DNA of 64,000 nt from Paracoccaceae bacterium (lineage in GTDB: Bacteria; Pseudomonadota; Alphaproteobacteria; Rhodobacterales; Rhodobacteraceae). Both the position numbers and the translations under genes were made by a program. The DNA is taken from NCBI GenBank assembly GCA_033344815.1, contig JAWPMR010000001.1, positions 4,326,136-4,390,135 of the forward strand, read 5' to 3'. The notes beneath the pieces are model-generated. The model was not told where the DNA came from, did not search any database, and saw only the letters and a program-made list of their open reading frames with translations. Shown one piece after another: positions 1 through 64,000 of this stretch; the stretch's first letter is position 1, and every line of letters starts with the position of its first letter.

Positions 1-118
1 TGCAAAGGCGTTCCTTTGACGCATGGCTGACGGTGGTTGCAATATGTCCAAGCGTGTCACCGGGTGCGCCGATCTGTTCGCGGGGTTTAACCCAGCGTGC
101 GACTTCGGTTTCAACCAC
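1..118 (-). CDS. Possible partial coding region at left edge
   Basis: Reading leftwards from a GTG at 118, one frame stays open to the window edge and gives about 39 residues of ordinary composition with gene-like codon use. It lies 13 bases beyond the permease stop on the same strand, so it could be the next gene of that operon. The frame is also open upstream into the permease end, so the start is uncertain. No motif is recognised and the rest of the gene is outside the window. It may not be a gene. Confidence 0.3.
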   Translation of the reverse strand, partial: MVETEVARWVKPREQIGAPGDTLGHIATTVSHASKERLC

Positions 119-131
119 GCAGCGGGGCGTA

Positions 132-1160
132 TCAGGCCAGCGCTTGCCAGGCCAAACCCGCAATAACTGCACCGATCAGAGCAAAGGACAAATAGGCCGC
201 AAAAACACGGGGTTTCACCAACGCCCAGACGGCCACAGCAGCAGGAATACAGCTGACACCGCCCGCGATCACAAAAGACATTGCAGCACCCGGCGCCATC
301 CCTTGAGTCAGCAGCGCGTCCACGAGGGGGACCGCAGCATAGCCGTTCAGATAGGCTGGTGCACCGACAAAAGCGCCCATCAGGATTGGCCAGATGCCAG
401 TGCCGCCCAGCAGTCCGGCAATCATTTCTGCCGGGATATAAGCGAGCATTATCGACTCGATGACATATGCCAGCGTGAGCCATTTGGTTAGGAAAAGCGC
501 GTTTTCGAGGGCTGTATCACGAAAGGTATCGCGTCGGTCTGTTTCCTGCCAGAAGCGCCAAACAGGTGCTCCGCCAAATGGTTTTTTCACGCCACAACAA
601 CCGCCTATGGCCGGACGTTCACGCAAAGGATCAGAAAAAATCACGGTTCGGGCAAACAACATGGTGCCAAATCCGCCCAAAATGCCAAGACCGATGGCAG
701 ATATCGCTTTTGCCGTCGCAAATTCCCATCCCAATGTGCCGGATGTGATGGCGAACATCGCCGGATCCATCAGTGGGGACGCCAGCCAAAATGCCATCAC
801 CGCCCCTAAGGGCGCGCCAACGGCCAAGAGGGCCGCGATAAAAGGAATGACTTCACAGCTGCAAAACGGCGACAGCCCGCCAAGAAGGGCGGCCATAACG
901 ATCATGCGGGACTGGTTGCCCGAGAATGCCTTGGCCAGGAGCGTTTCCGCACCGGAAGCCTTCAGATAAGCCACAGCGAGCACTGCAAAGAGGATAAACG
1001 GCGCCGTGCCCGCCAGTGCTTTTGCCAAAAACAAAAGGGTCGGTGTCAATTGGGCCGTATCAAAAAGCGCAATCAATACCAGTAGGGCGAATGTAAATGC
1101 CCAGGCACCGGGGCGCGGGGAGCGGCGGGCGATGGTCTGTGTCGGAGTTGCATCAGCCAT
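132..1160 (-). CDS. Inner-membrane permease, ArsP_1/DUF318 (YraQ-like) family
   Basis: A 342-residue polytopic membrane protein of the permease family that includes YraQ-type and SO_0444-type transporters, some linked to metal or metalloid efflux. The family motif SPFCSCEVIP (Cys100 and Cys102) sits in the first conserved half, and a second GGCCG pair (Cys188, Cys189) lies in the central loop; such cysteines could bind soft metals. I chose the ATG at 1160 because it overlaps the regulator's stop by eight bases and has GGAG upstream; an in-frame start at 1205 would overlap the regulator by 53 bases. It is translationally coupled to the ArsR-type regulator, which implies ligand-controlled expression. 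The substrate cannot be read from the sequence. Confidence 0.82.
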   Translation of the reverse strand: MADATPTQTIARRSPRPGAWAFTFALLVLIALFDTAQLTPTLLFLAKALAGTAPFILFAVLAVAYLKASGAETLLAKAFSGNQSRMIVMAALLGGLSPFCSCEVIPFIAALLAVGAPLGAVMAFWLASPLMDPAMFAITSGTLGWEFATAKAISAIGLGILGGFGTMLFARTVIFSDPLRERPAIGGCCGVKKPFGGAPVWRFWQETDRRDTFRDTALENALFLTKWLTLAYVIESIMLAYIPAEMIAGLLGGTGIWPILMGAFVGAPAYLNGYAAVPLVDALLTQGMAPGAAMSFVIAGGVSCIPAAVAVWALVKPRVFAAYLSFALIGAVIAGLAWQALA

Positions 1161-1497
1161 CTTTGTGGTCTCCATTTGGGGTTCTGCTATCGGCGCAGCA
1201 TTCATTGAGCAGGAAGCTGGACAACGTCTGTACTTCCTCGAACGCTACCGCCGCGCAGATGATGCTGCGTCCTTGTTTGGCTTGCGTCACCAGACCTGCA
1301 GATGCCAGAATTTTCATGTGATGCGTCAGCGTCGAACCGGTGACGCCAGTGCGTGTGCCTAGTGCCCCGATGCTCAGACCCTCTGGGCCTGCCCTGACCA
1401 GCGTTCGCAAGACGCTCAGACGTTGTTCTGATCCGAGAGCGGCAAATTGCGCTGCCGCGATCGTCAAGTCACCAATTTCCAGCGAATTCATTTTCAT
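1153..1497 (-). CDS. ArsR-family winged-helix transcriptional regulator
   Basis: A 114-residue ArsR/SmtB-type repressor. The N-terminal helix (QFAALGSEQRLSVL), the HTH (about residues 41-66, with STLTHHMKIL as recognition helix) and the beta-wing are clear. The classical ELCVCDL arsenic/cadmium site is missing; instead there is a C-terminal Cys100-Cys101 pair, which could be the sensing site. Start is ATG 1497, with a second ATG at 1491. It precedes and overlaps the permease, so repression of its own operon with release by a metal or thiol-reactive ligand is the simplest inference. Confidence 0.85.
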   Translation of the reverse strand: MKMNSLEIGDLTIAAAQFAALGSEQRLSVLRTLVRAGPEGLSIGALGTRTGVTGSTLTHHMKILASAGLVTQAKQGRSIICAAVAFEEVQTLSSFLLNECCADSRTPNGDHKDG

Positions 1498-1538
1498 GAT
1501 TCTAGAAATATGGGAATATGAGTAAGGCTGCAAGTAAT

Positions 1539-1558
1539 ATTTCGATATTTGTCGAAAT
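1539..1558. promoter_or_regulatory. Inverted repeat, candidate ArsR operator
   Basis: Seven-base arms ATTTCGA and TCGAAAT separated by six bases, in an AT-rich stretch about 40 bp upstream of the ArsR start. Size, symmetry and place fit an ArsR operator over the operon promoter. Binding is inferred only. Confidence 0.45.
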
Positions 1559-1984
1559 AATGCTTGGGCGTAAAAACCGGCCATCTGAAGGAGCGTAGCC
1601 GGCGGCCTGCGAGCCAGTGCCAAAATGTGTAGTGTCGCCGGTTTTTACTCGCGAGGAAATGCCTTGGCCCTCGTGGTGTTTGAGAAGGACATGTCACAGG
1701 CGCAGGTTACGATTGATCCGCGTGCAAACGAGCTCTCATGCGTAGGGCCATTGAGACGAGGGATTGCGATCCGTTGCAGTCTGTTTTGCTTGTGCCTCAT
1801 GCCCGAAGCTTGCGTGTGGCGCATTGTGAGGAGGGCCGTTTGACTCGTCACCAGACCTGTCGACGCATGGGCCTTACCTGGGAAATGTCGCTTCGGAAAA
1901 TGCGACTTCTGTTGGAAGCTATGCTAACAATGGATTTGGGGCGCATTTTCAAGAATGGCTTTGAATGCAACGGAGGGACAAATC
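1559..1984. other. Intergenic stretch between arsR-type operon and cysK
   Basis: Divergent promoter region. Apart from the inverted repeat near the regulator and the GGAGG ribosome site of cysK, no gene or structured element is visible; the short open frames have no recognisable protein. Confidence 0.5.
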
Positions 1985-3061
1985 ATGGGAATTCGAAATA
2001 CAGATGGGCGTGGCCAGCTTTTTGGCTCGATCTTGGACACGATAGGAAATACGCCGACAGTGCGCATTAATAATGTCGCGCCAGACCACGTGCAAGTTTA
2101 CGTAAAATTCGAAGCCTCAAACCCAGGGGGATCGGTCAAAGACCGCCTTGCCGTTAACATCATCGAGGCTGCGGAGCGAGACGGGCGGCTCAAGCCCGGC
2201 CAGACCGTGGTTGAGGCGACGTCAGGAAATACCGGCATTGGCCTTGCGATGGTCTGCGCGGCAAAAGGTTACCCGCTTGTTGTTACGATGGCAGATAGTT
2301 TTTCTGTCGAACGACGCAGGCTGATGCGATTTTTCGGGGCAAAGGTCGTTTTGACACCACGTGCCCTGAAAGGTTTTGGCATGTATAGCAAAGCCAAAGA
2401 ACTGGCTGAGGAAAACGGTTGGTTTCTGGCGAGCCAATTCGAAACGCCGGACAATGCTGACATACATGAGAATACAACGGCGCGCGAAATCCTGGGCGAT
2501 TTTGACGGACAGCAACTTGACTATTGGATCACGGGATACGGCACAGGCGGCACTGTATCGGGCGTCGGGCGTGTGCTGCGCAAAAGCCGGCCGGAGACAA
2601 AAATCATTCTGACTGAACCGGCCAATGCCGCTATCGTGGCATCCGGATACGTCAACAGCAGAAACGACGCACATCAGCCCACCGAAAGCCACCCCTCCTT
2701 TGAGCCGCATCCGATTCAGGGGTGGACGCCAGATTTCATTCCCTACGTGCTGCAGGAAGCTTTGGATGGATCCTATTATGACGAACTCATCCCTGTGGCC
2801 GGGCCTGATGGTATCGCGTGGGCGCGACGTCTGGCGGCTGAAGAGGGTATTTTCACCGGAATATCGGGGGGGTCGACTTTTGCGATCGCCATGAAGATCG
2901 CGCAAACCGCCCCCGAAGGCACCGTGATGTTGGTGATGTTGCCGGATACCGGCGAGCGCTATCTGTCCACGCCACTTTTTGAAGGCATCGCAGAAGAGAT
3001 GACCGAAGAAGAGATTGGAATTTCCCGATCCACCCCGAGTGCGCAGATGACGGGCACGTGA
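1985..3061 (+). CDS. cysK: Cysteine synthase-type PLP enzyme (O-acetylserine sulfhydrylase)
   Basis: A 358-residue fold-type II PLP enzyme expected to form L-cysteine from O-acetylserine and sulfide in the cytosol. Visible motifs: PLP lysine Lys52 in GGSVKDR, the substrate loop TSGNTGIG (residues 79-86) and the phosphate-binding GTGGTVSG (186-193). It is longer than the roughly 310-residue enteric enzyme, with a C-terminal extension, as in many alphaproteobacterial forms. ATG 1985 is chosen for GGAGG seven bases upstream; an ATG at 1955 has none. It stands alone, with a hairpin about 110 bp downstream. Cystathionine beta-synthase-like activity cannot be excluded. Confidence 0.85.
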   Translation: MGIRNTDGRGQLFGSILDTIGNTPTVRINNVAPDHVQVYVKFEASNPGGSVKDRLAVNIIEAAERDGRLKPGQTVVEATSGNTGIGLAMVCAAKGYPLVVTMADSFSVERRRLMRFFGAKVVLTPRALKGFGMYSKAKELAEENGWFLASQFETPDNADIHENTTAREILGDFDGQQLDYWITGYGTGGTVSGVGRVLRKSRPETKIILTEPANAAIVASGYVNSRNDAHQPTESHPSFEPHPIQGWTPDFIPYVLQEALDGSYYDELIPVAGPDGIAWARRLAAEEGIFTGISGGSTFAIAMKIAQTAPEGTVMLVMLPDTGERYLSTPLFEGIAEEMTEEEIGISRSTPSAQMTGT

Positions 3062-3172
3062 CGTAATCGCAAACCACAACACAAAGGTAGGCATTTCCCT
3101 GGAAAGCGCCCAAGGCCGGATAGCGACACATACGGTTTCTGTGCGGACCGGAGTCCAATTCAGGCGTTTTCA

Positions 3173-3198
3173 TCCATCTCGATTGATGGAGGGTTTTT
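3173..3198 (+). terminator. Candidate intrinsic terminator after cysK
   Basis: Arms TCCATC and GATGGA around a six-base loop, followed by GGG and five T residues, about 110 bases after the cysK stop. The stem is short, so strength is uncertain. The rest of 3062-3483 shows no gene. Confidence 0.4.
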
Positions 3199-3483
3199 GT
3201 CTGATTGGTATTATTCTTCCTGATGGACGGCGTTGTAACGACCAGCTTCACTGGGTTTAGCTCGTGCGCTTTGCGCTCTGAGGTCTTCAGCGGCAACGCG
3301 CTTGCATCCTTTTTCCAGCCATTCGCTTGATCAACAGGGGGCAGTCAAAACTTGGCACAGGTCGGTGTCACAGCTTTGCAAGGGGGGCGGATATGATTTG
3401 GTGCGGATAATGTCCAAGTTGCGAGGCTGCGTCTCTTGGGATGGACTTGGTTTGTCTTTACCTGAGGGGGAAAGGCTACCTCT

Positions 3484-4431
3484 TCATAGCACCAAGCTCA
3501 GCAAGATCGGTAACGTCAAGATCGCCAAAAGGGTGGAAACAACCACCAAACCCGCGACGGCCTCAGCGTCGGCGTCATATTTTTCTGCAATCAAATAACT
3601 GGTTACAGCCGCCGGGGCAGCAAGTTGCAAGACCAGAATTCCAAACGCAACATCCGGCAATTCAAACCAGATACCCAGACCCCAGGCAATGGAAACACAC
3701 AGGCACAGCTTTGCAACGGCGATCCACAACGAGCGGCCAAGGTTGTTTGGTGTCAGACGCGCGACAGCGACGCCGAGCGTGATGAGCATCAAAGGGATGG
3801 CCATTTGCCCCATAAGGGACAAGGTGTTTGTGACAAATACAGGCGTTTGCCATCCCTGCCATAAAAACAGGGCACCCAAAAGCGTTGCAGCCACCATGGG
3901 TTCCTTGAACATCGCCATCGGCGAATTCGCCCGTGACACGATCCAGACGCCGACCGTAAAAGCGTAAATCGCTGAGATTGCGAAGACAACGACCGCATAC
4001 CCCAGACCTTCGTCACCGTAGGCGAACAATGCCAGCGGGAGTCCGATGTTACCGGTATTTCCCATCACGACAGGGGCAAGGTAGGTTCGCAGATCCAGGT
4101 GGGTCAACCGCACCAACGCCCAGGCGGCCAACGAAGCAAGTGCGTAGCCGGAAATCGCTGCAAGGCTGATGCGCGAGAGCGATTGCGTCGGAATTTCCGT
4201 TTCCATGAGGGCCACGAAAATGAGCGCGGGTACGGCGAGGGTCATGGACAAGCGCGTCACGAACTGGACACGGTATTCAAATCCCACCTTGACCCAGACA
4301 AATCCAATGGCGGCGAGGAAAAACACGGGCGCTGTAATCTCGATAACTTTCAGGAAAAGCTCCAAACGGTGGCCCCATCGCGTAAAATTGGTCAGACGTG
4401 CATACCTAGATGGATCGCTGATCTGATCCAA
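3484..4431 (-). CDS. AEC-family (auxin efflux carrier-like) transporter
   Basis: A 315-residue membrane protein with about ten hydrophobic helices in two five-helix bundles, as in PF03547. The conserved central PVVMGNTGNIGLPLALFAYG with its Asn-Thr-Gly-Asn and Gly-Leu-Pro is present at about residues 120-140, and a second conserved segment MAIPLMLITLGVA lies near 212. Bacterial members are proposed to export or exchange organic acids such as malate or malonate. The first roughly 28 residues are polar and could be outside the true protein, since the family usually starts just before the first helix. It is monocistronic and the substrate is unknown. Confidence 0.8.
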   Translation of the reverse strand: MDQISDPSRYARLTNFTRWGHRLELFLKVIEITAPVFFLAAIGFVWVKVGFEYRVQFVTRLSMTLAVPALIFVALMETEIPTQSLSRISLAAISGYALASLAAWALVRLTHLDLRTYLAPVVMGNTGNIGLPLALFAYGDEGLGYAVVVFAISAIYAFTVGVWIVSRANSPMAMFKEPMVAATLLGALFLWQGWQTPVFVTNTLSLMGQMAIPLMLITLGVAVARLTPNNLGRSLWIAVAKLCLCVSIAWGLGIWFELPDVAFGILVLQLAAPAAVTSYLIAEKYDADAEAVAGLVVVSTLLAILTLPILLSLVL

Positions 4432-4876
4432 TAGCTATTATGGAAATTCCCGGTGGTTGCCTTGGACACGTCAGCCAAAGCCTGCCGGGAGAGCGCGGTG
4501 GAGTATGAACGACGGTCATCGGGAAGAGAGGGGTGGTCAGTACCCGGCTTATTGTGACGGTGGCCTTTGCGGGGCAGTTGTCCTCGGTGTGTGGTGACTG
4601 CCAAAATGTAGATGGGCAAATGGATGATGTAACGGTCGGTGAGCTCAATGTGGTTGCGGGTTTATCACTACGCAAACTTATCGAGGCAAAAAGCGCTGGC
4701 CACGCATGCATTGGAGATGCGCTGCCAGCCTTGAGACACCCTGTTCGACCGATCCCAGGAGTGCGTTAAACTCGTTTTCTTTCGAATACGGTATCAGGAT
4801 CCACAACTGTGCAGGGCGAAACAAATGTTGAGGCCAGCGTTTTTTGCACAAAAAATTCGACAATACTTAAGCACCT

Positions 4877-5155
4877 TTAGGTATGGCAGGAACCGTTCGC
4901 ACGTCCGAGGACCGAGACCATCTGTGCGCGGTCTTTCATGCCAAAGCGTTTGATTTGCGCTGACAAACAACTTTTGACTTGAGCATTGCACGGGACTGCG
5001 GTCGGAAGACATGTGGTCGCAAGATTATCGGTGTCCGACCAAATTTGTGAGGCGCTCAATCTGGCGGTGTACGCCTTCATAGGGGTCCGTCGGGCATTCT
5101 TGGCGCAGGGATCAACGCCGTGCGCATGCGCGTTCTCAAGAAGCTGGGTTTGCAC
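4877..5155 (-). pseudogene. Remnant of a LuxR/NarL-type DNA-binding domain
   Basis: The minus-strand frame ending at 4877 contains QVKSCLSAQIKRFGMKDRAQ followed by MVSVLGR. This matches the recognition helix and C-terminal helix of LuxR-type HTH domains (pattern TVKxHLSAIxxKLGVxxRxQ). The preceding helices are split between two frames: RQIERLTNLVG in one, the LSASQIW segment in the other, with a stop, so the domain is frameshifted. No receiver or ligand-binding domain is found upstream. Confidence 0.55.
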
Positions 5156-5390
5156 TGCACCGCGTGAGGCTTGGCTAGCCGATCATTTTGATTGTACGGC
5201 TTGCCTTGTGAGTTCGCCTCAAAATGAAGCGGCATGGTCCATGTCGATAGTGCTGCTTGGAGCGGGAACGCAATTGTTGTTGCCAACCTTTTTACATCCA
5301 CCGAATTGAAATCGCGGTGTTGCTCAAATTGTCTGTGTTGAAAGTCCCGCTATGCGCTCGCACTCATCAAACCACAGGCCAAAACAGGCA

Positions 5391-5910
5391 TTGGCCTTGC
5401 AGGATACGATCAAGGATCATGGTATAGAAAGGACTTACAAATAAGACGGATATGCCTCGACCCCCGTTGGCATATTGCAGCACCTCAAGAACATTTTGTG
5501 CAAAGAACCTTCGGACCGATCAGCGCGGCCTAACGATCATCTCAGGTAAAAGATGAGTGTCCCAATGATCCTGGCGCTGAGCGATTTGCAGGTGGCCAGG
5601 CGTCAGCCGATGCCATTTTCCGGGCCCCAATGGGCTCGTCGCTTCTGACAAGCGTTCTGGCACGCCGAGCGGGCCCGGCAAGATCACCCCGGACGACGGC
5701 TGCGTCATAAAAGTAACATATTTTGACAACCGCCGCTGGCGTGCCGGTGCCTAAAAACGCGACACCCGGGATGCAGAGGGCAAAGGCGGGCATGGTTTGC
5801 ATGAAATCCATGATTGGTTAAGTGGAGGTAAAGTTCAGAGGGTGTGCAAAAAGCATGCTTATTGGGATGTCGATCAGGATCGATTGGCAATCGGCAGTGC
5901 CATGCAGACC
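5391..5910 (-). pseudogene. Remnant of a ProW/OpuAB-like betaine/choline ABC permease
   Basis: Minus-strand fragments in shifting frames line up in order with the ProW family. DIPISML matches the IGIPLGIL segment. PIMDFMQTMPAFALCIPGVA with FLGTG (start near 5811) matches the conserved LDxMQTLPAFVYLIP segment. LGVPERLSEAT and GKWHRL match the EAA cytoplasmic loop. VLEVLQYANGGRGISVLF followed by MILDRILQG matches the C-terminal LxxxxDRIxQG. At least two frameshifts and stops separate them. No partner ATPase or binding protein is recognisable nearby. The family imports glycine betaine, proline betaine or choline. Confidence 0.7.
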
Positions 5911-6072
5911 TTGGCCGTGGTTTTTTCCAAACCGCACAACAGGCTCTTGTAAAAGAAGAAAGCAACAGTCCGGGCGTCCGCCGTCGGCCACGCTAATAGG
6001 GGTATCGCGATGGCGACAGCAATTCGCGAGATACTGAAAAAATTTAGACGCATATTTGGTTAACCGGATCGC

Positions 6073-6093
6073 CTATTTGATGACATCAAATAG
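6073..6093. promoter_or_regulatory. Perfect 21-bp palindrome in decayed region
   Basis: Arms CTATTTGATG and CATCAAATAG flank a single central A. It lies about 160 bp upstream of the decayed permease, where the promoter of that lost operon would be. It looks like a dimeric repressor operator. The spacing between the TTGAT and ATCAA half-sites is three, not the four of FNR boxes. Confidence 0.5.
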
Positions 6094-7072
6094 CCGCCCG
6101 CCATTGGTGATGGCGCAGCCGGGAAAGCCACGACAGATGCACTGGTAGCCAACCAGCAGTCGGATTGGTCTGGACGCCGGTCACAAACCTAAAGCGACGC
6201 GGCCCACCATATTGAAGCATGCCAGTCGTACGATCTCACAATCAATACGACGTTGACCAAGATTTTCTGCACAGCATAGCGAGAGTGCGTAGTGTAGTCT
6301 GACAACAAGTCAGAACACCGAGCTGGCATCGTCTAAGTGGCAACCGCGGCCTGCGTGGTTACGGCAGTAATCAGTTTGCCGTCCTTGCGAAAGCATGCCG
6401 GACGTCATGATGTGCCAGAATATCGGCGTCAGCCCGAATGCCTTGGAAAGCTGCCTCCCGCGAGCCTGTGGTCCTTTGATAAACCTCAACCTTATCCGGA
6501 TCCGTATTTCATGGCGGCGGCAAGTGGCCATTGTCCGAGCCTTGAAACGCCTTCAATGGAAGCGACGCGCGGGCAACGGCGGTCCGATCGCCAATAAAAC
6601 CACGCGACACTTTGACAAAAGCCTCCGCCTCAATGAATTGGAACGGCAAGGCATGACCACAAAATTTGGATAACTGCGCAGGACGATTTCGATATTTTTC
6701 TTGCATGAGCCGCCAAGGCATCCGCGCATTCGGGATACACTGCGTCGCGCGGATTTTTTGGAGGCTTTTACATGTCAAATCCATCCCTTGGAGACCTCTG
6801 GACAGACTGAGGGCGATATGGGGCAACGCCTATCTTGCAGCAGAGTTTCCGCGTGGGTGTCGTCTCAGCTTTCATTTCCTTTTCGCCTACGTATCAGGCC
6901 GTTTTGAAACGGAAGAAGCTAGCACTTGTTTTAACTGAAAATAGCTAAAAGCATTTATTCACAGATAAATAGACGATCTACCTACAGTAATAGATTATCC
7001 TTTTTAGCGTTGGTTACCTGCATCATCCCTCGAAGCAGAGGAACGCCGACGCAGTGCAGCTGGCACTGTTTC

Positions 7073-7741
7073 TCAATGACCGTTCAGGGCTGCATATATG
7101 CCAAAGGCACCGACGACAATCAGGCTGAACGCCCACAGGAGATCAAGGTTGAACCATGTTTTTGAAAGGAACCGCAAGCCAAGCCAGAAATAGATGACTG
7201 TGGCAACAAGACCACCCGCGACGGTCATGGCGAGGGTATGCACAAAGGCGACGGCAAAAGCCGTGAGGATATTGCCTTGCATCAAATCTGCCGCCGCTTT
7301 GTGCCCGGTATCAGCATCAATGCCGCACAGGCCCAGAAACAGGGGAACCAGCATCAAACCCGCGCCATGGGCGTTCGCGGCGAGAAAGGACCAGAGCGCC
7401 AAACGGGCCGGGTGGATGCGCGCGAGGATTTTGGGGTGTCTTCGGTTGATGACCAGATAGAGGCCCATCAGGATAACCAGAATTCCCGCGCCAACACGAA
7501 TTTGCACTTCCCATTCGATCAACACAAACATGACCGAGAACGGCAGCAGGATCGCCAACATCGCCAGAAAGTGACCAAATGCGAGCAGGGACAAGGCCTT
7601 GGGCAAGGCCTTGTGGTCGCGTTCCATCAGCGCGGCAGATACGGCAAGCGGCCAGCCCATGCCCGGATTGATGCCATGATAGAGGCCAGAAAAAATGACG
7701 GCCCACCAAAGGGCCGCCACGGATGTCAATTCGGAGACCAT
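7073..7741 (-). CDS. Membrane protein of unknown function, coupled to methanethiol oxidase
   Basis: A 222-residue protein with about six predicted transmembrane helices. An N-terminal ALWWAVIFSGLYHGINPGMGWP segment carries a conserved-looking YHGINPGMGW, reminiscent of His/Gly-rich motifs in nickel/cobalt or heavy-metal carriers (GxxHGxDxDH type) but not the same. The ATG directly follows the TGA of the upstream gene with no gap, so the two are co-translated. A role in metal supply (copper is used by methanethiol oxidase) or in handling sulfide or another product is only inferred from position. No family name is recognised. Confidence 0.75.
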   Translation of the reverse strand: MVSELTSVAALWWAVIFSGLYHGINPGMGWPLAVSAALMERDHKALPKALSLLAFGHFLAMLAILLPFSVMFVLIEWEVQIRVGAGILVILMGLYLVINRRHPKILARIHPARLALWSFLAANAHGAGLMLVPLFLGLCGIDADTGHKAAADLMQGNILTAFAVAFVHTLAMTVAGGLVATVIYFWLGLRFLSKTWFNLDLLWAFSLIVVGAFGIYAALNGH

Positions 7742-9142
7742 TCAGACCGACGGATAACAGAAACTGTCAGTGGAACAGTCGCCCCCTTCGAGCCGGATCT
7801 GGTGTGCTCTCAGTCCTTTCGGGAAATCGATGTAGAAATCCTTGTCGAGCTCAAGCCCACCATTCTCGCCAACATTCGCCATGACCATCTGGCCCCCTTC
7901 GTCATCGGGATAGAACTGGTCGTCCCATGTGGAATACAGCGAGTTCGTCCAGTAGACACGCTTGCCATCGCGGCTGATCTCCACCATCTGCGGGCCATAG
8001 GCAAAGGGTTGGCCGTTGGGGTGGTTGGTGCCGCGTGCGATGCCGCCCAGTTCGACCTTGCCCGCCAGAACCGGGTTCATCGGATCGGACACGTCGTATT
8101 GGTGCATCTCGCCCAGACCCCAGCACGCGACATAGAGGTATTTGTCGTCAAGGCTCAGGTCGATATCCGTCACCAGCGGCGGCACGGCTCCGAATCCCTG
8201 CAACAAAGGCGGCAAGTTTTCAGGGTCCTCCGGGCGTGGATCAATGGTAATGGTTTTCTTGGACTGCCACACCCCGTCATCATCACGCCACCAGGTGAAA
8301 ATCGACCCTTGCAGGTTTGTCGTATCCACCACAACGCCACAGAACCCATAGGATTTTGTCGGGTCATGTGCCGGGCGGATTTCAAGGGCCATTTGGTGGT
8401 TTTCGCCAAGATCCATCGTCTGGATATTCTTGCGCGCGCGCAGGTCCCAGAAATGGATCGAATGCCCGTATTTGTTGGACAAGAGATCTTCGGCGACAAT
8501 GCCGTTTTCAAACTGCGGCGGCAGGCCCCACTCGGAACTGACCATGTAATCCTGCGGCAGGTTCCACCAGAAGTCATAGTGTTTGTCCTGTTTGCCACGG
8601 TCCATCTCGTAGCGGCCTATGACCTCGAAGGTTTCACAATCCATAATGAAAATTCCGGGCGGGCCGTCGGTGCCATCTTCGCCCCCCCCGCCAAGCGTAG
8701 AGACATATATGCCTTCAGGCCCGCAATGGATCGTGTGCGGCCGGGAATAGCCAGTTTTCTCGAAAATCTCTTCGGGCTCGATGGTTTTATGGATTTTCGC
8801 CTTGAGGGGTTCTTTCACGTCAATGATGTAAATCCGCGACGACCGAATGCCCGGCACGATCAGATAACGGCGTTCCAGAAAGGCATGACCGGTCAGCGGG
8901 GACAGGGACGAGGAACAAGCGTTCCAGCCGAAATGGTGAAATTCATCGCCCTTGTTGGGCACGATCACCTGATGCACGATCTGGCCATAGCTGTCGGACT
9001 TCGGGTTCACATCCACGACGGCGATGCCATCGGACTGTGTGCCATCCGGGCTAAGCATGACGGTAAATGCATAATTCTCAACCGGCGCTTGCATGGCGAG
9101 TTTGGGCGACGCGTGAAACGTCGGGTCTGGTCTTAGGTTCAT
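7742..9142 (-). CDS. mtoX: Methanethiol oxidase / selenium-binding protein SBP56 family
   Basis: A 466-residue seven-bladed propeller protein of the SBP56 family; bacterial members are copper-dependent methanethiol oxidases making formaldehyde, sulfide and hydrogen peroxide. Family blocks are all present: FHHFGWNACSSS (His69, His70, Cys76), YSRPHTIHCGPEGIYVSTLG, SSEWGLPP, YGHSIHFWDLR and the C-terminal acidic/Cys segment ending CSTDSFCYPSV. No signal peptide is obvious, although some characterised bacterial enzymes are periplasmic. Start is ATG with GGAGG five bases upstream. An IclR regulator precedes it by 81 bp and a membrane protein follows with no gap. In roseobacters this fits methanethiol produced by DMSP demethylation. 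Confidence 0.88.
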   Translation of the reverse strand: MNLRPDPTFHASPKLAMQAPVENYAFTVMLSPDGTQSDGIAVVDVNPKSDSYGQIVHQVIVPNKGDEFHHFGWNACSSSLSPLTGHAFLERRYLIVPGIRSSRIYIIDVKEPLKAKIHKTIEPEEIFEKTGYSRPHTIHCGPEGIYVSTLGGGGEDGTDGPPGIFIMDCETFEVIGRYEMDRGKQDKHYDFWWNLPQDYMVSSEWGLPPQFENGIVAEDLLSNKYGHSIHFWDLRARKNIQTMDLGENHQMALEIRPAHDPTKSYGFCGVVVDTTNLQGSIFTWWRDDDGVWQSKKTITIDPRPEDPENLPPLLQGFGAVPPLVTDIDLSLDDKYLYVACWGLGEMHQYDVSDPMNPVLAGKVELGGIARGTNHPNGQPFAYGPQMVEISRDGKRVYWTNSLYSTWDDQFYPDDEGGQMVMANVGENGGLELDKDFYIDFPKGLRAHQIRLEGGDCSTDSFCYPSV

Positions 9143-9223
9143 ATTTTCCTCCCGTTAGGTTTGTAGCCCGACTGGCGAGCCGATTGTTTCGGCCCGTGAG
9201 GGCCGGGTACTGAAAGGTGCCTC

Positions 9224-9982
9224 CTACACCTCCGCGACGTTACAAAGCTGGATGGCGCCACTCACTTTCTGAGCGAGGCTGATCAGTTTGCCGCCGATTT
9301 CGTATCTGTATTCCTTTGCAAAACGTCGGATTGGTCCTACCGCACCGACACTAAAGGTTGCCCCGATGTTTCCCACGGTGACAGGGGCGGCGACGCTGGC
9401 AATGCCAAGGTCGATTTCCTGGTCACAATCCGCAAACCCAAGCTCGACGATTTTGCTGAATTCAGCGCGCAGATCGTCGGGCGTGATCTTGGTGTGTTCA
9501 GTGTACTGTTTCATGCTGTTGGACAGGATACAGTCCTGAAAGGCAGGTTCGGCAAAGGCCGCGATCGCCTTGGAACACGAACAGGCATGCATGGGTCGCA
9601 CCCCAAGGCCCGGGTGAATGAACGCGCGCGCAGGATCATCTGGAGTCTCGACCTGTATGATCTCTACTTTTCTGTCGCGGAATCGGGCGAGAAAGACAGT
9701 TTCGTTGAATTGTACTGCCGCTGTCTTGAGCAGGGGCGCTGCACATCTGCGCACGTCCAGGTCAGCTTTCCCTAAAAGCGCGATGCGGATCAATCGTTCG
9801 CCGATAATGTATTTGCCGTCTTCGCCGGGTTGATCCAGCAGTTTTTGCTCCTGCAAAGACTGGATCAGGCGGTAACATGTGGGTTTCGGCAGGCCGGTTG
9901 CCTTTTGTATTTCAGACACAAAGACAGGTCTGCCCGCAACAGCCACAATTTCCAACACCGCAGTCAGGCGATCAAGATGCAT
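9224..9982 (-). CDS. IclR-family transcriptional regulator
   Basis: A 252-residue regulator: N-terminal winged HTH (about residues 1-65, with VSEIQKATGLPKPTCYRLIQ) and a C-terminal IclR effector domain with GVRPMHACSCSKAIAAF and the late EIDLGIASVAAPV block that lines the ligand pocket. The protein lies 81 bp upstream of mtoX on the same strand, so it is the likely regulator of that operon and possibly of itself. A short palindrome sits just before its start. The ligand is not known; a C1-sulfur metabolite would fit the neighbours. Confidence 0.88.
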   Translation of the reverse strand: MHLDRLTAVLEIVAVAGRPVFVSEIQKATGLPKPTCYRLIQSLQEQKLLDQPGEDGKYIIGERLIRIALLGKADLDVRRCAAPLLKTAAVQFNETVFLARFRDRKVEIIQVETPDDPARAFIHPGLGVRPMHACSCSKAIAAFAEPAFQDCILSNSMKQYTEHTKITPDDLRAEFSKIVELGFADCDQEIDLGIASVAAPVTVGNIGATFSVGAVGPIRRFAKEYRYEIGGKLISLAQKVSGAIQLCNVAEV

Positions 9983-9990
9983 AAAACGAT

Positions 9991-10005
9991 TCTCAATTCA
10001 TGAGA
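9991..10005. promoter_or_regulatory. Short palindrome upstream of iclR-type gene
   Basis: Arms TCTCA and TGAGA with a five-base AT-rich centre, nine bases before the regulator's ATG. IclR proteins bind palindromes of about 15 bp, so this is a candidate autoregulatory operator. Confidence 0.4.
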
Positions 10006-10593
10006 GAGGTTTTCGAAAGGTGAGACTGTCGGCGATACAATGCAAGGTTTTTAATGCCCGTGTGCCGGCCTTTTGGTTCGAAACAGCCGGGTGACCTTGG
10101 CAAAGGACATGCAATTTCCTTTATCTTGAGGCTTTTTTCGGTCCAACTTCACGTGCGGCGTTCGTGAAATTTCGCTTCTGGGGCTGGATCGCGCTGATCC
10201 TACGGCAACAACAAACGATGCATCGGCTCGAGGCGCGCAGGGGGTTTCCGCCAGTACAAATGGTGTTTCGCGTATCGGGTTTTATTAGCGGCACGGCTCA
10301 CGAAGCGAACTGTTTCGTCGGTTCCCTGCGTCCGCACTCTGCTCCACTCCATGGAAGCTTTATCTGGCGGACTTGGATCTTAGAGTGTGAGGTTACACCA
10401 ATCGAGGGGCTGGCAACTGCGCGTCGCATTCTTCGGTGCCTATTGAACGGAATGCTTTCAACGGCACGCTGCATAGGCTGAGCGTGACATTAGCGTTGCC
10501 GGTCATTTGCATGTCGCATCCAGGGCGGGTTTTTCACAAAGTGATGAGAGGATGCACGCGTGGGCCGTTTCATTGTCACAACTCGCGCGTTCC

Positions 10594-10678
10594 GGATCAG
10601 GCGACATTTGCAAACAGCCGATCTATGCCAGTTTGCAAAGGCGTTCCAATCGGACAATTCACGTAGTTCGCCTGATCC
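10594..10678. repeat. Nested inverted repeats downstream of urtE
   Basis: Outer arms GGATCAGGCGA (10594-10604) and TCGCCTGATCC (10668-10678) match over 11 bases. Inside them TTTGCAAAC (10607-10615) and GTTTGCAAA (10631-10639) match over nine. The element begins 60 bases after the urtE stop. It could fold as a branched hairpin in the urt 3' end, or the inner half-sites could be a protein site. No T tract follows on either strand. Confidence 0.5.
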
Positions 10679-10737
10679 CGAGGGTAACACCCACACTATC
10701 CCAAATGGGCGAAAGAGTTTGTGATCTCGACTTTAAA

Positions 10738-11433
10738 TCAGAGCGCGAGATCTTGAATCAAAGCTTCTTTGGAATAAGCGGATTTGGCGTTGCGCCGCTT
10801 CACACGACCACGCTCCAGAATGATAAAAATATCGCCAAGCGCATAGGCAAAGTCAGCGTTTTGTTCGACCAGCACGATGGCCATGTCTCCAACCGTTCGC
10901 AGTTTGCGCAACGCATCGCCAATCTGTTCGATGACATTGGGCTGAATTCCCTCCGTCGGCTCATCCAGAAGCAAAACCTTGGGTTTCATGATCAGCGCTC
11001 TTGCGATTGCAAGCTGTTGTTGCTGCCCGCCGGACAGATCCCCCCCCCGGCGCGCCTGCATGTCGCGCAGCACGGGAAACAGGTCAAACACCGCTTCAGG
11101 AACGAAATGTTCCGTCTTTGGCAAACATGCAAAGCCGGTTTGCAAATTTTCCAGCACGCTCATCATCGGAAAGACTTCCCGGCCCTGGGGCACGTAAGCA
11201 ATTCCGGCGCGCGCTGCGAAAACCGCAGGGATCTTCCGCCAGGATTGATCGCCAACGGAAATCTCACCTTTGGAGGCAGCCTGCCGTCCGGCGATGGCCT
11301 TCAGAAGGCTGGTCTTACCGACCCCGTTGTTACCCATCAGTGCGGTGATTTCGCCCCGTGCGGCCTTTAGCGAGACATCGTAAAGGATCTGGCTTTGACC
11401 ATAGTGCAGATCGAGGTTTTCCACTTCAAGCAT
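10738..11433 (-). CDS. urtE: Urea ABC transporter ATPase UrtE
   Basis: A 231-residue LivF-type ATPase. Walker A is GNNGVGKTS (residues 34-42), the signature LSGGQQQQLAIARAL and Walker B VLLLDEPTEGIQP are intact, followed by an H-loop region where VLVEQN replaces the common His, as in LivF/UrtE. The GIQP after the Walker B is typical of UrtE. ATG 11433 overlaps urtD by eight bases; an earlier frame start at 11454 would lengthen the overlap. It is last in urtABCDE and energises high-affinity urea import with UrtD. Confidence 0.93.
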   Translation of the reverse strand: MLEVENLDLHYGQSQILYDVSLKAARGEITALMGNNGVGKTSLLKAIAGRQAASKGEISVGDQSWRKIPAVFAARAGIAYVPQGREVFPMMSVLENLQTGFACLPKTEHFVPEAVFDLFPVLRDMQARRGGDLSGGQQQQLAIARALIMKPKVLLLDEPTEGIQPNVIEQIGDALRKLRTVGDMAIVLVEQNADFAYALGDIFIILERGRVKRRNAKSAYSKEALIQDLAL

Positions 11434-12175
11434 GACCACGTCCCAAATAGACATCGATCACAGTCTGATTTGATGTGACATGATCCAGACTGCCCTCGGC
11501 CAGAACGGACCCCTCATGCAGCACGGTCACCTTGCAATCGAGGCGGCGCACGAATTCCATATCGTGCTCCACGACAACAACGGCCCGTGTCTTGGCCGCC
11601 TTTTTCAGGATATCCGTGGTTTTCTCGCGTTCCTCTACGGTCATGCCGGCGGCAGGTTCATCCACCAGCAGCAGGCGAGGGTCCTGTGCCAGTAACATAC
11701 CGATCTCCAACCATTGTTTCTGGCCGTGGCTGAGTTCTCCGGCAATGCGGGTCAGGCTGTCCAACAGTCCGATTTCGCTGGCAATCTCTTCGATCCGGGC
11801 CGCGTTTCTTGAGGTCTTTTTATGCATCAGAACGGCGAATGGGCCGCGCGGGGTCTTTAGCGCCATGGCGAGGTTCTGGCGCACGGTTTGCGCCTCGAAT
11901 ACGGTGGGTTTCTGAAATTTGCGGCCGATCCCTTCCATCGCGATCTCGCTTTCAGACATACCCAAAAGCGAGATGTTGCGCTCACCCCAGATCACGTGGC
12001 CTTCATCCGGTTTTGTCTTGCCCGTGACGATGTCCATAAAGGTGGTTTTGCCAGCGCCATTAGGCCCGATGATGGCACGCAATTCAGCCTCGGCAAATTG
12101 GATCGACAGGCTGTTTATGGCGCGAAAACCATCGAATGTGACGGTGACACCATCGACTTCCAGAAGCGTGCTCAT
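11426..12175 (-). CDS. urtD: Urea ABC transporter ATPase UrtD
   Basis: A 249-residue LivG-type ATPase with Walker A GPNGAGKTT (residues 37-45), signature ELSHGQKQWLEIGMLL and Walker B LLLVDEPAAGM, followed by VVVEHDMEFVR with the switch histidine. The SHGQKQWLEIGM variant is characteristic of UrtD. ATG 12175 overlaps the urtC stop as ATGA, so it is translationally coupled; the frame extends upstream to a GTG at 12283, which would lie wholly inside urtC and is unlikely. Confidence 0.93.
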   Translation of the reverse strand: MSTLLEVDGVTVTFDGFRAINSLSIQFAEAELRAIIGPNGAGKTTFMDIVTGKTKPDEGHVIWGERNISLLGMSESEIAMEGIGRKFQKPTVFEAQTVRQNLAMALKTPRGPFAVLMHKKTSRNAARIEEIASEIGLLDSLTRIAGELSHGQKQWLEIGMLLAQDPRLLLVDEPAAGMTVEEREKTTDILKKAAKTRAVVVVEHDMEFVRRLDCKVTVLHEGSVLAEGSLDHVTSNQTVIDVYLGRGHA

Positions 12176-13338
12176 GAGGGTTTCCTGACCAGATAATCGA
12201 AGAGCCCGCCAATGCCTTTGGGGAAAAACAATGTGACGGCGACAAAGGAAACGCCCAACAGCACGAGCCACCAGTCGGTCCACTGGATCGTGTAGAAACC
12301 AAGGTTGATGTCTGGTGCGCCGCCCCCGGTGAACCAGCTTGACAGCAGCGAGACAAGAGCGGCACCGATCACCGCGCCGTAAAGCCTGCCGCGGCCGCCA
12401 ATGGCGACCCAGACTGCAAGATAAATGGAGGTGATGGGTGCGATTTCACCGGGATTGATAATCCCCGCCTGCGGGTAATAGAGCGCGCCGGCGATGCCGG
12501 AAACCACCGCCGTGATGGTAAAGATGAAGAGTTTGTAGCTTTCGACGTGGTATCCGAGGAAACGCACGCGAGCCTCATTGTCGCGGATGCCTTTGACCAC
12601 GCTGCCCATCTTTCCCGAAAGGACCCAGGCGAAGAACACATAGCCTGCGGCCAATGCCAAGGCCGAAACAATGAAGAAAACGATGGAGATTGTGGCTTGC
12701 GGCGTGGCCTCGAAACCGGGGATGTTTTGCAGGCCTGACAGGCCGTTGTTGCCGCGCAAACCACTGTCGTTCTGGAACAGATAAAGTGCCAGCGCCAATG
12801 TCATCGCCTGGGTCAGGATTGACAGATAGACGCCGGTCACGCGGGAGCGGAATGCCAGCCAGCCAAAGACCAGCGCCAGCAACCCGGGGATGAGCACGAC
12901 CATGGCCAATTGCAAGAACAGGCTGTCCGCGAAGGCCCAGATCAGCGGGAATTCAGAGCTGCCAACCACGCCAAAGATCTGGTTGCCAATGGCGTCTGAA
13001 ATTTCCTGCGGCGTAGCAGGGAGCGTCTGGCCTGAGAGGCTTTCCAGCACGATGCCTTCGGTGCGCGCATACATCAGCCACATGCCCACGGCATATCCAC
13101 CGATCCCGAAGAAGGCGAAATGACCCAGTGACAGGATCCCGCAATAACCCCAGACCACATCCATTGCGATGGCAATGAGACACAGACAAAGCGTTTTCCC
13201 AAGCGTTTTGACGAAGGACGTGGAGATCATGCCCACGCCGGTCACCTCTGACATCAGCGTAACGATGACCGTAAAGAGACCGAGGGCGGCGAGGAACCAG
13301 AGTACGGATGGGTTTTGAGCGATGAAGGTGTTTTTCAT
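12172..13338 (-). CDS. urtC: Urea ABC transporter permease UrtC
   Basis: A 388-residue LivM-type permease with about ten membrane helices. Conserved blocks WGYCGILSLGHFAFFGIGGY, GNNGLSGLQNIPGF and the cytoplasmic EAA-type loop KGIRDNEARVRFLGY are clear. The ATG at 13338 lies four bases past the urtB stop; a GTG seven codons upstream is possible. It pairs with UrtB to form the urea channel in the inner membrane. Confidence 0.92.
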   Translation of the reverse strand: MKNTFIAQNPSVLWFLAALGLFTVIVTLMSEVTGVGMISTSFVKTLGKTLCLCLIAIAMDVVWGYCGILSLGHFAFFGIGGYAVGMWLMYARTEGIVLESLSGQTLPATPQEISDAIGNQIFGVVGSSEFPLIWAFADSLFLQLAMVVLIPGLLALVFGWLAFRSRVTGVYLSILTQAMTLALALYLFQNDSGLRGNNGLSGLQNIPGFEATPQATISIVFFIVSALALAAGYVFFAWVLSGKMGSVVKGIRDNEARVRFLGYHVESYKLFIFTITAVVSGIAGALYYPQAGIINPGEIAPITSIYLAVWVAIGGRGRLYGAVIGAALVSLLSSWFTGGGAPDINLGFYTIQWTDWWLVLLGVSFVAVTLFFPKGIGGLFDYLVRKPS

Positions 13339-13342
13339 GGGG

Positions 13343-15268
13343 TCAATCCGCCGCCGCACGGCCCTTGGGTGCGACGATGCCCTTGGGTCGGAATTGAATA
13401 AACAGGATAATGAAAAGGATCATATAGGTTTGTGCCGCCAATGTGTTGGAGGGGTTAAGCCATTCAATGCCTTTTTGCAGGAAGCCGATCATTGAGGCGC
13501 CCGCAAGTGTCCCCCAGACATTGCCAACGCCGCCGACAACCACAGTCATAAAGCTTTGAACGATGTATTCGGACCCCATTTCGGAAGTCACTTTGGCGTA
13601 AAGCCCAATGGCCACACCTGCAATTCCCGCGATGCCGGAGCCCAATCCGAAGGTCAGCATATTGATGCGATCCGGGTTGATCCCCACGGAGGCCGCCATG
13701 CCGGGGTTTTGCGTCACCGCGCGGACTTCAAGCCCCAACCGGGTGCGTTTGAGAACGAACAGGATGAGCGTGAGGAAAATCAAGGCCAGTACAAAGATGG
13801 CGATGCGGATGTAGCTGACCTGAATGACATCCGAGATCACCCAGGCCCCGTCCAACCAGCCCGGCGAAGTGAGGGGGCGCGCCTGTGTGCCAAAAATATT
13901 TTTAGCCAGCTGTTGCAAAGCGACGGAAATGCCGAATGTCGCGAGCAGGGTTTCTAACGGCCGGTGGTAGAGGTGACGGATCACAAGGCGTTCCATCGCA
14001 ACGCCCGCGCCAAAGGTCACCGCAAAGGCCAGCGGCAAGGCCACAAGGATCGAGACGGTGTAATCGGGGATGAACAATTGCACCACATAGCCCGTATAAG
14101 CCCCCATCATGATGAATTCGCCATGGGCCATATTGATGACCCCCATGACGCCAAATGTGATGGCCAACCCGATGGCAGCTAGGAAGTAGATAGACGCCAG
14201 AGACAGACCGTCAATCGCCAGATCAATGGTCTGTTCAACGCCGACCCTCTGCTCGACGGACGCCAGCGCGGCAGCGGCGGCATCGGTAATGGCGGCGTCT
14301 GTTTCATCATAGATTTCGTAGAAAACATAAGCACCTAAAGTAGCGTCGCGGGTCTGCTCGGTAATCAAGGGAGGTTCAAGCTCCGCCCTGGCAAGCTGTG
14401 CGTAAGCACGTTCGCGTGCAGCGTCGGTGTTCAGTTGTGCGACGGGAACATCTCCTACACGCCCCGCCTCGATGTGTCGCTCCAACGCGGCACGAATGAC
14501 ATCTGGTGGCGTGCGGGGTGGGGCAAATCCTGCGTCAACCAATTGTGCATAAAATGCATCCGGAGCCGTCAAGGGATCGAGAATCTGTGCGACATTGCCC
14601 TGCGGTGGCGTCGCAGCCACGCCCGCTTCCACAGTCAGGATCTGATTAAGAACACTGCGCGCTTCTACGCTTGTATCTTCGGCCAGACTGGCAATCGCGG
14701 TAATACGATCCTCGGGTGTGTCTCCAAACCGCGCCGTCATGAAGTTTGCCAATTGTGTCTTGCGGGCTTTCAGGGCGGGGTCAGGTTCGCCATCGATGGA
14801 AGCAATCAACGGGCCCAGTTGTGACGCGTCGGGACGGCGCGCGATGGAGGCCACGGCCGTTTCACGCCGTGTCAGGTCAGGATCTTCCAGTTGAAACTGA
14901 ACAAGCGCGGTGCCGATCACGCGGCGTACACCACCATTGGGCTTGAGATTGGTGAAATCGGATTTAGGCGCTTTGCTCTCAGCGCCGGTATCAATGTCTT
15001 TCAGCGCGAGGTTGTCGCCATCAGCCGTGGCAATGAAAAACTGACCGTCGTCGCGTTTCCATACATTTCTGGCGGCCCATTCTTCAAGAAATTCAGTGAC
15101 TTGGGGCAGACCTGAAGCGCTCAGATCTTCCAACAGCACATTCACTGTTCTGCGCGACGGTTTAGAGACCTCGTCAGCATGGATTTGCAGGAGTTGTTGC
15201 AGATCTTGCGCGTTGGCGGAAAAGGCGCTGCCACAACACAGGGCGATGGCAAGAAGGACGCGGCGCAT
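13343..15268 (-). CDS. urtB: Urea ABC transporter permease UrtB with long exported N-terminal region
   Basis: A 641-residue protein. Residues 1-20 form a signal peptide (LLAIALCCGSAFSANA). About residues 25-340 are a soluble region of helical repeats, expected in the periplasm. From about residue 350 comes a LivH-type permease with INMAHGEFIMMGAYTGYVVQ, ERLVIRHLYHRPLETLLATF and AVTQNPGMAASVGINPDRI. The long N-terminal extension is normal for UrtB and absent in LivH. It follows urtA after a strong hairpin. Confidence 0.92.
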   Translation of the reverse strand: MRRVLLAIALCCGSAFSANAQDLQQLLQIHADEVSKPSRRTVNVLLEDLSASGLPQVTEFLEEWAARNVWKRDDGQFFIATADGDNLALKDIDTGAESKAPKSDFTNLKPNGGVRRVIGTALVQFQLEDPDLTRRETAVASIARRPDASQLGPLIASIDGEPDPALKARKTQLANFMTARFGDTPEDRITAIASLAEDTSVEARSVLNQILTVEAGVAATPPQGNVAQILDPLTAPDAFYAQLVDAGFAPPRTPPDVIRAALERHIEAGRVGDVPVAQLNTDAARERAYAQLARAELEPPLITEQTRDATLGAYVFYEIYDETDAAITDAAAAALASVEQRVGVEQTIDLAIDGLSLASIYFLAAIGLAITFGVMGVINMAHGEFIMMGAYTGYVVQLFIPDYTVSILVALPLAFAVTFGAGVAMERLVIRHLYHRPLETLLATFGISVALQQLAKNIFGTQARPLTSPGWLDGAWVISDVIQVSYIRIAIFVLALIFLTLILFVLKRTRLGLEVRAVTQNPGMAASVGINPDRINMLTFGLGSGIAGIAGVAIGLYAKVTSEMGSEYIVQSFMTVVVGGVGNVWGTLAGASMIGFLQKGIEWLNPSNTLAAQTYMILFIILFIQFRPKGIVAPKGRAAAD

Positions 15269-15302
15269 AATTCTGGCTTTCGGTGGAAGAATGGTCGTGA
15301 TG

Positions 15303-15335
15303 TGCGGGGCCGGGACAAGAATGCCCGGCCCCGCA
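15303..15335 (-). promoter_or_regulatory. Strong hairpin between urtA and urtB
   Basis: Perfect 12-base arms (TGCGGGGCCGGG and its complement) with a nine-base loop, starting nine bases after the urtA stop. No U tract follows on the minus strand, so it is more likely an mRNA-stabilising or partial attenuation element that keeps the binding-protein message in excess than a full terminator. Confidence 0.6.
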
Positions 15336-15343
15336 GAAAAGGG

Positions 15344-16630
15344 TCAGTAGTTCGAGGTCAACTGAACGCAGGTTTTGGTCTCGATGTTATACATGCCGCA
15401 GCCCAGTTCCTTCCAGTCAGAGGTCAGAACCTTGGAGGCTGGCAGGAAATCGGTCCATGCATCACCGGGCACCTCTTTGGTCTGGGAAATGATGTCGAAT
15501 TGACCGTCAGCGGTGATTTCACCTATCAGAACCGGCTTGGCGAGGTGATGGTTTGGCAGCATGACAGCTGTTCCGCCGGTCAGGTTCGGAAATTCCTGAC
15601 CATACATGGCGGTGCGAACTGCATCCACATCGGTGGTGCCTGCCGCTGTGGCCGCATTTACCCACATGTTGAAGCCGATGTAATGCGCTTCCATTGGGTC
15701 GTTGGTCACGCGCTCTTCACCGGCGAAGTCCTTCCATGCTGAGATGAATTCAGCGTTGGCATCAGTTTCAGCCGACTGGAAGTAATTCCAAGCGGCCAGG
15801 TGACCAACCAGATTGGACGTGTCCAGTCCGGAAAGCTCTTCTTCACCCACCGAGAACGCCACAACGGGGATATCATCTGCCGAGACGCCCGCCGCTGCCA
15901 ATTCCTTGTAGAAACCGATGTTGGCGTCGCCGTTGATTGTGGAAATCACACCAACCTGCTTGCCATCTTCACCCAAGGCCACAACGTCAGCGACGATTGT
16001 TGCCCAGTCAGAATGTCCAAAAGGCGTGTAATTTACGAAGATGTCGTCCGCCGCGATGTCGTTGTCCTTGAGATATTGTTCAAGAATATTGTTCGTGGTG
16101 CGCGGGTACACGTAATCCGTACCCAGAAGTGCGAATTTCTCGACGCCAAGTTCCTCAAGGAAATAATCCACCGCCGGAATCGCCTGTTGGTTCGGGGCGG
16201 CACCGGTGTAGAAAACATTTCTGGAGCTTTCTTCGCCTTCATACTGGACAGGGTAGAACAGCAGGCCATTCAATTCCTCGATCACAGGCAGAACGGATTT
16301 GCGACTTACGCTTGTCCAATTGCCAAAGATCACATCGACCTCATGCACGGTCAGGAGTTCGCGCGCCTTTTCGGCAAACAACGGCCAATCAGAGGCCGGA
16401 TCGACCACAACCGCTTCGACCTGACAACCCAGAACGCCGCCGGCTGCGTTTTGCTTTTCGATCAGCATCAGCATGGTATCTTTGAGTGTGGTTTCGGAAA
16501 TCGCCATTGTTCCGGAAAGCGAGTGCAGAACACCAACCTTGATAGGATCGGCACATTCCGCCCATGCCAGTGTCGACGTGCCCATCAGAGCAGCGGCAGT
16601 AATTGCAGTTAATTTCAGCTTGCGAGCCAT
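15344..16630 (-). CDS. urtA: Urea ABC transporter substrate-binding protein UrtA
   Basis: A 428-residue periplasmic binding protein with a signal peptide (residues 1-23, cleavage after TLAWA) and the UrtA/AmiC-type fold. Typical blocks are IKVGVLHSLSGTMAISETTL, DPASDWPLFAEKARELL, VDVIFGNWTSVSRKSVLPV and FYPVQYEGEESSRNVFYTGA. ATG 16630 is supported by AGGGA upstream and by the signal peptide starting there. It is the first gene of urtABCDE; urt operons are usually nitrogen-controlled, but I could not assign an NtrC site. Confidence 0.94.
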   Translation of the reverse strand: MARKLKLTAITAAALMGTSTLAWAECADPIKVGVLHSLSGTMAISETTLKDTMLMLIEKQNAAGGVLGCQVEAVVVDPASDWPLFAEKARELLTVHEVDVIFGNWTSVSRKSVLPVIEELNGLLFYPVQYEGEESSRNVFYTGAAPNQQAIPAVDYFLEELGVEKFALLGTDYVYPRTTNNILEQYLKDNDIAADDIFVNYTPFGHSDWATIVADVVALGEDGKQVGVISTINGDANIGFYKELAAAGVSADDIPVVAFSVGEEELSGLDTSNLVGHLAAWNYFQSAETDANAEFISAWKDFAGEERVTNDPMEAHYIGFNMWVNAATAAGTTDVDAVRTAMYGQEFPNLTGGTAVMLPNHHLAKPVLIGEITADGQFDIISQTKEVPGDAWTDFLPASKVLTSDWKELGCGMYNIETKTCVQLTSNY

Positions 16631-17073
16631 AAATCTATCGTCCCTGTTATCGCTGCGGGTGGGTCGGAAACCGCGAGCAGCGCTTCCTCGAATGGTCCAA
16701 CGAATATCGTCAGGACCCGCAACAGTTGTGTGTAGTCGCATGACGGAGAGTATCTGAAGGATAATCCGCCCCGCGGGATCTGCGCTCCAAAGAGCATGGA
16801 CAGTTCGACGCAAGCGGACACAATTTGCCAGTCCGCGCCTGTTAAACAGGCGTGAATCGTGGGGTTTCAAAAAGAGCATCGATTAAAATATAGACTTATG
16901 CGCAAAATTTGAGCTTTGAGGGAATCTTGACTGCTTCTTGGGCATGCGGGCCTGTGATGTTTTTTATGTGCGCAGATGGGCTTGCAGCGCAAAATTGTTT
17001 AGGGTTCCCGAGGTTTTAGGTGTTGCTTTGGCGGCATTGGAACCTCACGCGGGCATCAGGTGCATCCATCAAT
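16631..17073. other. 443-bp leader upstream of urtA
   Basis: Promoter region of the urt operon, AT-rich around 16880-16920. No gene is seen and no convincing NtrC or sigma-54 match could be fixed by eye. Confidence 0.5.
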
Positions 17074-18003
17074 TTAACCCGCATTCTGGCTGAGCTTGGC
17101 CAGAAGCGACCTGCGCCTTTGGGGGTTGTTGGGTAACACCAATGCGCGTTCGGCAGCAAACTTCCCTGTGTATGGTCCGTTAAACAAAACCCGCGACCCT
17201 TCGTATTCAGCAAGTTGCAGATTATTCGCAAAGCTATGTCCGAGGCCAGCAATGCGGTATCCAGGGGCGGTTGCGACAGGCTCGAGATACCCTTCAATCG
17301 ACAGCTGGCCCAAGGCTCCTGCCGCGCCGACAAAGCGGTTGCTCACGAGGTCGGTGGCCTGGATCCGGCTGCGCGCAGCTTCATAGTTCCCTATGATGGT
17401 GGCAAATGAGCCACCCGCCAAGCTGGCGACACCGCGTCCACGGATATCAGTCTCACCCAAGCGAACAGCGCCAAATGATCGCCTCACGTCGCCCGAGATC
17501 AAATCGCGCTGCGACCTGGTCGGGGCCACCCGGCTTGCAATCACGCTTGTGCCACGCCACAGCCCAGAGACTGCGACACGCAGACCGACAGTGATATCGC
17601 TCAGCGCGGTCTCGAGCGCTACATCAATCCCGTTTACCACAATTCTTGATGCATCGGCTGAAACGGAACTGACCCGCCCGACAAGCGGATATGTGACGTG
17701 AACGCGTCTGGCCACAAGGTTGTCTGGTGATCCGGCGGCCTCAACGGTCAGGCTGTCTCCGATCATCAGATCCTTGCGATCAATCTGGCCAAAACCATCG
17801 CTGAATTTTGTAAGAGTATCGGTTTCCAAGCGGTTACCGCTTACGATCAGGTTTTCGGAATGCGTCAAAACGCCCACGATACCGGTGCCGCCGATTCCGC
17901 CTTCGACGTCCCGTTTGGCGGATTGTGCCCAAGCGGCACCAGGCAGAAATGCTGTTGATAATCCCGCCATGACTGCGCGGCGCGACAGGGTATCAATCGT
18001 CAT
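17074..18003 (-). CDS. DUF5666-type exported protein with Tat-like signal
   Basis: A 309-residue protein with an SRRAVMAG twin-arginine motif and a hydrophobic stretch ending at AAWAQS, so export folded to the periplasm is likely. The body consists of repeated small beta domains (ENLIVSGNRLETDT, SRIVVNGIDVALE, VGLRVAVSGLW) as in DUF5666. The start lies within the last 11 bases of the DUF6502 gene, so the two are coupled. The function is unknown; the pair recurs in proteobacteria and a cell-envelope role is a guess. Confidence 0.75.
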   Translation of the reverse strand: MTIDTLSRRAVMAGLSTAFLPGAAWAQSAKRDVEGGIGGTGIVGVLTHSENLIVSGNRLETDTLTKFSDGFGQIDRKDLMIGDSLTVEAAGSPDNLVARRVHVTYPLVGRVSSVSADASRIVVNGIDVALETALSDITVGLRVAVSGLWRGTSVIASRVAPTRSQRDLISGDVRRSFGAVRLGETDIRGRGVASLAGGSFATIIGNYEAARSRIQATDLVSNRFVGAAGALGQLSIEGYLEPVATAPGYRIAGLGHSFANNLQLAEYEGSRVLFNGPYTGKFAAERALVLPNNPQRRRSLLAKLSQNAG

Positions 18004-18832
18004 CCGGTGGAATCCCTCTTATTTCAGCATCTTCGTCTTCTTTATAAAAGAAAACGCCAAATCTGAAGCGATGTGCATCAGGTCCGGTCTTTAAATCCTC
18101 AGATTGGCGTGCCGCCGCGAAGGCGTTGATCCTGCGCAGCGCTTCGTGACCATGGATGCGCGCTTCTTCTTCAATGTCAGACACGGATTGGGCGCTGAGG
18201 CTGTTGTAATACACGGCGCGTTCCATGTGCGGTGAGGGCTCGGACAGCAGATTGTCCACGGCAGACTGCATATGGTCGCCCAGATTATGCCCGAAAAAAT
18301 GTAACTTCTGATCCGTATCGCCCGCTCCAATCAAACCATCCAGCACCAAAGTTACCTGATCATCGGCGACGGAAATGATTTGCTGCCGGAGCAGTTCATC
18401 AAGCACAGTGCGGGGGCGAATGTCGCGGCTGACGGAGCGCACAAGTGCCTCAAAGCTTCCCACATCCTCGCCAAATCTGGGAATGACGGCCGGGTCGTCA
18501 CCGTTCTGGTAGGCAGGCTCAGAAAGCCAGCGTCCGATGACAGAGGAGAGAATAGATATTTTCTGGCTGACCGCGTTGTCCTCGGATCGATCGCGGTTGC
18601 GAAACTCCTTTACGTCGCGGCGATGAACGCCGGTCATGACATTAACCCGGCTGTCCGTCGCTTCCGCACCCAACTGTTGCGCGGCGACATCCACATAGGT
18701 TTGTTTCACGATGCTGTAGAGTGCTGGTGCCGTCACGCCCTGAGCGATCAGGGCGCGTACCAAAGGCTTTAGAATGCGCCTCAATGAGCGGTCAAATAAG
18801 CCGGACTTGGAGAATGGATCGGGGCTTGCCAT
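17993..18832 (-). CDS. DUF6502-family cytoplasmic protein
   Basis: A 279-residue soluble protein without a signal or membrane segment. The N-terminal part (LRRILKPLVRALIAQGVTAP then ALYSIVKQTYVDVA) resembles a winged-helix DNA-binding domain of DUF6502, and GVHRRDVKEFRNRDR is a conserved block of that family. ATG 18832 is preferred over an upstream ATG at 18886, because the family begins close to it. It overlaps the DUF5666 gene and is divergent from the fasciclin gene; a regulator of that exported partner is inferred from the layout. Confidence 0.7.
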   Translation of the reverse strand: MASPDPFSKSGLFDRSLRRILKPLVRALIAQGVTAPALYSIVKQTYVDVAAQQLGAEATDSRVNVMTGVHRRDVKEFRNRDRSEDNAVSQKISILSSVIGRWLSEPAYQNGDDPAVIPRFGEDVGSFEALVRSVSRDIRPRTVLDELLRQQIISVADDQVTLVLDGLIGAGDTDQKLHFFGHNLGDHMQSAVDNLLSEPSPHMERAVYYNSLSAQSVSDIEEEARIHGHEALRRINAFAAARQSEDLKTGPDAHRFRFGVFFYKEDEDAEIRGIPPDDD

Positions 18833-18915
18833 GGGAGTAACATGATGCCCGGTGTGAAGTTTTTCCACAAAATAGTTGCCATCCACAAAGTTTGAGCCAA
18901 TTCACGGCGTACTAA

Positions 18916-18932
18916 GTGTGCAAAATGCACAC
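18916..18932. promoter_or_regulatory. Inverted repeat between DUF6502 and fasciclin genes
   Basis: Arms GTGTGC and GCACAC around AAAAT, 27 bp before the fasciclin start in the 126-bp divergent region. Candidate operator, perhaps for the neighbouring DUF6502 protein or an unlinked factor. Confidence 0.45.
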
Positions 18933-18958
18933 AAAACTATTCAAGGAGGGTCCATCCC

Positions 18959-19447
18959 ATGAAATTTCGCAGTATTCTAAAAGCTTCCGTGGTTGCAGCC
19001 ACACTCGCTGTTTCCGGTTGCGCGTCGCTGGCACCACAAGATCCCGATATCGTAGAAGTCGCCCAATCTGCAGGATCTTTTAACACGCTTGTGGCAGCCG
19101 TGAGCGCTGCGGATCTGGTGGATACACTCAAGAGCGATGGCCCCTTTACGGTTTTTGCGCCAACAGACGAAGCCTTTGCGGCGCTTCCGGCCGGTACGGT
19201 TGAAACGTTGTTGAAGCCTGAAAACAAGGACCAGTTGACGAGCATCCTGACGTATCACGTCCTACCGGGAAAGGTCATGGCGGCGGATCTTGCGGGCAAG
19301 CGGCTGAGCGTGGCGACGGTGAACGGTAAAAAGGTTCATGTCGATGGGCGCAACGGTGTGAAAGTCGAGAAGGCAAACGTGATCAGCGCAGATGTCGAAG
19401 CCTCCAATGGTGTGATCCACGTCATCGACAGCGTGCTATTGCCGTAA
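18959..19447 (+). CDS. Fasciclin-domain lipoprotein
   Basis: A 162-residue lipoprotein. A lipobox VSGC puts the lipidated Cys at residue 20 after a hydrophobic signal. One FAS1 domain follows (about residues 30-162), with H1 motif [15 protein letters not shown], the YH motif LTYHVLPGK and H2 [16 protein letters not shown]1 proteins mediate adhesion or matrix contact. The start has AAGGAGGG upstream. A large stem-loop follows the stop. Confidence 0.88.
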
Positions 19448-19491
19448 CCACGGTCGACAATACCAGCTATGATGGTGTCGTGAGTTGGGCT

Positions 19492-19547
19492 GACCTCGGG
19501 GCGGGGAATTTTCTTTCTCTGATTGGTTTCGACCCGCCCCAAAGGTC
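19492..19547. other. Long stem-loop downstream of the fasciclin gene
   Basis: Arms GACCT plus GGGGCGGG (19492-19505) pair with CCCGCCCC plus AGGTC (19533-19547), with small bulges and a 27-base loop. It starts 45 bases after the stop. No T tract follows, so it may be a 3'-end stabiliser. The remainder of 19448-19835 has an AACCGTT/AACGGTT hairpin at 19747-19769 and no gene. Confidence 0.45.
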
Positions 19548-19835
19548 AACAGGAACGCTCACATACAAAACTGGAAAGCATCACCTTGGTTCTTCTGCGT
19601 TCAGACGCAAAAGGCTTTTTGGTGCTTCCTTTTCCAGGACGCGACGTGTGATGCGTGCGCTAACAATACCCCCCGCGCATATTTTACCATTCAGTAAGTC
19701 TGTTTTCTGTTATGCTGGGCGTTATTGATGATTTTAACACAGGCGAAACCGTTCTTTGCCAAAACGGTTGCGAGAGTGTGGTTGGAAATTGAATATAGCG
19801 CGGCGATTGGGCCGCTTTGAACTGGGGGAATTTTT

Positions 19836-20426
19836 GTGAAACGTCGTGAGTTTTTGATAGGTGCAGGGTGTGGTGCGGTTTTAATTGGGGGGCACGCGGC
19901 ACAGGCGGCGGTTCCCGCGCAACTGCCTGATTACAATATGCCGGAAGAATTTTTGCCTCGTGAAGTGCGGATCAAGAATGATTTCGCGCCCTTCGAGATC
20001 CATGTGGATCCGGGACAATATGCACTTTATTGGACTTTGCCAAAAAAGAAGGCCATTCGCTATTCCGTAGGCATTGGTCGTACAGCTTTGTATGAAGCTG
20101 GCGAATTCTTTGTCGGCGCCAAGAAGGAATGGCCAAGCTGGACCCCGACGCCGGAGATGATCGAACGTGATCCGGAGAGCTATGCCCAATATAAAGACGG
20201 TCTGCCGGGCGGTCTCAACAATCCATTGGGATCTCGCGGACTGTACCTGTTTCAGCCCGGACGCGGCGACACGTTCCTGCGCGTTCATGGCACAAACGAG
20301 CCTAAAACAATCGGCCGTCGCGTGTCCAATGGCTGTGCCCGGCTCATAAATGACCAAATGATTGAACTTTATGACCGCGTACCGATGAATTCTCGTGTGG
20401 TTTTGCATCCGATTTTGCAAGCCTGA
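19836..20426 (+). CDS. L,D-transpeptidase (YkuD family)
   Basis: A 196-residue exported enzyme with a twin-arginine-like signal (KRREFLIGAG, cleavage after AAQAA). The YkuD catalytic motif is complete: HGTNEPKTIG then VSNGCARL, with His about 151 and catalytic Cys about 168. Such enzymes make 3-3 cross-links in peptidoglycan or attach proteins to it. The domain runs from about residue 45 to the end; no LysM or binding domain is present. It stands alone on the plus strand. Confidence 0.88.
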   Translation: MKRREFLIGAGCGAVLIGGHAAQAAVPAQLPDYNMPEEFLPREVRIKNDFAPFEIHVDPGQYALYWTLPKKKAIRYSVGIGRTALYEAGEFFVGAKKEWPSWTPTPEMIERDPESYAQYKDGLPGGLNNPLGSRGLYLFQPGRGDTFLRVHGTNEPKTIGRRVSNGCARLINDQMIELYDRVPMNSRVVLHPILQA

Positions 20427-20482
20427 CCCCGGCGCGGGAAAGGTCTAGAATTGCTGCGCTTATTGCGCGCCATGGTTTTTCA

Positions 20483-20525
20483 TGTTTATCACCAACGCAG
20501 CGTGCCTGCTGTAAGGTGATAAACA
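20483..20525 (+). promoter_or_regulatory. Leader hairpin before rarD
   Basis: Arms TGTTTATCACC and GGTGATAAACA match over 11 bases, and inside them GCAG pairs with CTGC around a five-base loop. The 3' arm ends 12 bases before the rarD GTG. It can be an RNA hairpin at the ribosome entry region or a DNA operator. Confidence 0.55.
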
Positions 20526-20537
20526 GAAAGACTGCCC

Positions 20538-21446
20538 GTGAAGGCGACGAATACTGACAGCCCGCGCGGGTTTGCATTTGCCATATCGGCTTATGTTTTC
20601 TGGGGATTTCTGCCCATCTACATGAAAGCAATGTCGCATCTTGCGCCAATCGAAGTATTGGCACATCGTATTCTATGGTCCGTTCCGATTGCGGCGATTG
20701 TACTGTTGATTTTGGGACGCACCGCTGACCTGCGCGCGGCGTTGCAATCGCGCAAAACCCTCGGAATGGCCTTTGTCACGGCGGCGCTCATTTCGGTGAA
20801 TTGGACCATTTATATTTGGGCGATTGTTTCGGGCAACGCGCTTGATGCGGCGCTGGGTTATTATATCAACCCGATCTTCAGCGTCTTCCTGGGGGCTGTC
20901 CTTTTGGGAGAAAAACTGAACAGGATGAAGTGGGCCGCGATCGCACTGGCGACGGCAGCCGTTATCATTCTGACCATCGAAACTGGTGAATTGCCCGTCG
21001 TTGCCGTGGCCTTGACGGTCAGCTGGGGGTTTTATGCGTATTTCAAAAAATCTTTGCCGGTTGGTCCCAATCAAGGATTTCTGCTCGAAGTCTTACTGCT
21101 TGCGCCACCGGCAATTGGGTTCATCCTCTATCAAAGCATCAAGGGTGAGGGGCATTTCCTGATGGGTACCCCCGCGGATACCTGGCTTTTGCTGGGCTGT
21201 GGCGTCGTGACGGCGGTCCCGCTTATGCTTTACGCAAACGGGGCCAAGCTGTTGCGTCTTTCTACAATCGGGATGCTGCAATATATTGCGCCCACCATGA
21301 TTTTTCTCGTGGCTGTTTTTGTCTTCGGAGAGAGTTTTGGCCCGGCACGCATGATTGCGTTCCCATTGATCTGGTTGGCGCTCTGTCTTTATTCGATCTC
21401 GCTGGTGCGTGAAGCGCGCCGCAATAAAGCCGCGGCAAGAGCATAA
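20538..21446 (+). CDS. rarD: RarD-type EamA-family transporter
   Basis: A 302-residue membrane protein with ten helices in two EamA repeats. The RarD-typical opening (GFAFAISAYVFWGFLPIYMK, then EVLAHRILWSVP) and NWTIYIWAIVSGNALDAALGYYINP are clear. Start is a GTG with a weak ribosome site, immediately after a hairpin. RarD relatives move small metabolites; the exact cargo is unknown. The gene converges on the transglycosylase gene with a 29-bp gap. Confidence 0.88.
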   Translation: MKATNTDSPRGFAFAISAYVFWGFLPIYMKAMSHLAPIEVLAHRILWSVPIAAIVLLILGRTADLRAALQSRKTLGMAFVTAALISVNWTIYIWAIVSGNALDAALGYYINPIFSVFLGAVLLGEKLNRMKWAAIALATAAVIILTIETGELPVVAVALTVSWGFYAYFKKSLPVGPNQGFLLEVLLLAPPAIGFILYQSIKGEGHFLMGTPADTWLLLGCGVVTAVPLMLYANGAKLLRLSTIGMLQYIAPTMIFLVAVFVFGESFGPARMIAFPLIWLALCLYSISLVREARRNKAAARA

Positions 21447-21475
21447 CAGATATTTCTCTGCGCCGTGAGGCCTGC

Positions 21476-22624
21476 CTATCGCAGGCGGCGTAACAGCTCC
21501 AAGGAGGGCGTACCCGTTGCGCTCAGACCCTGACTGGCCTGATATGCACGGATGGCGTCGCGGGTGTTTGGCCCGATGACGCCGTCGCTGCCTTGTGTGT
21601 CAAAACCATTGGCGCTGAGCGCTTCCTGCAATGCCTTTCGATCTGCCTTTGTCATTCCGTTTTCGTCGGGGGGAAATGTGGAAATCAAGGGGCCAGCACC
21701 ACCAATCCGATCGGCAAGATGTCCGACGCCAATGGCATAAGCATCTGAATTATTGTATCTTTTTATCACTCGGAAATTGCTTGTTACTGAAAACCGGGGC
21801 CCGCCAGGTTGTGGTTGAATAATATTGCCGGCAGGCGCGTTGTTGCCCACTTCGCCACCCCATCGCAAACCCCGTGTCCAACCATTGCGAGCGAGATAGG
21901 CCGCTGTGGAAGCAAGAGAATCGCTGGGGTCATCCGACCAGATGTCGCGCCGTCCGTCGCCTGTAAAATCGACGGCAAAGGCTTCATAAGACGTTGGAAT
22001 AAACTGGGTGTGACCCATCGCGCCTGCCCAACTGCCGACCAGGCGGTTTGCGGGCACATCGCCGCTTTGCAGGATTTTTAAGGCGGCTATCAACTGTTTC
22101 TCAAAGAAGACGCCGCGTCGGCCATCATAAGCGAGTGTCGATGTGGCCGAAACGACAGGTACATCGCCCCGGCGTTCGCCATAAAAGCTCTCCAGACCCC
22201 ATATGGCCGCAATGATTTTCGCATCCACGCCGTAAGTAGCGTCCAAAGCATCCAGCGTCGCGCCATACTTAGAATAGGCCGCTCGCCCCTTGCTGACCCG
22301 TTCGTCTGAAACCGCGATCGCGAGGTAGTCTTCGAGGCTGCGCTTGAATTCAGTTTGATTACGGTCGCGTTTGATGACACCCGGCAAGTAACCAGTGCCA
22401 TTGAAACCTGCGTTCAATGTGGCTTCGGAAATGCCTTGCGCTCCAGCGCGCGCGCGAAATGCCGAAACCCACGCATCATAGCCAGCATTCGCGACAGGCC
22501 GCAGATCGTCCGGCAGACCAGTCGTTCTGGTTGGACGGTTCGAAGTGGATGACAACCCATTACTGCAGGCTGCCAAGCTCGAAGCCAGGAGGGAAATTCC
22601 AAACCATCGTCTCGTGAATGTCAT
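21476..22624 (-). CDS. Lytic murein transglycosylase (MltB family) with peptidoglycan-binding domain
   Basis: A 382-residue lipoprotein (lipobox LAAC, Cys19 region). The MltB/SLT domain covers about residues 45-300, with the catalytic Glu in IAAIWGLESFYGE and the AGAMGHTQFIPTSY block, plus DFTGDGRRDIW. A C-terminal PG_binding_1 domain (about 320-382, LSANGFDTQGSDGVIGPNTR) binds the sugar-peptide mesh. It cleaves glycan strands to anhydro-muropeptides in the periplasm. A large hairpin covers the leader and its ribosome site. Confidence 0.9.
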   Translation of the reverse strand: MTFTRRWFGISLLASSLAACSNGLSSTSNRPTRTTGLPDDLRPVANAGYDAWVSAFRARAGAQGISEATLNAGFNGTGYLPGVIKRDRNQTEFKRSLEDYLAIAVSDERVSKGRAAYSKYGATLDALDATYGVDAKIIAAIWGLESFYGERRGDVPVVSATSTLAYDGRRGVFFEKQLIAALKILQSGDVPANRLVGSWAGAMGHTQFIPTSYEAFAVDFTGDGRRDIWSDDPSDSLASTAAYLARNGWTRGLRWGGEVGNNAPAGNIIQPQPGGPRFSVTSNFRVIKRYNNSDAYAIGVGHLADRIGGAGPLISTFPPDENGMTKADRKALQEALSANGFDTQGSDGVIGPNTRDAIRAYQASQGLSATGTPSLELLRRLR

Positions 22625-22629
22625 GTCAA

Positions 22630-22717
22630 AGCCGCCTCAATTGTTTTTTGCAACCAATAGCGTAGTAAGACGCGAGATTACAGGTTTTGTTGTTGCAAAG
22701 GGCGTTATGAGGCGGCT
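22630..22717 (-). promoter_or_regulatory. Nested inverted repeat in the transglycosylase leader
   Basis: Outer arms AGCCGCCTCA (22630-22639) and TGAGGCGGCT (22708-22717) match over ten bases; inner arms TTTGCAAC (22647-22654) and GTTGCAAA (22692-22699) match over eight. On the minus strand the 3' outer arm contains GAGG, the only purine-rich ribosome site before the ATG at 22624, so folding could block translation. The rest of 22718-22970 shows no gene. Confidence 0.55.
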
Positions 22718-22970
22718 GTTTCCTGCTGAGGGGGCACATTGGTTTGCAACGGCGAACAAGGTCGGGAAGCTGGCTTCAGTCTTTTCACCTTGGAAAAGGC
22801 ACCCGCTTTTGCAACCTGCGCGGCGCTTGATCTGTGCCAGGCGTGTCCAAACACTCTGTTTTGCAGTCCAAAAGTCTGTGCATTGCCACATTTCCCATCC
22901 ATGTTTTGAGCCAGATTTCTGGTGACGAATTTCATGGCGCGGAAATCATACGAAAGAGCGGATGCATACA

Positions 22971-23966
22971 CTATTGAACATCGCTGACCTGCACATCCGA
23001 AAATCCGCCCACAACACGACCAAGCCAATCACGTGCATCAGGCATCACCTGTTCCAGTTGCGGCAAGTCATTGACGCATATAAATTTTACTTCCGAATTT
23101 TGGGCACGTGACAGGAGCGCTCTGGTTTCTGTGACAGAGCATCCCTTGCCGTGACCGCTTTTGATATGCAGGTGATCCCTCACTTCATGCAGAATGGCCT
23201 CGTGATCCACAATGCATGCGTGGTTATGCAATCCCTGAGGCAAAAACTGGTCAAGGTTCCTGAACCGATGTTTGATATTGCGTTCAAAAGCTCTTTTGTG
23301 CTGCTCAAACAGGCGTGCCATTTTGGAACGTTTGAGCGGATGAACCACATGGGCCGCTCGAAACAAGCGAGATGCATCAAAACCCATGATATTGGCCGCG
23401 TTAATCTGCATGAAGTGGTTGAATTTCGCGGGATCTTCTTGATTTTCAGGGTTGTCGGCCAGGGCGCTGTAATCCACCCACTTCCCGCGTAATACCGGGA
23501 ATGTGTCCCTGAAAACGTCCGATGACTCCAGTGGAGATGTCAAAAACACATCGTCGTTGAAATACATGAAGCACTCGCTCAACCCCTCAATCCGCCAGAT
23601 CAGGCTCTCTATCGCCAAAGAATTGAATGTCGGCAGCGCGTCCTCAAAGCCTGCAAAAATGTCGTTGTGAAACGCAAAATGTACTTTTGCCGTCAGCGCA
23701 GCAGGCAGGCTGGCCAGATCCGGGACGGCTTCGTCTACCACGATCCAGATTTTTCGCGTCCATGGTGCATAATTATGAATGGATTGAAGGCAATAGAGGA
23801 TCTCATCATTGCAAATCCAACGATGCGGATTGACAGCGTTTTGATGCAACGGGAGTTCAACATTTGCCATATGATCGTGGCGCTTGTTGCGATGTTCTTG
23901 GGAATTTCCATTTACCCAGGTAATTACCGCGTCGATGGGCTCCAGATTTTTCTTCAATGTATTCAT
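22971..23966 (-). CDS. Stealth-family sugar-phosphate transferase
   Basis: A 331-residue cytoplasmic enzyme of the Stealth family (capsule or exopolysaccharide hexose-phosphate transferases). Conserved region 1 IDAVITWVNG (residues 11-20), region 2 from NDEILYCLQSIHNYAPWTRK to YFNDDVFL, and the later DHEAILHEVRDH block are present; the Asp pairs probably bind metal and nucleotide sugar. ATG 23966 is used because region 1 normally starts near the N-terminus. It likely adds phosphosugar units to a surface polymer, but no other polymer genes are adjacent. Confidence 0.82.
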   Translation of the reverse strand: MNTLKKNLEPIDAVITWVNGNSQEHRNKRHDHMANVELPLHQNAVNPHRWICNDEILYCLQSIHNYAPWTRKIWIVVDEAVPDLASLPAALTAKVHFAFHNDIFAGFEDALPTFNSLAIESLIWRIEGLSECFMYFNDDVFLTSPLESSDVFRDTFPVLRGKWVDYSALADNPENQEDPAKFNHFMQINAANIMGFDASRLFRAAHVVHPLKRSKMARLFEQHKRAFERNIKHRFRNLDQFLPQGLHNHACIVDHEAILHEVRDHLHIKSGHGKGCSVTETRALLSRAQNSEVKFICVNDLPQLEQVMPDARDWLGRVVGGFSDVQVSDVQ

Positions 23967-24514
23967 TCTTCTCGCAGTCTCATCTGTCGACGCTGTAACA
24001 TAGGCTGGAGCCATTGAGTTGGTAGGGCTGTTCGCAATTCATGTGCCGTGATGCGCATTCCGGTGCAGGGAGAGTTTGAGGTGCAGTTATGACACGTCAC
24101 CTGACCGCTTCTGACGGGTGTTAAGAGAGCATAGGGCAAAACACCAATTTTGTGAAAATCGCCTGCTTTTTGCGGCCGCCAAAACCGCTTCTTAGCAAGT
24201 GAGCAATCCACGTGAATGGACCGCGCTTCGCAATGCGCCGAATGAAGCCCGCCTGATACCGGATCATGGGTCCCACAGAGCGGCTTGCCTTATCCAGATG
24301 CCAATACTTTTTTTCCAAGACCCGCACCACGGCCGGGAGCATGCGCAAACCGTTTGGTATCGCGTCCGGTGAACGTTGCTCTATCCCGAAAAACGGCTAC
24401 ACTACTTCTGATTGAGCCAAGTTCTTGCGATCAACTGCACTTTGACGAACGTTGGCCCTAGAGTAATTAACTTCGAGAAATAGTCCGCTCAATTTATTAG
24501 GATCCTGGTAACAA
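23967..24514. other. Interval with a possible short remnant gene
   Basis: Minus-strand positions 24121-24396 carry one open frame of about 90 residues, with gene-like codon use but only a TTG or internal ATG as start and no recognised motif. It may be the tail of a lost gene related to the neighbouring polysaccharide gene. Otherwise the interval is the upstream region of the kinase gene. Confidence 0.3.
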
Positions 24515-27241
24515 ATGTCCAAACTAAGTGTTCCTGACACCGACAGTGTCGCCTTTCTGGACGCATTGTCTGTGCCGATTTGGGTATTTGATGTGGATCG
24601 GCATGAGATATGGTGGGCAAATGATGCGGCCCTTGAGTTTTGGAGGGCGCCAAGCCTCGCGGACCTCAAAGCGCGTGACTTCTCGACAGATAGTTCGACC
24701 GTGCGCCAGCGCCTGCGTGAGATTTTGCGCGATACAGAAACATCTCCCAAACTGAAAGACACGTGGACGCTATATCCTGCAGAAGAGCCGGTTGTAGTGA
24801 CGGTTTGTTGTCAACCCGTGCTGATTGAGCAGAGTCGGGATGCCGTATTGGTGGAACTCATTGACAAGCAGACGTCGGGTCATGACACCCGGTCGGCACG
24901 GCTGGTCGAAGCGGTTCGGTATTCCGGCGCGATGCTGAGCATGTTTTCACTTTCTGGTGAACTTCTGGTGCAGAATGCGCAAGCCTTTGAGTGTTATGGT
25001 CGTGGTGCGAAAGACGCGAATGATCTGACCAAGCGGTTGGGAAGTCGCGATATTGTGCGAAATTTGCTGGAAACCGTAGAGCGTTCCGAAGTTTTTGATG
25101 CGGAGCTGGCGGTTCAGGCGCAGGCCGGCCCCGTGACCCATCGGGTCAAAGCACGGGGCGGGCGCGATCCTGCGACAGGCGACGCGGTGGTTGTGCTGAA
25201 CGAAGACGACATTTCCGACGTCATGCGGCTCAGGTCTGAACTGTCCGAATTGAATGCTCATCTCGAAGAGCGCGTTGCAGAGCGGAGCGAGAGTCTGAGG
25301 ATCAGCGAAGAGCGGTTCTCGCTCGCCATGCAAGGGGCGAATGATGGCTTGTGGGACCGGAATCTGGAGAATGGGGAAATTTATTTCTCCCCGCGTTGGC
25401 TGGAGATGCTGGGTTATGATGCTGAAGCACCGCCGCCGGATCTCGAAACGATCCTGTCGCTTGTACACCCGGATGACCGAGAACATGTCGAAACATCCGT
25501 AATTCGACCAGAGCCTGGCGAAACCAGCGCGCCCGAAGCAGAGTTTCGCATACGCCACCAGGATGGGCACTGGGTTGATATCCTGTCGCGCGAATTTGTG
25601 GTGGTGCGAGACGGTAAAGTCGTGCGGATCGTCGGGACACACATCGACATAACAGAACGAAAACGCAGTGAGCGTTCCTTACGTCGCTTGAAAGAGATCC
25701 TGTTTGAAGGCAGCGAGGCGTTGCCTCTGGGCGTTGCGTACTACGACCAGGACTTCAAACTGGTCATGAACAATACGTTCTATGAGACCATGTTGCCTGT
25801 CAGCGCCCACCTTTTGGAACGAGGCGTCGATTTTGCCGATATTCTACGCAATTCAGCCGAATATATGGCGGGCCAGTTCGGTTATGATGATCCGGAAGCC
25901 TATGTTCAGGAACGTATCAAGTCAGCCCGTCTCAAGCCGCAAAGATGGGTGCATGAACAGTCTACCGGCCGCACCATCATTGCGTCCGAAATTCCGACGA
26001 GTGGCAATGGCGTGATTTCGATGATCGAAGATATTACCGTCGATCGCGCGCGTCAAAAGCAACTCCAGCAGGCGCAAAAGATGGAAGCGATCGGACAGCT
26101 GACGGGTGGTATTGCGCATGACTTCAACAATCTGATGGCAGTCATCATGGGTAATCTGGAACTGCTGCAAAGCGAAATCGGACTCCAGGATTTTGACGTT
26201 GAAGAGGCAAATACGCTCATTGATGCGGCGATAGATGCTGTCAAACATGGTGCCGATCTGACCAACAGCATGTTAGCCTATGCACGCAAGGCGCGTCTGG
26301 AACCTGCTATTCTGGATCTGAACCAAACGGTACGAGAAACCGAGCGCTGGATGCGGCGCACAATTGAATCAAACATCCAGATAGAAACGGTTCTTCAGGC
26401 GGGCGTGTGGCCAATCAAAGTTGATCAAAGCTCGCTTCAAAGCGCCCTGGTCAATCTGATATTGAATGCGCGCGACTCGATAGAGGGTAGCGGCAAGTTG
26501 ACGATTGAAACTGCAAACCTCCGTATCGATGAAACCTATCTTGAAAACCGATCAGAAGACATCGATCCCGGTCGCTATGTGATGGTCGCGGTCACGGATG
26601 ATGGGCATGGCATTGCGCCAGACGTGATCGATCAGATTTACGACCCTTTCTTCACAACCAAATCAGTTGGCAAAGGTACTGGTCTTGGCCTGTCCATGGT
26701 TGATGGTTTTGTCAGGCAGTCGGGCGGTACGGTGCGTGTCTATTCCGAACTTGGCGAGGGCACGAGTTTCAAGCTGTATTTCAAGGCGGTGTCACAGGAC
26801 AGAGCGACCACACAAACTCCAGCGGTAACTCCGCCAGTGCAGGGCGCCCCCCCCAAGGTGCGACCGCGTCTGCTGTTGGCCGAGGACAAACTGGAGGTCA
26901 TGGCAGTTCTGGAAAAAACGCTTGTCATGGCCGGTTATGACGTCACAACGGCAACAACCGGTGACATTGCCTATTCTGTCTTCAAAGCCGATCCCAGCTT
27001 CGATGTTGTCCTGACCGACATTGTGATGCCGGGACGCCTGCAGGGACCACAATTCGCCAGGGAATGTCGCCTGCTCAACCCGAAGACGCCTTTTATTTTC
27101 CTTTCGGGCTATGCCTCTGAAGCCACGGTGCATGGCAATGGTTTGCTCCCTGAGGACATTCGCCTGATGAAGCCGGTGTCGCGCGCAGACCTTCTGGGAG
27201 CCGTCGAAAAGTGTCTGAAACTCAATCGGGACAGTGACTAG
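24515..27241 (+). CDS. Multi-PAS hybrid histidine kinase with receiver domain
   Basis: A 908-residue cytoplasmic kinase with no membrane segments. Order: PAS 1 (about 10-110, PIWVFDVDRHEIWWAND), PAS 2 (130-235), coiled coil (240-265), PAS 3 (265-395, ending THIDITERK), PAS 4 (400-505), HisKA with His535 in GGIAHDFNNLMAV, HATPase with NLILNARDS near 647 and GTGLGLSMV, then a receiver domain (785-905) with phosphoacceptor Asp near 835 in VVLTDIVMPG. The kinase type with HDFNN is common in alphaproteobacterial hybrid kinases. The first two PAS domains match those of the GGDEF-EAL protein at 30280. Ligand and target are unknown. Confidence 0.9.
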   Translation: MSKLSVPDTDSVAFLDALSVPIWVFDVDRHEIWWANDAALEFWRAPSLADLKARDFSTDSSTVRQRLREILRDTETSPKLKDTWTLYPAEEPVVVTVCCQPVLIEQSRDAVLVELIDKQTSGHDTRSARLVEAVRYSGAMLSMFSLSGELLVQNAQAFECYGRGAKDANDLTKRLGSRDIVRNLLETVERSEVFDAELAVQAQAGPVTHRVKARGGRDPATGDAVVVLNEDDISDVMRLRSELSELNAHLEERVAERSESLRISEERFSLAMQGANDGLWDRNLENGEIYFSPRWLEMLGYDAEAPPPDLETILSLVHPDDREHVETSVIRPEPGETSAPEAEFRIRHQDGHWVDILSREFVVVRDGKVVRIVGTHIDITERKRSERSLRRLKEILFEGSEALPLGVAYYDQDFKLVMNNTFYETMLPVSAHLLERGVDFADILRNSAEYMAGQFGYDDPEAYVQERIKSARLKPQRWVHEQSTGRTIIASEIPTSGNGVISMIEDITVDRARQKQLQQAQKMEAIGQLTGGIAHDFNNLMAVIMGNLELLQSEIGLQDFDVEEANTLIDAAIDAVKHGADLTNSMLAYARKARLEPAILDLNQTVRETERWMRRTIESNIQIETVLQAGVWPIKVDQSSLQSALVNLILNARDSIEGSGKLTIETANLRIDETYLENRSEDIDPGRYVMVAVTDDGHGIAPDVIDQIYDPFFTTKSVGKGTGLGLSMVDGFVRQSGGTVRVYSELGEGTSFKLYFKAVSQDRATTQTPAVTPPVQGAPPKVRPRLLLAEDKLEVMAVLEKTLVMAGYDVTTATTGDIAYSVFKADPSFDVVLTDIVMPGRLQGPQFARECRLLNPKTPFIFLSGYASEATVHGNGLLPEDIRLMKPVSRADLLGAVEKCLKLNRDSD

Positions 27242-27281
27242 CTGTGTCCCGACATCGGTGGGAACTGGCCTTGATGGCTGA

Positions 27282-29177
27282 TTACGGCGTGGGCTGTGTG
27301 TCTGGTTTTGCCGCGGCATTGGCTTCAGCGAGCGCAGCGTTCGGCATATCTTTGCACTCCAGAAACACACGTAGTTTGCAGGTGGCGCAAATATCAGGAT
27401 CCAATGTTGGAACCATGGCTTCCAGCATTTCTCTTTTCCGTCGAAAAATTCGATCTTTTCCGATGAGTTTTGTCACGTGAAACTGATCCATTTGTCGACG
27501 CAACGGCGGGTAGCGACCGATGATATAAAGGCTCCCTCCCAGATCTTTTCGGTTCCTGCTTTCTTCAACCAGCCATTCAGCGCCCGCCAAATCGATCCCG
27601 ACGGAGCCGTCAACCAATAGTCCGAGGTGCTTTTGTTCTGGGCGTTGTTGTTCCAGTTTGCGAAATTCTTTTTCCAGATATTCCACCGCGCCGAAGTACA
27701 TCGGCCCTTGCACCCGAATGAACATCGCCTGTGGACACTCTGGCAACCGCCAATGAATCGGGCTCATGAATGGCCGTCCGTCAACGCCTGCATTCGGCAC
27801 ATTTACCGGCAAGCCCGGGCGCATGGTTTTGCGCAGAAAAAGCGACAGGGAAACGATGACGCCGGAATAGATCGCAAATTCCAGATCAACCAGAAGCACG
27901 ACAAGAAAAGTGATCAGAAATATGGCAGTTTCCGATGCGCTGGTGGTCAGAATATGCCTGATTTCCTTGAGGTCGATCAATTTCCAGGCCACCAGCATAA
28001 TCAATCCGGACATGGCGGGGATGGGGATGTAGGCAATCAAAGGGCTGATCATCAACAGAATAATCAGCAGAAAAAGTGCAGCCAGAACTGCGGCAAGTGG
28101 CGTTCTCGCACCGGACTCCAGATTGAGTGAACTGCGTGTGAAGGATCCGGACCCCATGTAGGCTGAGAAAAAAGAGCCACCGATGTTTGAAAGACCCTGT
28201 CCGATGATTTCCTGGTTCGAGTTGAGAGATTGGTGGGATTGCAGTGACATTGCACGCGCAATGGAAACAGCTTCAAGCAACCCGATCAAAGCCAACGCAA
28301 AAGCGCCCTGCGACAGATCGCGAACCACGTCGAACGACATTTCAGGCACAGCCATGGGTGGGATGCCTGAGTCAATTGCCTGGACGAACGCAAGCCCGGT
28401 GGCGCCGGCACCAACCATATGCGACAGCGTATCAAGGGTATAGGCAAGCAGACTGCCGACGATCAGAGCGATCAGATAATTTGGCCAGACGGGTTTGTAT
28501 TTCTTGAGCGCCACGGCAACAATAAGTGTCGTCACCGATACGGCGAGAACGTAGGGGCTGAGATGGGGCAGGGCGTTCCACAATTCCTTGCCAAATTCGA
28601 ACAATTCGTCCGGTCGGGGAAGTGATTTCCCAATAAATCCAGGCAATTGGCTGAGAAATATCAAGATCGCAGCGCCCGCAGTGAAACCGACCATTACGGA
28701 ATGGGACACCAAGCTCACAAGTTGCCCCAGATTGACGAGACCGAGGCACAGCTGGAAGAGACCTGCAAGCAAGGTGATGCTGAAAACTGCGCTGATGAAT
28801 TCCGGAGACCCGGGTACAAAATTTTCTGACAATGTCGCAAAAATTACAACGGATATTGCCGTGGTCGGGCCCGAGACGAGATGCCATGAACTGCCAAAAA
28901 AGGCTGCAATAACGGGTGTGACCATCGCTGTATAGAGCCCGTATTGCGGCGGCAAACCTGCGATCGCGGCAAAAGCAATCCCCTGCGGCAGGACGATTGC
29001 AGCATTGGTCAATCCTGCAAACACATCCGCACGAAATGTTTCCCGGTTGACCATGGGAAGCCAGTCAAGAAATGGCATCATGGAGCGCAAACGGTCCCGT
29101 GCACTTGTTTTTTGATTTTTGGCGGAGGGTGCAATATGCGGCGCTTCGTCAGCGGGTCGTCCAAAACGCCATGTCAT
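27282..29177 (-). CDS. SulP-family anion transporter with STAS domain
   Basis: A 631-residue carrier. The SulP membrane core spans about residues 45-440 (GLTNAAIVLPQGIAFAAIAG, GQGLSNIGGSFFSAYMGSGS); a STAS domain follows (about 470-580) with VDGSVGIDLAGAEWLVEE. A C-terminal tail carries ATCKLRVFLEC, three cysteines not part of the usual SulP fold. Family members import sulfate or bicarbonate. The gene converges on the kinase gene with 40 bp between. The start may be a few residues downstream, since the first 30 residues are polar. Confidence 0.88.
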   Translation of the reverse strand: MTWRFGRPADEAPHIAPSAKNQKTSARDRLRSMMPFLDWLPMVNRETFRADVFAGLTNAAIVLPQGIAFAAIAGLPPQYGLYTAMVTPVIAAFFGSSWHLVSGPTTAISVVIFATLSENFVPGSPEFISAVFSITLLAGLFQLCLGLVNLGQLVSLVSHSVMVGFTAGAAILIFLSQLPGFIGKSLPRPDELFEFGKELWNALPHLSPYVLAVSVTTLIVAVALKKYKPVWPNYLIALIVGSLLAYTLDTLSHMVGAGATGLAFVQAIDSGIPPMAVPEMSFDVVRDLSQGAFALALIGLLEAVSIARAMSLQSHQSLNSNQEIIGQGLSNIGGSFFSAYMGSGSFTRSSLNLESGARTPLAAVLAALFLLIILLMISPLIAYIPIPAMSGLIMLVAWKLIDLKEIRHILTTSASETAIFLITFLVVLLVDLEFAIYSGVIVSLSLFLRKTMRPGLPVNVPNAGVDGRPFMSPIHWRLPECPQAMFIRVQGPMYFGAVEYLEKEFRKLEQQRPEQKHLGLLVDGSVGIDLAGAEWLVEESRNRKDLGGSLYIIGRYPPLRRQMDQFHVTKLIGKDRIFRRKREMLEAMVPTLDPDICATCKLRVFLECKDMPNAALAEANAAAKPDTQPTP

Positions 29178-30279
29178 TGCGGGACAGCTTTCTCTCTTCC
29201 AATTCAGGTCTACGCTATGTCAAATCTGTAGAGATTAATAGGGTCGTACTTGCTGCGCTCTATCGTCATTCAAACCCCTTGTATACGATTTCAAGACTGG
29301 AAGACTTGAATTTTGCTGCTCGCACGGTTGGCAGTGCTAAACCGTATGTTGCCTTTCATTTGCTATTTTCGTCGCTGCTGGAAACCATTGTTTTTTCTGC
29401 AGGCGTCCAATCAGGTTTTGAGAGTTGTTGGATGGGTTGAAGTATGTGTGCCGGCACGAGAAATGCTCAAGCTGCTTGGCCGTGTCTCATGATCTTGCAC
29501 CAACACATTTATCAGTGAGCAATGAACTCTTTGTCCCGCGACCCCCTTGTCCATAACGGGAGATGTCGGGTTCATATGGCTTATCCGGCGATCTCAGTTT
29601 GGGCACGCGCGTTTTTGCAGTGTACGTGTCAAACAGGCATTCGGCGCGTTTTTGCGGATGTTTTGTTGCCCAACGATGGGTGCGCATTGATGTAATTGCA
29701 ATCTGATCGCCATCGCACCAGCTTGAGACGGGCATCGTCCGGGCCGTACCATAGATTCTGTTTGACCGACTGGTCGTGCTGGCTGGCAATGAGGCGTCAA
29801 CGAAGGAGTTCTACTTCAATCTGCTATCAGACCGATTTTCTCACGGCAGTCCTTGTCATGCGAACGTAGAATTGGGACTTCACGTGATGCGCCAATCCTG
29901 AGGACGCAAACATTTGAGCATTTGCCTTCCGGGTTTCATAAGAAAACTTCGGATGGCTAGGGGCACGATAGCCAGAACCAGGGATTGATCCTTATTGACC
30001 AATGGTCGCAGATTTCAAAATCAGAATGCCGCATTACCCAACAGGAATTGGCGAATACATCTACGTTGAGCCGCCCATTTCTGCAATGTTCCCGTTCGCG
30101 GCCTTTTTGCGAAAATGCGCGTTTGCATCGCTATGTTTTATGAGTGACGAAAACCCCAATGATACGCGTTGACATGCCGCCGGGCGGATCACATGTGATG
30201 GATTCCAGCGACAGGGAAGACGGATTCAAGGTGATGGATCAGATACGTTTTACGTCAATTTTTTCGAAGCGGCTGTGGG
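29178..30279. other. 1.1-kb interval without an intact gene
   Basis: Contains an IS3-type transposase remnant at 29629-29796. Elsewhere no protein, RNA gene or repeat could be recognised on either strand. It separates the SulP gene from the GGDEF-EAL gene, both on the minus strand. Confidence 0.5.
29629..29796 (-). pseudogene. IS3-family transposase (OrfB) C-terminal remnant
   Basis: A minus-strand frame between two stops reads YGPDDARLKLVRWRSDCNY followed by INAHPSLGNKTS. This matches the C-terminus of IS3-group OrfB integrases (pattern xxDARxxLxxWRxDYNxxRPHSSLGxxTP). The catalytic core and IS ends are not found, so this is an old fragment. Confidence 0.6.
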
Positions 30280-32331
30280 TCATACAGACAAGTTTACGAT
30301 TCTGATCGCTGTTTTGAGTTCTTCAATAGGAATTGGTGGCGATAAAAAGAACCCCTGGACTTCGTCACAGCTGTGATCCGCGAGCCATTGGAGTTGTTTT
30401 TCGGTCTCCACGCCTTCAGCAACGATGGTTGCTCCAATCTGCTTGCCAAGGGTCACGATCAGATCGATGATGGGTCCCGATTTTGGCAATTGGGAAATAA
30501 AGGATTGGTCAATTTTCAGGCAGTTCAGAGGAAAGCGTGAAATGTATGACAGATTGGAATAGCCGGTGCCAAAATCATCGATGGCAATACGATATCCCAT
30601 TTGTGAAATGGCCGCGAGTTTTTCCTCAATCAGGTCATGATCTCCGATCAATACGTTTTCAGTAATCTCCAATTCGACTTTGCCTCGCGGAAACTCCGGG
30701 TGCTGGGAAAACTTCTCGAGCGACTGCAACAGTTTATAGTTTTCAAATTGCCGCGGCGAGATATTGACAGACATGTCTATCTCCAGACCAGAACGATGCC
30801 AGGAAATGGCTTGTGTACAGGCCAACTCGACGACCAGTTGGCCCAAGTCTTCAATCAACCCGGTCTCTTCGCAGATCGCGATGAACTCGCTTGGCATGAT
30901 AAGACCGCGCCTTGGATGAACCCACCGCACCAACGCCTCCACCGAAACAACTTTTCCAGTCTGCAGGTTGACCCGAGGTTGAAAATGCAGCGTGAATTCC
31001 CGGTTCTCTACGGCTTGTTTCAGTTGTATTTCCACAAGATCGCGCGCCTTGGCTCGAACACCCATATCGTGGCTGAAGTAAGTTGCCCTGTTTCGTCCCG
31101 CTTGCTTGGAAGCGTAAAGGGCGATGTCAGCTTCGCGCATTGTGCTGGCGAAATCCACTGAACTTGTCGAAAAAGTGGAAATTCCCACACTCACGCTTGT
31201 GCTGACACGCGTGGCATCATTGAAAATGGGTTGGCCCAGTCTGCCCAAAAGAAAATCGATTTTTTCGCTAAGTATTTCTTCGGATGAAGCGTCTTCAATT
31301 ACAACAACAAATTCGTCCCCGCCCAGCCGGACGAGTATGTCACGCGGGCCGATTACGTCAGTCGTTCGTTTGGCGATCTCTTGAAGGACGACATCCCCCA
31401 TCTCGTGACCGAGCCTGTCATTGATCTGTTTGAAACGGTCCACGTCAAAACACAATAATGCGGACCGCCGGCTTGGGCGTTGTTCCAGTGTCACCAGATG
31501 CTGCTGAAGATACGCCCTGTTAAAGCAGCCTGTCAGCTGGTCTCGTTCCGCGAGGTATCGCGCCTTGTCACGCGCAGTTTTAAGTTCGCTCACATCAATC
31601 GCTGTGACAAGAATAGCCGGGTTGCCAGTTGCAGCATCAAGGCAGCGTTTTGCTGTAAGGTCATGCCACCTTGGACCCGCCGAAGTGTTCACCTTCGAGA
31701 CAATCCTATACTCTCCTGACCGTTCGACTTCGTCACGAAGTGTTTCGTAGTCCGACCGATCTATAAATTTTTCCGATATCGTCTGGGCGGCATGCGTCGC
31801 GGTGTTTCGGGCGGCAGGATTCATGTAATGCGGTGGACCATTGAGATCATGAAGGGCGATCATGACGTCTGTATGCAAAAGTGCTTCGGCGCTGCGCAGG
31901 TTTTCGGGTTCATCATCAGCGCGCCCAATGACTTCACATTGCATGGCCATGCGCCCGTCAGCCAAAAGATGCCCGCGAAAGATCACCCTGACGCTGGTCG
32001 GTTTACCGTTGGGATAGAGCGTCCACATTTCGCTAAATGTGGCATCGCGTTCAATAAAATCGTTCTGATACTGCTTCAATCGTTTTGCAACGGCCGGAGA
32101 CATGTCCTGCGTAAGATCACGCGCGCGCAATGTCACTTCACAGTCAGCTTGCCAGAGTTTGCACGCCGATGGATTGGCAAAAACAATGCGGGAATGGTCA
32201 ATGTCGTAAATCCAGATAGCGGTTTTCAATCGCTCCACCGCTACAAGTGACCCTGCGGATGCGTCGGTGGTATCCGGTGCAATGAGATCAGTCGTCACGA
32301 TAGAACCTTGCTGGATCTTTTCGGTGCGCAT
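30280..32331 (-). CDS. PAS-GGDEF-EAL cyclic-di-GMP enzyme
   Basis: A 683-residue soluble protein. Two PAS-like domains (about residues 25-130 and 135-245) precede GGDEF (about 260-420, motif GGDEF intact near 338-342) and EAL (about 435-680). The cyclase inhibitory site RxxD is replaced by GPRD. The EAL metal and catalytic residues look complete (EALVRW, EITENVL, DDFGTG, LKIDQSF, EGVE), so the phosphodiesterase is probably active. ATG 32331 is chosen; an upstream start at 32436 would run into the GST gene. The PAS input resembles that of the kinase at 24515. Confidence 0.9.
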   Translation of the reverse strand: MRTEKIQQGSIVTTDLIAPDTTDASAGSLVAVERLKTAIWIYDIDHSRIVFANPSACKLWQADCEVTLRARDLTQDMSPAVAKRLKQYQNDFIERDATFSEMWTLYPNGKPTSVRVIFRGHLLADGRMAMQCEVIGRADDEPENLRSAEALLHTDVMIALHDLNGPPHYMNPAARNTATHAAQTISEKFIDRSDYETLRDEVERSGEYRIVSKVNTSAGPRWHDLTAKRCLDAATGNPAILVTAIDVSELKTARDKARYLAERDQLTGCFNRAYLQQHLVTLEQRPSRRSALLCFDVDRFKQINDRLGHEMGDVVLQEIAKRTTDVIGPRDILVRLGGDEFVVVIEDASSEEILSEKIDFLLGRLGQPIFNDATRVSTSVSVGISTFSTSSVDFASTMREADIALYASKQAGRNRATYFSHDMGVRAKARDLVEIQLKQAVENREFTLHFQPRVNLQTGKVVSVEALVRWVHPRRGLIMPSEFIAICEETGLIEDLGQLVVELACTQAISWHRSGLEIDMSVNISPRQFENYKLLQSLEKFSQHPEFPRGKVELEITENVLIGDHDLIEEKLAAISQMGYRIAIDDFGTGYSNLSYISRFPLNCLKIDQSFISQLPKSGPIIDLIVTLGKQIGATIVAEGVETEKQLQWLADHSCDEVQGFFLSPPIPIEELKTAIRIVNLSV

Positions 32332-32357
32332 TAGGTTATTGCTCCGGGAACGGTGCG

Positions 32358-32993
32358 TCAGGCGACTTTGGTCTTGGTGTGTCCAAGCTCTGAAAGCGGG
32401 CGGAAACCTTTGGTTTTTTCGACAGAAGCGACCCAATTTCCGATTGCGGGATAATCATTCATGGAGAGTCCTGCTTCTTCCAAAACATGGACGTATCCAA
32501 ACACTGCGATGTCGGCGATTGAGTATCCCGACGCCAAAATGAAATCACGCTGCTCAAGATGTGCATCAAGACGGAACAAACCTGATTCTGCCAGGGACTG
32601 CCAATGGGCAATCTCATCCGCGCGCACTTGCCGCTGATCTGGCAGAATTGTTGTGAAAAACCGGGCAGGTGAAATAAACGGTTCAAGTTTTGACTGTTCA
32701 AAAAACATCCATTGGAGAGCCTCCGCCCGTTCCTCACGGCTGGCCGGCATCAAAGAACTGCCTTCCGCGAGATACCAGAGCATTGCATTGCTTTCGCCCA
32801 GGTTTTTGCCCGTATCTGTCACCAGATGAGGAACCACGCCAAGCGGGCTGATTGCGAGATATTCTGGCGATTTTTGCGCGCCGTTCAAAACATCAATGAG
32901 CGACATGTCAAAAGGGATTCCCAGTTGATGCAGCGCCAACCAAGGTTTGAAGCAATTTCCCGATCCCAAACATGCGTATAGTTTAATCACCAC
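32358..32993 (-). CDS. Glutathione S-transferase family protein
   Basis: A 211-residue protein with an N-terminal thioredoxin-like domain (residues 1-80; cis-Pro region GVVPHLVTD, GSH-binding ESNAMLWYLAEG) and an all-helical C-terminal domain (SIADIAVFGYVH). The start is GTG 32993. The N-terminal LYACLGSGNCFKPWLALHQL carries Ser and Cys near the usual catalytic position. The gene lies upstream of the GGDEF-EAL gene on the same strand, 26 bases apart. Cytosolic conjugation or peroxide detoxification is the family role; the substrate is unknown. Confidence 0.85.
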   Translation of the reverse strand: MVIKLYACLGSGNCFKPWLALHQLGIPFDMSLIDVLNGAQKSPEYLAISPLGVVPHLVTDTGKNLGESNAMLWYLAEGSSLMPASREERAEALQWMFFEQSKLEPFISPARFFTTILPDQRQVRADEIAHWQSLAESGLFRLDAHLEQRDFILASGYSIADIAVFGYVHVLEEAGLSMNDYPAIGNWVASVEKTKGFRPLSELGHTKTKVA

Positions 32994-33372
32994 GGCGTCC
33001 TTTACCGGCTTCTTTGATGCATCTGGCTAAAGAACCGTCGTTAATACCTGATAAATTCAACTGCAGATTGTTGAGTGAAAGAACTTTCAAATTGCATATA
33101 CTTTTTAACATGTTCTGATTGATCAACGACTGTTGGCGCGCCACGGTATGACCAAGAACATTCACATCCCACATCTTGAAACTCAGTTTTCCTGCGTGTC
33201 GCGTTAACCGGCCCGGCAGTCTTTCCTTGTGTGCCGGGATTGAGCGTCTTAATGATTTGTTAACTCATTCTTAATTCCAAAATCATAATTAGAGCATACT
33301 TAACAAATAGTTAATGGATGGATCGCTGGTGAATAATCTCTTGTTGAACAAAAAAATCTTTGGTGAATTGCA
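32994..33372. other. AT-rich divergent promoter region before the RNR gene
   Basis: Holds a hairpin with CCCGGCA and TGCCGGG arms (33212-33238) and a palindrome TTAAC-N5-GTTAA at 33300-33314 inside AT-rich sequence. Either could serve RNR control. No gene and no cobalamin riboswitch core was found. Confidence 0.4.
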
Positions 33373-35097
33373 ATGCTAATGCTTAAGGTCCACGGTTCGC
33401 CCGTAGAGTCTTTTGACCAGCCGATATCGGAACAGATTTGGCGGTCAAAGTATCAATATGTCAGCAACGGAAAGGTGATTGACCACTGCGTGCGCGACAC
33501 CTGGGTCCGGGTTGGCGATAGCCTCGCACAACCAGAACATCCGGGCGAGCGTGCACAGGTTTCCAAGTTGTTTTTGTCGGCCATGGAGGAGTTTAAACTG
33601 CTGCCCGCCGGACGTATTCTCGCCGGCGCTGGCACGCACCGCAATGTGACGCTTGCGAATACTTTTGTCATGCGCACTATCCCAGATTCCCTCGCGGGGA
33701 TCATGGATACGGTCAAGGATGCAGCTCTTACGATGCAGATGGGCGGCGGTATCGGGTTTGATTTTTCGACCCTACGCCCAAAAGGCGATTTGGTGCAGGG
33801 TTTGGATTGTCCGGCGGCGGGACCTCTGGCGGCCATGGATATTCTTGATGCGGTCTGCAAAATGCTCGTCGCGGGCACAGGACGGGGTGCCATGATGGCA
33901 ACGATGCGGGTTGATCATCCTGATATCGAGGCATTCATCGAGGCAAAGTCCGACCCGTCGAGGCTGCGAAACTTCAATACCTCTGTTATGATCTCAGACC
34001 CCTTCATGAAGGCGGTTGACCTGAATTCAGACTGGGACCTTGTATGGAATGATACGCTGGTAAAACGCGTCAATGCGCGCGAATTATGGGAAAAAATAAT
34101 GCGCCGCACCTATGATGCGGCTGAGCCGGGCGTTCTCTTTATCGACAGGATCAACGCATCAAACCCGTTGGGATACCTTGAAGACCTGCGTGCGACCAAT
34201 TCCTGCGCGGAGCAACCGTTGCCGCCAAATGGGACATGCCCCTTGGCATCTATCAATCTGGCCAGGCTGGTCACGCACCCATTCAGTTCTCAGGCAGAAC
34301 TCGACATGCAGCAGGTTGAACACCTGGTGCGGGTCGCTGTGCGCATGCTTGACAACTCGATTGAGGTGACCCGCTTTGCCGTAGCTGCACAGTTGCAGGA
34401 AGCGCAGCAAAAACGACGCATCGGTGTGGGCGTAACCGGTGTGGCGGATGCATTGATTATGGTTGGGGTGCGATATGGCACGGCCAAAGCTGAGCGTCTC
34501 GTGGAATCCTGGCTCCGCGCAATCCAAAATATGGCCTATCTCACCTCCGCACAGCTTGCTGCGGAGCGCGGAGCCTTTCCACTCTATGATGCAAATGCTC
34601 ATCAGCAAGGAGCGGGAATAATGGCGCTTGACGCTCATGTGCGCCGCGCAATTTCAATGCACGGATTGCGCAACGGCGTATTGACCACGATCGCCCCCAC
34701 AGGCACGACCTCGATGTATGGTGGCAATGTCTCCTCCGGAATCGAACCAGTTTTTGCAACCACATACAAACGCAAGATTGCCCGCGCGGATGGTACCAAA
34801 AGTGAAGAGGCTGTCGAGGACTATGCTGTCTGGCTTTATCGTCAGATGTTTGGCACACAGAGGCCGTTAACGGATGCCTTTGTCACCGCGCAAGACTTGC
34901 GCCCGACTGATCACATTCGCATGCAGGCCGCGGCGCAGCGCTGGATCGACAGCGGAATTTCCAAGACTGTCAATTGCCCTGAGGACATTCCCTTTGCGGT
35001 CTTTGAGGATGTGTACCGGCAGGCTTACGAAACTGGTTGCAAGGGGTGTACGACCTACCGACCCAATGCCATCACCGGTTCGGTGCTGTCTACGTGA
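33373..35097 (+). CDS. Short adenosylcobalamin-dependent (class II) ribonucleotide reductase
   Basis: A 574-residue enzyme of the TIGR02504-type class II RNR family, which reduces ribonucleotides using adenosylcobalamin. Core motifs: GGGIGFDFSTLRP near 124-136, the active-site NSCAEQ with Asn276, Cys278 (thiyl) and Glu280, second redox Cys289 in NGTCPLASINL, and a C-terminal CKGC pair (556-559) that would take electrons from thioredoxin. The first redox position, normally Cys in a CFV motif, is Thr97 (NTFV). It is shorter than the roughly 1200-residue roseobacter housekeeping form, so it is probably a paralogue. A DUF1653 gene follows 113 bases later. Confidence 0.85.
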   Translation: MLMLKVHGSPVESFDQPISEQIWRSKYQYVSNGKVIDHCVRDTWVRVGDSLAQPEHPGERAQVSKLFLSAMEEFKLLPAGRILAGAGTHRNVTLANTFVMRTIPDSLAGIMDTVKDAALTMQMGGGIGFDFSTLRPKGDLVQGLDCPAAGPLAAMDILDAVCKMLVAGTGRGAMMATMRVDHPDIEAFIEAKSDPSRLRNFNTSVMISDPFMKAVDLNSDWDLVWNDTLVKRVNARELWEKIMRRTYDAAEPGVLFIDRINASNPLGYLEDLRATNSCAEQPLPPNGTCPLASINLARLVTHPFSSQAELDMQQVEHLVRVAVRMLDNSIEVTRFAVAAQLQEAQQKRRIGVGVTGVADALIMVGVRYGTAKAERLVESWLRAIQNMAYLTSAQLAAERGAFPLYDANAHQQGAGIMALDAHVRRAISMHGLRNGVLTTIAPTGTTSMYGGNVSSGIEPVFATTYKRKIARADGTKSEEAVEDYAVWLYRQMFGTQRPLTDAFVTAQDLRPTDHIRMQAAAQRWIDSGISKTVNCPEDIPFAVFEDVYRQAYETGCKGCTTYRPNAITGSVLST

Positions 35098-35210
35098 AGC
35101 CGGGTCAGATTCTGCGCGCACTGTTTTTGCCCAATTCGAAGATTGAATCAGAGCAAAATGCCGAGACACAACGTTCAGTGTATGGGTCCTCCTTGGAGGA
35201 GAGGCTTTCT

Positions 35211-35396
35211 GTGTCATCCGATCCTTGGATGCCGACCCATCGACATCGCAAAGGCGGCCTCTATCGCGTTTTGGGTCAAGGCATTCTGGAGGCTGATAGG
35301 ACCAAAGCAGTAATATATCAGGATCAAGAAGGCACGATCTGGATTCGACCGCATTGCGAATTCGAGGACGGCCGTTTTGAGCGCTTGGAGCAGTAG
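35211..35396 (+). CDS. DUF1653 small protein
   Basis: A 61-residue protein with the DUF1653 pattern: HRKGGLYRVLGQGILEAD, then AVIYQDQEGTIWIRP and FEDGRFERL. The GTG start at 35211 has GGAGGAGAGG ideally spaced upstream, better than the in-frame ATG at 35229. It lies just after the RNR gene on the same strand, so co-transcription is likely. The fold is a small beta barrel and the function is unknown. Confidence 0.8.
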   Translation: MSSDPWMPTHRHRKGGLYRVLGQGILEADRTKAVIYQDQEGTIWIRPHCEFEDGRFERLEQ

Positions 35397-35833
35397 TTAC
35401 GCGTCCGAAGACAGCCCAAAGGCCGGAAAGAGTGAAACACCACTGATTTTTATTGCTGGTAACTGGATCTCAAAGTCGTGACGCGGCAACGACGTCCCTT
35501 TGCTCAGATCATCGGCAGCGTTTGCAGGCAATGTTGGGAACAGGCGGAAAAGTTGTGCGCAGCGACAACAATACTATGCGCCGTTACATTGAACACGGTG
35601 TGTCGCCCCGTGATCTGCTCGGCAAAAATGTGATGCGTCGCGGGACTTATATTGCACGGAAGCAAGTGGTCTGTTTCCCTGATGCGATTGGCGGGGCACA
35701 CAGTTTTGTCTTCGAAAAGTCCCGAATGGCATGTTTTTGAAAGTAACACCCATGGAACAAATTGCCTTGCCTTCCTATCTAAAGCGGGAAGGAGTGAACA
35801 TGATGTCCACGTACTCCAAAACAAGGGAACTCC
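35397..35833. other. 437-bp interval with no recognised gene
   Basis: A plus-strand open frame at 35453-35740 has no family resemblance and no ribosome site. Nothing else is seen apart from the upstream region of the carbonic anhydrase gene. Confidence 0.45.
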
Positions 35834-36703
35834 ATGCACAAGATTTCTTTGATGCCCATGCTGTCAGTTGGCGCTACTGCCGTTTTTATCAGTTCCGCTC
35901 TTGCGAGCCAGGACACCGAACAATCAGTTGCCGATGACGTCATCTCTGCGCAACGCGCAGCGCTGGCCGCAAGTACAGAGGGCGTCGGTTTTGGGCCCCA
36001 GTCGCCGCGAGACATTGACAGCACGTCGGGCGAAAACGACCGGGCTTTTGCCCGCGCACCTGCACATACTGACATGAATTTGTGCAACATCCATTTTCAC
36101 AAAAATGCGGAGCATCGGGGCGGCGAATTCACGAAGTTTGCTGGTAACGGCGATGGCAAGGGCGCGGGGACCGGGTACAAATACGATGGTACATTGACCT
36201 CAACGGATCTCGCGCCGCTGGACAGCCCCATCGGGTCGGGCGCCTACGGTGATCTGAAGCCCGGTGACACCATCGAAGTCCATTTTGTGCATACAACTGC
36301 GCAGGTTGACCCCGGCCCGACCCTAGGATCATGTTTGAGTGAAGCGATTGGCAATCCGCAGCTACGCGTCGAAACCCAGGTGGTCGTTCTGGTCAACAAC
36401 GATACGGCTTTGGACTTTGTCGAGATGACGAAGGTGCAACGCGTAGAAGGCTACCACCAAGCGCCCAATATTCCCAACGACATGGGGACACCCATTCAAT
36501 ACGCGGGTTCGACAACAGGTCCCAGCTTCAATGAAGCCGGCTCACCTTTTCAAGTCACCTGGTCGGTTCGACCCGAAGTCGCACGTGTCAACATCCACTC
36601 TGTTGGTACATGGTTGGCGGGCAATATCTTTGATGAAGCCGATGCGCATGGGGTGCGCAATCTGGTGGTCAATCCAGATTTGTTGTCGCAAATCGGGCAT
36701 TAG
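35834..36703 (+). CDS. Delta-class carbonic anhydrase, exported
   Basis: A 289-residue protein with an N-terminal signal (residues 1-25, cleavage after ALAS). The core has NLCNIHFHKNAEHRGGEF with Cys84, His87, His89 and His94, then EVHFVHTTAQVDPGPTLGSC with His150, His153 and Cys167. This matches delta-class carbonic anhydrases, known from diatoms and dinoflagellates and also annotated in proteobacteria. Three His would bind zinc, and the two Cys probably form a disulfide. It would interconvert carbon dioxide and bicarbonate in the periplasm. It stands alone. Confidence 0.8.
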   Translation: MHKISLMPMLSVGATAVFISSALASQDTEQSVADDVISAQRAALAASTEGVGFGPQSPRDIDSTSGENDRAFARAPAHTDMNLCNIHFHKNAEHRGGEFTKFAGNGDGKGAGTGYKYDGTLTSTDLAPLDSPIGSGAYGDLKPGDTIEVHFVHTTAQVDPGPTLGSCLSEAIGNPQLRVETQVVVLVNNDTALDFVEMTKVQRVEGYHQAPNIPNDMGTPIQYAGSTTGPSFNEAGSPFQVTWSVRPEVARVNIHSVGTWLAGNIFDEADAHGVRNLVVNPDLLSQIGH

Positions 36704-37273
36704 CACGAAATGCCAGAAAGCGCCTCGGATCAATCTGTCTCTGTAACGCGCCTGAACCAAGTCGATGTTCCAAAGCAACGGGCTGAGTGGTTCGGTTTAT
36801 GTGTCGTGATTTTGGCTGATCGGCGATGGCGTCGTCTGTCCAACTCAGAAGGATCTATCCGCGGACCGACGAAAACAACGAAACCCTTGGCACTCGGTGT
36901 CGCTGCATAGCCAAACTGTCGTCAATACCTGTCCACGTCACGGTCAATTGGCGCTGAGACTAAGGCTTGATGATTCTGCTGTGTATTCTTCGCGAGTCTT
37001 TGACGTTGCACAAAGAAGATTTGAATTCGAACGCGCAAAATCCTTTCGGGCACTTAGCTGAGAAGACTCGCGGCCGTCTGAATCGAGAAAAATCGGATTT
37101 GTATCTTGGGCGAGCTCGCAACGGGAGGAGCCGAGGCCGTTTTTGCTAAGATGAGCCGCTTGCGCTTTGACTTGGCACATATGCCAATTTCGTGCGTTAA
37201 GTGCCGCCCAAATGACACGCGGATCACAAAAGCACTATCTTATGGCGTTTTTTTAGCCTTCACGGCAGTTGTG
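36704..37273. other. 570-bp interval with no recognised gene
   Basis: Several short open frames on both strands lack ribosome sites and known motifs. I see no clear terminator for the carbonic anhydrase gene. Confidence 0.45.
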
Positions 37274-37591
37274 TCAGGTCTGACCGGCGATGTGCATCGC
37301 GCTGTCAATTTCAGCACCGTTTTGCGCGGTGACAGTCTGGGCGGAAATGTCGGCCTGAACGTTTGCGGTCGAGGACAGGGTGAGGTCATCGCATTGCAAT
37401 GTGCCCTGGTGCCGGCCTTCAAGAAGGACTGTTTTACCCGAAAGCGCTCCCTGAACCAATCCGCCAGCGCGCACGACAATCGACAAGACGTTGATGTCTC
37501 CGCTGACAGAACCCTTGATTTCGACGCTTCCGTCGCCTGACTTGATGTTGCCCTCTATTGTCAGATCTTCGGCGATCACTGAGTTTGGCAT
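37274..37591 (-). CDS. Bactofilin-type (polymer-forming cytoskeletal) protein
   Basis: A 105-residue protein made almost entirely of the bactofilin beta-helix repeat (IEGNIKSGDGSVEIKGSVSG, then repeated hydrophobic-Gly turns). It lacks the disordered tails of larger bactofilins. The ATG is preceded by AAGAGGAA. Bactofilins polymerise without nucleotide at the inner membrane and help place cell-wall enzymes. It has no partner gene nearby. Confidence 0.82.
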   Translation of the reverse strand: MPNSVIAEDLTIEGNIKSGDGSVEIKGSVSGDINVLSIVVRAGGLVQGALSGKTVLLEGRHQGTLQCDDLTLSSTANVQADISAQTVTAQNGAEIDSAMHIAGQT

Positions 37592-38122
37592 TGAATATTC
37601 CTCTTAAGACAGATGTCTAAAGCACAGATGGACGACGAACGGCGGTATTGCCGTCGCTTTCGCGAGCATGGAGGATTATGGTAAACAACTCCTTACCAAC
37701 GGTAAAAATGTATTATGAGGCATATATCGTGGTCGCGCACGAAATGCGCATCACATGTTGTGTTGCCTGGAGGCGGCGCTAAAGCAGGGGCTGTCAGAAT
37801 GCCCCATAATTGTCCTTCAATTAACCAAACCATCGCCGCATCCAACCACAAATTGGACGATGTCAGTTCTTGAAACGCGGACGCCAGATCTGGCGGATGG
37901 TTTGAGAATTTGACCTATCGCAAATTCATGTTTCCAAAGCCCGATTGACAAGACGATTGGAAAACAGAAGCCTGCACAAAGGGAATTCAGCGCAATCGAG
38001 CTATACTCAGATCAACCCGGTCGCCTTATGCCGTACGCACGGCGTTCATTTTGCACCTTTCAGGTGTCTTGCACGTCGAAGGCAGACCGGAGTTGGCGAC
38101 CGCAAGAAAGGAAAGAAAACCT
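37592..38122. other. 531-bp divergent region
   Basis: Upstream region of the bactofilin and universal stress genes. A small TTACC-AAC-GGTAA palindrome is seen near 37691. No gene is supported. Confidence 0.4.
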
Positions 38123-38977
38123 GTGCTTAGAAAAATACTTGTGCCCGTTCGGGGCGATGGCCTTGTCGAAACAGTGTTGGGGCACGCCGCAACACTCGCA
38201 CGGCGCCACAAAGCGCATATTGTGGTGGCGCATTGCCGCGCGCAGGCCGAAGATCTCATGCCCTATAGCATGCCCTTGCCTGCCTTCGCGCGAAAAACCA
38301 TGCTCAAACAGGCTCAGGAACTGGCAAACCAGCAAGAGAGTGACCTCAGAGAAGAACTTCATCTGTTGGCCGAGAAGCTGGAACTTACGGAAACGGAGGC
38401 TGCGCCCGGGTCACGGACGACAGTTGAGTTTGTCGAGGAGACGGGTCGCATGGTGGATGTGATCAAACATAACGGCCGGCTTGCCGATCTGATCGTTGTG
38501 GCAAAACCGAACCGGGATAGCAACGTTGGAACAAATTCGCTGAAGACGGGGCTGTTTCAGACCGGCCGACCCGTCTTGATGTGTCCGCCGCGCGATACGC
38601 CGCCAGAAACCTTTTGTGACAGGATCGCGGTCGCATGGAATGGATCGCTTGAGGCATCGCGTATGGTGGCGCTGACGCTGGATTTGGCTGCGGCAGCGCA
38701 ACAAGTCTCCATTCTCTCGGGTGGTAAGGGTGAACCACATGGCGCGACGGCACAGGAGCTTGTGGACTACTATGGGCTGCGCGGTGTTACAGCGGATATC
38801 CATCGTTTTGAGGCACAGAATCCAGGTGTGGCACTGCTTGAAAAAACCAGGGAAGTCGGTGCGGGAATGCTGGTCATGGGGGCCTATAGCCTGAGCCACG
38901 AACGCGAGACACTTTTTGGCGGAAATACCCAAGCCGTTGTCGATTCGGCAGAAATTCCCGTTATACTGGCGCATTAA
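38123..38977 (+). CDS. Universal stress protein family (two UspA-like halves)
   Basis: A 284-residue soluble protein with two UspA-like domains: residues 1-150 (ILVPVRGDGLVETVLGHA; LADLIVVAK) and 165-284 (DRIAVAWNGSLEASRMVALT; VMGAYSLSHERETLFGGNT with the ATP-type Gly-rich end). The GTG at 38123 with AAAGGAAAG upstream is preferred to an ATG at 38051. It precedes the tct genes by 129 bp on the same strand, a common pairing in roseobacters. Role: stress or nucleotide-linked regulation, not further defined. Confidence 0.82.
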   Translation: MLRKILVPVRGDGLVETVLGHAATLARRHKAHIVVAHCRAQAEDLMPYSMPLPAFARKTMLKQAQELANQQESDLREELHLLAEKLELTETEAAPGSRTTVEFVEETGRMVDVIKHNGRLADLIVVAKPNRDSNVGTNSLKTGLFQTGRPVLMCPPRDTPPETFCDRIAVAWNGSLEASRMVALTLDLAAAAQQVSILSGGKGEPHGATAQELVDYYGLRGVTADIHRFEAQNPGVALLEKTREVGAGMLVMGAYSLSHERETLFGGNTQAVVDSAEIPVILAH

Positions 38978-39105
38978 AATTTCGAGGCGCAATAAAATAA
39001 TTCTTGAAATAGAATGTGTGCAACATAGTTACTCGTGAACCAATCGGGAAACGAGCTTGAACAGCCGAATTGACACCCGAAAAACACTGATGGAGGAGGA
39101 AAGTT

Positions 39106-40077
39106 ATGCTCATTACGAAACGCCAAATGTTGGGGATGGCCGTGGCGAGTGTTATGGCCTTAGTGCCGGGCGTCACACTGGCGGAGGGCTGGACCCCTCG
39201 CAAACCAATTGATTTCGCGATCATGGCCGGCCCGGGTGGTGGTGCGGATCAGATTGCGCGCTTCATCCAATCAGTGGCAGAAAAAAAGGACCTCACAAAC
39301 CGTCCCTTGGTGCCCAACAACAAAGGCGGTGGTTCAGGTGCTGAGGCGCTGATCCATGTGAGCACGGCGAGTGATCCCGATCACACCATACTGGTGACGC
39401 TGAATTCATTCTTCACGACCCCTTTGCGTCAGCAAAACCTCGGCATTGATATCCAGACCTTTACGCCGATCGCGATGATGGGCGTCGATCCATTTGTTTT
39501 GTGGGTCCACAAGGATTCCGGCATCACGACCTTTGAAGAGTACATTGAAAACGTGAAGTCGATGAACGGCGAGTTTGTCATGGGCGGTACAGGTCAGGGC
39601 CAGGAAGATTCGATTGTGATCGCCTATATGTCCGATGCTTATGACCTTGATATCAAGTATATCCCCTATAGTGGCGGCGGTGCCGTGGCAAAAGATCTTG
39701 CGGGCAAACAGATCATGGCGACAGTGAACAACCCGGCCGAAGCCAAGGGTTTTTACGAGGCCGGTGATTTTGTGCCCTTGCTGGCGTTTTCAGACGAACG
39801 CATGCCTGCCTATCCGGATGTTCCCACGATAAAGGAAAAGGGCCACGATTTCTCATACTATAACCAGCGTGCAGTTGTCGGCGCGCCGGGCATGTCACCT
39901 GAGGCTGCGGCCTATTACCAGGGCGTGTTCACCGAGATTTTTGAAAGCGAAGACTGGCAGGGCTACCTGACATCTGAAAGCCTGTCTCCGTTGTGGATGA
40001 ATGCAGCCGAGCAGCAGGACTATTGGGGTCTGCAGGTTGAGAACCACAAGAAACTACTGGCCGCACTGGGCGAATAA
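39106..40077 (+). CDS. tctC: Tripartite tricarboxylate transporter binding protein TctC
   Basis: A 323-residue periplasmic binding protein: signal peptide (residues 1-26, ending TLAE), then the Bug/TctC fold with RKPIDFAIMAGPGGGADQIAR and the conserved NNPAEAKGFYEAG region. GGAGGAGG lies upstream. It is the first gene of tctCBA. Bug proteins bind carboxylates such as citrate, succinate or aromatic acids; which one cannot be told. Confidence 0.88.
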   Translation: MLITKRQMLGMAVASVMALVPGVTLAEGWTPRKPIDFAIMAGPGGGADQIARFIQSVAEKKDLTNRPLVPNNKGGGSGAEALIHVSTASDPDHTILVTLNSFFTTPLRQQNLGIDIQTFTPIAMMGVDPFVLWVHKDSGITTFEEYIENVKSMNGEFVMGGTGQGQEDSIVIAYMSDAYDLDIKYIPYSGGGAVAKDLAGKQIMATVNNPAEAKGFYEAGDFVPLLAFSDERMPAYPDVPTIKEKGHDFSYYNQRAVVGAPGMSPEAAAYYQGVFTEIFESEDWQGYLTSESLSPLWMNAAEQQDYWGLQVENHKKLLAALGE

Positions 40078-40119
40078 TCCCACACAACTTCGCGTGACAG
40101 AATAAGAAATGAGGGCCAG

Positions 40120-40623
40120 ATGCGTATCGGTGAAATTCTAACCGCGGGCATTCTGGCCCTTTTCTCAATCTACCTGATGTGGAAAAGCACGGAACTCCCC
40201 ATCGGATATATCGCTGGGCAGGGTCCCGGCGGCGGAGCATGGCCATTTTGGTTATCCGCAATGATGTTGATTTGCTGCGGGATGATCGCGTTGAACTGGT
40301 GGCGCGGGACCAGCCCGCCGTCGCAATCTGATGAACCGGTTTTGGATGCCTACGGCTGGAAAATGCTGATACTCGTGGGTGGCGGCATCGTGGTTTTCGT
40401 GGCCCTCGTGAACATCATCTCGATGTATGGGGCCATTGCGGTGTTCTTGCTTTATTACGTGAAATATCTCGGGCGACATGGATGGCCGTTAAGCCTGTCC
40501 CTTGCTCTCATCACGCCGGTGGCCTTCTTTTTCTTCTTTGAAGGGGCAATGCGGATCACTATGCCCACCGGCATGTCCTTTACCGACCCGGTATTCAACA
40601 TCCTCTATGAGATCATTTACTGA
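40120..40623 (+). CDS. tctB: Tripartite tricarboxylate transporter small membrane subunit TctB
   Basis: A 167-residue membrane protein with four predicted helices (IGEILTAGILALFSIYLMW; GGAWPFWLSAMMLICCGMIA; two more towards the C-terminus), the size and layout of TctB. It sits between tctC and tctA with short gaps, and with TctA forms the sodium-coupled inner-membrane part. Confidence 0.85.
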   Translation: MRIGEILTAGILALFSIYLMWKSTELPIGYIAGQGPGGGAWPFWLSAMMLICCGMIALNWWRGTSPPSQSDEPVLDAYGWKMLILVGGGIVVFVALVNIISMYGAIAVFLLYYVKYLGRHGWPLSLSLALITPVAFFFFFEGAMRITMPTGMSFTDPVFNILYEIIY

Positions 40624-40660
40624 CCTCTTTTCGCAGGCTTTTTAAGGAAACCGGCTGACC

Positions 40661-42166
40661 ATGGAAGTTTTCGCTCTACTGCTCGACGGCATGCTACTGG
40701 CTTTGCAGCCGTTGAATCTGACAATGATCGTAATCGGGGTTAGTGTTGGCCTGTTGATCGGTGCCATGCCCGGCCTGGGGTCGGTCAATGGGGTCGCGAT
40801 CCTGTTACCGGTCACGTTTCTGGTGCCGCCCGGTTCGGCCATCATCTTTCTGGCCGCGATCTATTACGGGGCGATGTATGGCGGCGCGATTTCTTCCGTT
40901 ACCCTCGGTATTCCTGGCGCGTCCACGGCGGTTGCGACAACCTTTGACGGCAGACCGCTTGCCAAGCAGGGGCGGGCCAGTCTGGCGCTTGTGACCGCAG
41001 CACTTGCCTCCTTTGTTGGTGGCACAGTGGCCAATGTATTGTTCACGCTATTCGCGCCTGCGCTGGCTTCTGTGGCCTTGTCTTTTGGTCCACCAGAAGT
41101 ATTTGCGCTGATGCTGCTGGCCTTTGCGACCTTTGTCGGTCTGGGCGGCGATGACATCCCCAAGACCATCTTCTCGATCTGTTTCGGCCTTGTGCTGGGT
41201 TCGGTTGGTTTTGACCAGATTTCCGGCGCGCCACGGCTCGTGTTATTTGAGATGAACGGTTTCCTGCAAGGCATCGGATTCCTTGTGCTTGCGATAGGGG
41301 TTTACGGGATCGGGGAAATGCTCTGGACGATTGAGCAATCCCGCGGTGAGGTATCTAAAACGACCCCGAAAATGACAATTAAGGGCATGAGCGCTGATGC
41401 CAAGGAAGCCACCAAGAAAGGGTGGAAGGGGACGCTGATCGGATCATTCCTGGGTTTCTTTGTGGGTGTGTTGCCCGCCGCCGGGGCCACACCCGGATCG
41501 CTCATGTCCTATGGCGTCGCCAAAATGGTCTCGCGCAGGCCCGACAGCTTTGGCAAGGGCAACCCGGACGGTGTGGCCGCACCGGAGGCTGCGAATAACT
41601 CTGCGTCCACAGGCTCCATGCTGCCCATGCTTACGCTTGGCATACCCGGCTCGCCGACCACTGCCATCCTGCTGGGCGGTATGGTCATCTGGGGTCTCGT
41701 GCCTGGCCCGCGTCTGTTTGTGGATGAGACCGAATTTGTCTGGGGCCTGATCGGGTCGTTTTATGTCTCCAACGCGGCAGCGGTTCTGATCAACCTCGCC
41801 TTTATTCCGCTGTTTATCTGGATGCTGCGCATGCCCTTTACAGTTCTAGCACCAATGATCTTTGTGCTGTCCATCGTTGGCGGGTATGCAGCGACACGCG
41901 ACATGTTTGATATTTGGTTGATGGTTGTCTTTGGGATCGGGGCGTTTTTCCTGCGAAGATTTGACTACCCCCTTGCACCAGCGGTCCTGGCGATTGTTCT
42001 GGGCCCGATTGCCGAGCCGACCTTGCGCCAGTCGCTGCTGCTGTCCTCTGGTGATCCGTCAATCTTCTTCACCCGTCCCGTGGCCGGGCCGATCACGATC
42101 ATCGCCCTTATCCTGATCTTCCTACCTGCTTTGAAACTCCTGCGACGCGCCCGCAAGACGGCATGA
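40661..42166 (+). CDS. tctA: Tripartite tricarboxylate transporter large membrane subunit TctA
   Basis: A 501-residue protein with about 12 helices and the TctA motifs: GAMPGLGSVNGVAILLPVTF near residue 30, YYGAMYGGAISSVTLGIPG near 70, and the second repeat GVLPAAGATPGSLMSYGVAK near 270 and LTLGIPGSPTTAILLGGM. The two glycine-rich repeats are the signature of the family. It is third in tctCBA. Confidence 0.9.
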   Translation: MEVFALLLDGMLLALQPLNLTMIVIGVSVGLLIGAMPGLGSVNGVAILLPVTFLVPPGSAIIFLAAIYYGAMYGGAISSVTLGIPGASTAVATTFDGRPLAKQGRASLALVTAALASFVGGTVANVLFTLFAPALASVALSFGPPEVFALMLLAFATFVGLGGDDIPKTIFSICFGLVLGSVGFDQISGAPRLVLFEMNGFLQGIGFLVLAIGVYGIGEMLWTIEQSRGEVSKTTPKMTIKGMSADAKEATKKGWKGTLIGSFLGFFVGVLPAAGATPGSLMSYGVAKMVSRRPDSFGKGNPDGVAAPEAANNSASTGSMLPMLTLGIPGSPTTAILLGGMVIWGLVPGPRLFVDETEFVWGLIGSFYVSNAAAVLINLAFIPLFIWMLRMPFTVLAPMIFVLSIVGGYAATRDMFDIWLMVVFGIGAFFLRRFDYPLAPAVLAIVLGPIAEPTLRQSLLLSSGDPSIFFTRPVAGPITIIALILIFLPALKLLRRARKTA

Positions 42167-42195
42167 CCTATCAAACCAGCGCCTGAAATAACGTC

Positions 42196-42226
42196 TTGAC
42201 CTGAAGTTACTCCGGGCTGGTAGACC
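42196..42226 (+). promoter_or_regulatory. MerR-type promoter with 19-bp spacer
   Basis: TTGACC (42196-42201) and TAGACC (42221-42226) are separated by exactly 19 bp, the long spacer at which MerR-family activators work. An imperfect dyad (CCTGAAGT against ACTCCGGG) lies between them. The site is 26 bp upstream of the MerR gene, implying autoregulation of merR and the SDR. Confidence 0.6.
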
Positions 42227-42252
42227 TTGCATGACTGACATGGGAGGTGACT

Positions 42253-42615
42253 ATGCGCATAGCGGAAGCGGCAGCAAAAAGCGGTCTGGGCATCGATACA
42301 ATCCGGTTTTACGAAAAATCCGGTATCGTGCCGCCGATTGATCGCGGCGCGGATGGGCACAGACGTTTCACACCGGAAAACCTGGACTGGCTGACGCTGC
42401 TGTATTGGCTGCGCCAGACCGGTATGCCATTGAAAACCATGCGGCACTTTGCGACGCTCTACCGTGCTGGCGACCAGACAATTTCCGAACGAAAGTCCGT
42501 GCTATTGGCACATGCTTCTCATCTCGCGGAACGACGACAAGAGTTGGATCAATGCGATGCGGTTTTGGCTCGTAAACTGGCAATCTATAAATCTCATGAG
42601 GAGGGCGGCGCATGA
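42253..42615 (+). CDS. MerR-family transcriptional regulator
   Basis: A 120-residue regulator. The N-terminal winged HTH (RIAEAAAKSGLGIDTIRFYE, then GHRRFTPENLDWL) and the dimerising coiled coil (about 75-120) are present. No metal-binding cysteine cluster is seen, so the signal is probably organic or redox. The ATG at 42253 has GGGAGG five bases upstream. It overlaps the SDR gene by four bases (ATGA). Confidence 0.88.
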   Translation: MRIAEAAAKSGLGIDTIRFYEKSGIVPPIDRGADGHRRFTPENLDWLTLLYWLRQTGMPLKTMRHFATLYRAGDQTISERKSVLLAHASHLAERRQELDQCDAVLARKLAIYKSHEEGGA

Positions 42616-43211
42616 AAATCATTATGCTGGGTGCACAGGGCGATATTGGTCGTGCAGCATGCGCCGAACTTGGTCCACGCCACCAGATTATCAAGGCGGG
42701 GCGCTCCAGCGGTGACGTGATGGTGGATATGTCGGACCGGGCATCGGTTGATGCGATGTATGCCCAAACCGGTCCGGTGGATGCGGTGGTTGTAATGGCA
42801 GGTGATGTGCATTTTGAAATCCTGACACGCTTTACCGAGGATCAATACATGCAGGGTCTGCGCGAGAAAGTGATGGGGCAGGTCAATGTGGTGCTCTCCG
42901 GGTTATCGCAGGTGAATGACGCTGGATCGCTCACATTGACCAGTGGCATATTGGACCGTGACCCGATCCGAATGGGATCCGGTGCCGCCATGGCCAATGG
43001 TGCATTGGCGGGTTTTGTGACGGGTGCAGTTATCGAAATGCCGCGCGGGATCAGGATCAATGTGGTCAGTCCTGGCCTGCTGGATGTGTCCGTTGAACGT
43101 TATGGCGAATGGTTTCCTGGTCATAATCCGGTTTGCTCGCGGCGCGTCGGGCGCGCCTACGCCAAAAGCGTTGAAGGCCCCACCACAGGCAAGATCATCC
43201 CGGTGGATTAA
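42612..43211 (+). CDS. SDR-fold protein lacking the classical catalytic Tyr-Lys
   Basis: A 199-residue Rossmann protein with an N-terminal GAQGDIGRA nucleotide loop and VVVMAGD matching NNAG-type segments. Where classical SDRs have Tyr-x3-Lys after the catalytic Ser, this protein reads GSGAAMANGALAGF, so Tyr and Lys are both missing. It may bind NAD(P) without the standard reduction, or use other residues. It is translationally coupled to MerR. Related short SDRs with this gap exist, but their role is not known to me. Confidence 0.8.
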   Translation: MKIIMLGAQGDIGRAACAELGPRHQIIKAGRSSGDVMVDMSDRASVDAMYAQTGPVDAVVVMAGDVHFEILTRFTEDQYMQGLREKVMGQVNVVLSGLSQVNDAGSLTLTSGILDRDPIRMGSGAAMANGALAGFVTGAVIEMPRGIRINVVSPGLLDVSVERYGEWFPGHNPVCSRRVGRAYAKSVEGPTTGKIIPVD

Positions 43212-43254
43212 AACGCATTTTCAAACGCAACTAGCCGATTTTTTGAGAGGTCTT

Positions 43255-43977
43255 ATGCGCATCGCTTATGTTAAGGAGCCGCCCTTTAATGATGTTGACC
43301 CTTCGGGAGATGTCGTCGGGTGTGATATTGAGTTGGCACGTTTTGTGTGCGCCCGACTGAATGAACCATTCGACCCGATCGAAACCGAGTTTTCCGATCT
43401 TTTACCCGGTCTTATGGCTCGACGTTGGAATATGACCACCGGACTATTTGCGACTGATGCACGGCGGAAAACCGTGCTCTTCAGTCGGCCTGTGTGGGCA
43501 CTGAGCGATGGTTTTTTGGTGCGTGCAGGCAATCCGTTTGATCTGTCGGGATACCGTGCGTTGGCCGACCATCCCCTTGCGACGCTGGCTGTCATACGGG
43601 ATCAGGTTCAGCATCAAACGGCATTGGAAATCGGCATTCCAGAGGAGCGGATCAAAGTTTTCGCGACATACGATGAAGCCGCTGGCGCCGTTGGTTCTGC
43701 TGCTGTGGACGCTTATGCCAGCGTTGCACGTGCGCATGCCGGATTCATACAGCAAAATCCGAACATCGACGCCGAATATCTGACCGTGCCGGAATGCGAA
43801 AAACCGCCTGAATTTGGGTGTTTTGCCGTGAACAAACAGGACCGTGATTTGCTGGCAAATGTGAATCGCATTTTGGAGGGATATATTGGCACATCAGTTC
43901 ATTGTGAAATGATGGCGGGCTTTGGCTTTTCAACAACGGATATAGACCTGGTGCGACTGGAGTGGCATGATCCGTAA
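43255..43977 (+). CDS. Solute-binding-like protein without signal peptide
   Basis: A 240-residue protein of the bacterial solute-binding family 3 fold (SBP_bac_3): MRIAYVKEPPFNDVD, VVGCDIELARFVCARLNEPF and the inter-domain RRKTVLFSRPVWALSDGFLV. The ATG at 43255 with GAGAGG upstream gives no signal sequence; the frame continues upstream but overlaps the SDR gene without adding a signal. It probably acts in the cytoplasm, perhaps as a sensor or an enzyme such as a cyclohexadienyl dehydratase relative. It follows the SDR gene by 43 bp and may be in its operon. Confidence 0.72.
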   Translation: MRIAYVKEPPFNDVDPSGDVVGCDIELARFVCARLNEPFDPIETEFSDLLPGLMARRWNMTTGLFATDARRKTVLFSRPVWALSDGFLVRAGNPFDLSGYRALADHPLATLAVIRDQVQHQTALEIGIPEERIKVFATYDEAAGAVGSAAVDAYASVARAHAGFIQQNPNIDAEYLTVPECEKPPEFGCFAVNKQDRDLLANVNRILEGYIGTSVHCEMMAGFGFSTTDIDLVRLEWHDP

Positions 43978-44782
43978 GTCGCTAGGTAAGCACCTGCGCG
44001 CCTAGCAAGGGCGCGACTTGGCATTCTGTGCCAGCAATCATTTGCAAGACCGAAGGCTTAGGAACCGGTTGAACGGCAAGTTGTTTTTAGAGCGGTTGTG
44101 CATATCTGGATGGCCGGCTCTTTCAGATTCAACGACCAATTTTCACCGTACGCTTTGTAAAAGCCTGCTTGGCTTAATATGTGAATAGCCAAACCGTTTT
44201 TGGTGCTGGTTTTCACGGTGGGTTCTCACCGATGCGGTTGATCTGGCGATCGGTCTTGTTCAAACCATTTGCGATGTCGGTCGCAGGCTGCTTGGCTTGG
44301 TGTTGAGCGTCGCGCGCGTCCGCATGGCTGGGGATATGCATTTGCTTAAAGACTGACCCACTCAGGTATGTGGCACTGCGCCTCCCAAGTTCTTGTCGAG
44401 AAACCCACGCGTCGAAAATGCCTGCTGCCATCACTCCGAAACAGATTAAACTTTGTCGTTCTTTGCTCTGCGATCCTCGCCAACCCGAATCTTCAAACGC
44501 TTGCAAAAGAGCGCGGCCAAACCGAGATGTCGCGTTTCCATTTTCCGACAGTCTTGCCGCATCCATCCACTTTATCCGCCGCCCGGTGGTTGTTTGACAG
44601 GGTGAAACAGACGCGGGACCCTTGCCAGATGCATGGTGACCACGCGGTGGGAGACCGCTTCAGTTTTGAAAATTCCGACGCAAACCAAATTGCCTAGTTG
44701 CGCAAGATGTGATCCGGTGAAACTTGCTATCCTGCGGCGACCTGCCATCCGTCTTGCTCAGCACAGGCACGCAGGTCTGCAC
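43978..44782. other. 805-bp interval with one doubtful small gene
   Basis: A minus-strand frame at 44213-44566 (117 residues) has acceptable codon use but no recognised domain and no clear ribosome site; a shadow or remnant is possible. Nothing else could be supported. Confidence 0.3.
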
Positions 44783-45523
44783 TCAATAGGTTGCCCGCCC
44801 GCCCGATAAGTCAAACGCCGACCCGGTCGTGAAGCTGTTTTCACGACTGACCAGCCAACAGATCATTGCGGCGGCTTCTTTCAACTCCAGAAAACGACCT
44901 CTGGGAATTTTGGACAGCATGAAGTCGATGTGTTCCTGGCTCATTTGATCAAAGATCCGAGTGCGCGCAGCGGCGGGCGTCACGCAATTTACGGCAATAT
45001 CCTTGTCAGCCAATTCCTTGCCGAGAGATTTCGTCAATCCAATAACGCCGGCTTTGGATGCAGAATAGGCGCTTGCGTTCGGATTACCTTCTTTTCCGGC
45101 AACCGAGGCGATGTTTACGATGCGTCCGTAGTTTTGTGCGATCATGGTCGGTGCAACGGCCCGGTTGACGTGAAACGTGCCGAGAAGATTTATCTCTGTA
45201 ATCTGTCGAAATTCTTCAACCGGGTAGTCGACCAGTGGCGCATTCGACCCGGCAATCCCTGCAGAATTCACACAAATGTCTACGCGACCGGCACTGTCAT
45301 TGGTCGCTTCCATGGCCGCCGCAACACTGTTCCAGTCGGCCACATCCACGCTGCATGCAAATGCGCCTCGCCCAATATTCTTAGCAGCTTCCTGTGCAAG
45401 ATCTGCGTCAAGATCCCAGATCGCAAGACGGGCGCCACCATCGGCCAGGCGCTCTGCAACAGCGCGCCCAATGCCCTGCGCGCCCCCCGTGACAATCGCG
45501 ACTTGATCAGCGAATTCAACCAA
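44783..45523 (-). CDS. Short-chain dehydrogenase/reductase (FabG-like)
   Basis: A 246-residue classical SDR: nucleotide loop TGGAQGIG (residues 12-19), NSAG near 86, catalytic Ser in NIASVAG, Tyr-x3-Lys in SAYSASKAG, and the C-terminal PAAARTRIF segment. Start is TTG at 45523 with AAGGAT upstream. It would reduce or oxidise an alcohol or ketone with NAD(P)H in the cytosol; sugar acids or 3-oxoacyl groups are typical family substrates. Its neighbours do not point to a pathway. Confidence 0.87.
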   Translation of the reverse strand: MVEFADQVAIVTGGAQGIGRAVAERLADGGARLAIWDLDADLAQEAAKNIGRGAFACSVDVADWNSVAAAMEATNDSAGRVDICVNSAGIAGSNAPLVDYPVEEFRQITEINLLGTFHVNRAVAPTMIAQNYGRIVNIASVAGKEGNPNASAYSASKAGVIGLTKSLGKELADKDIAVNCVTPAAARTRIFDQMSQEHIDFMLSKIPRGRFLELKEAAAMICWLVSRENSFTTGSAFDLSGGRATY

Positions 45524-45723
45524 TGTGTTCGTATCCTTTTTCTTGCGAAACCCATTTGGATTAATCGCAGTGATAGCTGGTCCCGACCCGCATCTTACTA
45601 TGCCATGGCCGATGTTTTAATGAGAGACACTGTCGTTGGTTCCGGAGTGCGGTGCAATATCATGGCGTCGCTTTCTTGACCCTTGACCATCTCCCGGTTG
45701 CGGGTGTGGTCGCGCTCACACCA

Positions 45724-46959
45724 TTAGTTGCCTGTCTGGAACGGGGGCGGGTCGTCCTCTTCCGCCTCGGCGGAACCGGCTGTTTTGGCACCATACCACT
45801 TGGCGGCAGGGGCGGCGCTGAGACCGTGCAACAAAGCGCTGATCCAGACCGCATTGATCGCCACATGCAGGATCTGTTCGCCAAATTGAAGCGGAATGTC
45901 TTCGGCGATCATCAGAGCGAACAGAGCGGTCGCAAGACCTCTGGGGCCAAACCACCCGAAGAAAATGCGCGTCAATGGGCGGGCGTCCGTGCGCATCAGG
46001 GAAATCCATACCGCGAGGGGGCGTATGACAAAAAGGCTGAGCAGAATGAACCCCAGCATGGGCCATGTCAGGTGGTTTATCGCTTCGGGCACCATGGCAG
46101 CACCCAGCAGTAAGAATGCCGACCATGCCAGTAATTGTCCTTCACTTTCAGTGAATTCATAGACAAATTTGCAAGCCCCCATGACAATGCCGCCGAAGGC
46201 AAGCCCCGCAACGAAAGCCGAGACAAACCCGTTCCCGCCGATTAAGATGGCCGCGAGGTAAGCCGCCCCAGCCAGTGCGATCGCGCCAACGCCTTCATAG
46301 ATGTCGGAGGTGGTGGCAAAAGCCTTTGCGCGCAACAATGCCCATCCCCCCAAGGCACCGACAACGGCTCCGGTCAGAGTACCCAGAAGGACCTGCTTTG
46401 CACCAAACAGCAGCCAAACACCGCCACCGATGTCGGTGGTCTCAGCTGCTGTCACGCTGGCAAAAAACAGGATGATCGGAAGCGCCAGACCATCATTCAA
46501 GCCACTTTCGACGGTCAATGCGCGGCGTTGGCGCATCGGCACATTCGGGTTAGTGATTACCGCCTGACCAAGGGCGGCATCGGTTGGCGCCAGAATGGCC
46601 GCTAGCAAGGCAAGACCCGCCAAAGGCCATGTGGGGAAAAGGAAGAAACCGACAAGACCACCAAGTACAATAGACAAAGGCAAGCCGATCAACAGCATAC
46701 GCAACGGCCAGACATGCCGTTTGCGTAAGGCAATCAGATCGGTTTGAGCCGCATCCAGAAAAAGAAGGATAACCAGGGCTATTTCGGCAACCGGGTGCAG
46801 AAGTGCGTGCGATGCTTCTGTCGACAACAATCCGGTCAGCGATAATACAAACCCCAGCGTCAGGAAAACCATTGGCGCTGTAATCATCGTGGAGGACAGG
46901 CGATGGGCAATCATCGTAAAACCTGCTGTTATCAGGCAAATGATCAGAAATCCCGTCAC
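45724..46959 (-). CDS. Cation/proton antiporter (CPA family)
   Basis: A 411-residue protein with about 12 helices and the Na/H exchanger fold (PF00999). LAPTDAALGQAVI near residue 125 carries the Thr-Asp pair of the CPA1 type, and VESGLNDGLALP near 150 contains the conserved Asn-Asp. FGWFGPRGLATALFALMI follows near 340. It would trade sodium or potassium for protons across the inner membrane, suited to marine life. The C-terminal tail is short and acidic, with no RCK domain. Confidence 0.88.
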   Translation of the reverse strand: MTGFLIICLITAGFTMIAHRLSSTMITAPMVFLTLGFVLSLTGLLSTEASHALLHPVAEIALVILLFLDAAQTDLIALRKRHVWPLRMLLIGLPLSIVLGGLVGFFLFPTWPLAGLALLAAILAPTDAALGQAVITNPNVPMRQRRALTVESGLNDGLALPIILFFASVTAAETTDIGGGVWLLFGAKQVLLGTLTGAVVGALGGWALLRAKAFATTSDIYEGVGAIALAGAAYLAAILIGGNGFVSAFVAGLAFGGIVMGACKFVYEFTESEGQLLAWSAFLLLGAAMVPEAINHLTWPMLGFILLSLFVIRPLAVWISLMRTDARPLTRIFFGWFGPRGLATALFALMIAEDIPLQFGEQILHVAINAVWISALLHGLSAAPAAKWYGAKTAGSAEAEEDDPPPFQTGN

Positions 46960-47231
46960 GTCTTGCTGTCCCTGCGATGGTTTTAGGTTTTGGGCCAGTT
47001 ACTGAAAACTCAGATAGTGCTTTTATGCAAATGGTAAGATCACGCATCGACCCTTTGATAACAGTTCTGTTTGCCAGTCTAGCGCAAGATTGGCCAGTGA
47101 TGGGACGGGTGTATTGGTTCACCACCCCAGCGCTTTCTGACGCCCGTTGGTTTTTGGTCTGCATGGTCCTACGTGTTACGGTGTTGTTGCGTACCCAAAG
47201 CGACGGGGCACATTGAACGCCGCGTTGTCGC

Positions 47232-48164
47232 TCATAACTCTTGTGTTTCGTGAAATGCGATCAAGCAGGAAATGAACTCCAGCGTCTTGCGATCCGCTTC
47301 CGGTTTTTTCCGCGTGATTGCTGCAAAAGTACTGGTGTAGCTGGTTTCGCCGGGTGCAATCGGACGTACAATTCCCTTGCGAATGAATGTTTCGGCGACG
47401 TGGTCGGCCAAAAATCCAATATAGCGCCCGGATTGAATGAGCAGCGATAAGGCCTCTTCCTCCTGTACGCGTGCGGCGCGGGTAATCCCAAGATTTTGGC
47501 CGGCCATCATATTGGGTGAGTTGAAGGCGTATCCGGCATATTTGTGATCGGCGAGGTTCAGATCTGCCAAGGGCAAATTGCTCGCCACATCAAAAAGGCT
47601 GTGCCCTTCACCGCAATAAAGAGTCATCCGTTCGCAATAAAGCGGGATGTAATTCAGCAGGGTGGAATGGCGATGAATCGGGACGATCGCTGCATGTAAC
47701 GATCCATCAATGACACGGGCTTCCAACGTACTGGGAGGATCAAGTGCAACTTCCAGATCAACTTCAGGCGCAATTTGGTCATATTTTTGAATGGCTTTAT
47801 GGATATTTGCATTTGGGTTGGTGCTGGATTGATCAAAGAGACCCAAGCGCAAGGTGCCTGTCAGTGTCGTGTGAATGTTATCGATCTCGGATTGAAAACC
47901 ATCAATGGAAGAGAGTAACTTTCGCGCTGCCACGAGAACCTGTTCACCCTCCGGCGTCAGCGAAAACCCGGAAGGACCTCGATTGCAGAGTTTTAATCCG
48001 ATCCGCAGTTCCAGATCCGAAATATGTTTGGAGATTGTGGAACGGCCAATGTTCAACTCGAACTCTGACGCGGCGAACCCGCGGCACTCCGTAACGATTA
48101 TGAAGATCCGCACGAGGCGAATATCGACGTCACTGAGGCTTCGAATGAGTGCGCGTTTGGCCAT
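47232..48164 (-). CDS. LysR-family transcriptional regulator
   Basis: A 310-residue LysR regulator with HTH at about residues 15-75 (FAASEFELNIGRSTISKHIS, then DLELRIGLKLCNR) and an effector domain beyond residue 90. The gene is divergent from the BCCT carrier and an inverted repeat sits between them, so it is the likely regulator of that carrier. The inducer is unknown. Confidence 0.88.
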   Translation of the reverse strand: MAKRALIRSLSDVDIRLVRIFIIVTECRGFAASEFELNIGRSTISKHISDLELRIGLKLCNRGPSGFSLTPEGEQVLVAARKLLSSIDGFQSEIDNIHTTLTGTLRLGLFDQSSTNPNANIHKAIQKYDQIAPEVDLEVALDPPSTLEARVIDGSLHAAIVPIHRHSTLLNYIPLYCERMTLYCGEGHSLFDVASNLPLADLNLADHKYAGYAFNSPNMMAGQNLGITRAARVQEEEALSLLIQSGRYIGFLADHVAETFIRKGIVRPIAPGETSYTSTFAAITRKKPEADRKTLEFISCLIAFHETQEL

Positions 48165-48168
48165 CTAA

Positions 48169-48188
48169 AGTTTCCTGTACATGAAACT
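48169..48188. promoter_or_regulatory. LysR-type box between lysR and BCCT genes
   Basis: Arms AGTTTC and GAAACT with an eight-base spacer, five bases upstream of the LysR ATG. The spacing and place fit a T-N11-A LysR autoregulatory site; it also lies upstream of the BCCT gene. Confidence 0.5.
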
Positions 48189-48288
48189 ATACACAGTAAT
48201 GTTGCAGCTTATCAAACACTGTGCGAGGCTTATGCTCATAAACACGAAGGTCGGGCGGTGCGCCCGGTCTCAAACAGGGAGACAGATA

Positions 48289-49968
48289 ATGTCATTAAAG
48301 CCACCACTATCGGATCTACCGATAAAAACCGCCGACAGCGGTTTTTATCGTGGATTCAGTGTCAACGTGACCGTGATCAGTAAGATCATCATCAGCATGC
48401 TGGTGGTCTGGTGTATCGTCTGGCCGACGCAGGCGGGTACCGTTCTTGGCAATTGGAACACGGCAATTCTTGCGCAGTTTGCAGCTTGGTACATCTGGGT
48501 TGTGACCGCTTTTGTCATTGTTTGCATTGGCTTGGCGATTTGGCCGACGGCCGGGCGCCTGAACCTCGGCACGGATGGTGAAAAGCCCGAATTCTCCAAT
48601 TTCTCATGGTTCTCCATGATGTTCGGCGCCGGAATTGGTGTCGGCATGTTGACCTGGGCTGTGGCGGAACCTGTTGCGCACTTCCAGAATAATCCGTCGG
48701 TCATTCAGGGTGTGACGACAGCCCTTGATGCGGACAATGTGCGCACAGCTTATGTCTGGTCCTACCTCCACTGGGGGCTTGGGGCCTGGGCCTGTTATGC
48801 GGTCGCCGGACTTGCATTGGCGTTTTTCAGCTACCGTCGCGGGCTTCCCTTAACCATTCGCTCCTCCCTCACGCCGCTTTTTGGCAAATCCCTGTCCGGT
48901 AATCTGGGCCACTTTATCGACATCGTGGCAGTCGTAGCGACCATTCTCGGCGTGGCGCAAACGCTGGGATTTGGCGTTGAGCAATTCGTTGCAGGCTTGA
49001 CCCGCATTGGGATTGGCGGGCTCGCGCTGGAAGATGGATCAGCCACAACGCTCGGAATTATTATCGCGCTGGCCGTCATCATGGGAGCCTCCACGCTTTC
49101 TGCCCTTTCCGGTGTCGGCAAAGGCATCAAATGGCTGTCCAATATCAACATGGTCTTGTCGATCTTCCTGTTGGGTTTCTTCATCATCTTTGGGGCAACA
49201 TGGTTCGGCGCTTTGGCGTTCTTTGTCGGCATCTGGGATTATCTGGTCGCGCTGCCCTGGCTGAGCTTCAACGTCTACAGCTCAGACGGTGTCGAAGGGT
49301 CGGAATCCTTCCTGCTGACGCAATGGCAGGGCTGGTGGCCAGTATTCTATTGGGCCTGGTGGATCGCATTCGCGCCTTTCGTGGGACTGTTCCTGGCGCG
49401 TATTTCGCGCGGCCGGACCATCCGTGAATTCGTTCTTGGCGCGATGATCGTGCCGTCGCTGATGTGCTTTGTCTGGTTCGCCTGGGCTGGCGGTACAGCG
49501 ATTGATCTGGAACTCAACGGGGGTGCGGATGGTACCATTCTGGGAGCGGCCAATGGTGACAAGATCTTTGCCATGACCGAATTCATGCTCGCGCCGATTG
49601 CACAGGCTCTGGCCTGGGGCATGGCGGTCCTGATTGTTGTCTTGCTGATGACCTTTCTGGTCACGTCCGCTGACTCCGCGGTACTGATCGTGAACACCAT
49701 CAATGCGGCAGGTGACGAAGGCCCCAAAGCCCGTCCCCACATCCTGTTCTGGGGGGCTGCCCTTGCCTGCGTGGTGGGGGGCTTGCTGATCTCGGGCGGG
49801 ACCGGTGCCATCCAAACCGCAATGGTGATCGGCGCTTTGCCTTTCTCCATCGTGATGGCGCTGATGTGCATCGCTTTGATTAAGGCAATTTGGAACGATG
49901 GTCGCCGCGAAGCTGCCGGCGTTGCAACAACGATCGATCCGGACACCTCGGTCATGCCTGCTGAATAA
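48289..49968 (+). CDS. BCCT-family betaine/carnitine/choline-type transporter
   Basis: A 559-residue carrier with 12 helices. BCCT hallmarks: GAGIGVGMLTWAVAEPVAHF near 115-135, the Trp-rich WWPVFYWAWWIAFAPFVGLF near 345-365 and ARISRGRTIREFVLG. ATG 48289 has GGGAGA upstream; the open frame further up has no ribosome site. BCCT proteins import quaternary ammonium compounds or DMSP, usually driven by sodium. The substrate cannot be fixed. A strong terminator follows. Confidence 0.9.
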   Translation: MSLKPPLSDLPIKTADSGFYRGFSVNVTVISKIIISMLVVWCIVWPTQAGTVLGNWNTAILAQFAAWYIWVVTAFVIVCIGLAIWPTAGRLNLGTDGEKPEFSNFSWFSMMFGAGIGVGMLTWAVAEPVAHFQNNPSVIQGVTTALDADNVRTAYVWSYLHWGLGAWACYAVAGLALAFFSYRRGLPLTIRSSLTPLFGKSLSGNLGHFIDIVAVVATILGVAQTLGFGVEQFVAGLTRIGIGGLALEDGSATTLGIIIALAVIMGASTLSALSGVGKGIKWLSNINMVLSIFLLGFFIIFGATWFGALAFFVGIWDYLVALPWLSFNVYSSDGVEGSESFLLTQWQGWWPVFYWAWWIAFAPFVGLFLARISRGRTIREFVLGAMIVPSLMCFVWFAWAGGTAIDLELNGGADGTILGAANGDKIFAMTEFMLAPIAQALAWGMAVLIVVLLMTFLVTSADSAVLIVNTINAAGDEGPKARPHILFWGAALACVVGGLLISGGTGAIQTAMVIGALPFSIVMALMCIALIKAIWNDGRREAAGVATTIDPDTSVMPAE

Positions 49969-49988
49969 GCACGGCAGGTCATCCTGCG

Positions 49989-50023
49989 ACGGCCCCGGCA
50001 ATAAGCCGGGGCCGTTTGTTTTT
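49989..50023 (+). terminator. Strong intrinsic terminator after the BCCT gene
   Basis: Perfect 11-base arms ACGGCCCCGGC and GCCGGGGCCGT with an AATAA loop, followed by a T-rich tract. It is 20 bases after the BCCT stop. Confidence 0.93.
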
Positions 50024-50371
50024 GTGGAATGGGCCGGCATTTTTTGTAGAGTTCTAGGTAGGCAGGACCGCCGTCGCAGGATCTTGTTGCAGCCTTTTAA
50101 GAGACCCAAACGGCGACTTGGTACCGCGCACAGACTTGGGGAAATGCGTCGTGGTCGTGAGCCGGTCGCCGTAACGCCTCACAACACCGCAAGTACCAGC
50201 CTAAATGGAAAGATGGCGCATGCTTTCGTTTAATTGTGTAATCGGGCTGACTCTTCTTTCGAAAACTCAATCAAAGCGATAGGATTTTGGCAAAATCCGT
50301 TTTGCATACCCGGCCTTGATCTTTTGAAACTGACTGGCTGGGCACCGAAGTCGAGTACTGGGATATCATAA
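50024..50371. other. Interval before the PhyH gene
   Basis: No gene is recognised here. It presumably carries the promoter of the dioxygenase gene. Confidence 0.45.
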
Positions 50372-51184
50372 ATGACACACGCGCTCCTGACTGAAGATCA
50401 CGTGGAAACCTTCCAGCGTGACGGTGTCGTGCTGATCAAAGGCCTGTTTCGTGACCATGTAGAGACGCTGCGTGCCGGTGTTGCGCGCAACATGGCGGAA
50501 CCCGGACCTTTTGCTGCCGAGAACCTCAAGGCGGGGGAGGGTGGACGCTTTTTCGATGATTATTGTAACTGGACGCGCATTCCCGAATTTGAAGATGTGA
50601 TCCGCAATTCGCCAGCCGCTGAAGTGGCAGCAGATCTGATGCGATCCCGCAAGGTTCAGGTTTTCCATGATCATGTCCTCGTCAAAGAACCCGGGACCTC
50701 CAAACCGACCCCGTGGCATCAGGATGGGCCGTATTACTTTGTTGAGGGCAAGCAGAATGTGAGTTTCTGGTCGCCGCTTGATCCGGTGCAGGATGCAAGC
50801 CTGCGGTGTGTGGCAGGCAGCCATCTGTGGGCAAAACCGGTCTTGCCGACGCGCTGGTTGTCTGAAACCAGTTTCTTTCCCGATGATGATGCCTATATGC
50901 CGGTGCCGGATCCCGACAGAGAAGGCATGGAAATCCGCGAATGGGACATGGCGCCGGGAGATGCAGTGGCTTTCAGTTTTGGCATTCTGCACGGGGCGCG
51001 TGGAAACGAAACCAAAAGCCGTCGCCGTGCCTTTTCGCTGCGTCTGGTCGGGGATGACGCGCGATTTGTGGCGCGTCCGGGCCCGACATCGCCGCCTTTT
51101 CCAGGGCATGACATGCAACCTGGTGACAGGCTGCGAGAAGACTGGTTCCCCGAGATCTATCAGAGCCATGCTGCGGCATCATAA
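50372..51184 (+). CDS. Phytanoyl-CoA dioxygenase (PhyH) family oxygenase
   Basis: A 270-residue Fe(II)/2-oxoglutarate dioxygenase. The iron triad is visible: WHQDGPYY gives His and Asp, and FGILHGARGN gives the distal His, with an Arg nearby for 2-oxoglutarate. PhyH relatives hydroxylate diverse small molecules, including betaines, ectoine-like compounds and halogenated or phosphonate substrates. It converges on a LysR gene eight bases away. The substrate is unknown; proximity to the BCCT gene makes a compatible solute possible. Confidence 0.85.
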   Translation: MTHALLTEDHVETFQRDGVVLIKGLFRDHVETLRAGVARNMAEPGPFAAENLKAGEGGRFFDDYCNWTRIPEFEDVIRNSPAAEVAADLMRSRKVQVFHDHVLVKEPGTSKPTPWHQDGPYYFVEGKQNVSFWSPLDPVQDASLRCVAGSHLWAKPVLPTRWLSETSFFPDDDAYMPVPDPDREGMEIREWDMAPGDAVAFSFGILHGARGNETKSRRRAFSLRLVGDDARFVARPGPTSPPFPGHDMQPGDRLREDWFPEIYQSHAAAS

Positions 51185-51192
51185 GCGTCTTA

Positions 51193-52086
51193 TCAATAGC
51201 TTTGGTGTGAAAAATAATCCGCCAGATGATCAATGACGGCACGAATGCGCGCGGTCAGGTGGCGCCCCGGCGGATAGACCGCATAAAGTCCCAACAGATC
51301 GGACTCATGCTTTTCAAGCAACAGCCTGAGCCGTCCCTCTTTGAGAAAAGGTGCCGCAGTGTAATGCGGAATGCGCCCTATCCCCAGACCATCTGCCGCC
51401 ATATGTGCAACAGCCAGTGGCGAATTCGCACGAAAATTGCCGGCAACGGGAATGCTGCTGTCATCGCCATCTGTCCGTACTTGCCAGTGATCTACGCTCT
51501 GCCGTGTCGTCTGCAACAGGCAGTTATGCGTCATGAGCGCATCTGGATCTTTCGGGGTTCCATGTTCTGACAGGTACTGCGGGGCCGCGCAAAAGACGAT
51601 CCGCATGTCCATCAGTTTTCTGGCCACCAGAGTGCTGTCCTTCAGAACACCGAACCGTATGGCCAGATCGAAACCCTGTTCAATGATTGAAACATGATGG
51701 TCAGATAAATGAAGGTCGACCTCAACCTTTGGATGGGCTTCTTGAAAGGGCTTTAATGCATGCACCAATTGCGCGCTGCCAAACCCGGTGGGGGCGGTGA
51801 TCCGCACCGGGCCTGCCAACTCTGACTGCCGCGACTGTACCAACCCTTCTAACTCATCAAACTGATCCAGAAGGGGCTGGCAGCGTTTGTAGTAGGCCTC
51901 GCCTGTTTCCGTCAGCGTTACGGATCGCGTTGTGCGATGGAAAAACTGAGCGCCGAGTTTTTCCTCAAGCTGGCGTACGTATTTGCTCGCCAGTTTGGTA
52001 CTGATCCCCAGACGCCGCGCCGCTTCGGTGAAGGACCCATGCGCGGCCACGGCGGCGAAGATGCGCATGCCTCGGATGGTATCCAA
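51193..52086 (-). CDS. LysR-family regulator divergent from GST gene
   Basis: A 297-residue LysR protein (HTH about 3-60: FAAVAAHGSFTEAARRLGIS, then KLASKYVRQLEEKLG; effector domain 90-297 with PVRITAPTGFGSAQLV). The start is TTG with GGGGA eight bases upstream. It is divergent from the GST gene and an A+T-rich dyad lies between them, so it probably controls the GST and flavin-protein operon, perhaps the dehalogenase too. Confidence 0.88.
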   Translation of the reverse strand: MDTIRGMRIFAAVAAHGSFTEAARRLGISTKLASKYVRQLEEKLGAQFFHRTTRSVTLTETGEAYYKRCQPLLDQFDELEGLVQSRQSELAGPVRITAPTGFGSAQLVHALKPFQEAHPKVEVDLHLSDHHVSIIEQGFDLAIRFGVLKDSTLVARKLMDMRIVFCAAPQYLSEHGTPKDPDALMTHNCLLQTTRQSVDHWQVRTDGDDSSIPVAGNFRANSPLAVAHMAADGLGIGRIPHYTAAPFLKEGRLRLLLEKHESDLLGLYAVYPPGRHLTARIRAVIDHLADYFSHQSY

Positions 52087-52111
52087 CTTATTATCCCCAT
52101 TTTGTACATAA

Positions 52112-52132
52112 ATATTCCAGATTTTGGTATAT
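52112..52132. promoter_or_regulatory. LysR-type dyad between lysR and GST genes
   Basis: An imperfect dyad (ATATTCCA against TGGTATAT) lies 26 bp from the LysR start and 78 bp before the GST ATG, in AT-rich sequence. It is a candidate regulator box. Confidence 0.42.
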
Positions 52133-52209
52133 TATCGCCGGAACCTGATCAAGCTATGTCTTCTCCTGTCCGGACCTACCGGAACCCAATTCAATAGAGG
52201 ACGGCCTCA

Positions 52210-52830
52210 ATGACAAACAACATCCGTATTCATAGTTTTCCGCTCTCCGGACATGCACATCGTGTCGTCCTTTTTGCCAATCTTGCGGGGATAGCCCATG
52301 ACGTTGTCGATGTGGATTTGCCAAATGGCGCGCATAAGACCCCTGAGTTCCTCGCGATGAACCCTGCCGGGCAAGTGCCGGTTCTGGAGGACACAGACAC
52401 ATTCATAAGCGATAGCAACGCGATTTTAGTATATCTCGCGCGCAAATATGCCCCGGGTTTTCTGCCCAGTGATCCGGTGCTTGAAGCCGAAGTGCAAAAG
52501 TTTCTGACGCTTGCTGCAGGCGAGATCGCTTTTGGCCCAGCCGCGGCACGGTTGATCACAGTGTTCAATGCGCCGCTTAATGCAGAGGCTTGCCATGCGA
52601 CCGCCGCGAAAGGCCTGGGAAAGCTTGAGGCACATCTGGAAGGACGTGATTTTCTCGTCGGCGATACGCCCAGCATCGCAGACGTCGCTATTTACAGTTA
52701 CACCGCACATGCACCAGAGGGGGGCGTTTCACTCGACCCTTACCCGAATGTGCGCCGCTTTCTATCCAATGTCGAAGCCTTGCCCGGTTTCATTGGCATG
52801 CCAAAAACCAAGGCGGGCCTGCAAGCTTGA
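52210..52830 (+). CDS. Glutathione S-transferase family protein
   Basis: A 206-residue GST: thioredoxin-like N-terminal domain with the Ser/His start SFPLSGHAHRVVLFANLAGI, GQVPVLED (cis-Pro) and SDSNAILVYLARKY, then a helical domain ending SIADVAIYSYTAHAPEGGVS. The ATG has AGAGGA upstream. It starts an operon-like pair with the flavin/ferredoxin fusion 63 bp downstream, with the reductive dehalogenase beyond. GST-type enzymes can remove halogens from organics, but this one cannot be assigned. Confidence 0.88.
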   Translation: MTNNIRIHSFPLSGHAHRVVLFANLAGIAHDVVDVDLPNGAHKTPEFLAMNPAGQVPVLEDTDTFISDSNAILVYLARKYAPGFLPSDPVLEAEVQKFLTLAAGEIAFGPAAARLITVFNAPLNAEACHATAAKGLGKLEAHLEGRDFLVGDTPSIADVAIYSYTAHAPEGGVSLDPYPNVRRFLSNVEALPGFIGMPKTKAGLQA

Positions 52831-52893
52831 CCTGTTATTGCGGCCGACGTGGGCGGAAGCGAACTCAACTTCGACATTCAAATGAGGTCTACC

Positions 52894-54963
52894 ATGCCTG
52901 ATCCTGATCCCACTACACCGTCGCCTTTCCACGAGGGCGAAAAAACCCTGCAAGTGCGTGCCGGCAAACGCGAGGCGATTGAGGCTTTTGGTCGTCGTGC
53001 AATTCGCCCGTTCATGCCAGACCAGCATCGTTCGTTTTTTGCCACGCTGCCGTTTCTGGTGGTCGGCAGTATGGATGATGGGGGACGGCCCTGGGCATCA
53101 ATCCTGGCCAGACGTCCGGGCTTTGTGCAGAGCCCCAGCAACACGCGTCTGGATGTGAAAGCGATGCCCGTGAAAGATGATCCTTTGGCCAAGAACCTGA
53201 AAACGGGCGCTGCGATTGGGATCCTTGGCATCGATCTCGGGACTCGGCGTCGCAATCGGATGAATGCAAGGGTGGCCAGCGTGAAGAGTGGTTCTTTTTC
53301 ACTGGAGGTGGATCAATCCTTTGGCAATTGCCCGCAGTATATTCAAACACGTGATATCGATTTTGTAAGAGACACCGCAATGGGCCATGACTCCGCGCCA
53401 ACGGAGCGGTTCGACACGTTGGACAACACGAAACGCGCGTGGATTGGCCAAGCGGACATGTTCTTTGTCGCCAGCGGTGTACATCCCAGTGATGATCCGG
53501 CGCGCCAAGGCGTTGATGTCTCTCATCGCGGTGGGCGTGCGGGCTTTGTCAAGGTCGAGGGTAACACCCTGACCATACCCGATTATTCGGGCAATTATTT
53601 GTTCAATACATTGGGTAATTTTCTGATCAATCCCAAGGCGGGTCTGACCTTCATCGACTTCTCAACCGGTGATGTCTTGAGCTTGACCGGTACGGTCGAA
53701 TTGCTGGGGGAAGATGACCCTGAGATAAGCGCTTTCAGGGGTGCTGAGCGGGGGTGGCGTTTCACGCTGGCTCATGGCGTGCAAATGTTTGATGCTCTGC
53801 CTTTGCGCGCGCGCTTCGGGGAATGGTCTCCCGGAAGCTTGTTGGCCGGTGATTGGGCCGAAACGGCAAAACAACTCAAAGCAGAGGCAGAACGCGACAT
53901 ATGGCGGCGTTTTGTGGTTAGCCGCATTGTGGATGAAAGCAGTGTCATTCGCTCGTTTTATCTGGAACCCGAAGATGCCACGCCTGTACCAAACTTTGAG
54001 CCGGGCCAGTTTTTGACGGTGCGCGCGACCCCGCGCGGGATGCATGAAGCGATTTTGCGAACATATACGGTTTCATCAGCGCCGAGCGACTCAGGTTACC
54101 GGATTTCGATCAAACATGAACTTGATGGTCAGATGTCAAATCACCTGCACACCGGACTCAAAGTAGGAGATACAATTGATGTAAAAGCGCCCAAGGGGAA
54201 TTTCACGCTTGATCCGGCAGAAACCCGGCCGGCGGTTTTGATTGGCGGCGGCGTAGGCATTACGCCGATGATTTCGATGGCGCGGCAAGTGGTTCACCAT
54301 GCGACGCGCACACGGCATTTGAGACCCATGACGATCTATCACAGTGCATCCAATACAATGCAACGCGCGTTTCGGGATGAGTTTCTAGTCTTGTCGGCCC
54401 AAAGCGACGGCGCGATCCAATACCACTCGCTGATCAGTAACCCGGCACGTGATGAGACCCGGGGTCAGGATTTTGATCATGTGGGACGGGTTAACGCAGA
54501 CATGATTAGAAATACCTTGCTGTTAGAGGATTGTGATTATTACATTTGCGGCCCAGCAGAATTCATGCAGGCGACGTACTCTGCATTGCGATCCGTGGGT
54601 GTTTGTGATCAGCGCATCAAGGCTGAGGCTTTTGGACCTGCCGCTTTGCAGCGTAGACCGGATGACCCAGCCGTTTTGCGCCAGGTTGATGAAGCTGAAA
54701 CCGCCGTGGTCAGATTTGCGAAGTCGCATGTTGAGCAGCCTTGGCACGCAGGTGATGCATCGCTGCTGGACACAGCGGAGGCCCATGGTTTGAAGCCTGA
54801 CTTTTCATGCCGAAATGGCGTATGCGGCAGCTGCGCTACCCGAAAGAGCGCAGGAGAGGTCGTGTATCGTACGCCCCCCACTGCAGAGATCGGTGTCGAT
54901 GAAATCCTGTTGTGCTGTGCCGTGCCGGCCAAGGGAACAGAAGTGTTGGAGTTGGACCTCTGA
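52894..54963 (+). CDS. PNPOx-like flavin domain fused to ferredoxin reductase and [2Fe-2S] domains
   Basis: A 689-residue cytosolic fusion. Residues about 20-320 form a pyridoxamine-phosphate-oxidase-like flavin module (FFATLPFLVVGSMDDGGRPW; GNYLFNTLGNFLINPKAGL). Residues 345-590 are a ferredoxin-NADP reductase (RTYTVSSAP flavin loop; GGGVGITPMISMA nucleotide loop). Residues 600-689 are a plant-type [2Fe-2S] domain with CRNGVCGSC and a distal CC. The three modules could pass NAD(P)H electrons to a small acceptor. ATG 52894 has GAGGT upstream. It follows the GST gene and precedes the dehalogenase, suggesting a shared redox task; the substrate is unknown. Confidence 0.87.
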   Translation: MPDPDPTTPSPFHEGEKTLQVRAGKREAIEAFGRRAIRPFMPDQHRSFFATLPFLVVGSMDDGGRPWASILARRPGFVQSPSNTRLDVKAMPVKDDPLAKNLKTGAAIGILGIDLGTRRRNRMNARVASVKSGSFSLEVDQSFGNCPQYIQTRDIDFVRDTAMGHDSAPTERFDTLDNTKRAWIGQADMFFVASGVHPSDDPARQGVDVSHRGGRAGFVKVEGNTLTIPDYSGNYLFNTLGNFLINPKAGLTFIDFSTGDVLSLTGTVELLGEDDPEISAFRGAERGWRFTLAHGVQMFDALPLRARFGEWSPGSLLAGDWAETAKQLKAEAERDIWRRFVVSRIVDESSVIRSFYLEPEDATPVPNFEPGQFLTVRATPRGMHEAILRTYTVSSAPSDSGYRISIKHELDGQMSNHLHTGLKVGDTIDVKAPKGNFTLDPAETRPAVLIGGGVGITPMISMARQVVHHATRTRHLRPMTIYHSASNTMQRAFRDEFLVLSAQSDGAIQYHSLISNPARDETRGQDFDHVGRVNADMIRNTLLLEDCDYYICGPAEFMQATYSALRSVGVCDQRIKAEAFGPAALQRRPDDPAVLRQVDEAETAVVRFAKSHVEQPWHAGDASLLDTAEAHGLKPDFSCRNGVCGSCATRKSAGEVVYRTPPTAEIGVDEILLCCAVPAKGTEVLELDL

Positions 54964-55120
54964 AACGCGCCCGTCGGCTCATTGGCTAGGCGCACCACAC
55001 GCCTCGACGTTGGTGAGTTTTTGGGTATCGAAGGGCGCACGTCTGGTGCCTGCGACACCAACGCAGATCATTTACGCTCGTTAATGTCCTCTCAACACAC
55101 CGCGATTTTGTGTGAATTTG

Positions 55121-55197
55121 ACAACTGAAAGCGGCAGACGATCAAAGTGTGCCGCGCGCAAGTTGAAAAACTGATAGCGCGCTGCCGGTTCAGTTGT
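55121..55197. other. Multi-stem inverted repeat, candidate structured leader
   Basis: Outer arms ACAACTGAA and TTCAGTTGT pair over nine bases, then CGGCAG with CTGCCG over six. Further in, GCGCG pairs with CGCGC, and AGTT with AACT around GAAA. Total span is 77 bases, 338 bp upstream of the dehalogenase start and 157 bp past the preceding gene. No terminator T tract follows on either strand. Confidence 0.5.
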
Positions 55198-55278
55198 GAA
55201 AAAAATCATTACAAAGCCGCCCCGAACCCATGATTCCTGGCTTTGCCAGGGGGAGCTCCACTCCTATAGGTGCCCCAA

Positions 55279-55291
55279 CATCGTGACGATG
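55279..55291. promoter_or_regulatory. 13-bp perfect palindrome before rdhA
   Basis: CATCGT, G, ACGATG. It lies 244 bp upstream of the dehalogenase start and may be an operator half of a larger site. Confidence 0.35.
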
Positions 55292-55534
55292 ACTAGTTGA
55301 TTTCAAACGTGACGAAGGTCGGTGCATCGCGATTTTCTTGCGTGCGTTACACCATACTGAACGCCGAAAAACGCGCGATGCGGCAAATCCCTGATCGAGT
55401 TTGCGTCGCCCCGTCAAGTTCGGAAAGGCGCCTGTTGATCGCACAATGGCATCTGTATAATTTTGACATCTGATGTTTTGCCGGGCATTGCAGTAACAAA
55501 ACAATCGGCTGCACACGCGCCAAAGGAAGACAAC

Positions 55535-58500
55535 TTGAACGCCCGAATATTTTCGACGCGAAAACGCCCGTTCCATCTTGGACCGTTTCCGCTGGAACGT
55601 CTGGCGCGCGCCGATGGTCAATCTGACTTGTCACATGTACCGGCGATGTCGCCCGTGCGGTTTGAGCATCGCGATACGCCGCGCTCTCTTGTAAGTGCCA
55701 TGAGCGAATATCAAGCGATGCTCGACGCCATTCGTGACGGATTGATCAATTCCGAAATTTCTCAATGCCCGGATGATCCTGAGGAACGGGCGCGCCATAT
55801 CAAGTCCTTTGGGTATTTTCAGGACGCACCGATGGTGGGCATCGGACGGCTTGAGGCGGACCATTTGCTCCGCACGCCAATACGAAATCCTGACATTGAC
55901 CGTCTGGTGGAGGATTTGAAAACCAAGCAAACCAAAACACTATCTGCCGGAATTGATACCATCATGGCGGACCTCAAGGACAGTATGACCGCGCCGCCGC
56001 GCAGTCTGGATGCCCATACGCATACGATTGTTTTCCTATACAACTACAACCGCGATCCCGCACGGGAAGAATCCGGTTATGACTGGATTTCGGGTGCCAA
56101 CCCTTACCGGGCGAGCCTTTTGGGGGCGGAAACCGCGATCATCATCGCAGGCTACCTGCGGGTCCTTGGCTATGACGCCAAAGCGCATACGTCCAGTGCG
56201 TCGGATGTCGATCTGAACAAATTGACGATCAGGGCCGGATTGGCGACGTTGGAAGACGGCCGACTGGTCAACCCTTATGTAGGGGATCGGTTTCAGGTGA
56301 CGGCGATCACGACGAATTTTGCCATGACACCGGATGCGCCGTTGGTGCCATTGTCCCAACAGCCGAAATCGGTGACCCGCGGCTGGGCTTGGAAACTCGG
56401 GGCCGGGTCCCAGAAAAATGCAATGACGTTGGATCCTTATGCCAAGCGTCACTATGCGCAGGGTGCCTATCCGTTTGAAACGCTGAAGCGAGTGGAAAAG
56501 CCGACAACCTATATTGACGAGGCGCGGGTGGCGCGGGTGCCCAAACGCACCGACATGTTCGCGCGCGCGCAGTTTGGCGACATGGGCAAAGCCAACCAGG
56601 AAGCGACCACGGGGGGATACTTCGCGCAAAAAGCGCCGATCAGCAGAGCAATACGCCGCCCATCCGGAGCGTTTCTGTTGTTGCAAAACGGGACCGTGGC
56701 GGATGACATTGCGCCGGATACCGAAGATGCGGCGCGCAACGCGGCCGGGATCAAGGCCGCGAGCTATTTCCTTGGTGCGGATGCGGTCGGGATTTCGCGC
56801 TGCCCTGATTGGGTGTGGTATAGCCACGATGCTGTGGGCGAGCCGATTGTGCCAACGCATACCAGTGCGATCAGCATGATTATTGATCAGGGTTTCGAGA
56901 CAACGGAAGGGTCCTCTGGGGACGACTGGATCGCGGTCACCCAATCCATGCGCGCCTATCTGCGGTTTGCCCTGCTGGGTGGGGTGATTGGCAAACACAT
57001 CCGCAACCTTGGCTATGAAGCCCGCGTTCACACCAATCTGGACGGGGAGGTGCTGCAACCGCCGCTGTTGCTATTGGCCGGGCTCGGAGAGGTCAGCCGC
57101 ATCGGCGAGGTGATCGTGAACCCTTTTCTGGGCCCGCGTCTGAAGTCCGGTTGCATCACCACAAACATGCCGCTGTCCCATGACAAGCCAATTGATTTTG
57201 GCATGCAGGCCTTTTGCGAATCCTGCAACAAATGCGCGCGTGAATGCCCGTCCGGGGCGATTACGGCAGGTCCGAAACTGATGTTCAATGGCTATGAAAT
57301 CTGGAAATCGGACAGCCAGAAATGTACAACCTATCGACTGACGCAAATGGGCGGGGCCATGTGTGGGCGGTGTATGAAAACCTGCCCCTGGAACGTCGAA
57401 GGGTTGCAGCACGAAAAACCTCTACGCTGGATCGCAATGAATGTCCCGGCCATGGCAGGCGTGTTGGCACGTGCAGATGATTTGGTGGGTAACGGCAGGA
57501 TCAACCCACAAAAGCGGTGGTGGTGGGATCTGAAGGTGAATGAGCGGGGTGGGTTTGATCCTGTTGAGGGGCCTTCCAATCAACGCGAACTGCAAACCGA
57601 TCTGAAGTTGAAGTACGAAGATCAGACCTTGGCTGTTTACCCCGCAAATCTGGCACCACCGCCCTGGCCTTTCCCTTTTCCGATGGACCGCGAGAAGGGG
57701 ATCGAAGCCTATCAGGCTCTGATCACCGCCAAGGAATACCAAACCCGGCTGGAACGTGGTGACACGGAAGGGTTGGCGCATACTTTTCTGGGCGGCGGCG
57801 ATGCGCCCGTCACCCGCGTGCAGGTGCGCAAAGTGACGCATTTGTCGCCAAAGGTCACGCAATACGAGCTTGCCTCCATCGATGGTTCGCCACTGCCAGA
57901 ATGGCGGGCGGGGGCGCATCTGGATATTGTGGTCGCGCCGGAATTCGTCAGACCGTATTCTCTTTCGGGCGATCCGGCTGATCGCTCTTGCTACAAGGTT
58001 TCGGTTCTGCGCGAAGACGACGGGCGCGGCGGCTCAAAATTACTGCACAAGATATTTTCAGAGGGGCGAAAGATATTTGTATCCAACCCGATCAACCACT
58101 TCCCGTTAAGGGATGAAGCGAGCAAACATATTTTAATGGGAGGGGGCATCGGGATCACGCCAATGATTGCCTTTGCTCATGAATGCCATGCCAGGGGCCT
58201 GGCTTTCGAAGTGCATTACTCAGCGTCTCGCCGTACTGAGGCGGCGTTTGCCGACGCATTGATGGCGCAACCCTGGGCTCGAAACGTGGCGTTGCATATA
58301 TCGGATGAAAACAACCGCGCAGTGCTTGACGAGGTTTTGTCTGGCTATCAGCCAGGTTGGCATGTCTATACCTGCGGTCCGGACCTCTACATGAACAGTG
58401 TAGTGCAAGCCGCGCAAAGGCAGGGTTTTCCAACGGAGGCCTGCCATATCGAATACTTTTCCGTGCCTGAATTGCCGGAGTATAAAAATCATCCCTTCAC

Positions 58501-58756
58501 CCTGAAAATTGCCAGTTCCGGACGAGAATTACAGGTGCCGGAGGATAAGGCAGCGACGGATGTTTTGCTGGAAAATGGGTTCAGCGTGGATGTGAAATGC
58601 TCCGACGGTATCTGCGGCGTTTGCAAATGTGATCTTGTGTCCGGGGAGGTTGAACATCGCGATTTTGTTTTGTCCAACAAACAACGTGAAAGCGCGCTTA
58701 TTCTATGTCAAAGCCGAGCTGCGAAACCGGGGGGAGTGGTCGAGATCGATTTATGA
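55535..58756 (+). CDS. rdhA: Self-sufficient reductive dehalogenase fused to NAD(P)H reductase
   Basis: A 1073-residue cytosolic protein. About residues 1-740 resemble corrinoid reductive dehalogenases, with eight cysteines for two ferredoxin-type clusters: CESCNKCARECP (Cys561, 564, 567, 571) and Cys597 with CGRCMKTCPW (610, 613, 617). From about 763 comes an oxygenase-reductase module: flavin site RPYSLSG near 805, nucleotide site GGGIGITPM near 869, and a plant-type [2Fe-2S] domain with CSDGICGVCKC near 1022 and a fourth Cys near 1057. There is no Tat signal and no membrane-anchor partner, unlike respiratory RdhA. This matches the aerobic catabolic type known from BhbA and NpRdhA. The TTG at 55535 with AAGGA upstream is preferred over a TTG at 55463. 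The substrate (probably a haloaromatic) is inferred. Confidence 0.88.
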   Translation: MNARIFSTRKRPFHLGPFPLERLARADGQSDLSHVPAMSPVRFEHRDTPRSLVSAMSEYQAMLDAIRDGLINSEISQCPDDPEERARHIKSFGYFQDAPMVGIGRLEADHLLRTPIRNPDIDRLVEDLKTKQTKTLSAGIDTIMADLKDSMTAPPRSLDAHTHTIVFLYNYNRDPAREESGYDWISGANPYRASLLGAETAIIIAGYLRVLGYDAKAHTSSASDVDLNKLTIRAGLATLEDGRLVNPYVGDRFQVTAITTNFAMTPDAPLVPLSQQPKSVTRGWAWKLGAGSQKNAMTLDPYAKRHYAQGAYPFETLKRVEKPTTYIDEARVARVPKRTDMFARAQFGDMGKANQEATTGGYFAQKAPISRAIRRPSGAFLLLQNGTVADDIAPDTEDAARNAAGIKAASYFLGADAVGISRCPDWVWYSHDAVGEPIVPTHTSAISMIIDQGFETTEGSSGDDWIAVTQSMRAYLRFALLGGVIGKHIRNLGYEARVHTNLDGEVLQPPLLLLAGLGEVSRIGEVIVNPFLGPRLKSGCITTNMPLSHDKPIDFGMQAFCESCNKCARECPSGAITAGPKLMFNGYEIWKSDSQKCTTYRLTQMGGAMCGRCMKTCPWNVEGLQHEKPLRWIAMNVPAMAGVLARADDLVGNGRINPQKRWWWDLKVNERGGFDPVEGPSNQRELQTDLKLKYEDQTLAVYPANLAPPPWPFPFPMDREKGIEAYQALITAKEYQTRLERGDTEGLAHTFLGGGDAPVTRVQVRKVTHLSPKVTQYELASIDGSPLPEWRAGAHLDIVVAPEFVRPYSLSGDPADRSCYKVSVLREDDGRGGSKLLHKIFSEGRKIFVSNPINHFPLRDEASKHILMGGGIGITPMIAFAHECHARGLAFEVHYSASRRTEAAFADALMAQPWARNVALHISDENNRAVLDEVLSGYQPGWHVYTCGPDLYMNSVVQAAQRQGFPTEACHIEYFSVPELPEYKNHPFTLKIASSGRELQVPEDKAATDVLLENGFSVDVKCSDGICGVCKCDLVSGEVEHRDFVLSNKQRESALILCQSRAAKPGGVVEIDL

Positions 58757-58767
58757 GCGCCTTGGCA

Positions 58768-59835
58768 TCAGGGCGCTTGATCTTGAGACAGGCGCGCCAA
58801 AACGGTTTCGGCAGCCTCCAATGCGCCTTCCAAAAACCCACCGTCCCCAGGCGCGGTTTCTGTTCCGGCCACCAGGATGTCTGTTCCCGCCCAATCGCCC
58901 AACTCGCTGGGAAGGAGATAGATTGGATGCTCACGCGGCAGGTTTTGATCCTGCGGCACGGCGGTCATCGGATCACTGGCCCAATCCTTGACGAACACAT
59001 CACCAGGCGTCCCAGCCTGCACACCAAAAAGGCGAACCAATTGCTCAATTGCGCGCGTGCGAATGTCGTGACGGTCCGATACGCCGACGAATCCGAACAG
59101 CGCAGCGGCACCGTTCATCTCATCGGTGGCATCGTGGATTTCCGTCAGGGGTCCAATGTGGCTGATTGCATCACCTGAAAACCCGGCGTCCCGCCAAAAC
59201 GCATGCTCATAGGTGGCGACAACCTTTGTATGACCCGCCATCCAGGTCGGAATGGCAGCCAGCGCATGTTTGAGATTGCTCGGCAGATCCGGTGTAAATC
59301 GAATACGGTCTGACCAAAGGCGAGGGGGCAGTGCGAGAACAACCCGTCGCGCTGAAATTTCCATGCCGGAAGCTGTTTGCACCTGCAGCCCACCTTGTAT
59401 TCGGTCGATTTGAGTGACCTCTTGTTTTAAATGGATATGTTGTGAGCACAGACTCGACGATAGCCCATGTATCAGTTGATCACTGCCCCCTTTGATGCGA
59501 AGCGCGTCGCCCATGGTGGCAAATTCGAGGTCGCGGCGCAGGTGACCATTGGCGTCCTCAAACACCAGACGCCCTTCGCCATACTGGTTGTACAGGCGCA
59601 GGTCGAAATCCTGGATCAGTGCCAAGAGCCTTTGATTGTGGGGCCAGATCCATGCCGGGCCCATGTCAAAGCGCCCCTCCGACTTCAGGCAAGTCTCGCC
59701 GAGAATACGCCCGCCCAGACGGTCACGTGCTTCCAGAAGCGTGAAGCCAATGCCCCGCTCCGACAGCCCTCGTGCCACGGCAAGCCCGCTTAGGCCGCCG
59801 CCGACAATCACCACATCGCTATGGGCAGAATTCAT
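58768..59835 (-). CDS. FAD-dependent amine oxidase family protein
   Basis: A 355-residue flavoprotein with an N-terminal FAD-binding VIVGGGLSGLAVARGL and ARDRLGGRI, and the family's C-terminal GTETAPGDGGFLEGALEAAE. It resembles monoamine oxidase-type proteins but is shorter than most, probably through a reduced substrate domain. Its start overlaps the cupin gene by four bases (ATGA), so the two are coupled. It converges on the dehalogenase gene with 11 bp between. The substrate is unknown. Confidence 0.82.
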   Translation of the reverse strand: MNSAHSDVVIVGGGLSGLAVARGLSERGIGFTLLEARDRLGGRILGETCLKSEGRFDMGPAWIWPHNQRLLALIQDFDLRLYNQYGEGRLVFEDANGHLRRDLEFATMGDALRIKGGSDQLIHGLSSSLCSQHIHLKQEVTQIDRIQGGLQVQTASGMEISARRVVLALPPRLWSDRIRFTPDLPSNLKHALAAIPTWMAGHTKVVATYEHAFWRDAGFSGDAISHIGPLTEIHDATDEMNGAAALFGFVGVSDRHDIRTRAIEQLVRLFGVQAGTPGDVFVKDWASDPMTAVPQDQNLPREHPIYLLPSELGDWAGTDILVAGTETAPGDGGFLEGALEAAETVLARLSQDQAP

Positions 59836-60473
59836 GCTAAGGGCACTGGGCTCAGATGCCCTGATTTTATCCAGACCTGCGCACCGTCTTTGCCAGCCAT
59901 CGCTTCTGAAGCGGTTCCCGCTGGTAATCGAAGCCAGTCCCAGACGCCAAACGCATCCGCGCTCTCTTCAAAACCACCCTTGATTACAAAGAGTTCCATA
60001 CCGCCTGACGCATCCAGCGCATGGGTGCTGTCAGCCGCCCAGTTTTCAACCCGCACATCTTCATGTGCGTCTGTGTGAAGAGTGTGCACAGCTTGTGCGT
60101 CAGAAATTTCGACCCGGATCTGTGTGCGGTCCGCAGGATCAAACTGATGTAGTTTGACCAAGATAACCGCCCCATCCGGGGCTGAGGGTGTATGGCTCGA
60201 AGTCGGCGGGTTGCGGACATAGGTTCCGGTCGGAAAAGCACCGTGTTCGTCGCAAAACGTACCCTCCAGCACCAGATATTCCTCGCCACCATCATGTGTG
60301 TGCGCGGAAAAGGCACTGCCGGGTGCGTAGCGCACAATGGTAGTCGCGCGTGCCACTTCATCCCCGATCCTGTCCAGCATTTTGCGCTCGACACCGGGCA
60401 TTGGTGAGGCGACCCATGTGCTTTCGTCGAATCGCACCATGGCGCGCTGGGAGAAATCCGCGTTGAGTTTCAT
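59832..60473 (-). CDS. ChrR-like cupin-domain protein
   Basis: A 213-residue cupin with the metal-binding SAHTHDGGEEYLVLEGTFCDE (two His and Glu) near residues 55-75 and a distal His segment SSHTPSAPDG; a second, weaker cupin half follows (120-210). This resembles the ChrR C-terminal cupin, but the N-terminal zinc anti-sigma domain is missing, so it is not a classical anti-sigma factor. It is coupled with the amine oxidase gene. Confidence 0.78.
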   Translation of the reverse strand: MKLNADFSQRAMVRFDESTWVASPMPGVERKMLDRIGDEVARATTIVRYAPGSAFSAHTHDGGEEYLVLEGTFCDEHGAFPTGTYVRNPPTSSHTPSAPDGAVILVKLHQFDPADRTQIRVEISDAQAVHTLHTDAHEDVRVENWAADSTHALDASGGMELFVIKGGFEESADAFGVWDWLRLPAGTASEAMAGKDGAQVWIKSGHLSPVPLA

Positions 60474-60590
60474 TGTCTGTGTCCTTCTTGTCGCCTGCAG
60501 CCCGTAGCCAGGCGGCGGTCTTGAGCCGTATCAAATCCTAACATGACGGATTTGGAAGGAAGGGGCCAAGGTTATGACCCCATCCTCGCG

Positions 60591-61076
60591 TTAGTTTGAC
60601 ATTGTGTGACCGGAATGATCAGTTTTGTCGCTGTTTCCACGTTCTTCAACGTTAAACATCACTTCGACTTCCCCGGCGTTTTCGAAAATCAGTGTTGCAG
60701 GGATTTTTTCGCCCACCTCAAATCCATCTCCGCCGAGGCCCATGAACATGACATGGTATCCGCCTGGTTCCAAGGCGACCGTTTCGCCTGCCGGGATGTC
60801 GATTCCATCAACGTGCATCATGCGCGCGATGCCATCTTTTTCCTCGGTTGTATGCAATTCGACGCGCGGGAAGTCGGCCTTGGCACCTATCAGGCGGTCA
60901 GGGGTGTCGCCCGTGTTAGTCACTTCCAGATAGCCACCACCGGATTTTGCTGTGGCCGCGGTGTTGAATGTCATCGGATGGTTGATTACCAGCGCGCCAA
61001 CCTTGAATTCGTGGGCAAAAGCGGCGCTCGACATAGTCAGAAGTGCAGCGGTGGCTGCTGCGAAAACGTTTTTCAT
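60591..61076 (-). CDS. PCu(A)C-type periplasmic copper chaperone
   Basis: A 161-residue exported protein (signal residues 1-21, ending AAFA). The PCu(A)C motif is present: HTTEEKDGIARMMHV with His and Met, then GGYHVMFMGL with His-x-Met. Such chaperones deliver Cu(I) to cytochrome oxidase. A short His-rich tail (DHSGH) could add copper binding. It follows an exported cysteine-bearing protein gene on the same strand. Confidence 0.88.
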   Translation of the reverse strand: MKNVFAAATAALLTMSSAAFAHEFKVGALVINHPMTFNTAATAKSGGGYLEVTNTGDTPDRLIGAKADFPRVELHTTEEKDGIARMMHVDGIDIPAGETVALEPGGYHVMFMGLGGDGFEVGEKIPATLIFENAGEVEVMFNVEERGNSDKTDHSGHTMSN

Positions 61077-61124
61077 AATTGTGTTCCGTGATAGGCGCCT
61101 GCGCGCATTACATATGAGAGTTGA

Positions 61125-61493
61125 TCAGAATATCACGGGGGTTGGGGGCGCACGGGGACGGTATTTGTGATCTGCATGAGTTGCGGTCCACTGATGCTGA
61201 GTATCGGGCAGATACGTTCGCTTATTACAAGACAACGAAACCGGTGTGGCCGCATGGGCGGCCGGCAAGAAGGCACTATTGGCAACCAGACAGGCATCAC
61301 ATGCGCTGTTGAGATGGTGTGCGGGGTCGATATCACCGCAGATCTCATCCAGCGTGCCGCCCATGTTCAGGTAGTTCACCAGTTCAGGCGATGACGGTTC
61401 GGCGGAAAACCGATGGGCAAAGCTTGTTGCGGACAGTGCGAGAGCCGCAATGACCAATATCAGTTTCGCAAAAAACGTAATCCCTCGTCCCAT
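61125..61493 (-). CDS. Exported cysteine-bearing protein, possibly DUF2946-like
   Basis: A 122-residue protein with a signal or anchor helix (FFAKLILVIAALALSATSFA). The body has CGDIDPAHHLNSACDACLVA and a later Cys; the Cys-x2-Cys next to a His pair is reminiscent of DUF2946, often linked to copper genes. ATG 61493 is preferred over an ATG at 61574, because the signal begins there. It lies 48 bp upstream of the PCu(A)C gene, so a copper role is plausible. Confidence 0.65.
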   Translation of the reverse strand: MGRGITFFAKLILVIAALALSATSFAHRFSAEPSSPELVNYLNMGGTLDEICGDIDPAHHLNSACDACLVANSAFLPAAHAATPVSLSCNKRTYLPDTQHQWTATHADHKYRPRAPPTPVIF

Positions 61494-61649
61494 GTTTCCA
61501 TAATAAAAGCAAAGGTGAAGAGCGTCCAGATCAGAACGTAACGCAGGATGTGTTTGCCGCATGATCCAGCTCACTTCTGGCTTAGGGCGCTTGACCTTGT
61601 GCCGTCGAACTGCCCTCTTTGCAGAGCCGCAGAGTCAAGGATATTGAAA

Positions 61650-63104
61650 ATGAGCTTCCGACCCCTGGGAATAGATCCAACCAACTGCTTTATTGCCGGG
61701 AAGTGGCAGGCGGGGGAAAAGGGGCGGACCCTGGAATTACATGATCCCTCGACGGGGGATCTGATCTGCCAGATCGCCAGAGGAGACGCAGCGGACATTG
61801 ACAGGGCGGTTCGATCTGCGCGGGATGCGCTCTCGGGTGATTGGGGCCGCTCCACAGCTGTGGAGCGTGGTCGCATGCTCTATAAGACAGGGCAGTTGGT
61901 TTTGGACCATATCGACCTGCTTGCCGAACTGGAGGCCCGCGACGTTGGCAAACCATTGTCTCAGGCGCGCGCGGATGTTGTGGCTCTTGCACGCTACATG
62001 GAGTTTTATGCAGGGGCCGTGGACAAAATCCACGGCAACACCATTCCCTATCTGGATGGATACACTGTTTACACGCTGCGCGAACCGCACGGGGTGACGG
62101 GGCACATCGTGCCATGGAACTACCCGATGCAAATCATTGGCCGCTCGGTGGGGGCGGCTTTGGCGATGGGCAACGCCGCCGTGTTGAAACCGGCTGAAGA
62201 GGCATGCCTGACAGCACTGGCCTTTGCCGAATTAATGCAGCAGGCGGGGTTGCCTGACGGCGCGTTGAATGTGGTGCCGGGTCTGGGTGCGGAGGCGGGC
62301 GCCGCGCTCGCGGCCCATCCGGGAGTGAACCATATCTCTTTCACCGGCTCTGTGCATGTGGGCAAGCAAGTGCAACAATCGGCGGCGCAAAACGTAGTGC
62401 CGGTGACGCTGGAACTTGGCGGGAAGTCCCCTCAACTGGTATTTGATGATGCGGATCTGGACGCCGCACTGCCATTTCTGGTCAATGCGGGCATTCAGAA
62501 CGCCGGTCAAACCTGTTCGGCGTCTTCCCGTATTCTGGTGCAGCGCGGCGTTTACGACCAGGTGGTTGAGAGAATGTCCGAACGGTACAGGGTGTTGACA
62601 GTAGGACCTGCCATGGCCAACCCGGATGTTGGTCCGCTGATTTCCATGCGACAAAAGCGATTGGTGGAAGGGTTTCTGATGGACGGCGCGGATCTGGAGA
62701 TTGCGGCTAAATCTGAGATCCCCGCCGATCTGCCAAGCTCTGGGGCCTATGTGACGCCGACCCTTTTTGCGGGCGTAGACACGGCTCACAAACTCGCGCA
62801 AGACGAGGTATTTGGCCCGGTGCAGGTGATCATCCCGTTTGAAGATGAGGCTGAAGCCTTGGAGATTGCGAACAGCACTGCGTATGGTCTCGTCGCCTCA
62901 GTCTGGACCGCGCAAGGGGCACGCCAGATGCGTCTGGCCAAATCACTGCGGGCGGGGCAGGTGTTTATCAACAATTACGGGGCAGGGGGCGGTGTTGAGC
63001 TGCCCTTTGGGGGCACCGGGTTATCCGGTCATGGACGCGAAAAAGGGTTTGAGGCGCTCTACGGTTTTTCTGTATTGAAAACGGTGGCCGCGCGGCACGG
63101 GTGA
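61650..63104 (+). CDS. NAD(P)-dependent aldehyde dehydrogenase
   Basis: A 484-residue ALDH: NAD-binding VPWNYPMQIIGRSVG and FTGSVHVGKQV, catalytic Glu in ELGGKSPQ near 255, catalytic Cys in GQTCSASSR near 290. ATG 61650 has AAGGA upstream; the longer frame to 61548 has none. It oxidises an aldehyde to the acid in the cytosol; betaine-aldehyde or gamma-aminobutyraldehyde types are possible but not decided. It ends directly against the AEC gene. Confidence 0.9.
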   Translation: MSFRPLGIDPTNCFIAGKWQAGEKGRTLELHDPSTGDLICQIARGDAADIDRAVRSARDALSGDWGRSTAVERGRMLYKTGQLVLDHIDLLAELEARDVGKPLSQARADVVALARYMEFYAGAVDKIHGNTIPYLDGYTVYTLREPHGVTGHIVPWNYPMQIIGRSVGAALAMGNAAVLKPAEEACLTALAFAELMQQAGLPDGALNVVPGLGAEAGAALAAHPGVNHISFTGSVHVGKQVQQSAAQNVVPVTLELGGKSPQLVFDDADLDAALPFLVNAGIQNAGQTCSASSRILVQRGVYDQVVERMSERYRVLTVGPAMANPDVGPLISMRQKRLVEGFLMDGADLEIAAKSEIPADLPSSGAYVTPTLFAGVDTAHKLAQDEVFGPVQVIIPFEDEAEALEIANSTAYGLVASVWTAQGARQMRLAKSLRAGQVFINNYGAGGGVELPFGGTGLSGHGREKGFEALYGFSVLKTVAARHG

Positions 63105-64000
63105 TCAAACACTTCCCAGCAGGATCAGCCAGACCCAAACTGTCAGCACCGATGCACCCGTGGCGATCAGGACGGAGGACGCCGCAACGCGTTTGGCGCG
63201 CCCGTACATATTGGCAAAGATATAGGTGTTGAACCCAGGCGCCATTGCGGCAGTCAAGACACCGGAACGGAAAAAATCCACCGGGACGTTCTGTGCCGCG
63301 CCAAACAACCAGAAAAGCGCAGGGTGCAACAGCAGTGTGACGCAACACACCATGGCGATCACACGACTGTCGCCTTCTGGTTTATATTGCACCAACACGC
63401 CGCCCAACGCGAACAATGCGGCGGGCAGGGCGGCCCGTGAAATCAGCGTGAGCGCATCATCGACGACCGCCGGGACCCACATGCCGGACAGATTGACGAT
63501 GAAACCCAGACCAATGGCCAATACGAGGGCATTGCGAAACATGGCGCGGATCACGGCGCGCAGCATCACCAGCGGGGATTGGCCCCGGTTGCGGGTGATT
63601 TCCATGACGGTAATGCCCAACCCGTAGCAAAAGGGCGAATGAATTGCGGTGATGGCAAAGTTCCCTGTGAGTGCTTCTGCGCCGTAAGCGCGTTCGGTGA
63701 TGGGCAAGCCGAGCAGGACCGAGTTCGAAAACAGGCAACAAAATCCGATGGCGACACAGTCTTCCCAGTCGCGGTTAAACAGAAAACGCGCGCCGAACAT
63801 GCCGAGGGCAAAACAGATCGTAGCTCCGGCATAATAACTGCTGAGAAGACCTGGATCAAAAGAGCTGTTGAGGTCCAGATTTGCGATCGCCTGAAACAGC
63901 AGGCAGGGTATGGCAAAATTCTGCGTAAAACGCATCACGCCGTCGATGCCGGTCACCGGAAACAATTTGCGCCAGACGGCGACATAGCCAAACCCGATGA
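63105..64000 (-). CDS. AEC-family transporter, N-terminus outside window
   Basis: At least 298 residues of an AEC permease; the frame is open to the right edge, so the first helix is missing. Helices include FAIPCLLFQAIANLDL and FCCLFSNSVLLGLPITERAYG, the latter matching the Asn and Gly-Leu-Pro of the family. Its stop directly abuts the ALDH stop (convergent, zero gap). The substrate is unknown; organic acids are the family norm. Confidence 0.8.
   Translation of the reverse strand, partial: IGFGYVAVWRKLFPVTGIDGVMRFTQNFAIPCLLFQAIANLDLNSSFDPGLLSSYYAGATICFALGMFGARFLFNRDWEDCVAIGFCCLFSNSVLLGLPITERAYGAEALTGNFAITAIHSPFCYGLGITVMEITRNRGQSPLVMLRAVIRAMFRNALVLAIGLGFIVNLSGMWVPAVVDDALTLISRAALPAALFALGGVLVQYKPEGDSRVIAMVCCVTLLLHPALFWLFGAAQNVPVDFFRSGVLTAAMAPGFNTYIFANMYGRAKRVAASSVLIATGASVLTVWVWLILLGSV

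Follow-up and report, generated by a model that had tools for sequence, protein, structure and literature searches.

The stretch of DNA analysed (the window, 64,000 nucleotides of a Paracoccaceae bacterium; assembly GCA_033344815.1, contig JAWPMR010000001.1, positions 4,326,136 to 4,390,135) contains a forward frame at 55463-58756 that is open for 1,097 codons, counted from its first TTG, and that holds the predicted reductive dehalogenase gene and the features listed below. An AAGG box precedes the TTG, GTG or ATG start at the same site in 7/7 clade-I relatives inspected (eight fetched), six of which start with TTG or GTG. The gene is sited on a 5.08 Mb contig and stands alone, with no co-directional neighbour within 250 bases.

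Features of the predicted reductive dehalogenase gene, in positions of the window.
Feature	Coordinates	Strand	Remarks
Predicted single-chain (self-sufficient) catabolic reductive dehalogenase gene	55535..58756	+	1073 aa, TTG start, stop included
Ribosome-binding site AAAGGAAG	55522..55529	+	5 bases upstream of the TTG start at 55535
N-terminal duplicate of the cobalamin-domain fold	55775..56341	+	weak TIGR02486 match, 41.5 bits; aligns with the N-terminal half of NpRdhA
Stretch at about residues 111-159 without NpRdhA counterpart	55865..56011	+	gap between two phmmer-matched stretches
F342 (NpRdhA F291)	56558..56560	+	invariant in A1 and A2
Catalytic part (cobalamin and iron-sulfur binding), residues 435-652	56837..57490	+	TIGR02486 match
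S471, M472, Y475 (NpRdhA S422, M423, Y426)	56945..56959	+	invariant in A1 and A2
K537 (NpRdhA K488)	57143..57145	+	invariant in A1 and A2
First [4Fe-4S] motif CESCNKCARECP, residues 561-572	57215..57250	+	
Second [4Fe-4S] set C597, C610, C613, C617	57323..57388	+	span includes R601
R601 (NpRdhA R552)	57335-57337	+	alignment with NpRdhA
Flavin/NAD(P)H reductase domain, phthalate dioxygenase reductase (2PIA)-like, residues 760-976	57812..58462	+	carries RPYS and GGGIGITP
Plant-type [2Fe-2S] ferredoxin domain, residues 992-1062	58508..58720	+	PF00111, 40 bits, cut-off 21

The window protein scores 208.5 bits against the reductive dehalogenase model TIGR02486 (curated cut-off 160.35), which also matches 41/41 members of alignment A2 (41 rows; E<=1e-10). 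In a phmmer search of the PDB, the RdhA half matches NpRdhA of Nitratireductor pacificus (4RAS, 6ZXU, 6ZY1) with an E-value of about 1e-167, so the similarity is not due to chance, and 235 of 500 aligned positions in the main segment (47.0%) are identical. The window protein has the same residue at each of the six active-site positions named for NpRdhA, with Y475, K537 and R601 invariant across the 41 A2 rows, and the cysteines of both NpRdhA [4Fe-4S] sets are kept (8/8); the second motif reads CGRCMKTCP at residues 610-618, and C597 belongs with its set. The cobalamin-binding core is duplicated: each half of NpRdhA has its counterpart both in sequence alignment and in structure, the second TIGR02486 match by itself lying below the cut-off. 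The N-terminal copy is vestigial in NpRdhA, and the duplicated fold was absent from an earlier note on this DNA. The stretch without NpRdhA counterpart is also found in six relatives in alignment A1 (seven proteins, BhbA included); going by the published description, it may correspond to an insertion that JtRdhA and other RdhA-PDOR fusions carry (accessible part of PMC10463259). The Pfam family PF13486 (Dehalogenase) does not match the window protein, and it is silent on all seven A1 proteins even at E<=1. Because BhbA and the other A1 proteins fail too, this silence is not evidence against membership, and PF13486 seems not to cover the RdhA-PDOR subfamily.

The reductase half matches phthalate dioxygenase reductase in the same PDB search (E 5e-53; C-terminal 318 residues against 2PIA, E 5e-54), and the [2Fe-2S] motif CSDGICGVC is found at residue 1022. 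Simple scans, rather than a signal-peptide program, found neither an RR pair among the first 60 residues nor a hydrophobic segment among the first 80. An AlphaFold model built from A2 (mean pLDDT 76.9, and below 50 in the active-site stretches 338-352, 456-462 and 582-592) superposes on 4RAS with a TM score of 0.85 of the target and on 2PIA with 0.65. The earlier note, made from the letters alone, had proposed a reductive-dehalogenase-like module with two ferredoxin clusters, a C-terminal flavin/NAD(P) reductase followed by a plant-type [2Fe-2S] domain, and the lack of a Tat signal, all of which are borne out here; the catalytic Tyr and Lys on which it had hinged are in place when aligned with NpRdhA, together with the Arg and three more residues.

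In the genus, 19/19 genomes each have one match free of internal stops; in the family, sampled mostly with one genome per genus, 150 of 394 genomes match the RdhA half (E<=1e-100). The self-sufficient RdhA type, of which the earlier note stated that few members have been characterised, is widespread and common among marine Roseobacter-group bacteria. Each species of the genus carries exactly one copy, yet the copies come from three enzyme clades and lie at different places. These clades were read from a quick tree without outgroup, with SH-aLRT support only and 21 of its 72 inner branches open, comprising 75 rows (the window protein and 74 others) taken from 102 loci with a called RdhA after removal of near-duplicates by hand, and covering 18 of the 19 genus genomes (G009 left out). 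The clade comparison uses a single marker, CobN, with G017 missing (no full-length CobN match) and G009 without a clade label.

The neighbourhood was compared across 105 loci, in three of which (L037, L065, L080) RdhA was not called by the ORF caller. Besides RdhA, only two clusters with a window gene recur in more than four loci: one, in 15 loci, is an aldehyde dehydrogenase, and the other, in 7, is a 286-aa gene. All of these loci are from the window's genus. As six congeners stand twice in the set (L011-L014, L017 and L019 equal L117, L113, L111, L110, L114 and L116), the 15 aldehyde dehydrogenase loci represent nine genomes. A functional link with the upstream LysR-GST-PPOX/FNR genes (51193-54963) was not adopted: they are absent beside the RdhA gene of the nearest relative (L105, 84% in RdhA), which is adjoined by PhyH. 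A loosely similar LysR-GST-PPOX/FNR-like trio (33, 50 and 37% identical) adjoins RdhA in Jannaschia (L005), given which a link may exist. No halophenol transporter or aromatic-ring gene is obvious by Pfam among the eight neighbours scanned in the window, and the substrate therefore cannot be read from them.

Taken together, we place the window protein with BhbA and JtRdhA, as a self-sufficient reductive dehalogenase that is catabolic and cytoplasmic (probability about 0.92) and that most likely strips bromine or iodine from phenols using cellular NAD(P)H. By analogy with JtRdhA and NpRdhA, from which the use of cofactors, the route of the electrons, the preferred halogens, the tolerance of oxygen and the cytoplasmic location would carry over, NAD(P)H would reduce the flavin of the C-terminal module, which resembles phthalate dioxygenase reductase, by hydride transfer. 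The [2Fe-2S] domain would then hand on electrons singly, and these would reach a base-off corrinoid through the two [4Fe-4S] clusters. Its cobalt, once reduced, would abstract the halogen from an ortho-bromo- or iodophenol, with the Tyr475-Lys537/Arg601 set binding the phenol and donating a proton, and halide and phenol would be released. The phenol product could enter ordinary aromatic catabolism, for example that of 4-hydroxybenzoate by PobA and PcaGH. The host carries genes for B12 (CobN) and for 4-hydroxybenzoate use (PobA, PcaH), each over its cut-off, and a CobS-like protein scoring 107.1 bits, slightly below its cut-off of 110.

An RdhA-like B12 enzyme of the same fold might instead reduce a compound other than a halophenol, for instance some widespread marine metabolite at another activated bond. 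Such a substrate would account for the one copy kept in every species of the genus: the matches in the genus and family genomes exceed what is expected of a niche pollutant gene, RdhA neighbours vary between relatives, and QueG, placed with the reductive dehalogenases in class III of the B12 enzymes (accessible part of PMC10463259), exemplifies non-halogen chemistry within that class. Against this, the six named NpRdhA active-site residues are all identical, JtRdhA debrominates efficiently with the same make-up (same source), and bromophenols are described as common marine natural products (in the accessible parts of PMC13101508 and PMC9322897); we regard a substrate of this other kind as unlikely.

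Much less probable still is that the gene is a decayed or non-functional relic, a view to which the TTG start and the lack of an operon partner within the window lend themselves. All 1,073 codons are open, every named catalytic and cluster residue is kept, TTG or GTG starts prevail in the clade-I relatives, and the gene is stop-free throughout the genus. The misreading of QueG or another Fe-S family as a reductive dehalogenase, which the earlier note had raised against itself, has the lowest probability of all, close to nil. Among other B12 [4Fe-4S] families QueG comes nearest, and its model TIGR00276 does match weakly, but the 28.4 bits fall far short of the cut-off of 200; a true QueG is encoded elsewhere in the genome (G000:C1 near 2477041-2477385, 347 aa, TIGR00276 441.6 bits), and the core of the window protein is present twice and fused to a reductase. 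QueG identity is ruled out by the TIGR00276 score and the residues. A respiratory reductive dehalogenase of the PceA type, with a Tat signal and a neighbouring RdhB anchor, was rejected for want of a Tat motif; Pfam finds no RdhB-like membrane anchor among the eight neighbours scanned, short ORFs lying outside the scan.

For the self-sufficient dehalogenase thus preferred, our guess is that the natural substrates are probably marine bromophenols or bromohydroxybenzoates. Algal bromophenol sulfates are hinted at by six relatives, Ruegeria sp. HKCCD8929 (L016) and HIMB11 (L081) among them, in which genes of arylsulfatase type accompany the RdhA gene; in three of the six, genes for TRAP-type importers are there as well. 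The genome from which the window comes does not have the arylsulfatase of these clusters. A search of open-access literature found no work joining bromophenol, sulfatase and reductive dehalogenase. A broader proposal, which we hold tentatively and think rather doubtful as a whole, is that RdhA debromination is a near-obligatory housekeeping trait, not a pollutant trait, of some Roseobacter-group genera, with one gene per species exchanged between clades but kept, and that in several lineages algal bromophenol sulfates would be imported by TRAP, desulfated by the neighbouring arylsulfatase and debrominated. The pattern of one copy, yet swapped, and the arylsulfatase/TRAP clusters make the question of the natural substrate specifically testable. 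With 150 of 394 family genomes matching, the cycling of bromine in the sea may commonly include debromination by aerobic bacteria.

Among known systems, the reductive dehalogenase of Ruegeria sp. TM1040 (WP_011537186) is 65.5% identical over its full length and megaplasmid-borne; no characterisation of it was found in the literature searched. Ros_A3X954 of Roseobacter sp. MED193 is a marine Roseobacter-group debrominase without Tat that acts on 2,6-dibromophenol and is reported as oxygen-sensitive (accessible part of PMC13101508); judged from its reported motif positions (283-294, 337-345), it is a shorter, different reductive dehalogenase, and MED193 additionally has a gene that is related to the window gene over its full length (L033, 66%). 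The earlier note had named BhbA and NpRdhA as self-sufficient precedents. BhbA (Comamonas sp. 7D-2, plasmid pBHB, NC_021077; WP_015585978 is listed as BhbA in PMC10463259) stands, with the same domain order and 48.6% identity over the full length (tblastn), although it is encoded on a plasmid typed conjugative, beside a protocatechuate 4,5-dioxygenase and a tripartite tricarboxylate transporter substrate-binding protein, whereas the window gene is alone on its large contig. NpRdhA shares the named active-site residues with the RdhA half and is not self-sufficient: it has no reductase module and is encoded alongside separate redox partners (accessible part of PMC10463259), unlike the fused window protein.

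The enzyme type is already described and the window gene adds one further member; the spread of the type outweighs the enzyme itself in importance. The closest characterised precedent, absent from the earlier note, is JtRdhA of the marine bacterium Jhaorihella thermophila (WP_104007082; J Biol Chem 2023, PMC10463259), to which the window protein is likened by published description. In the accessible part of that report, JtRdhA, produced in E. coli with btuCEDFB, is active with NADPH on bromo- and iodophenols and inactive on the chlorophenols tested. Like the window protein, it has a duplicated cobalamin-binding domain, two [4Fe-4S] clusters, a C-terminal PDOR-like module, no Tat signal and a Tyr/Lys/Arg active site. 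Its identity to NpRdhA is given there as about 39%, against 47.0% over 500 positions for the window protein, the two values being from different stretches.

The open reading frame of the window RdhA is a real gene, and the earlier note was right in its main reading of it as a reductive dehalogenase. The protein matched the curated reductive dehalogenase model TIGR02486 at 208.5 bits (cut-off 160.35), and a second, weaker match (41.5 bits) in its N-terminal third fits the duplicated core of catabolic RdhAs, which is described as vestigial in PMC10463259. In phmmer searches the RdhA half aligned with NpRdhA (E ~1e-167); the C-terminus aligned with 2PIA, a phthalate dioxygenase reductase (PDOR). 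Pfam PF13486 (Dehalogenase) matched none of seven RdhA-PDOR fusion proteins, BhbA included, and surveys based on it would undercount this type. The sequence AAAGGAAG lies five bases upstream of the TTG start, and a homologous start (TTG, GTG or ATG after an AAGG box) was found in all seven relatives examined, of eight fetched, from clade I, the window's own RdhA clade. Because the same kind of start and box recur at the homologous place, the TTG at 55535, as called in the earlier note, is probably the true start, although the frame stays open upstream as far as a TTG at 55463.

Window RdhA gene and the genes preceding it
Feature	Position	Strand	Remark
LysR regulator, GST, 704-aa PPOX-FNR-[2Fe-2S] fusion	51193-54963	-, +, + (respectively)	between PhyH and RDase
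Window RdhA gene, 1073 residues, TTG start	55535-58756	+	open reading frame

Residues F291, S422, M423, Y426, K488, and R552 of NpRdhA correspond in the phmmer alignment rows to identical residues F342, S471, M472, Y475, K537, and R601 of the window protein, Y475 and K537 being the catalytic Tyr and Lys on which the earlier reading had been made to depend. All eight cysteines of the two cluster sets are kept, and identity to NpRdhA is 235/500 aligned positions, counted without the N-terminal stretch and the last alignment row. The six active-site residues are invariant across a 41-row alignment of relatives, and the same six are named in PMC10463259 as conserved between NpRdhA and JtRdhA. An AlphaFold2 model built from the 41 rows (mean pLDDT 76.9, pTM 0.76), with low confidence in parts of the active-site region, gave TM scores, normalised by target, of 0.85 to 4RAS and 0.65 to 2PIA.

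JtRdhA, described as having the same make-up as the window protein, is reported to couple NADPH oxidation 1:1 to ortho-bromophenol debromination, in air too, and to be inhibited by the chlorinated compounds tested (PMC10463259). By analogy, electrons would pass from NAD(P)H through flavin, [2Fe-2S], and two [4Fe-4S] clusters to cobalamin and then the halophenol; the modules and residues are present in the window RdhA, and the remainder of this mechanism is modelled on JtRdhA. The window spans 4326136-4390135 of one 5.08 Mb contig. The host encodes CobN (two matches, 1049.9 bits together, cut-off 822), a CobS-like protein (107.1 bits, cut-off 110), and a separate QueG (441.6 bits on TIGR00276). 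Outside the window, the host has genes for PobA (672 bits, cut-off 538.7) and for the beta subunit of protocatechuate 3,4-dioxygenase (350.5 bits, cut-off 296.4), and debrominated 4-hydroxybenzoate could therefore be used. In the nearest relative, G003, PhyH and RdhA are adjacent (locus L105), so the LysR, GST, and PPOX/FNR genes were either inserted in the window or lost in G003. In Jannaschia (L005), RdhA has a loosely similar trio next to it.

All 19 genus genomes, that of the window among them, match RdhA at E<=1e-100, with one copy each and no internal stop, and such constancy in copy number speaks for steady selection. A tree of 75 RdhAs, covering 18 of the 19 genomes (G009 was not fetched), places the genus proteins in three separate clades: I, with the window (9), II (7), and III (2). 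On a CobN tree of 17 labelled genomes, the clade labels need 5 changes (least possible 2), and well-supported branches force at least two for each group; shuffled labels averaged 6.8 changes, with 16 of 200 shuffles as low as 5, so the labels follow descent only in part. Clade-II genomes G004 and G014 (weakly resolved) and clade-III genome G001 (support 97/93) fall among clade-I species. RdhA lies near copper-chaperone and ALDH genes in 8/8 clade-I congeners examined. G004, G014, and G001 carry a copper chaperone, a 149-aa gene, ALDH, and a 286-aa gene in one stretch without RdhA, which is located elsewhere in the genome; the clade-I site is thus present without the gene. Seven genomes are uninformative on this site: G009, four in which only ALDH of the site genes was found in the stretch examined (G006, G011, G017, G018), and two with no ALDH match at E<=1e-190 (G002, G005). 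This pattern fits exchange of RdhA between clades as well as differential loss of old copies. Swapping is a lead and no proof, because the CobN tree represents one marker gene with short branches.

An arylsulfatase-type gene occurs upstream of RdhA in 6 of 105 loci (L016, L029, L044, L045, L080, L081), a set (the window, L004-L090, and L103-L119) in which six congeners appear twice and one species is represented by several strains. The L044 protein is close to 4UPL, and all six contain a CGASR motif, consistent with a formylglycine site. The sulfatase is directly upstream of RdhA, within ~15 bases, in L029, L044, and L045. TRAP-type importer genes lie between or before sulfatase and RdhA in the other three, whose gene orders are DctQ, DctM, DctP, sulfatase, sulfotransferase, arylsulfotransferase-like, RdhA (L016); sulfatase, DctM, periplasmic binding protein, RdhA (L080); and sulfatase, metallo-hydrolase with alkylsulfatase dimerisation domain, DctM, periplasmic binding protein, short-chain dehydrogenase, RdhA (L081). 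MarR and TRAP genes also lie near RdhA at several other loci, e.g. L008, L049, and L071. In L048 and L050, RdhA is followed directly by a gene of one cluster (FAD_binding_3 in L050); in L047 and L050, a gene of another (SelO in L050) lies upstream of it. In the RdhA tree, L044 pairs with L045 as sister rows, L016 and the window share a fully supported 13-row group, L029 and L081 fall elsewhere, and L080 is absent. The sulfatase genes, in three cases with TRAP-type importer genes, suggest sulfated bromophenols as natural substrates in these relatives. The red alga Vertebrata lanosa is described as making such compounds, lanosol-4,7-disulfate among them, as major products (PMC9322897). The L081 sulfatase finds no match in the window's genome at E<=1e-100, which counts against the link there. 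That sulfatase is matched in 13 of the 19 genus genomes, always on another contig than RdhA or >60 kb away; it is therefore common in its own right, and its link with RdhA is one to be tested.

Across the family, a match to the RdhA half at E<=1e-100 was obtained in 150 of the 394 genomes sampled (141 of 347 good genomes). Among the matches listed, the open frames run to more than 1000 codons, a length that would accommodate the reductase fusion, except in four cases (911, 915, 801, and 671 codons). Eight plasmid records cover >=80% of the query, including those of Ruegeria sp. TM1040 (65.5%) and pBHB, BhbA's own plasmid (48.6%). Ruegeria sp. HKCCD8929 has full-length RdhA genes of different clades on two contigs (L016, L046). 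On a Yoonia sp. SS1-5 plasmid, an unannotated RdhA frame beside TRAP genes (L009:10001-13208) is broken, either by decay or by a sequencing error. The finding is moderately interesting for its wide spread, possible clade swapping, and sulfatase clusters. The earlier note's implication that such enzymes are rare is wrong, as these counts show the kind to be common. Putative bhbA homologues are described as widely distributed in the Roseobacter clade (PMC13101508), and Ruegeria pomeroyi and Pseudovibrio proteins are placed in the reductive dehalogenase tree of PMC10463259; with the present counts, both the enzyme type and its occurrence in marine alphaproteobacteria are therefore already known.
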